Positions 1-20,515 of a stretch of 20,515 nucleotides of DNA are shown piece by piece. The stretch is from a virus. The stretch covers positions 1 through 20,515 of IMG/VR virus record IMGVR_UViG_3300025010_000270, one strand, 5' to 3'. The position numbers and the translations under genes are program-made. The notes under the pieces are model-generated. The model was not told the origin of the DNA. It made no database searches and saw only the letters and a program-made list of their open reading frames with translations. Numbering within the stretch: the first letter of the stretch is position 1; every line of letters starts with the position of its first letter.

Positions 1-1
1 G

Positions 2-139
2 CCCCGCCGGATATCCGCCCAGATCTACGCCCTCGCGAAGGCAGGAGATGCCCGCGATGTCGAAGCCTACCTCGAGCAGGAGCTGGGATTGGCCCTGGCT
101 AGGTCGACCGAGTCGGCGAAGGGGCAGGATCTCCAATGA
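2..139 (+). CDS. C-terminal end of an upstream gene, probably terminase small subunit (partial)
   Basis: An open frame enters from the left edge and gives 45 residues before a TGA at 137-139. The residues are Ala/Glu/Leu-rich and helical (for example DARDVEAYLEQELGLALA). The stop overlaps the ATG of the large terminase gene in an ATGA junction, so the two are probably translated together. In lambda-like packaging modules the gene just upstream of the large subunit is the small, DNA-recognising subunit, and that is the basis for the call. No DNA-binding domain lies in the visible part, so the assignment is contextual. Confidence 0.5.
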   Translation, partial: PRRISAQIYALAKAGDARDVEAYLEQELGLALARSTESAKGQDLQ

Positions 140-2061
140 GCGCCCCAGCCCGCCGAGAGGTTTTCAGCCGGGATGAGATCGCCGAGTCCTGGTCATGGCT
201 CGGGGAGGCCATTGCCGCAGCGATCCACTCGGAGATCTCTCACCTGTCGGTCAGCGAGTGGGCGGAGCAGAAGCGCATCATCCCAGAAGGATTGTCATCC
301 CTGCCGGGACCGTATCGCTGGGAGGTGACCCCCTACCTCAGGGAGATCGCCGATTGCCTTTCCGCGACTTCCCCCGTCCAGGAAATCGCCGTCATGAAGG
401 GCGCCCAGGTGGGCTTCACGGTAGGGGTTCTTGAGAACTGGATCGGGTACGTGATCGATGCAGAGCCGGGCCCGATGATGTTCGTCTCCGGAGACAAGGA
501 AATGGCCGAGGCCAGCGTTGAACTCAGGATTGACCGAATGATCCAGAGCGCCGGACTTCAGGATAAGATTTTCAGCCAGGCCGAGAAAACCGCGAACAAG
601 AAGTCGGGCGACACGAAAAAGAAAAAGGAGTTTCCTGGAGGATTCCTCCTTCCCGTGGGGCCGAACTCAGCTGCGAAGTTGCGGACCTTCTCGGTTAGGT
701 ATGAAGCCCTCGACGAGGTCGACTCCTATCCCGCAAGCTCCGAGGGAGAAGGAGATCCGATCGGCCTACTCAAGCGACGAACGGATAGCTTCGAGGCGAT
801 TAGGAAAATCCTCTACGGATCGACCCCTCTAATTTCCCAGACCTCGAAAATCGAACCCCTCTACAAGGCGGGAGATCAACGCCAGTACCACGTACCCTGC
901 AAGCACTGCGGGCATTTGCAATCGCTTCGCTGGGCGCAGCTCAGGTGGGAGAAGGACGAGCTGGGCGCATTGATCTATCCGTCCGTTAGGTACGAGTGCG
1001 AAGCGTGCGGGGGATCCTGGAGGAATGAGGACAAAGCCTTCTTCCTGCGGGAGGACAGGCGAGGCGGGAAGGCCAAGTGGATCCCGTCCTCGAAGCCGGC
1101 TCGGCCATCGATGCGGTCCTATCACATCAGCTCCCTCTACTCTCCCATCGGGATGCGATCCTGGGAATCCATCGTCGAGGAATGGATCGAGATTGGCGAC
1201 AACATCGAGAAGCGGAAGCAGTTCATCAACACGGTGCTTGGAGAAACCTGGACGGAGAGGGGCGAGGCTCCGCGCATCGAGAGGGTCATGCTCAGGCGAG
1301 AAGACTACGCGGTGGAGCTGCGGGCCCCTGGGAAGATCACGCAGCCTGACATGCCGGCTGGAGCGCTGCTCCTCACCCTGGGATGTGACATCCAGAAGGA
1401 CCGTATTGAGTGCGAGATTGTGGCCTGGGGGGTGAACAAGGAGAGCTGGTCCCTCGGGTATTTCGTAATCCCTGGGGAGACGGCCAACTCGGAGGACCAC
1501 TGCTGGGACGAACTCAAGGAAATTATCCTCTCTCCCCACGGGGAGAAGATGATCAGCCTTTCGCTCATCGACTCAGGATATAACTCCCCCGTGGTATATC
1601 AGTTCTGCGACCGATTCGATGGCGGGGTATTTCCTGTGAAGGGCGAGTCGAGGGCGGCTCGGTTCCGGCGTCAGTACATGCTGAAGGATGTTCCCGGGTA
1701 CGCATGCAAGCGCATCGACCTCTACACGGACGACCTCAAGCTGGAAATCTATTCGAGCGTGGTGAAGGGACTGCCGGAAAACCCGGAGGCTCCGATCCCT
1801 CATGGCTACTGCCACTTCCCCAGCGAGTACGGAGAGAAGTATTTCAGGCAGCTCACAGCTGAGGAGCGCGTCAAGGAGACCACGAGAACGGGTCAGTCGC
1901 GTTTGGTATGGCATAAGCCAGAGGGCCGGAGAAATGAAGCGCTCGACTGCCGAGTCTATAACCTTGGTGCGCTATACGTCCTTGCAACCCTGGCCTGCGA
2001 ATCTGAGGACGGTGCCGTCGATTGGTCCATGTTCTGGGGGGCCTTGCAGGGTAATAGGTGA
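136..2061 (+). CDS. Phage terminase large subunit, GpA family
   Basis: This is the motor ATPase and nuclease that cuts concatemeric DNA and pumps it into the prohead through the portal. The 641 residues match the usual GpA length. A Walker A-like motif KGAQVGFT lies at about 88-95 and a Walker B segment ALDEVDSYP at about 191-199. A coupling motif YGSTP is at about 227-231. A four-cysteine zinc finger (CKHC at 255-258, CEAC at 288-291) sits between ATPase and nuclease parts. The nuclease half shows acidic positions in GCDIQ (about 416-420), SLIDSGYN (about 476-483) and ALDCRVYN near the C-terminus. It starts in an ATGA overlap with the preceding frame. The next genes, gpW-like and portal, follow lambda order. 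The family assignment is secure. I cannot tell cos from headful cutting here. Confidence 0.95.
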   Translation: MSAPARREVFSRDEIAESWSWLGEAIAAAIHSEISHLSVSEWAEQKRIIPEGLSSLPGPYRWEVTPYLREIADCLSATSPVQEIAVMKGAQVGFTVGVLENWIGYVIDAEPGPMMFVSGDKEMAEASVELRIDRMIQSAGLQDKIFSQAEKTANKKSGDTKKKKEFPGGFLLPVGPNSAAKLRTFSVRYEALDEVDSYPASSEGEGDPIGLLKRRTDSFEAIRKILYGSTPLISQTSKIEPLYKAGDQRQYHVPCKHCGHLQSLRWAQLRWEKDELGALIYPSVRYECEACGGSWRNEDKAFFLREDRRGGKAKWIPSSKPARPSMRSYHISSLYSPIGMRSWESIVEEWIEIGDNIEKRKQFINTVLGETWTERGEAPRIERVMLRREDYAVELRAPGKITQPDMPAGALLLTLGCDIQKDRIECEIVAWGVNKESWSLGYFVIPGETANSEDHCWDELKEIILSPHGEKMISLSLIDSGYNSPVVYQFCDRFDGGVFPVKGESRAARFRRQYMLKDVPGYACKRIDLYTDDLKLEIYSSVVKGLPENPEAPIPHGYCHFPSEYGEKYFRQLTAEERVKETTRTGQSRLVWHKPEGRRNEALDCRVYNLGALYVLATLACESEDGAVDWSMFWGALQGNR

Positions 2062-2086
2062 CAGAATTCAAGCCATGTGGTAGTAT
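2058..2086 (+). promoter_or_regulatory. Possible sigma70-type promoter
   Basis: GTGACA (2058-2063) and TAGTAT (2081-2086) are separated by 17 bases and resemble -35 and -10 boxes (5/6 and 4/6 matches). The element straddles the terL stop codon and precedes the only sizeable gap in the packaging block. Such matches arise by chance in GC-moderate DNA, so this is a weak call. Confidence 0.22.
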
Positions 2087-2094
2087 GGCGATCA

Positions 2095-2208
2095 ATGAGG
2101 ACCATCCCTGCCACAGGTAGGGACCGCGTCCGGCGGGTGATTCCGCGCGAAGCGCTCCGGTTGAGCTTCAACTGCGAGCGCTTCGTCGTATACAGAGGTC
2201 CTCTGTGA
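2095..2208 (+). CDS. Possible 37-residue small protein
   Basis: An ATG at 2095 opens a 37-codon frame giving a basic, arginine-rich peptide (begins MRTIPATGRDRVRRV). It ends at a TGA overlapping the GTG start of the gpW-like gene as GTGA. The same CTGTGAG junction recurs between gpW and the portal, and this is the main support for real translation and coupling. Against it, there is no clear Shine-Dalgarno sequence, and the frame contains a long hairpin that may be the true function of this stretch. I do not recognise the peptide. Confidence 0.3.
   Translation: MRTIPATGRDRVRRVIPREALRLSFNCERFVVYRGPL
2147..2186 (+). other. Nested hairpin upstream of the gpW-like gene
   Basis: CGAAGCGCT (2148-2156) pairs perfectly with AGCGCTTCG (2177-2185), extended by a G-T wobble. 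Inside, GTTGA (2160-2164) pairs with TCAAC (2168-2172) around a three-base loop. Together they form a long, nearly continuous stem just before the ribosome-binding region at 2194-2198. No T-tract follows, so it is not a classical terminator. It could be an RNA processing site or a translational control element. Confidence 0.55.
2192..2206 (+). promoter_or_regulatory. Palindrome containing the ribosome-binding site of the gpW-like gene
   Basis: ACAGAGG-T-CCTCTGT is a perfect 15-base palindrome. Its left arm contains the Shine-Dalgarno sequence AGAGG, and its right arm runs into the GTG start at 2205. As RNA it could form a five-pair stem that partly hides the ribosome-binding site. Confidence 0.45.
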
Positions 2209-2432
2209 GATCGGTCATCGATATCCAGGCGGATCTCGTGGCCGCCTACTCCTCCAGACGCTCCGCTATGCAGGCATCCGAGTACGGACTTGAGACCGGG
2301 CAGGGCAAGCAGAGCGTCAAGCGAGATCTACCTGGCCTGAATAAAACCATTCGAAACTTGGAGGCCGAGCTCTCTGAGGCGACAGGGGAGTCCGGCGTAT
2401 TCGCCATGGGATTCGATCGGGGGTCCCTGTGA
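2205..2432 (+). CDS. gpW-like head-tail connector protein
   Basis: This 75-residue protein lies between large terminase and portal, exactly where lambda W sits in the order A-W-B. Lambda gpW completes the DNA-filled head by joining the portal so that the tail can attach. The sequence is compatible with that small alpha/beta fold: an N-terminal helix (IQADLVAAYSSRRSAMQ), a short polar middle, and a second helix (LNKTIRNLEAELSEA). The GTG start has AGAGG six bases upstream and overlaps the previous small frame as GTGA. Its stop overlaps the portal GTG in the same way. The assignment rests on size, helix pattern and synteny more than on strong identity. Confidence 0.7.
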   Translation: MRSVIDIQADLVAAYSSRRSAMQASEYGLETGQGKQSVKRDLPGLNKTIRNLEAELSEATGESGVFAMGFDRGSL

Positions 2433-4051
2433 GCATCAGGGATAAGATAGCCATGGGGCTCGCCAGGGCCGCTGCCTCCGTCGGGTCGTGGACCTGGCGT
2501 GGCGGAAGGTCTGGTGGAAACGGATTCGACGGATCGAAGATCCGCGGATCTCTGCGAAGCGCGTACCCGTCTTCCGCCGAGCTCGATCACACCCTCCTCC
2601 GCAACCGTTCTCGCGCTGCCTTCTGGGATTCCTCCCAGGGTGGTGCGATCCTCCAGCGCCTGGCCGATAACGTGATCGGCACCGGCCTGCAGCTGGAGGC
2701 GTCTCCCCTATGGGACCTTATCGGGAAAGCCATGGAAGACGAGACGAAGCGCCGCCAGTGGGCGCGCGATGTCGAGCTCCGCTTCTGGGCCTGGGCCTCG
2801 TCTACCGAACCCGATTCCGCCGGGCGACGGAGCTTGTTCGAGTTGATGGGATTCGCCTACCTGAACGAACTTCGCGACGGTGAGTGTCCGACCATCCTGC
2901 GCTACTCGGGCGACTCAACCAGGACCTCTCCCATCTCGCTTCAGTTCGTCGACCCTGACCAGATCGACAACCCCATGAACTCAGTCGACCTCGAGGCGAT
3001 CAACGCCCGAGGGAATGTCGTGGCCGACGGCGTCGAGCTGACGAAGTATGGCGAGCTTGTGGCCATCCATATCCTTGATCCCTACACGAGGAAGACGACA
3101 AGGATACCCGTCTGGGGTGAGGCTCGCCGATTCGTGATCATGCCCGCGCTCCTCGATCTGCCAGGGCAGATCCGGGGAGTCGGGATCTTAGCACCGGTCA
3201 TCCACGAGCTCCAAAAAATAACGGACTACGAACTCTGCGAGATAGAGGCGGCCTTGGTGAATGCGGTCATCGCCGCTTATATAAAGCCTAGCGCCGAAAG
3301 CGACACCCGATCGAATATTGCCGCGGCTCTCGGATCTGGCGCCTCTCTGCGCGGATCCACCAGCACTGGATCATCTGGAACGTCTGAGCCTGAAGAGAAG
3401 CGAATCACGAAGCCCGGGCTCTTCATCCAGAACCTCAAGGCCGGAGAGGACATTACGAGCTTCGATACGAAGCGCCCGAATGTCAACTTCGATGCCTTCA
3501 TTTCCGCGATCACTAAGCACGTCAGCGCCCGCCTTTCCATCCCCGTCGAAACCCTGGAGATGAAATTCAGTTCCAACTACTCCGCATCTCGTGCGGCATT
3601 GATCATGTTCTGGCAGACGATCGATCGCGGAAGGATGCACTTTTCAACGCAATTCCTTCAGCCCATCTATGAAGCATGGCTCGCCGAAGAGATCAAGGCG
3701 AAAAGGATATCGGCTCCCGGGTACGGACGCTCCCCTCTCATGACAAGGGCCTGGGTTTCCACCTCGTGGCTCGGGCAGTCCATGCCCAGCATAGATCCGG
3801 TGAAGGACGCCCAGGCTGACGACGCGCGAATCGCGCAGGGCTCCACCACGCGCGAGCGTGTCGCCCTCAAGTACAACGGGAGCGACTTCTTCGAGAATGC
3901 CGAAAGGCAGAAGCGGGAGCTTGAAATGCTTCCTGCTGCACCCGCTGCGCCAGTTCCTCCCCAGCTAAATACCACGCAACTCAAAAATCAGAGGACCTCT
4001 CCCGATGGAGAAGACGGAGAAAAAAACAATTCCGACGGAGAGCCCGAATGA
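2429..4051 (+). CDS. Phage portal protein, lambda gpB family
   Basis: The portal forms the dodecameric ring at one head vertex through which DNA enters and leaves, and it docks terminase and the head-tail connectors. The 540 residues are typical for the lambda-type family. Recognisable segments are the N-terminal region ending in LRNRSRAAFWDSSQGG, the FVDPDQIDNP segment, and the conserved PGQIRGVGILAPVIHELQ stretch with the following helical KITDYELCEIEAALV. The C-terminus is Pro-rich and ends in an acidic, disordered tail. The GTG start is coupled to the gpW-like stop. Downstream, an ATGA overlap leads into a small membrane-protein gene, whereas in lambda the protease would follow directly. 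Confidence 0.92.
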   Translation: MSIRDKIAMGLARAAASVGSWTWRGGRSGGNGFDGSKIRGSLRSAYPSSAELDHTLLRNRSRAAFWDSSQGGAILQRLADNVIGTGLQLEASPLWDLIGKAMEDETKRRQWARDVELRFWAWASSTEPDSAGRRSLFELMGFAYLNELRDGECPTILRYSGDSTRTSPISLQFVDPDQIDNPMNSVDLEAINARGNVVADGVELTKYGELVAIHILDPYTRKTTRIPVWGEARRFVIMPALLDLPGQIRGVGILAPVIHELQKITDYELCEIEAALVNAVIAAYIKPSAESDTRSNIAAALGSGASLRGSTSTGSSGTSEPEEKRITKPGLFIQNLKAGEDITSFDTKRPNVNFDAFISAITKHVSARLSIPVETLEMKFSSNYSASRAALIMFWQTIDRGRMHFSTQFLQPIYEAWLAEEIKAKRISAPGYGRSPLMTRAWVSTSWLGQSMPSIDPVKDAQADDARIAQGSTTRERVALKYNGSDFFENAERQKRELEMLPAAPAAPVPPQLNTTQLKNQRTSPDGEDGEKNNSDGEPE

Positions 4052-4302
4052 GCATTTCTGACATTGTGACGATTGCGGGGGTTTCTCTCACAGCCATTGG
4101 AGCAGTTTCTGGAGTTGTGGTTTGGCTCATGCGTTCAACGTTGGCTCCACTACAGGTGGTCATTGAGAACAATACAGCCGCAATTAACAAAGTTCTTGAG
4201 AAAGTTGATGACCACGATGTGAAGCTTGAGGACCATGGGAATCGGCTGGTGAAGATTGAAACGACGCATGCCTTGGAAGCGGAGATGGAGGTACGTCGAT
4301 GA
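4048..4302 (+). CDS. Small membrane/coiled-coil protein, possible holin or lysis accessory protein
   Basis: This 84-residue protein has one hydrophobic segment (about residues 6-28, VTIAGVSLTAIGAVSGVVVW). A soluble charged helix follows with heptad-like spacing (ENNTAAINKVLEKVDDHDVKLEDH), and the tail is charged. That is the shape of many small phage lysis proteins (holin, antiholin, XhlA-like or i-spanin-like). It overlaps the portal stop as ATGA and the C39-like peptidase start as ATGA. Its DNA is visibly less GC-rich, with more A/T at third codon positions than the portal gene, which suggests separate acquisition. The lysis role is inferred from topology and neighbours. A separate spanin pair at 20005-20455 makes an i-spanin role here less likely. 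Confidence 0.55.
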   Translation: MSISDIVTIAGVSLTAIGAVSGVVVWLMRSTLAPLQVVIENNTAAINKVLEKVDDHDVKLEDHGNRLVKIETTHALEAEMEVRR

Positions 4303-4904
4303 TATTAGGAGCGCCATACTGGAATGAGGGGTCGAGGCTTCATGTTCAGACGAACAATCCCACCGAGGAACAAATCGAGAAGGACGGCTTGCGCCCCTAT
4401 CTAGAAACCTGCGGACCTACCGCGAGCGTGAACTGTCTTGACGCACTCGGGGTAGACATTCTTATCGAGTGCCCTGGAATGTACATACCTCAATCAGAGG
4501 AAGTCCTAAACGATTTCCTCAATGACCCCGTGAACTATCCGCGGCTCTCCAAGATCCTTCCCGGAGTTGACCCGAACAAGGTTCATGGCAATAGGGTACC
4601 GGACTACTACCCTCTCGCAGTTGCTGACGTTTTCGCAACCGAAGGAAAGTTCTATCAAGTCCTTAAATGGGATGGGATCGTAGCAGAACTCAAGGAAGGC
4701 CACGCCGTTCAGATTTGCATAAAGGTCCCAGGTCACTACCTAGCCGCTGTGGCCTATGACGATGCAACCGAAGAGATCATTTACCACGACTCCTGGCCCA
4801 AGAGGACAAAAACAAATGGATTCGCTCTTCGCATGAAGCGGGGGGAATACGACTCGAACGTGAAAGACTGCGTGGTCGTCTACACGGGAAAGAAGGCTGT
4901 ATGA
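4299..4904 (+). CDS. C39-like cysteine peptidase, candidate endolysin
   Basis: This 201-residue protein has the hallmarks of a papain-like C39 fold: ETCGPTASVNCLDALG with candidate nucleophile Cys38, PGHYLAAVAYDD with His146, and IYHDSWPK with Asp164. These three would form a Cys/His/Asp triad in the usual order. There is no signal peptide and no transmembrane segment, so if it attacks peptidoglycan it would need a holin. The flanking genes encode small membrane proteins, making a compact membrane-enzyme-membrane cassette. Similar C39-like domains are known at the N-terminus of some mycobacteriophage lysins. A processing or anti-host peptidase is an alternative. The start overlaps the previous stop (ATGA), with GGAGGT just upstream. 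Confidence 0.7.
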   Translation: MILGAPYWNEGSRLHVQTNNPTEEQIEKDGLRPYLETCGPTASVNCLDALGVDILIECPGMYIPQSEEVLNDFLNDPVNYPRLSKILPGVDPNKVHGNRVPDYYPLAVADVFATEGKFYQVLKWDGIVAELKEGHAVQICIKVPGHYLAAVAYDDATEEIIYHDSWPKRTKTNGFALRMKRGEYDSNVKDCVVVYTGKKAV

Positions 4905-5158
4905 ACGATGACCAGAAGACCGGCGCCTTGGAGGAGTCTCCCGGAGTCATTTCTTCGAAACGCCTTTTCGGGGCAATCCTCATCTCAATCGGAGGGGCAT
5001 TTCTCCTGGCAATCGGTATCGCCGCCATGTTCATCGAAGTAAAGGATCCCGATACCGCCCTGAGCGCCGGCCAGGTCCTCATCATCACCGGTGCGGCCCT
5101 GCTCGGCGTAACGGTCCTTGAGGGAATTGCTCGTACCAGGACTGGGGGTGCGGCGTGA
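4901..5158 (+). CDS. Two-TM membrane protein, candidate holin
   Basis: The 85 residues contain a polar N-terminus and two hydrophobic helices (about 22-45, RLFGAILISIGGAFLLAIGI, and about 57-74, GQVLIITGAALLGVTVLE). A short acidic turn with Asp/Glu separates them, and the C-terminus is basic (ARTRTGGAA). Two helices, small size, a charged tail and a position directly after a putative cell-wall enzyme fit a class II holin. ATGA overlap with the peptidase gene and GTGA overlap with the head protease place it firmly in the operon. Sequence alone does not prove holin activity. Confidence 0.6.
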   Translation: MNDDQKTGALEESPGVISSKRLFGAILISIGGAFLLAIGIAAMFIEVKDPDTALSAGQVLIITGAALLGVTVLEGIARTRTGGAA

Positions 5159-6444
5159 TCAAGCTCTACCTCATGCCGCGGGAGTCGGTTTCCGAATTCA
5201 CATCCATTTCCAGGGAGATCCGCAGTTGTTCAAAGGGCATGACGGCCGAAGCGATGCGCGAAGGCATCGCCCAGATCTACGCCTCGGCGAAGATCTACCG
5301 GGCGCCCGTGTCGTCTGACTCAAGCGGAAAGCTCTACGAGATCGATCAGGCCGGAGCGGCCCATATCCCGATCTTCGGGATGCTAACCCCCCAGGCCAAT
5401 CCGTGTGCGGCCATGTTCGGAGAGGCCGTCACTGAGTACGGATACATCATCGCTGCATGCCAGGATGCCGACGCTGATCCGGCGGTCGCGTCCGTCATCT
5501 TCGAAATCGATTCCGGCGGCGGAATGGTCGACGGCTGCGATATGGCCGCCCAGGCGATGGCCGCCATAACGAAGCCGACCGAAGCAAGGGTCGAGAACCT
5601 TGCCGCCTCGGCCGCTTACTGGCTTGCATGCATGGCCGACAAGATCATCGCACTTACTCCTTCGGCTCAGTTCGGATCGATAGGTGTAGCGTACGAGGAG
5701 TACGACGACGATGGAGCCCTCGCCAGCGAAGGGATCGCCCATCGCGTCTACACCTCGACCGAAGCACCCGACAAGAGGCCCGATACCAAGACTCCCGAGG
5801 GTCGCGCGAAGATAGTTTCCCAGCTCGACGAACTCCATCAGGTTTTCGTCGGCCGCGTTGCTGACGGCAGGAAGGTATCTGCGGATAAAGTCAGGAAAGA
5901 CTTCGGTCGCGGAGGTCTCCTCATCGCGAGCACTGCGATGGCCGCAGGAATGATCGACGAGATCAAGGGAAAGGCCATCATCAGAAATTTCGCCGGCGTC
6001 GCCGGTTCTGCCGCCCAGGGAGCGTCGCTCTCTGGTACGGCTATTTCAGGGAAGGGGGTCCACATGGATTCCAACCAGTTCAAGGCCGAGAACCCCGACG
6101 CATACGCCGCCATCAAGGCCGAAGGCGTAGCCGAGGGGATCAAGGCCGAGCAGTCCCGCCGCGAGAAGATCGTGGCGTTCAGGGGTATCAACGATGACGG
6201 AGACAAAGCCGTCGAGGATGCCATCGCTTCGGGAAAGGCCTACGAGGAAGTTTCTCCCTCCATCCAGGCCGCCGTCCTTCGCGGAAAGACAGCCTTCGCC
6301 GACGGGGAAAATGCCCCCGACTTCAACGCCAGGACGCCCGAGAATGGATCCGGCGTTTCGGCGACTGACTCCGAGTGGTACAAGGCGCACGGGTACAGCG
6401 ACGAGGACATCAAGAAAATGACCGCCACCAGCGGGAAGGAGTAA
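5155..6444 (+). CDS. S49-family head maturation protease with C-terminal scaffold region (lambda gpC-like)
   Basis: This 429-residue protein carries an SppA/S49 serine-lysine protease domain in about residues 65-280: FEIDSGGGMVDG (about 116-127), the nucleophile segment NLAASAAYWLA with Ser152, then AQFGSIGV. The general-base lysine is probably in the APDKRPD segment near 207. In lambda the homologous gpC cleaves and assembles with the scaffold inside the prohead. The last 126 residues, from Met304, are charged and helical (KAEGVAEGIKAEQSRREKI) and look like a scaffold, as in lambda C/Nu3. The GTG start overlaps the holin-like gene as GTGA. A second product from Met304 is listed separately. 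Confidence 0.9.
   Translation: MIKLYLMPRESVSEFTSISREIRSCSKGMTAEAMREGIAQIYASAKIYRAPVSSDSSGKLYEIDQAGAAHIPIFGMLTPQANPCAAMFGEAVTEYGYIIAACQDADADPAVASVIFEIDSGGGMVDGCDMAAQAMAAITKPTEARVENLAASAAYWLACMADKIIALTPSAQFGSIGVAYEEYDDDGALASEGIAHRVYTSTEAPDKRPDTKTPEGRAKIVSQLDELHQVFVGRVADGRKVSADKVRKDFGRGGLLIASTAMAAGMIDEIKGKAIIRNFAGVAGSAAQGASLSGTAISGKGVHMDSNQFKAENPDAYAAIKAEGVAEGIKAEQSRREKIVAFRGINDDGDKAVEDAIASGKAYEEVSPSIQAAVLRGKTAFADGENAPDFNARTPENGSGVSATDSEWYKAHGYSDEDIKKMTATSGKE
6064..6444 (+). CDS. Probable internally initiated scaffolding protein (Nu3-like)
   Basis: Codon 304 of the protease gene is an ATG at 6064, preceded five bases earlier by a purine-rich AAGGGGG (6052-6058), a plausible Shine-Dalgarno sequence inside a coding region. 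The product would be 126 residues, highly charged and mostly helical in its first half, then a glycine/serine-rich linker (PENGSGVSATDSEWY) and a short charged C-terminal helix. Lambda makes its scaffold Nu3 by the same in-frame internal start within C, so the arrangement is expected by homology. The ATG directly follows an Ala/Gly/Ser-rich linker that ends the protease domain, a natural boundary. Confidence 0.6.
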   Translation: MDSNQFKAENPDAYAAIKAEGVAEGIKAEQSRREKIVAFRGINDDGDKAVEDAIASGKAYEEVSPSIQAAVLRGKTAFADGENAPDFNARTPENGSGVSATDSEWYKAHGYSDEDIKKMTATSGKE

Positions 6445-6447
6445 AAT

Positions 6448-6867
6448 ATGTCTCTCAGCGCGAACAAGGGCTACCGTGTCTGCGGTCCCACCGAAATCAT
6501 CCGGGTGAAGATGACCACGAACGACATCTACTACAAGGGCGCCATCGTCAACGTCACCGCCGCTGGAGGCCTTGGCATCGTGGCATCCGATACCGCGAAC
6601 CAGGGTGCCTTCTCCGGCGTCGTGGCCAAGTACCTCGACAACACCGGGAAAACCGAATACGTCGAGGTAGAAGTCGGCAAGATCTGGATCCCCTTCTCCT
6701 CGGCGGCCCAGGCCGACGTGGGCGATTACGTCTACGCCACGGCCGATGACACGATCGCGAAGACGGCCACCAACGCCGACCCCATCGGCGTGATCGTCGA
6801 CGTGGAAGTCGGAGTCGCCGCCCTGGTGGACTTCCGCCGCGGGATCCCGAAGACTGCCCTGGCCTGA
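6448..6867 (+). CDS. Head decoration-type protein (DUF2190-like)
   Basis: This 139-residue, beta-rich protein resembles the DUF2190 group of small capsid-associated proteins. It has an N-terminal segment (EIIRVKMTTNDIYYKGAIV), repeated short strands with Gly turns, a middle VGDYVYATADDTI, and an ending DPIGVIVDVEVGVAALVDFR typical of the group. It sits between the protease/scaffold gene and the major capsid gene, the place of lambda D. Such proteins cement the expanded capsid. An excellent ribosome site GGAAGGAG (6434-6441) precedes the ATG by six bases, fitting a highly expressed structural protein. Confidence 0.75.
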   Translation: MSLSANKGYRVCGPTEIIRVKMTTNDIYYKGAIVNVTAAGGLGIVASDTANQGAFSGVVAKYLDNTGKTEYVEVEVGKIWIPFSSAAQADVGDYVYATADDTIAKTATNADPIGVIVDVEVGVAALVDFRRGIPKTALA

Positions 6868-6876
6868 TGATCTCAT

Positions 6877-6920
6877 GCCTGGATTTCATGTCGTGAGACA
6901 GCATAATCCAGGCTTTATTT
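6877..6920 (+). terminator. Probable intrinsic terminator or attenuator before the major capsid gene
   Basis: GCCTGGATT (6877-6885) pairs perfectly with AATCCAGGC (6905-6913), and a further ATG/CAT pairing lies inside the loop. The tract TTTATTT(T) follows immediately. Stem plus U-rich tail fits a Rho-independent terminator. Because it lies inside the operon it is more likely partial, or bypassed by antitermination. Confidence 0.55.
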
Positions 6921-6928
6921 TCAGCTTA

Positions 6929-6942
6929 CCGTCGAAAGACGG
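6929..6942 (+). other. GAAA-tetraloop hairpin next to the capsid ribosome-binding site
   Basis: CCGTC-GAAA-GACGG is a perfect five-pair stem closed by a GNRA-type tetraloop, ending directly before the Shine-Dalgarno AAAGGA (6943-6948) of the major capsid gene. It could stabilise the mRNA 5' end or keep the ribosome-binding site open. Confidence 0.5.
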
Positions 6943-6954
6943 AAAGGACAAACA

Positions 6955-7878
6955 ATGATTTCCGGAAGCGATTTGGTCAGATATGAGAAGGTTTTCCGCC
7001 TGGAGTACGAGCGGGCGGCGAAAGAGCTGGAGAACACAGGTGCTTGGGACGACATGGCCTCTCTCGGGTCCGTCATCCTTTCCGATGGCGCCGAGGAGGA
7101 CTACCGGTGGCTCGGTGATACCCCTGAATTCGGCGAACTCATCGGGGACATCAACCTCGACGATCTCGACGACTACAGCTACACCATCAAGAACAAGGAC
7201 TTCGGCGCTGCCGTGAAGATGAGGAAGTCCGAGCTTGAGGACGACAAGATGGATATCATCCTCCCCCGCGTGAAGGGAATGCCCGCCGGCGAGAACCGGA
7301 AGTGGGGCAAGATGATCCACAGCCTCTTGCTCAATGGTACGACGAACCTCGCCTTCGATGGCGTGGCTTTCTTCTCCGATGCCACTGGCGCCAGGCTCAA
7401 CGATAACCTTCTCGCGGGAACCATCTCCGCTGCCACCCCTACCCTCGCCCAGGTCGCCGCAGACATCAAGACCGCGCGCACTGCCGGTCTCAGGTTCAAG
7501 AATACCCGCGGCGAGATCATCGGCGTCATCTTCGATACGTTCGTCGTCCCCCCGGAGCTGGAAATGCTTTTCCGCCAGCTCCAGACCTCTGACGGCGACC
7601 CCACCGGGTCCAACCCGGGGACCTCCAATCCCTACAAGGGCATCATCAAGAAGATCATCGTCGATCCCGCGCTGACGGATACGAACGACTTCTATTGCCT
7701 CTCCACCGGGTATTCGGTCGGACCCTTCGTCAGGCAGAAGCGCCGCGGCGTGGAGACCGTCCTGGACGTCACCGAGCTGAACAAGAACAACACCTGTTAC
7801 TTCAAGGCCGACTTCCGAGGCAACGCGGGCTACGGCCTGCCGATCCTGGCCGCGAAGGTCGTCTCCGGAGTGTCCTGA
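6955..7878 (+). CDS. Major capsid protein, Mu gpT family
   Basis: The 307 residues match Mu gpT in length and pattern. The conserved N-terminal block reads YRWLGDTPEFGELIGD followed by DDYSYTIKNKDFGAAVKM and RKSELEDDKM (about residues 50-99), which corresponds to the gpT region around its YGWLG motif. The middle VAFFSDATGARLNDN and the C-terminal GYGLPILAAKVV also fit. This protein builds the icosahedral shell. The ATG follows AAAGGA with six bases of spacing. The gene is isolated by a terminator-like hairpin upstream and a very stable hairpin downstream. Its Mu type contrasts with the lambda-type terminase and portal upstream. Confidence 0.9.
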   Translation: MISGSDLVRYEKVFRLEYERAAKELENTGAWDDMASLGSVILSDGAEEDYRWLGDTPEFGELIGDINLDDLDDYSYTIKNKDFGAAVKMRKSELEDDKMDIILPRVKGMPAGENRKWGKMIHSLLLNGTTNLAFDGVAFFSDATGARLNDNLLAGTISAATPTLAQVAADIKTARTAGLRFKNTRGEIIGVIFDTFVVPPELEMLFRQLQTSDGDPTGSNPGTSNPYKGIIKKIIVDPALTDTNDFYCLSTGYSVGPFVRQKRRGVETVLDVTELNKNNTCYFKADFRGNAGYGLPILAAKVVSGVS

Positions 7879-7885
7879 TGAATCG

Positions 7886-7907
7886 GCGGGGGCCTGCGGG
7901 TCCCCGC
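7886..7907 (+). other. Very stable hairpin immediately after the major capsid gene
   Basis: GCGGGGGCC (7886-7894) pairs with GGTCCCCGC (7899-7907) through nine pairs, one of them a G-T wobble. It closes on TGCG, a UNCG-type tetraloop. It starts eight bases after the capsid stop. Only two T residues follow, so mRNA 3'-end protection or processing is as likely as termination. Confidence 0.55.
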
Positions 7908-7926
7908 TTCCTGAAAGGAGCCTGAC

Positions 7927-8130
7927 ATGGCCGACCTGGTAAAAGTGCGATACCCCAACGGATTCGAACACGTCATGAAGCAGGATATCGCCGTGGTCCT
8001 CCAGAAAAGGAAGGCCCTGGTGATCGTCGACGAGAAGCCGACCGCGAAGGCTGACGAAGCCACCCCGCTCTTCGAGCAGACCTCCTCCGAGCGCAAGCCC
8101 AGGGCCTCCCGCAGGGACTTCGAGGCATGA
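7927..8130 (+). CDS. Small head-region protein of unknown function
   Basis: This 67-residue, charged protein has a compact N-terminal half with alternating hydrophobic residues (VKVRYPNGFEHVMKQDIAVV, then KALVIVDEK) and a disordered, Lys/Arg/Ser-rich tail. It follows the capsid gene with a good Shine-Dalgarno (AAAGGAG at 7914-7920). It overlaps the next gene as ATGA. Small genes in this place often encode head-completion or minor virion proteins such as lambda FI, but the sequence is not recognisable enough to say which. Confidence 0.7.
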   Translation: MADLVKVRYPNGFEHVMKQDIAVVLQKRKALVIVDEKPTAKADEATPLFEQTSSERKPRASRRDFEA

Positions 8131-8732
8131 ACATTCGCGAGCTCGCCGAAGCGGACAACGCATTCCTCCTCGAAGACGACGAGCTCGGATTCGGTGTGTC
8201 GATCACGCTCAAACCGCCGGAGACTGCCGCCGTCATTGCGGCTCAAGCTGCGGGTACAAACGGCGTGACGATCCCGGCAGGAACCCTTTGGGAGGCTGGG
8301 ACTCAGCGCTACCAGCAGGGGGCCGCGGCGACCATCGCAAATGGGGTAGCCGCCATTGTCTTGAGGGCCCAGGAAACCGGACCGGACGCCAACCTGGCCG
8401 ACGGGTCGGACCTGACGCTTGTAACGGCTCAGGCAGGAATAACCGGAGCGACGGTTACCGACACGACCACGGAAGGGGCAGCCCCCGCCATCGTCGTGAA
8501 AGGTCAATACCATCGCGTTGGCGTGGACGTGGACCCGGAGACGGGTCTCCTCGTCCCAGGGAACAAGTCGGCCGTTACAGTCCGCCTGTCCCGCTTCTCC
8601 TCCGGGGATCTCCCGGATGAGGGCTGGACGATCGAGACGACCGACGTCACCGGGGCTGCGGTCGTCGGCAAGGCGAATCACGTCATGCTCGACCGAACCG
8701 CGGGACGCGCGACAATCATCATGAGGCGGTGA
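8127..8732 (+). CDS. Head-tail completion protein with an inserted baseplate-J-like beta domain
   Basis: The 201 residues fall into three parts. Residues 1-32 (MNIRELAEADNAFLLEDDE...) and about 125-201 (VDVDPETGLLVPGNKSAV, then LPDEGWTIE and VMLDRTAGRATI) read as one continuous, roughly 110-residue beta-rich protein of the kind encoded between capsid and tail genes. This is a lambda FII-like place. Residues about 33-120 are different: Ala/Thr/Gly-rich and aligning without gaps to residues 84-171 of the baseplate J protein of this same phage, including a shared IPAGTLW. By eye about 36 of 80 positions are identical. The insert probably adds an exposed beta domain on the head-tail junction. ATGA overlap links it to the previous gene. 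The function of the base protein is inferred from position. Confidence 0.7.
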   Translation: MNIRELAEADNAFLLEDDELGFGVSITLKPPETAAVIAAQAAGTNGVTIPAGTLWEAGTQRYQQGAAATIANGVAAIVLRAQETGPDANLADGSDLTLVTAQAGITGATVTDTTTEGAAPAIVVKGQYHRVGVDVDPETGLLVPGNKSAVTVRLSRFSSGDLPDEGWTIETTDVTGAAVVGKANHVMLDRTAGRATIIMRR

Positions 8733-8736
8733 CCAA

Positions 8737-9330
8737 ATGCCCATCATCGCCCGCAGCGCCGAGGATATCCTTATCGACCGCATGGTTTCCGCCCTTCAGG
8801 CCTTCTCGGCACGGGAAGAAGCCATCGATCCTTCGGTGGGCTTCATTGTTCACCGAGACCAGCTCCGACCGGTATCTCAGCGGGATCTTCCGCTGGTCAA
8901 CATATGGCTGGACGGTCTGGTTCCGGAGGTCGGAGGATCATCCCGATTGATGGGCCAGGAAACGGCGACGATCAACGTCGACTGCTATTCGAGGGGGGAG
9001 GAGGGGGACGAGGTCACCTCCGACGAGGCGGCGATGGCCCGCCTGTACTACCTCAAGCAGCAGGTCAAGGCGGCTCTTTTCGCCCTGGTAAATGCAGATT
9101 TCTCCCTTCCGGCCGGATCGATAAGCAAGAAGCGCTGGCCGAGGTTTTCGCTTTTTCAGAATGACCTCAAGCTCCCGGAAGACCAAGTGGTCGCCGGGCG
9201 CTGGACGGTCGAGATCGAATACAGCTGGGCCCCGGAGGATTCAACCTCCGTCGCCCTGGACGAGATCGCGGTATCCCAGACGAACCGCGCCACCTGGTCC
9301 GCAGTCTACGAATACGGAGGTCCTTCATGA
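8737..9330 (+). CDS. Tail completion/terminator-type protein, Mu gp37-like position
   Basis: This 197-residue protein lies directly before the tail sheath gene, where Mu-like phages carry genes J and 37 for head-tail joining and tail termination. The sequence begins with a helix (SAEDILIDRMVSALQAFSA), continues with strands around QRDLPLVNIWLDG and ETATINVDCYSRG, and has a long helix (AMARLYYLKQQVKAALFAL) and a final strand (VAGRWTVEIEYSW). This alpha-beta order is common to tail terminator folds. The stop overlaps the sheath ATG as ATGA. The role is inferred mainly from synteny and predicted secondary structure. Confidence 0.6.
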   Translation: MPIIARSAEDILIDRMVSALQAFSAREEAIDPSVGFIVHRDQLRPVSQRDLPLVNIWLDGLVPEVGGSSRLMGQETATINVDCYSRGEEGDEVTSDEAAMARLYYLKQQVKAALFALVNADFSLPAGSISKKRWPRFSLFQNDLKLPEDQVVAGRWTVEIEYSWAPEDSTSVALDEIAVSQTNRATWSAVYEYGGPS

Positions 9331-10808
9331 GCATTGACTTCGCGCTCGTACCCGGTGGCGCCCTCGCCTCCGCGGTCTTCATCGAGCAGGCCTACAAGCG
9401 CGCGGGCGTCGGGGGCTTGAAGATTCCCCAGCGCGTCGCGCTTCTCGGGCAGTTCAATTCCGGCAAGACGCCCACGGCTAACCAGCCCCTCGCCATCACA
9501 AGCGCCGATGAGGCGGCCAGCTACTTCGGCAATGGGTCGATGCTGCACCTCATGGCCAAGGCCCTCTTCGCTGGTATCGGTTCCAGCGGCGTAAAGGTCG
9601 ATGCCTTCCCCCTGGGGGACGGGACCGGAACGGCGACCGGAACGATTGGGGTGGCGGGACCCGCCAGCGGAGCCGGAATCATCACCCTCTACATCGCCGG
9701 AAAGCGGATAACCGTTGCCGTCGCTTCCAGCGATGCCGCTTCGGCCATCGCTACCGCGATCGGTGCGGCCATCAACGCCAATCTGGACCTTCCCGTCTCG
9801 GCCACCGTCGCCGATACCACGGTGACCCTCACCTGTCGCTGGGTAGGTCTGTCGGGAAACCAGATTACCATCAAGCAGGATCTCGGCTCCGGGGAATCCA
9901 CAGCCGAACCGGCCGGCGTGACCCTCACCCTGGGCACCATGGCCAGCGGATCGGCGGATCCCTCGATCGCAACCGCCCTCGCCAACCTCGGCACGACTTT
10001 CTACACCTGGGTAGTCTGCCCTTACAACGCAGACGCCTCCCTGGATCTCCTGGAGACCGCCGGGGTGGCTCGCATCGATCCGGCCGTCAAGAAGCCCTTC
10101 GCGGGCGTGGTCGGATACACGGGGACGCGCGCCGACTACCTCACCTGGCTCGGAGACCGCAACAGCCCCTGGACCACCTCCTTCCCCGTGGAAGGCAGCC
10201 CCAACCATCCGGCGGAGATCGCCGCTGCGGTCGTGGGCGTCTGCTCCCGCTCCGCCGACTCCGACCCGGCCCGCCCTTTCCGCACCCTGACCATTTCCGG
10301 GATTCTTCCCGGAACCGGCGCGGACTGGACCTGGGCGCAAAAGGACGCCGTCGAACAGGCCGGGGGATCCGCCTATTTTACCTCGAACGGAGCGGTGGGG
10401 ATTCATGACCTTCTCACCACCTACGTCACGAACACCCTGGGAGCGGTAGACGAATCCTGGCGCTATACCGAGACGATCATCAACGTCCAGGCCAAGATTT
10501 ACAGCCTGGACCAGCTCTTCCTTTCGGCTCCCTTCGACCGGGCGGTCGTGGTGGACGATGCGGCGATCACTTCCAAGGAGTACGCGGTTTCCCCGAAGCG
10601 CGTTAAGGCCTTCGTAATCGGCCTGATCGACGGGCTCTGGATTCCCGAAGGATGGAGCAAGGAGCGCGATACGATCGTGGCCGGAATCCAGGCGGAAATC
10701 GACTCGGTCAACCCGGGCCGGATCAACGTACTGGTGCCCGACATCATCACGACGGGCTTGCGAATCATGGCCGTCAAGTACCAGTGGTCCTTCGCGGCCG
10801 CGGCATAA
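9327..10808 (+). CDS. Contractile tail sheath protein, Mu gpL family
   Basis: The 493 residues match Mu gpL, which has almost the same length. The N-terminus (ALVPGGALASAVFIEQAYKR) and the KIPQRVALLGQFNSGKT segment are typical. The middle (about residues 100-210) is a Gly/Thr/Ala-rich beta insertion domain with LYIAGKRITVAVASSD, also known in this family. The C-terminal part contains the conserved sheath core (DRNSPWTTSFP, ETIINVQAKIYSLDQLF) and ends with VKYQWSFAAAA. Sheath subunits stack around the tube and contract to drive it through the cell envelope. The gene defines the phage as a myovirus. Confidence 0.93.
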   Translation: MSIDFALVPGGALASAVFIEQAYKRAGVGGLKIPQRVALLGQFNSGKTPTANQPLAITSADEAASYFGNGSMLHLMAKALFAGIGSSGVKVDAFPLGDGTGTATGTIGVAGPASGAGIITLYIAGKRITVAVASSDAASAIATAIGAAINANLDLPVSATVADTTVTLTCRWVGLSGNQITIKQDLGSGESTAEPAGVTLTLGTMASGSADPSIATALANLGTTFYTWVVCPYNADASLDLLETAGVARIDPAVKKPFAGVVGYTGTRADYLTWLGDRNSPWTTSFPVEGSPNHPAEIAAAVVGVCSRSADSDPARPFRTLTISGILPGTGADWTWAQKDAVEQAGGSAYFTSNGAVGIHDLLTTYVTNTLGAVDESWRYTETIINVQAKIYSLDQLFLSAPFDRAVVVDDAAITSKEYAVSPKRVKAFVIGLIDGLWIPEGWSKERDTIVAGIQAEIDSVNPGRINVLVPDIITTGLRIMAVKYQWSFAAAA

Positions 10809-10823
10809 GGAAAGGAGAAACGC

Positions 10824-11210
10824 ATGAGCGGAGTACGCGCTGGCGACATTCGCCAGCTCACCATCAAGGGCCGCGAGTTTGACGTGAAGGGCGAGGACGC
10901 CAATGTCAACATCGACCTTGGCGGATACCAGAATGAAGCGGCGATCAACGGAAACGGGACGGCCTACATCACCCAGCGGAGAAAGTTGGCCGGGTTCTCC
11001 GATTGCCCACTTTCCATCGACGAATCGCGCAAAGATCTTGAGTTCCTTCAGGAGCTGGCCGACGCAGGCGAATTCGTGCCGGTCAACCTGACCCTGGCGT
11101 CCGGGGTGACCTACTCCGGAAGCCTGATCCCGATAGGGGAGATCAAGAAGGCCACCGGGGACGGGACGCTCGCCCTCGAGATGCGTGGCGCCAGGTTCGA
11201 ACAGATCTAG
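10824..11210 (+). CDS. Tail tube protein, Mu gpM family
   Basis: This 128-residue protein follows the sheath and has the Mu gpM/tube pattern: GDIRQLTIKGREFDVKGED at the N-terminus, a central NGNGTAYITQRRKLAGFSDC, and the C-terminal TYSGSLIPIGEIKKATGDGT with an ending that fits the tube beta-barrel. Stacked hexamers form the inner tube through which DNA passes. It has its own strong ribosome site (GGAAAGGAG) in the 15-base gap after the sheath stop, consistent with a high-copy protein. Confidence 0.9.
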   Translation: MSGVRAGDIRQLTIKGREFDVKGEDANVNIDLGGYQNEAAINGNGTAYITQRRKLAGFSDCPLSIDESRKDLEFLQELADAGEFVPVNLTLASGVTYSGSLIPIGEIKKATGDGTLALEMRGARFEQI

Positions 11211-11222
11211 GAAAGGGAAAAA

Positions 11223-11636
11223 ATGGACAACGGGAAAAAGGTCGCCCCCGAGGTGGCCGCGGAAGAAGTAAACAGGATCCTTGCCTTTTTCGGGCTGGAT
11301 CCGGCAAGCAAGGATTTCGCCGAACCTCGAACCAAGATGCTCAGGGCCGCCGAGGACGGGCGCCTAATGCTGGATGAGGAAACTCAGTCCGTGACCCTGA
11401 TCCTTCTCTGCCCGATCGTTCTGGAGAACGGGAAGACCTGCGCCGAAATGAGTTTTATTGAACCTTCGGCCGGAGATCTCAAGGTTATCGACCGGTACAA
11501 GGATAACGAGTCGATGGCACGGACGATCCATCTTCTGTCCAAAATGACGGATGGTTCCAGCCCGATCGGAGTTCTGGAGCGCGTGAAGGCACGAGACTTC
11601 GCGGTCATGGGGGCGATTGCCCAGCTTTTTTTCTAA
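11223..11636 (+). CDS. Tail assembly chaperone, unshifted product (Mu gp41-like)
   Basis: This 137-residue protein lies between tube and tape measure, the place of tail assembly chaperones (Mu gp41, lambda G). It is mostly helical and soluble, with the conserved ending RVKARDFAVMGAIAQLFF. The ribosome site AGGAAAGGG lies just upstream. The final two codons before TAA form a slippery T TTT TTC sequence, so part of the ribosomes are expected to shift into the -1 frame and make the longer product listed separately. Such chaperones coat and protect the tape measure protein during tail assembly and are absent from the finished virion. Confidence 0.88.
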   Translation: MDNGKKVAPEVAAEEVNRILAFFGLDPASKDFAEPRTKMLRAAEDGRLMLDEETQSVTLILLCPIVLENGKTCAEMSFIEPSAGDLKVIDRYKDNESMARTIHLLSKMTDGSSPIGVLERVKARDFAVMGAIAQLFF

Positions 11637-11794
11637 TCTGGAGCCGACTCGGCGACCGAGCCATATGGGCGGTCGCCGGCCGGTTTCATTTTAGCGACAA
11701 GGAACTGTTTTCAATGCCCATATCCCGGCTTTTATTCTGGCTTGAAGGTCATTTTGAAATGAAGAAAGAGGAGAGGCCTCGGAATGGCAAGTAG
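11223..11794 (+). CDS. Frameshifted tail assembly chaperone (G-GT / Mu gp41-42 type), 190 residues
   Basis: After the T TTT TTC site the -1 frame stays open for 53 further codons (11633-11791) to a TAG at 11792-11794. This covers a 147-base stretch that otherwise has no gene. The extension reads like the second half of such chaperones: the segment GRFHFSDKELFSMPISRLLF has the familiar aromatic-plus-Met-Pro pattern, then WLEGHFEM and a charged end. The fusion would be 137 plus 53 residues. The extension ends ten bases inside the tape measure gene, which starts at 11784. This matches the well-known arrangement in lambda and Mu-like phages. Only the shift frequency is unknown. Confidence 0.85.
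11627..11633 (+). other. Programmed -1 ribosomal frameshift slippery site
   Basis: T TTT TTC has the canonical X XXY YYZ form in the correct phase of the chaperone gene (codons CTT TTT TTC TAA). It lies one codon before the zero-frame stop, so both tRNAs can re-pair in the -1 frame. Confidence 0.85.
11650..11678 (+). other. Stem-loop downstream of the slippery site, possible frameshift stimulator
   Basis: CGGCGACC (11650-11657) pairs perfectly with GGTCGCCG (11671-11678), and GCC/GGC extends the stem inside. A competing small hairpin CTCGG-CGA-CCGAG overlaps the left arm. The stem starts about 16 bases after the slippery site, farther than the usual 5-9, so a stimulatory role is possible but unproven. 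Confidence 0.45.
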
Positions 11795-13445
11795 CTTCAC
11801 GATCAAGACAGTCTTCCAGGCCGTCGACTCGATGACGAAGCCGATCCGCACGATGACCAAAAGTGTCGACGACTTGGGGAAATCGTCGTCGAAGGCCAAG
11901 AACATCTGGGCCGGGGTAGGAAAGGGATTTTCACTCGTAGGGAAAGGACTGTTCGGAGTCGCGACCTATGCCGTGGCAGCCGGAACGGCGGTCACGGCCA
12001 TGGCGAAACGGGCCTCAGATGCCGCGGCTTCCGTTATGGATACCGCCGCCTCGGTGGGGATTGCAACCGACACCCTCCAGGAATATCGTTACATCGCGAA
12101 ATTGTCCGGGATGGAAACATCCGACATGGACGCGGCTCTGCAAAAAATGACCATCAACCTAGGAAAGGGCGGGTCTGGTCTTGAGGATACGCTCGCCCAG
12201 GTAGGGCTGACGGTCGACCAGCTCAAGGCGGCCGGGCCCGACCAGGTGCTTGAGACATTGGCGAAAGCTTTTCAAAACGTATCAGACCCAACAACGAAGG
12301 CCGCCGTCGTGACAGCCCTATTCGGAAAAAGCTCTATCCGTATGGTATCCGCACTTTCCGGCGGAGCTGCCGGGATAAAATCGCTTCGACAGGAAGCGGA
12401 GGATGCCGGGTATGTAATGGACGAACTGGCATTGAAATCTGGCGCGACTCTAGACGATAACCTCGACAGGCTCAAATTGTCTTTTGATGGACTTACGCAA
12501 TCAATTGGGATGGAATTCGTTCCATTGATTTCAGATGCCGCATCTGGAATGACTAACTTCATCAAGTCGAACCGGGGACAGTTCCGATCTCTGGCAAAGG
12601 GCCTCGCCGCATCGATGAAAAGCATCGCTCCGTTCCTATCCAAAATTGGAGGAGGCTTGACGGAAGCGATCGTGGCACTTCTCCCGGTCGTCCAGAATAT
12701 ATTCGACGCAATCGTTCCCATTTTTGGCCCTATACTGGACGCCGCGATTCCTCTGGTCAAGCAACTTGCAGAGGGATTGAATAAGATTTTCAGCAATCCT
12801 TCATTTTTAAGATTCTCGAATACGATAGGGAAAATAGTTTCCGGTATTGCCAACTTGATCGGTTCCTCCCTGGGAGGTTTATTCACTGGGCTTTCCGGTC
12901 CTCTTTCCGAACTCGGAGGGCCTCTTTCGGGGATTGTCGAATCGATCGGAAGCATGCTCGAAATGCTTGGAATAACGCCTGAGAAACTGAGCGTCGTAGG
13001 ATCTGCATTTTCAATACTCGGCTCAATCCTAGGAGGAGCTGTGTACGCGATTTTTGCAGGAATCGACGGAATCCTTTTCCAAATCATGATGAACATTAAG
13101 AAAATCGGACCGGCAATGGCTTATATGAAAGCGCTTATGTCTGGAAACAAGGAAGGGGCAAAACTCGCAACGCAAGACATGATCGCCGTAGTACAAGAGG
13201 AAACGCAAGGAAGGCAGGAGCGGTGGAATACTTTTAAGCGTGTCATGGCATCGACTGGACAAGATATATCGGGTGCAGCAACTGATATGACTTCTATGTT
13301 TCCCATTTCCTCTACTTCGGAAACCTCATCCATCGTCGATGTGAATTTCAATAACGCTCCAGCCGGAACGACTGTCAAATCGAGCGGAACGGCAGCGCCA
13401 AATATCAGACTGAATACGGGGCGTGCCCTTGCTGGAGCTCAATGA
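11784..13445 (+). CDS. Tail tape measure protein
   Basis: The 553-residue protein follows the frameshifted chaperone, which is diagnostic of a tape measure. This protein sets tail length and leaves through the tube during infection. The N-terminus is basic and helical (IKTVFQAVDSMTKPIRTMTK). Hydrophobic, Ala/Gly-rich stretches occur near residues 45-75 (LFGVATYAVAAGTAVTAMA), 295-335 (PVVQNIFDAIVPIFGPILD) and 405-435 (AFSILGSILGGAVYAIFAGI). It is shorter than the Mu tape measure, suggesting a shorter tail. GAGAGG precedes the ATG by seven bases. The second half of the gene is visibly richer in A/T than the flanking tail genes. Confidence 0.9.
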   Translation: MASSFTIKTVFQAVDSMTKPIRTMTKSVDDLGKSSSKAKNIWAGVGKGFSLVGKGLFGVATYAVAAGTAVTAMAKRASDAAASVMDTAASVGIATDTLQEYRYIAKLSGMETSDMDAALQKMTINLGKGGSGLEDTLAQVGLTVDQLKAAGPDQVLETLAKAFQNVSDPTTKAAVVTALFGKSSIRMVSALSGGAAGIKSLRQEAEDAGYVMDELALKSGATLDDNLDRLKLSFDGLTQSIGMEFVPLISDAASGMTNFIKSNRGQFRSLAKGLAASMKSIAPFLSKIGGGLTEAIVALLPVVQNIFDAIVPIFGPILDAAIPLVKQLAEGLNKIFSNPSFLRFSNTIGKIVSGIANLIGSSLGGLFTGLSGPLSELGGPLSGIVESIGSMLEMLGITPEKLSVVGSAFSILGSILGGAVYAIFAGIDGILFQIMMNIKKIGPAMAYMKALMSGNKEGAKLATQDMIAVVQEETQGRQERWNTFKRVMASTGQDISGAATDMTSMFPISSTSETSSIVDVNFNNAPAGTTVKSSGTAAPNIRLNTGRALAGAQ

Positions 13446-14641
13446 TGAGTTATCTTGACAGAATCAGATCGGCAGAATACGTCACCCCTTCAGGTGCGAA
13501 TTTTGTTTTTAATTTCGACGATCTGGCAAGATCTGGCGGGAAAAAAGCATCCGTGCATGAGTTCCCTGGGCAAGACTCGGCCTCGGTGGAAGATTTGGGA
13601 TTGTCATCTCAGCACGTTCCGATGAAAATCTATTTCACAGGCAAGGATTACGATCAGACCGCTGACGCATTCTGGAATAGCCTGGGAGAAAAGGGTCCGG
13701 GAACATTGCGACATCCCAGGTTCGGAGATTTATCCGTTCTTGCTATGACGTTTTCACAGCAGGAGCGATTCGTCGATGGATTAGGTCGCGCAGAATTCGA
13801 CATCGACTTCATCATTGTACCTGAGCGGGAAGCCTTTCCGACAAGTTCGGTCAACATGGAGGCGACAGCGGTGGCCACGGCCGACACGGCCGCCGCTGCT
13901 TCTTCAAATGCCATGGCTGAATCCTTTGTCCCGCAGACCGCGCGGGAGTTCACCGAATCGAAAGAAGTCGTGATGGGATCCGTAGAGGATCTGGCAAGCT
14001 GGGGGACTGAGATCACCGCTTCGTCCGAGGAGATGGCGACCGCATTCGACAAGGCGGTCCGCGACTTTGAAAACCAGATCGACATTCTCATGGCCGACCC
14101 CGTGGCTTTGTCTCAGGCATATATCAAAATATGCCGAATTCCGGCTCAGGGAGAGGGTTCCATTCTGGCGAAGGTCTCGGGATACACGGTCCTGCTCGAA
14201 TCCACCTTGGCATTCGGCCCGATCTCTTCGGCTGCGGAATCTATTAAGGCTCTTATGCTTTCGGGCCTAACCACTGCGGCGATAGACTCCACCCTCAACG
14301 GAACCGTCCGAAGCCGCCAGGAGGCAATTCAGGCCGCCGATATTTTGTCGGAGATATACCGCGACGCCCTGGCCGGGCTGGAAGAAGTAAACGCGGACCG
14401 GGCCACCCTTGAGGCCTTGGCCGAGGCGGCCAGCTTGGCCGGAAAATCCCTCTTGGAGCGATCCTTTTCCCTTGAATCGGAGAGAAGGATTTCCCTAGAT
14501 GCTGAACGGACACCGCTCGATTTCGTCTTCGAGGTATACGGGGATATCGACAGGCTCGACGAATTCATCGAAACCAACGGCCTAACTGGTGACGCCCTTT
14601 TTTTGATCCCGGCCGGCCGGGAGGTCGTCTACTATGGCTGA
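13442..14641 (+). CDS. Mu gpN-like tail/DNA-circularisation protein
   Basis: The first about 125 residues carry the DNA-circularisation N-terminal domain: an N-terminal SYLDRIRSAEYVTPSG, then HEFPGQDSASVEDLG, GPGTLRHPRFG and FVDGLGRAEFDIDFI. The rest is a long helical, Ala/Glu-rich region ending in a hydrophobic LIPAGREVVYYG. In Mu the gpN family belongs to the tail/baseplate and lies between tape measure and hub, as here. Two adjacent ATG codons (13442, 13445) are possible starts. The first overlaps the tape measure stop as ATGA and is preferred. The stop overlaps the hub start by eight bases. Confidence 0.88.
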   Translation: MMSYLDRIRSAEYVTPSGANFVFNFDDLARSGGKKASVHEFPGQDSASVEDLGLSSQHVPMKIYFTGKDYDQTADAFWNSLGEKGPGTLRHPRFGDLSVLAMTFSQQERFVDGLGRAEFDIDFIIVPEREAFPTSSVNMEATAVATADTAAAASSNAMAESFVPQTAREFTESKEVVMGSVEDLASWGTEITASSEEMATAFDKAVRDFENQIDILMADPVALSQAYIKICRIPAQGEGSILAKVSGYTVLLESTLAFGPISSAAESIKALMLSGLTTAAIDSTLNGTVRSRQEAIQAADILSEIYRDALAGLEEVNADRATLEALAEAASLAGKSLLERSFSLESERRISLDAERTPLDFVFEVYGDIDRLDEFIETNGLTGDALFLIPAGREVVYYG

Positions 14642-15671
14642 TGATGTCGAGCTTGAGATCGGATCCGTTCGATTTACCGACTGGGAGGCGCTCACGATTT
14701 CGCGGGCGCTGGATACCTGCGCGGACGCCTTCTCATTCTCCTCCGCCTTCAACCCGGAACGCGCTGATCTTCGGGCAGCCTTCAAGCCATTCGGATATCA
14801 GCCGGCGACAATTAAGATCGATGGCGAACTCATTCTAACCGGCCAGATCGAATCCGTCGCGCCATCCCTGGTTGAATCCGATCGACCGATCAATATACAA
14901 GGTCGAAGCCTTACCGGACCTCTCATCGATTGCGCTATCGACGAGGTGGGCTATGAGTTTTCCGGCCTGTCCCTGCGCAAGATAGCCGAGAAAGTAGCCG
15001 CTCGCTTTGGGGTCAAGGTCGTTACTTCTGAAGCTATTCTTGCCGCTGCCGACAAGGCCATCGGGGAGGCGCGCGCGGAGCCGGGAGCCCTGGCCTTCGA
15101 CTTCCTTTCCGGACTGGCCGCAAGCATGGGCGTCCTATTGACCAACGACGCCCCGGGGCGCCTGGTGATCACCTCGCCAAACCCTAATGCCGCGCCGGTC
15201 GCCGCTCTGGTAGAGGGATTGTCGGAAATGCGCTCGATCTCGGCGAATTACGACGGAACGAAACGATTTTCAGAATACAAAGTCCTACTCCAGCAGGACG
15301 GTAACGAAGCTATTACCGGAATAGCTAACGATCCGAAAATCATGGTCTATCGGCCCCGCATTTACACGAGCGGCCAGGGACCGGCAACTGGAGCGAAATC
15401 ATCGGCGGAATGGGCACGGGCTCTCGCCCTGGCGGAGTCTGTTCAGGTCGATATATCCCTTTCCGGGTGGAGGGGACCGAGCAAGGCCCTCTGGGCGCCT
15501 GGCCAGATCGTAACCATCAAGGCACCATCCGTATTCATCGACACGGAAATGCCATTCATGATTGCAGGCGTAGATTTTGCGCTGGATGGCGGAGGCCGCA
15601 CTTCTGCCCTACGCTTGGTGCTTCCGTCCACTTACACGGGGAAAACCCCAGAGGCCTACCCATGGGATTGA
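14634..15671 (+). CDS. Baseplate hub protein, Mu gpP (gp44) family
   Basis: The 345 residues fit Mu gpP and related late-control/gp27-like hub proteins. Characteristic segments are an N-terminal strand region (VELEIGSVRFTDWEALTISR), DGELILTGQIESVAPSLV, INIQGRSLTGPLIDCAI and LRKIAEKVAARFGV. A C-terminal stretch includes SGWRGPSKALWAPGQIVTI and GGGRTSALRLVLPS. The hub links the tube end to the central spike. It overlaps the gpN-like gene upstream and the spike gene downstream by ten bases, a conserved order. Confidence 0.88.
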   Translation: MADDVELEIGSVRFTDWEALTISRALDTCADAFSFSSAFNPERADLRAAFKPFGYQPATIKIDGELILTGQIESVAPSLVESDRPINIQGRSLTGPLIDCAIDEVGYEFSGLSLRKIAEKVAARFGVKVVTSEAILAAADKAIGEARAEPGALAFDFLSGLAASMGVLLTNDAPGRLVITSPNPNAAPVAALVEGLSEMRSISANYDGTKRFSEYKVLLQQDGNEAITGIANDPKIMVYRPRIYTSGQGPATGAKSSAEWARALALAESVQVDISLSGWRGPSKALWAPGQIVTIKAPSVFIDTEMPFMIAGVDFALDGGGRTSALRLVLPSTYTGKTPEAYPWD

Positions 15672-16225
15672 TTTCGACCCTCGTTTCCTTGACCAAGGCT
15701 GCCCTCAAGACGAAGGGAAACGCCCCAGGACAGTCGGCCGTGGCCCAGGCGGCTGGATTGGCCGGCCAGGTCCTGACCCCTGAGATATACCAGGCTCCCG
15801 GCCTGTTCGCCCTGCCTGGCGATGGGACGAAGGGGATCTTCCTGAAGGTCGGCGGAGGGGGCCGCTATGGCGTAGTCGTGGCTGTGCAGAATTATCAAAT
15901 CACCATCGACGTAGGGGGCCAGGGCGGGACGTCTATCTTCTCCACCACGGCGGACGGTAAAACCGTCAAGGCTAAAATAGTCCTCAAGCCGGACGGAACG
16001 ATCGAGGCAAACGGGAGCACGAAACGCCTGGTCACCTTTCAAGAGCTCCAGGACGTGCTTTCCGCCATGAATACCGCCATCAAGGGCCATACGCACGTCG
16101 TAACCGGCGCGGCCGACCCTTCCAGCCATGTCGTCAGCGGATCGGCTTCGGCTTCCCCGGGCCTGGCAACGATGTCGGCCGACATCACGACGGCTAAGAC
16201 AACGACCCTGAAAACCGATGGATGA
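15662..16225 (+). CDS. Baseplate spike/assembly protein, Mu gp45 (P2 gpV-like) family
   Basis: The ATG at 15662 is chosen because AGAGG lies seven bases upstream and the gene then overlaps the hub stop by only ten bases. The same frame is open further upstream, but that would overlap the hub gene by more than 250 bases. The 187-residue product has an N-terminal helix, a beta-rich middle (YGVVVAVQNYQITIDVGG, KIVLKPDGTIEANG) and the motif KGHTHVV near residue 141. In P2 gpV-type spikes a His-x-His motif binds iron at the membrane-piercing tip. The C-terminus (SGSASASPGLATMSADIT) is typical of the family. Confidence 0.85.
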   Translation: MGLISTLVSLTKAALKTKGNAPGQSAVAQAAGLAGQVLTPEIYQAPGLFALPGDGTKGIFLKVGGGGRYGVVVAVQNYQITIDVGGQGGTSIFSTTADGKTVKAKIVLKPDGTIEANGSTKRLVTFQELQDVLSAMNTAIKGHTHVVTGAADPSSHVVSGSASASPGLATMSADITTAKTTTLKTDG

Positions 16226-16273
16226 TTGCGCCAGAATTTATCATAGCGATATAGAGAGGAGGATGGGGGGAGC

Positions 16274-16702
16274 ATGACTTACGACGGAGATCCGAAGTTA
16301 TACACCGAGGGCGATTCCTTCGATCTTTCCATCATCGCGGGGCAGCCGTCCATGGACGAAGGGTTGGAGAACGCCGTATCGATCTCCCTTTTCACCAAGG
16401 ATGGATACTGGGGCAACGCCGTCGCCTCAAGCGATGCTGAAAAGGTAGGCTCCGACTTCGAGGATGCCCTGGCACAGCCGCTTTCGAATAAGACGCGCCT
16501 GGACGTGGAAGCCCGCGCCGCGAAGGCCCTCGCATGGATGAAAAAGGTCGGCCTGGCCGACTCTATCGTGATATCGGCTTCGATCCCTGAGATTGGATTG
16601 ATGGAGATTGAAATCACGATCACGCAACCAGGAGGGGTTCCCTTAGCTCCCCTCAAGTATTCTATCAACTGGGCGACAATGGCCGCCCGGGTGGGGGTTT
16701 AG
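16274..16702 (+). CDS. Baseplate wedge protein, Mu gp46 family
   Basis: This 142-residue protein matches the GP46 family in size and motifs: an aspartate-rich start (YDGDPKLY), ISLFTKDGYWGNAVAS, a middle DVEARAAKALAWMKKVGLAD and a C-terminal strand pair with ITITQPGG. It is a gp25/gpW-like baseplate wedge protein with a likely role in sheath initiation. The purine-rich leader GAGAGGAGGATGGGGGGAGC provides the ribosome site. The gene is separated from the spike gene by a 48-base gap in which I see nothing else. Confidence 0.88.
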   Translation: MTYDGDPKLYTEGDSFDLSIIAGQPSMDEGLENAVSISLFTKDGYWGNAVASSDAEKVGSDFEDALAQPLSNKTRLDVEARAAKALAWMKKVGLADSIVISASIPEIGLMEIEITITQPGGVPLAPLKYSINWATMAARVGV

Positions 16703-17791
16703 ATGATCACGATCCCGACCGCGGCGCAAATCCGAGACCAGATTGTCGCGGATATCGAGGGCAAGATCGGACAGACGATTCCGGCCGCACCGAAGGCATT
16801 TTTCCGGGTCCTTGCTACCGCCCTGGCTGGCGTGCTGGCCCTACTCTACCGCTTTGGAGGCTGGGCATATCGGCAGATTTTCCCCCAGACGGCTGATGCG
16901 GACGGCCTGGCTCTGATCGGGGAGCAGTATGGCCTCGTCCGGGGAGCGGCCGTCGCGGCCGTTTTCCAGGCGGAGGCAACCGGAACCGAAGATACCATCA
17001 TTCCTGCCGGGACTCTCTGGACCCTGGATGTAATCGTCTACGAACAGAAGGACGCGGTCACTATCTCTTCGGGGGTCGCTACGATCATCCTTGAAGCCCT
17101 TACCACAGGGGACGATACCAACCGAACAGCTGGGGATGTGCTTTCGATCGTATCACCCCTGGCTGGGGTAGATCAGGAGATCACCGCAGGCGCCACGACC
17201 ACCACTGGAGAGGACGCAGAGGATCTGGAAACCTACCGAGCCCGCATTCTCACCCGCCTACGCAACCGGCCCCAGGGCGGGGCAACTCCCGACTATGTAA
17301 CCTGGGCCCTCGAGGTCGCAGGCATCGTCAAGGCCTTCGCCTTCCGAACCGACGCCGGAGAGGTCACCGTTTATCCTCTTGTCGCACTTACGGGGACGAG
17401 AATTCCGAACGGAGCGAAGCTTCTCGAGGTTCAGGGATACCTCCAGGACACGGTACGCCGGCCACTATGCGCGAACGTCCTGGCCGCTGCCATGACCGAA
17501 CGGATCCTCACCCCGACCGTCACCGCCGTCAGTCCGGATACGACCGCCATGAGGGAGGCCGTGGAGGACGCCTGGGAGGCCTACCTTCTGCGCGCCTTTC
17601 CCGTCCAGTACCTGGACGAAGCTAATCCGACCAACATTATATCCCTTGCGGCCCTCTACTCTGAGGCTATCGGGGCCGGTGTCAACTCGATCACCTTGAC
17701 GATGTCGCTTGACGGGGGAGGCTCCATCGCGGCCTACCAGCTCGATGAAAGCGAGATCGTCAAACTGGGGACGACCGTATGGCCGGTTTGA
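16703..17791 (+). CDS. Baseplate J protein, Mu gp47 family
   Basis: The 362-residue protein is the baseplate J/gp47 wedge component. The N-terminal helix (IPTAAQIRDQIVADIEGKIG), then DADGLALIGEQYGLVRGAA, lead into the beta domain IIPAGTLW...VYEQ...TISSGVATIILEA (about residues 84-171). The conserved DLETYRARILTRLRNRPQGG block follows, and a C-terminal half closes the gene. It starts directly after the gp46 stop with GGTGGGGG upstream. Its beta domain is closely related to an insert in the head-tail protein at 8127-8732. The assignment is secure. Confidence 0.93.
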   Translation: MITIPTAAQIRDQIVADIEGKIGQTIPAAPKAFFRVLATALAGVLALLYRFGGWAYRQIFPQTADADGLALIGEQYGLVRGAAVAAVFQAEATGTEDTIIPAGTLWTLDVIVYEQKDAVTISSGVATIILEALTTGDDTNRTAGDVLSIVSPLAGVDQEITAGATTTTGEDAEDLETYRARILTRLRNRPQGGATPDYVTWALEVAGIVKAFAFRTDAGEVTVYPLVALTGTRIPNGAKLLEVQGYLQDTVRRPLCANVLAAAMTERILTPTVTAVSPDTTAMREAVEDAWEAYLLRAFPVQYLDEANPTNIISLAALYSEAIGAGVNSITLTMSLDGGGSIAAYQLDESEIVKLGTTVWPV

Positions 17792-18456
17792 TGACCAAGA
17801 CCCTTCGGAGGCTTATGCCGGAGGGCAAAGCCTGGAGGGGTACAGTTTTACTTCAGGATGGCTTGTCTGTCTCCCTGGATGACGCGCGCTCCTTCCTTAC
17901 CGGAATCGTGGACGAAGCCCGACCGGAAACAGCCGAGGACTTCATAGACGAATGGCTCGAACTCCTGGGGATTTCCATGGCCGAGTCGTCCACCCTGGGC
18001 CAGAAGAGGAAAACCGCCGAGGCGGTTTTTGTCTCGGTCGGGGGCCAGTCGGTCGATTACCTGAATTCAAGGCTTCGCGACGCCTATCCGAACGCCTACA
18101 TTGACGAGGCTGATTCATCGGATACCGGAACTGCTGGCGTCGGGGAGTGCGGGGACGCATCCTGCGAGTCGGAAGTGGCCTTCACTTTATTTTACTACGT
18201 CCGGGGCTTTGTCCCATTTTCACGGGACGTCAACTCGGTTAAAGCGCTACTCACGCGGATAGCTCCGCTTCACCTGGTCCCGGTCTACGAGGTCCGCGGG
18301 GTCTACGACGGAGACGTCGCCCGCTGCGGAGTCGGATCGATCGGACGGGCGATCACGGGACGGCGCGAGACGGCATGGTCGGAAACTGACGGAGAAGTCG
18401 GGCGCTCTGGCGTCGGCGTCACCGGAATTGCAATTACAGGGAGGATTCCTGCATGA
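17779..18456 (+). CDS. Baseplate/tail-fibre linker protein, Mu gp48 (YmfQ/DUF2313) family
   Basis: The 225 residues fit the gp48 family, which connects baseplate J to the tail fibres. Typical are the N-terminal KTLRRLMPEGKAW, the DEARPETAEDFIDEWLELLG block, and the ELLGISMAESSTLGQKRKTA helix. Two short C-terminal repeats follow: ARCGVGSIGRAITG (about 181-194) and GRSGVGVTGIAITG (about 208-221). Start 17779 is preferred over the in-frame ATG at 17791 because GGGGA lies seven bases upstream of it. Three or four cysteines in the middle and C-terminal region could pair or bind metal. Confidence 0.85.
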   Translation: MAGLMTKTLRRLMPEGKAWRGTVLLQDGLSVSLDDARSFLTGIVDEARPETAEDFIDEWLELLGISMAESSTLGQKRKTAEAVFVSVGGQSVDYLNSRLRDAYPNAYIDEADSSDTGTAGVGECGDASCESEVAFTLFYYVRGFVPFSRDVNSVKALLTRIAPLHLVPVYEVRGVYDGDVARCGVGSIGRAITGRRETAWSETDGEVGRSGVGVTGIAITGRIPA

Positions 18457-19511
18457 AACGAACTACGGCACCGGGAAGCGCAGCCGGTCTCTATGTCGAC
18501 GATAATCCCGCTCTGGGCGTCGTCGGAACTCTTCTCGTCGCGGAAGACCGCAACGGCACCCAGGAAGAGCTCTGCGGCCCCATCGAAGGCATGGGGCTCA
18601 CCCTGTCCGGGGCAGACAGCACCCAGCTCTGGAAGGCCATCCGGAAGGCTATCAAGGAGCGAGGGCGCGAGGTCGGGGAAGTATTTTCCCTCATGGACCG
18701 GAAGCCCGCCGTCGCCTGGTCAGAGTCGACGCCGGACACCTATTTCCCGGCGATCTGCCTGTCGGCGATAGCCACCTACCTGGATGTAGCCACGGCAAAC
18801 TATCCGGACCTGGTTGCCTACCTTCGGGCAGCGAAACTCACTTTCAAGGCCGGACTCACGGGGGAAATCGCCGATCCGGTCGTAACAAACTGGGCGATCG
18901 CTGCCAACGTAGGCACCCTCACCTTCCAAAACGACGCCGATCATATCGCCTTCCTCACCGCGCTCCTCGAGGACGAGCTTGTCCATGGATCCTACACGAA
19001 TTGGCGTTCCATTACCCTGGCGGCGAACATCGGAAATATCACCGCAGGGACCTACGCGATCACGAACGTCAACGCGGCCAGCCGCACGGTCTCCTTTGCC
19101 TTCTCCGCAGTAAATGCATCGGGAGCCGTGACCTCTTCGGCTTCGTTCTACTCTCATCGCGTCGCGGGATCCACCACCACAGCCCGCCTATTCGAAGTCA
19201 AGGGACGCTCCCTGGTATCCGCGAATGATGGCGAGGGCGTGGCCGGACTAAGACATCGAGACCGGATGCAAGGGCACTGGCACAACTTCCGCTGGACTAG
19301 CAACGGGACCCCTGTGGGATCAGTTAATACTTTCGCCTCATCTGCAGGCAGCCGTGGCGTTGCCGCCGCGACTGCTACCGCTTATGACGCGATCAATATC
19401 GACTCGCCGATCACCGACGGCGCTAACGGAACGCCTCGGACAGGCCCGACGACAGATCCGCGCGCCTTGTCGGTCCATTTCTATATCCACGCAGGGAGGG
19501 CCATCGCATGA
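18453..19511 (+). CDS. Tail fibre protein
   Basis: This 352-residue protein follows gp48, where the receptor-binding fibre is expected. The N-terminal 70 residues (MKRTTAPGSAAGLYVDDNP, EDRNGTQEELCGPIEG) form a common fibre attachment module that recurs in the short gene at 19687. The middle is Ala/Thr/Ser/Asn-rich and beta-like (NITAGTYAITNVNAASRTVS). The C-terminus carries RHRDRMQGHWHNFRW and RALSVHFYIHAG, a pattern of tail-collar-type fibre tips with His residues. It would set host range. GGGAGG lies upstream of the ATG, which overlaps the gp48 stop (ATGA). Confidence 0.82.
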   Translation: MKRTTAPGSAAGLYVDDNPALGVVGTLLVAEDRNGTQEELCGPIEGMGLTLSGADSTQLWKAIRKAIKERGREVGEVFSLMDRKPAVAWSESTPDTYFPAICLSAIATYLDVATANYPDLVAYLRAAKLTFKAGLTGEIADPVVTNWAIAANVGTLTFQNDADHIAFLTALLEDELVHGSYTNWRSITLAANIGNITAGTYAITNVNAASRTVSFAFSAVNASGAVTSSASFYSHRVAGSTTTARLFEVKGRSLVSANDGEGVAGLRHRDRMQGHWHNFRWTSNGTPVGSVNTFASSAGSRGVAAATATAYDAINIDSPITDGANGTPRTGPTTDPRALSVHFYIHAGRAIA

Positions 19512-19690
19512 AGAAGATAGTCTTCACGAAGGGAAAAAAGGTCGAGGAATTCTCCCTGGATGATCCTGACTTCCCGGCGGAGGTCATGATCCGCGCCGTC
19601 GAGGCTACCGCGGCCTCGCATAACTTGGAGGCTCCGGACGATCTCTGGATATTCGAGATCGTGGGCGACCAGGAACAGGGGGAGCCGTGA
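19508..19690 (+). CDS. Small acidic protein of unknown function in the fibre region
   Basis: The 60 residues start with a basic strand (MKKIVFTKGKKVEEFSL), then DDPDFPAEVMIRAVEATAAS and an acidic C-terminus. I do not recognise it. The ATGA and GTGA overlaps on both sides and GGGAGG before the start support real translation. The position between two fibre genes would suit a fibre chaperone or attachment protein, but nothing in the sequence proves this. Confidence 0.6.
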   Translation: MKKIVFTKGKKVEEFSLDDPDFPAEVMIRAVEATAASHNLEAPDDLWIFEIVGDQEQGEP

Positions 19691-19995
19691 ACCGAACCGC
19701 AGCGGCCGGATCGTCCGGCGGAATGTACGTCGACAAGGCGGAAGGGGTATCGGGAACGAAGCTCACGGCAGCGGACCATAACCAGCACCAAGAAGAGCTC
19801 ATTGCAGTCATAGCAGGCGGAGGGCTCACGCCTGATTCTGGAGTTCTCACGCAGGTCAGGGACGCGATCAGAAATATCGCTGTCCCGGTCGATTTCGTCT
19901 ATACCCAGCTACCCGGAATGGTAAATCCTGCGACCCTATGGCCATGGGCAACCTGGGCGGAGATTTCGTCAAACGTCTGGCGCCGTACCGCATAG
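19687..19995 (+). CDS. Short paralogue of the tail fibre N-terminus, collar-like
   Basis: The first about 70 of 102 residues align with the N-terminus of the 352-residue fibre (shared RT, YVD, GV-GT, QEEL, GLT, TQ, AIR; roughly 32 of 70 identical by eye). The second part reads VDFVYTQLPGMVNPATLWPW, then ATWAEIS. This is the opening of a collar-type fibre tip, but the protein ends at NVWRRTA where longer relatives would continue. It may be a complete short fibre, an adaptor, or a fibre cut short by a stop. The GTG start overlaps the previous stop as GTGA. Confidence 0.7.
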   Translation: MNRTAAAGSSGGMYVDKAEGVSGTKLTAADHNQHQEELIAVIAGGGLTPDSGVLTQVRDAIRNIAVPVDFVYTQLPGMVNPATLWPWATWAEISSNVWRRTA

Positions 19996-20004
19996 GAGGA
20001 CACA

Positions 20005-20292
20005 TTGACCTTGACCCTGATCTTGCTAGTCCTGATCGCGATTCTTGGCCTGGTGATCGCTGTCCTAATCGTTCAGGCCAGATACCAGGCGGAGCACGTC
20101 AAGCATCTATCACGCACCATCGTGGAGATACGGGCGGATCTCGCCCAGGCATCTACAATGGCGAAACGGCACAAGGAGGCCCTCGATGAAGCAATACGGA
20201 AAAAGGCTCCTCTTGACGCTGGCACTTCTGACCAGCGCTTCGATGCTTCTGTGGACGTCCTGCAAGACCTGGCCGCCCGCGCCAAGCCCTGA
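20005..20292 (+). CDS. i-spanin (Rz-like) inner membrane protein
   Basis: The 95-residue product starts at TTG, selected because a perfect AGGAGG (19994-19999) stands five bases upstream and no other start fits it. One N-terminal transmembrane helix (about residues 3-23, LTLILLVLIAILGLVIAVLI) is followed by a charged coiled-coil periplasmic region (HVKHLSRTIVEIRADLAQAS). This is the classic inner-membrane spanin shape. A second gene for a lipoprotein begins inside it in another frame. Spanins fuse inner and outer membranes in the last step of lysis of Gram-negative hosts, so the pair also indicates the host cell type. Confidence 0.8.
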   Translation: MTLTLILLVLIAILGLVIAVLIVQARYQAEHVKHLSRTIVEIRADLAQASTMAKRHKEALDEAIRKKAPLDAGTSDQRFDASVDVLQDLAARAKP

Positions 20293-20455
20293 ACAGACGC
20301 CCTCCGTATCCTGGCCGATCTTCCCGGATCCCACCGGCCAGGTCGAAAAGCTCCCCGATGGCCGCGTCGCAGTGACCTTCGATTTATGGCTGGCGCTCAC
20401 CCGCTATGCGGTGGACGTCGAGGCCGTCAGGGAAGTGCTCGATGTCGATCGTTGA
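20186..20455 (+). CDS. o-spanin (Rz1-like) outer membrane lipoprotein
   Basis: The ATG at 20186 lies inside the i-spanin gene in another frame, six bases after AAGGAGG. The 89-residue product has a basic start, a hydrophobic signal (RLLLTLALLTSASMLLWTSC) with a lipobox-like end at Cys26, and then a proline-rich mature N-terminus (PPAPSPEQTPSVSWP) as in Rz1 proteins. Trp at the lipobox -3 position is unusual. The last 40 residues (TFDLWLALTRYAVDVEAV) are helical and longer than in the shortest Rz1 proteins. Embedded, out-of-frame pairing with a membrane protein is the best evidence for the role. Confidence 0.75.
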   Translation: MKQYGKRLLLTLALLTSASMLLWTSCKTWPPAPSPEQTPSVSWPIFPDPTGQVEKLPDGRVAVTFDLWLALTRYAVDVEAVREVLDVDR

Positions 20456-20515
20456 CGACTTCAAGAGCTATCGGAGACGCCTTGAAAAAATGGCGGACGA
20501 AGCTCTCCCGAAGAC
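20442..20515 (+). CDS. Start of another gene, cut by the window end (partial)
   Basis: An ATG at 20442 opens a frame running to the window edge. It reads MSIVDDFKSYRRRLEKMADE and five more residues, a charged helical start. GGGAAG lies upstream, and the gene overlaps the o-spanin end by 14 bases, like the other junctions. The visible part is too short for an assignment. Confidence 0.5.
   Translation, partial: MSIVDDFKSYRRRLEKMADEALPK

Follow-up and report, generated by a model that had tools for sequence, protein, structure and literature searches.

A domain related to the baseplate J wing lies within the head-closure stopper of a Mu-like contractile-tailed phage

How does a domain of the baseplate wedge come to lie in a protein of the head–tail junction, and what might it do there? 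The question is raised by a 20,515-base viral sequence from IMG/VR (hereafter the window, meaning the whole stretch analysed), whose source is a Mu-like contractile-tailed phage. A preliminary description had noticed in it a head–tail completion protein of 201 amino acids (8127–8732) carrying a beta domain of the J protein (362 amino acids; 16703–17791), and both reading frames are as it gave them. The former belongs to a run of genes for terminase, portal, S49 protease, decoration protein, gpT-like head protein, a small ORF, the 8127–8732 product, tail terminator, sheath and tube. The same order occurs in annotated phages, among them Aeromonas phage AeroV_348, in which the gene at the corresponding position is annotated as a head-to-tail joining protein. 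Upstream, on the same plus strand, lies the small ORF (7927–8130, 67 amino acids), which has a small counterpart at the equivalent place in the relative L004 and in AeroV_348, and for which family searches gave no match. Downstream, the gene adjoins that of the tail terminator, as it does in AeroV_348 and the collinear relatives; the terminator (8737–9330, plus strand, 197 amino acids) is assigned by position, being in the same place as the annotated AeroV_348 tail terminator, and is 49–59% identical to the proteins of L003, L004, L006, L007 and L040 and 45% identical to a partial protein of L020. The tail sheath follows at 9327–10808 (plus strand; phrog_165, 3e-112).

Elsewhere on the contigs, the interval 4048–5158, between portal and S49 protease, holds a small ORF with a hydrophobic N terminus and weak holin-family matches, a 201-amino-acid C39-like peptidase and an 85-amino-acid ORF. 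The peptidase match (0.0014) is below the cut-off, with a Cys in LETCGP and a His in GHYLA, and its gene is also found in L020 and L040; the interval looks like a putative lysis cassette within the head gene module. Two tail-fibre-like ORFs, 18453–19511 and 19687–19995, have a common N-terminal anchor (41% over 95 amino acids, 3e-13). The latter, just 102 amino acids long, may be a remnant, an additional fibre gene or one that can be exchanged. On the contig of L007, a fibre-like stretch (L022, 3595–3933), separate from the main fibre gene, gives a 34% match to fibre residues 237–345 and lies upstream of a gp46-like gene.

The host protein can be identified from its core. Residues 118–199 match positions 33–122 of the 127 in phrog_4598, the head-closure family Hc1 (7e-6, PHROGs), and the stretch before the inserted block accounts for the family's first 32 positions. 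The same family was matched by 11 of 13 short relatives, at best with 8.5e-39. No sequence relatives of the core were found in the PDB. Together with gene position, the Hc1 match upholds the proposed head–tail completion identity and sharpens it: the 8127–8732 product is the stopper, the second head-completion protein, of the lambda gpFII type. By analogy with the stopper family, it is predicted to form a hexamer that closes the DNA channel.

Between the two parts of this core lies the block, in which Pfam by itself recognises PF04865 (Baseplate_J), at residues 33–118 (3e-9, above the cut-off). The match covers profile positions 21–110 of 255, so that the wing, or beta domain, is present, whereas the full J architecture of core bundle, trifurcation and dimerization domain is absent; the stopper has 201 amino acids against 356–373 in the J proteins compared. 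The window's own J protein (16703–17791, plus strand) is a baseplate wedge protein of the Mu gp47 family (PF04865, 3.9e-42; Mu gp47 9ki1_H, 4.1e-23). Aligned without gaps, stopper residues 33–120 and J residues 84–171 are identical at 36 of 88 positions, where the estimate by eye had been 36 of 80. BLASTP of the pair gave 34/72 identities (E = 7e-15), and the local alignment score was 165, compared with a mean of 44 (SD 7.4, maximum 75) in 500 shuffles. Comparing profiles of the two known long stoppers with four J proteins, hhalign returned a probability of 98.8 and an E value of 5.6e-17 over 95 columns at 41% identity. We therefore reject chance similarity and can affirm that homologous modules occur in the neck stopper and in the baseplate wedge, the significant profile–profile match included.

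In the J protein, the related domain comprises residues 82–171 (16946–17215, plus strand), as placed by BLASTP, the ungapped alignment and hhalign. The J homologue of diffocin has a 'wing' domain inserted between its core bundle and its trifurcation unit, reminiscent of T4 gp6, and this wing touches the hub-hydrolase (PMC10996793); in that structure residues 1–76 were built de novo and the remainder comes from a predicted model (PMC10996793). The match of the diffocin protein to the window J starts at its residue 70. Because the block lies just past the N-terminal helical part of J, we infer that it is the wing of the diffocin authors, and we use that name below. The J wing of the window (16946–17215) diverges much faster than the remainder of J, with 48–51% as opposed to 71–72% identity to L007 and L004.

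Structure prediction placed the insertion. The AlphaFold2 model of the 201-residue stopper (mean pLDDT 91.7, pTM 0.72, no segment below 50) has two well-formed domains. Searched against the PDB with Foldseek, the full model found as its best matches the J or wedge proteins of Mu (gp47), diffocin, A-1(L) and Pa193, with stoppers lower in the same list. The wedge matches probably fall on the block; as the Foldseek table gives no query residues, we located them from the sequence match. In the model the block does resemble the J domain, as the preliminary description had anticipated, although the input alignment included J wing fragments, so that its fold and the homology claim are not independent of each other. 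Among the BFVD and PDB matches listed, no structure spanned both domains, the best TM score by query length being 0.41. For the core, we modelled the block-free stopper of L006 (pLDDT 85.6), which matched the R4C stopper (TM 0.61/0.69), lambda gpFII (0.58/0.60), the Chi and T1 stoppers and the phiXa head-to-tail connector; with a best structural E value of 1.1e-3, this is supportive, not overwhelming, for a beta-barrel stopper fold. Both models begin with a helix at residues 3–16. In L006 a strand (23–29), a short loop and a second strand (37–51) follow, and in the window protein a strand (24–29), the block and a strand (122–130), placing the graft, in these models, in the β1–β2 loop. The gene can accordingly be divided, on the plus strand, into a first core part (residues 1–31; 8127–8219), given by short-form alignment and model secondary structure; the inserted wing (about residues 32–118; 8220–8480), given by Pfam, the block-free relatives and hhalign to J; and a second core part (residues 119–201; 8481–8729), given by phrog_4598. 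On the combined evidence of PHROG Hc1, Pfam Baseplate_J, AlphaFold2 and gene order, we regard a J wing inserted in a stopper as close to certain.

Natural relatives show the protein with and without its insertion. We gathered IMG/VR relatives with the sheath, stopper and J proteins as queries and found a stopper of 112–151 amino acids lacking the block in 16 contigs (L003, L004, L006, L008, L020, L021, L028, L029, L030, L032, L040–L043, L046 and L047), of which L021 and L030 are weak stopper matches (4e-8 and 8e-5). A block-free stopper is also encoded by 12 isolate phages. The L006 protein has no block, although it shares 72% identity with the window core. These short forms lack exactly this segment, bearing out the expectation that its removal would leave a plausible protein. 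Given these forms, the J-like fold of the block and the significant profile match, none of the conditions that the preliminary description had named as refuting it applied. The window phage and its relatives are collinear, and their other genes have diverged to a similar degree. Only one further long form came to light in the IMG/VR and INPHARED searches: the stopper of L007, from a different metagenome, has 210 amino acids, 55% full-length identity to that of the window and the block at the equivalent place, and a stopper profile breaks both long proteins into two stretches flanking the block. Relatives were recovered by alignment queries and by the sheath and J proteins; single-protein scans of genome and viral contigs with the full stopper found none, nor did tblastn of INPHARED with the full stopper or with the block alone. 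Scanning viral contigs with the wing alone returned J proteins and the L007 stopper, with no third host protein. At the window's insertion site, the L041 stopper (3676–4053) has an extended proline-rich loop (APTVAPDPAPDP), indicating that this loop tolerates changes in length.

Where did the wing come from? The suggestion that it had been exchanged by recombination inside one phage was not supported by comparison with the window's own J. At the DNA level the graft and that J wing are 48% identical, and their third codon positions agree at 24 of 88, which is random. The graft's own J wing, at 43% identity, resembles it less than do the L004 J wing (48%) and the L007 graft (47%). A recent intragenomic duplication is rejected on both counts; an old origin from the own J remains within the 5% limit, as an AU test of that pairing gave p = 0.08. 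Between the window and L007, the grafts are 47% identical (codon positions 61/64/27%) and the J wings 48% (60/72/18%). Judged from these comparisons, the graft is old, and selection maintains it with roughly the strictness seen in the J wing, evidence against a passenger in decay. The two grafts cluster at 94/88 in the wing tree, whereas in the stopper-core tree the long forms came together in 2% of bootstraps, their grouping not being rejected (AU p = 0.19). There may thus have been one gain followed by loss or by recombination of the core, or two gains.

A chimeric contig in which a piece of J was joined into the stopper gene has a negligible chance of explaining the architecture. The window is a 20,515-base virus record and possibly a fragment, but assembly error sits badly with a graft whose DNA is only 48% identical to its own J and with the recurrence of this architecture, at the equivalent position, in the contig of L007, from another metagenome; we reject it.

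What, then, would the wing do? The decoration or binding module of the preliminary description is a plausible candidate. Stopper hexamers are located between adaptor and tail terminator, where they hold the DNA and dock the tail (PMC12886913 and PMC10276861), and as stoppers assemble in this way, six wing domains, one per subunit, would encircle the neck. In the explanation we favour, which as a whole seems probable to us, the loop between the first two stopper strands acquired a complete wing beta domain of J/gp47 in the distant past, and this domain acts as a neck brace or a set of docking knobs. The wings would brace outward or dock as knobs, contacting the terminator, the top sheath ring or the capsid vertex and stiffening the adaptor–stopper–terminator joint, while the conserved core would keep the work of a stopper, namely plugging the adaptor, retaining DNA and docking the terminator. 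This role is favoured by analogy with the neck of Staphylococcus phage 812: PMC12886913 describes an external beta-sandwich on its stopper gp97, lacking in E217 and Pa193, and separate neck decoration proteins thought by the authors to reinforce the same joints. Taken by itself, the assignment of the inserted wing as a brace on the outside of the neck is tentative, falling a little short of an even chance.

Other functions are less probable. The wing might be displayed round the neck for adhesion, binding cell-surface or environmental polymers weakly in the manner of the Ig-like decorations of phages. Beta domains found on necks and collars may look like glycan binders, for example the D domain of Milano gp13 (PMC10491603), and neck passage proteins, some with carbohydrate-binding domains, are hotspots of domain shuffling (PMC10684548). 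We nevertheless find adhesion unlikely, given that carbohydrate-binding families went unmatched in family searches of the stopper and that the wing of the solved diffocin wedge touches another virion protein (PMC10996793). Slightly less likely still is a neutral passenger, a domain that has been no more than tolerated since it entered a permissive loop; the many close relatives that live without the block and the longer loop of L041 at the equivalent site would suit it, whereas two phages with saturated third codon positions both keep the graft whole and in frame, and its first two positions show much the same conservation as those of the J wing. It would be more surprising if the graft bound the partner of the J wing on the hub side, or a scaffold or chaperone, coupling both virion ends during assembly. 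That idea draws on the hub-hydrolase contact made by diffocin wings (PMC10996793) and on the family motifs retained in the window graft (IPAGT.W, Y.Q and I..GVA.I). However, in a completed virion the hub lies at the far end of the tail, L007 has lost part of the motif in its graft (IPINTRW), and the graft of the window does not follow its own J. Bracing or docking at the neck remains our preferred reading.

The apparent folding of the J wing in a foreign loop suggests that it is able to do so, and supports treating the wing as an independent module. In a small, conserved ring protein, the graft provides a natural with/without pair in collinear phages, which lets one ask what extra beta domains do on phage necks. 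We found no earlier report or structure of a J wing in a stopper in open-licence papers, the PDB or BFVD, and no further case in IMG/VR and INPHARED beyond the window and L007 phages. Whether this is the first reuse of a wedge wing in a stopper ring, placing homologous modules in the head-proximal and distal rings and bracing the neck or linking baseplate-type contacts to genome retention, we consider evenly balanced.

Parts of this picture are already known: unrelated phage proteins, neck proteins among them, share domains (PMC10684548), and a stopper can carry an added beta domain (phage 812). The extra domain of phage 812 gp97, external as proposed here and missing in E217 and Pa193, is described in the excerpts of PMC12886913 as a beta-sandwich, unlinked to baseplate J, and we liken it to the graft by description. 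Excerpts of PMC10684548 report homologous domains across functionally different structural proteins, neck proteins included, as in the window; wedge–stopper sharing is not described in them, and they note a low structural diversity of head–tail joining proteins relative to their genetic diversity. Among Baseplate J, Mu gp47, T4 gp6 and diffocin TRI-2 (PF04865), the wing beta domain is homologous to the stopper block, while the window stopper is without the core-bundle helices, trifurcation and dimerization parts of that family. With the lambda gpFII-type stoppers (lambda, R4C, Chi and T1; phrog_4598) it has in common the core fold, the N-terminal helix and a gene preceding that of the tail terminator; the solved members, at 102–123 amino acids, differ from it in carrying no J wing.
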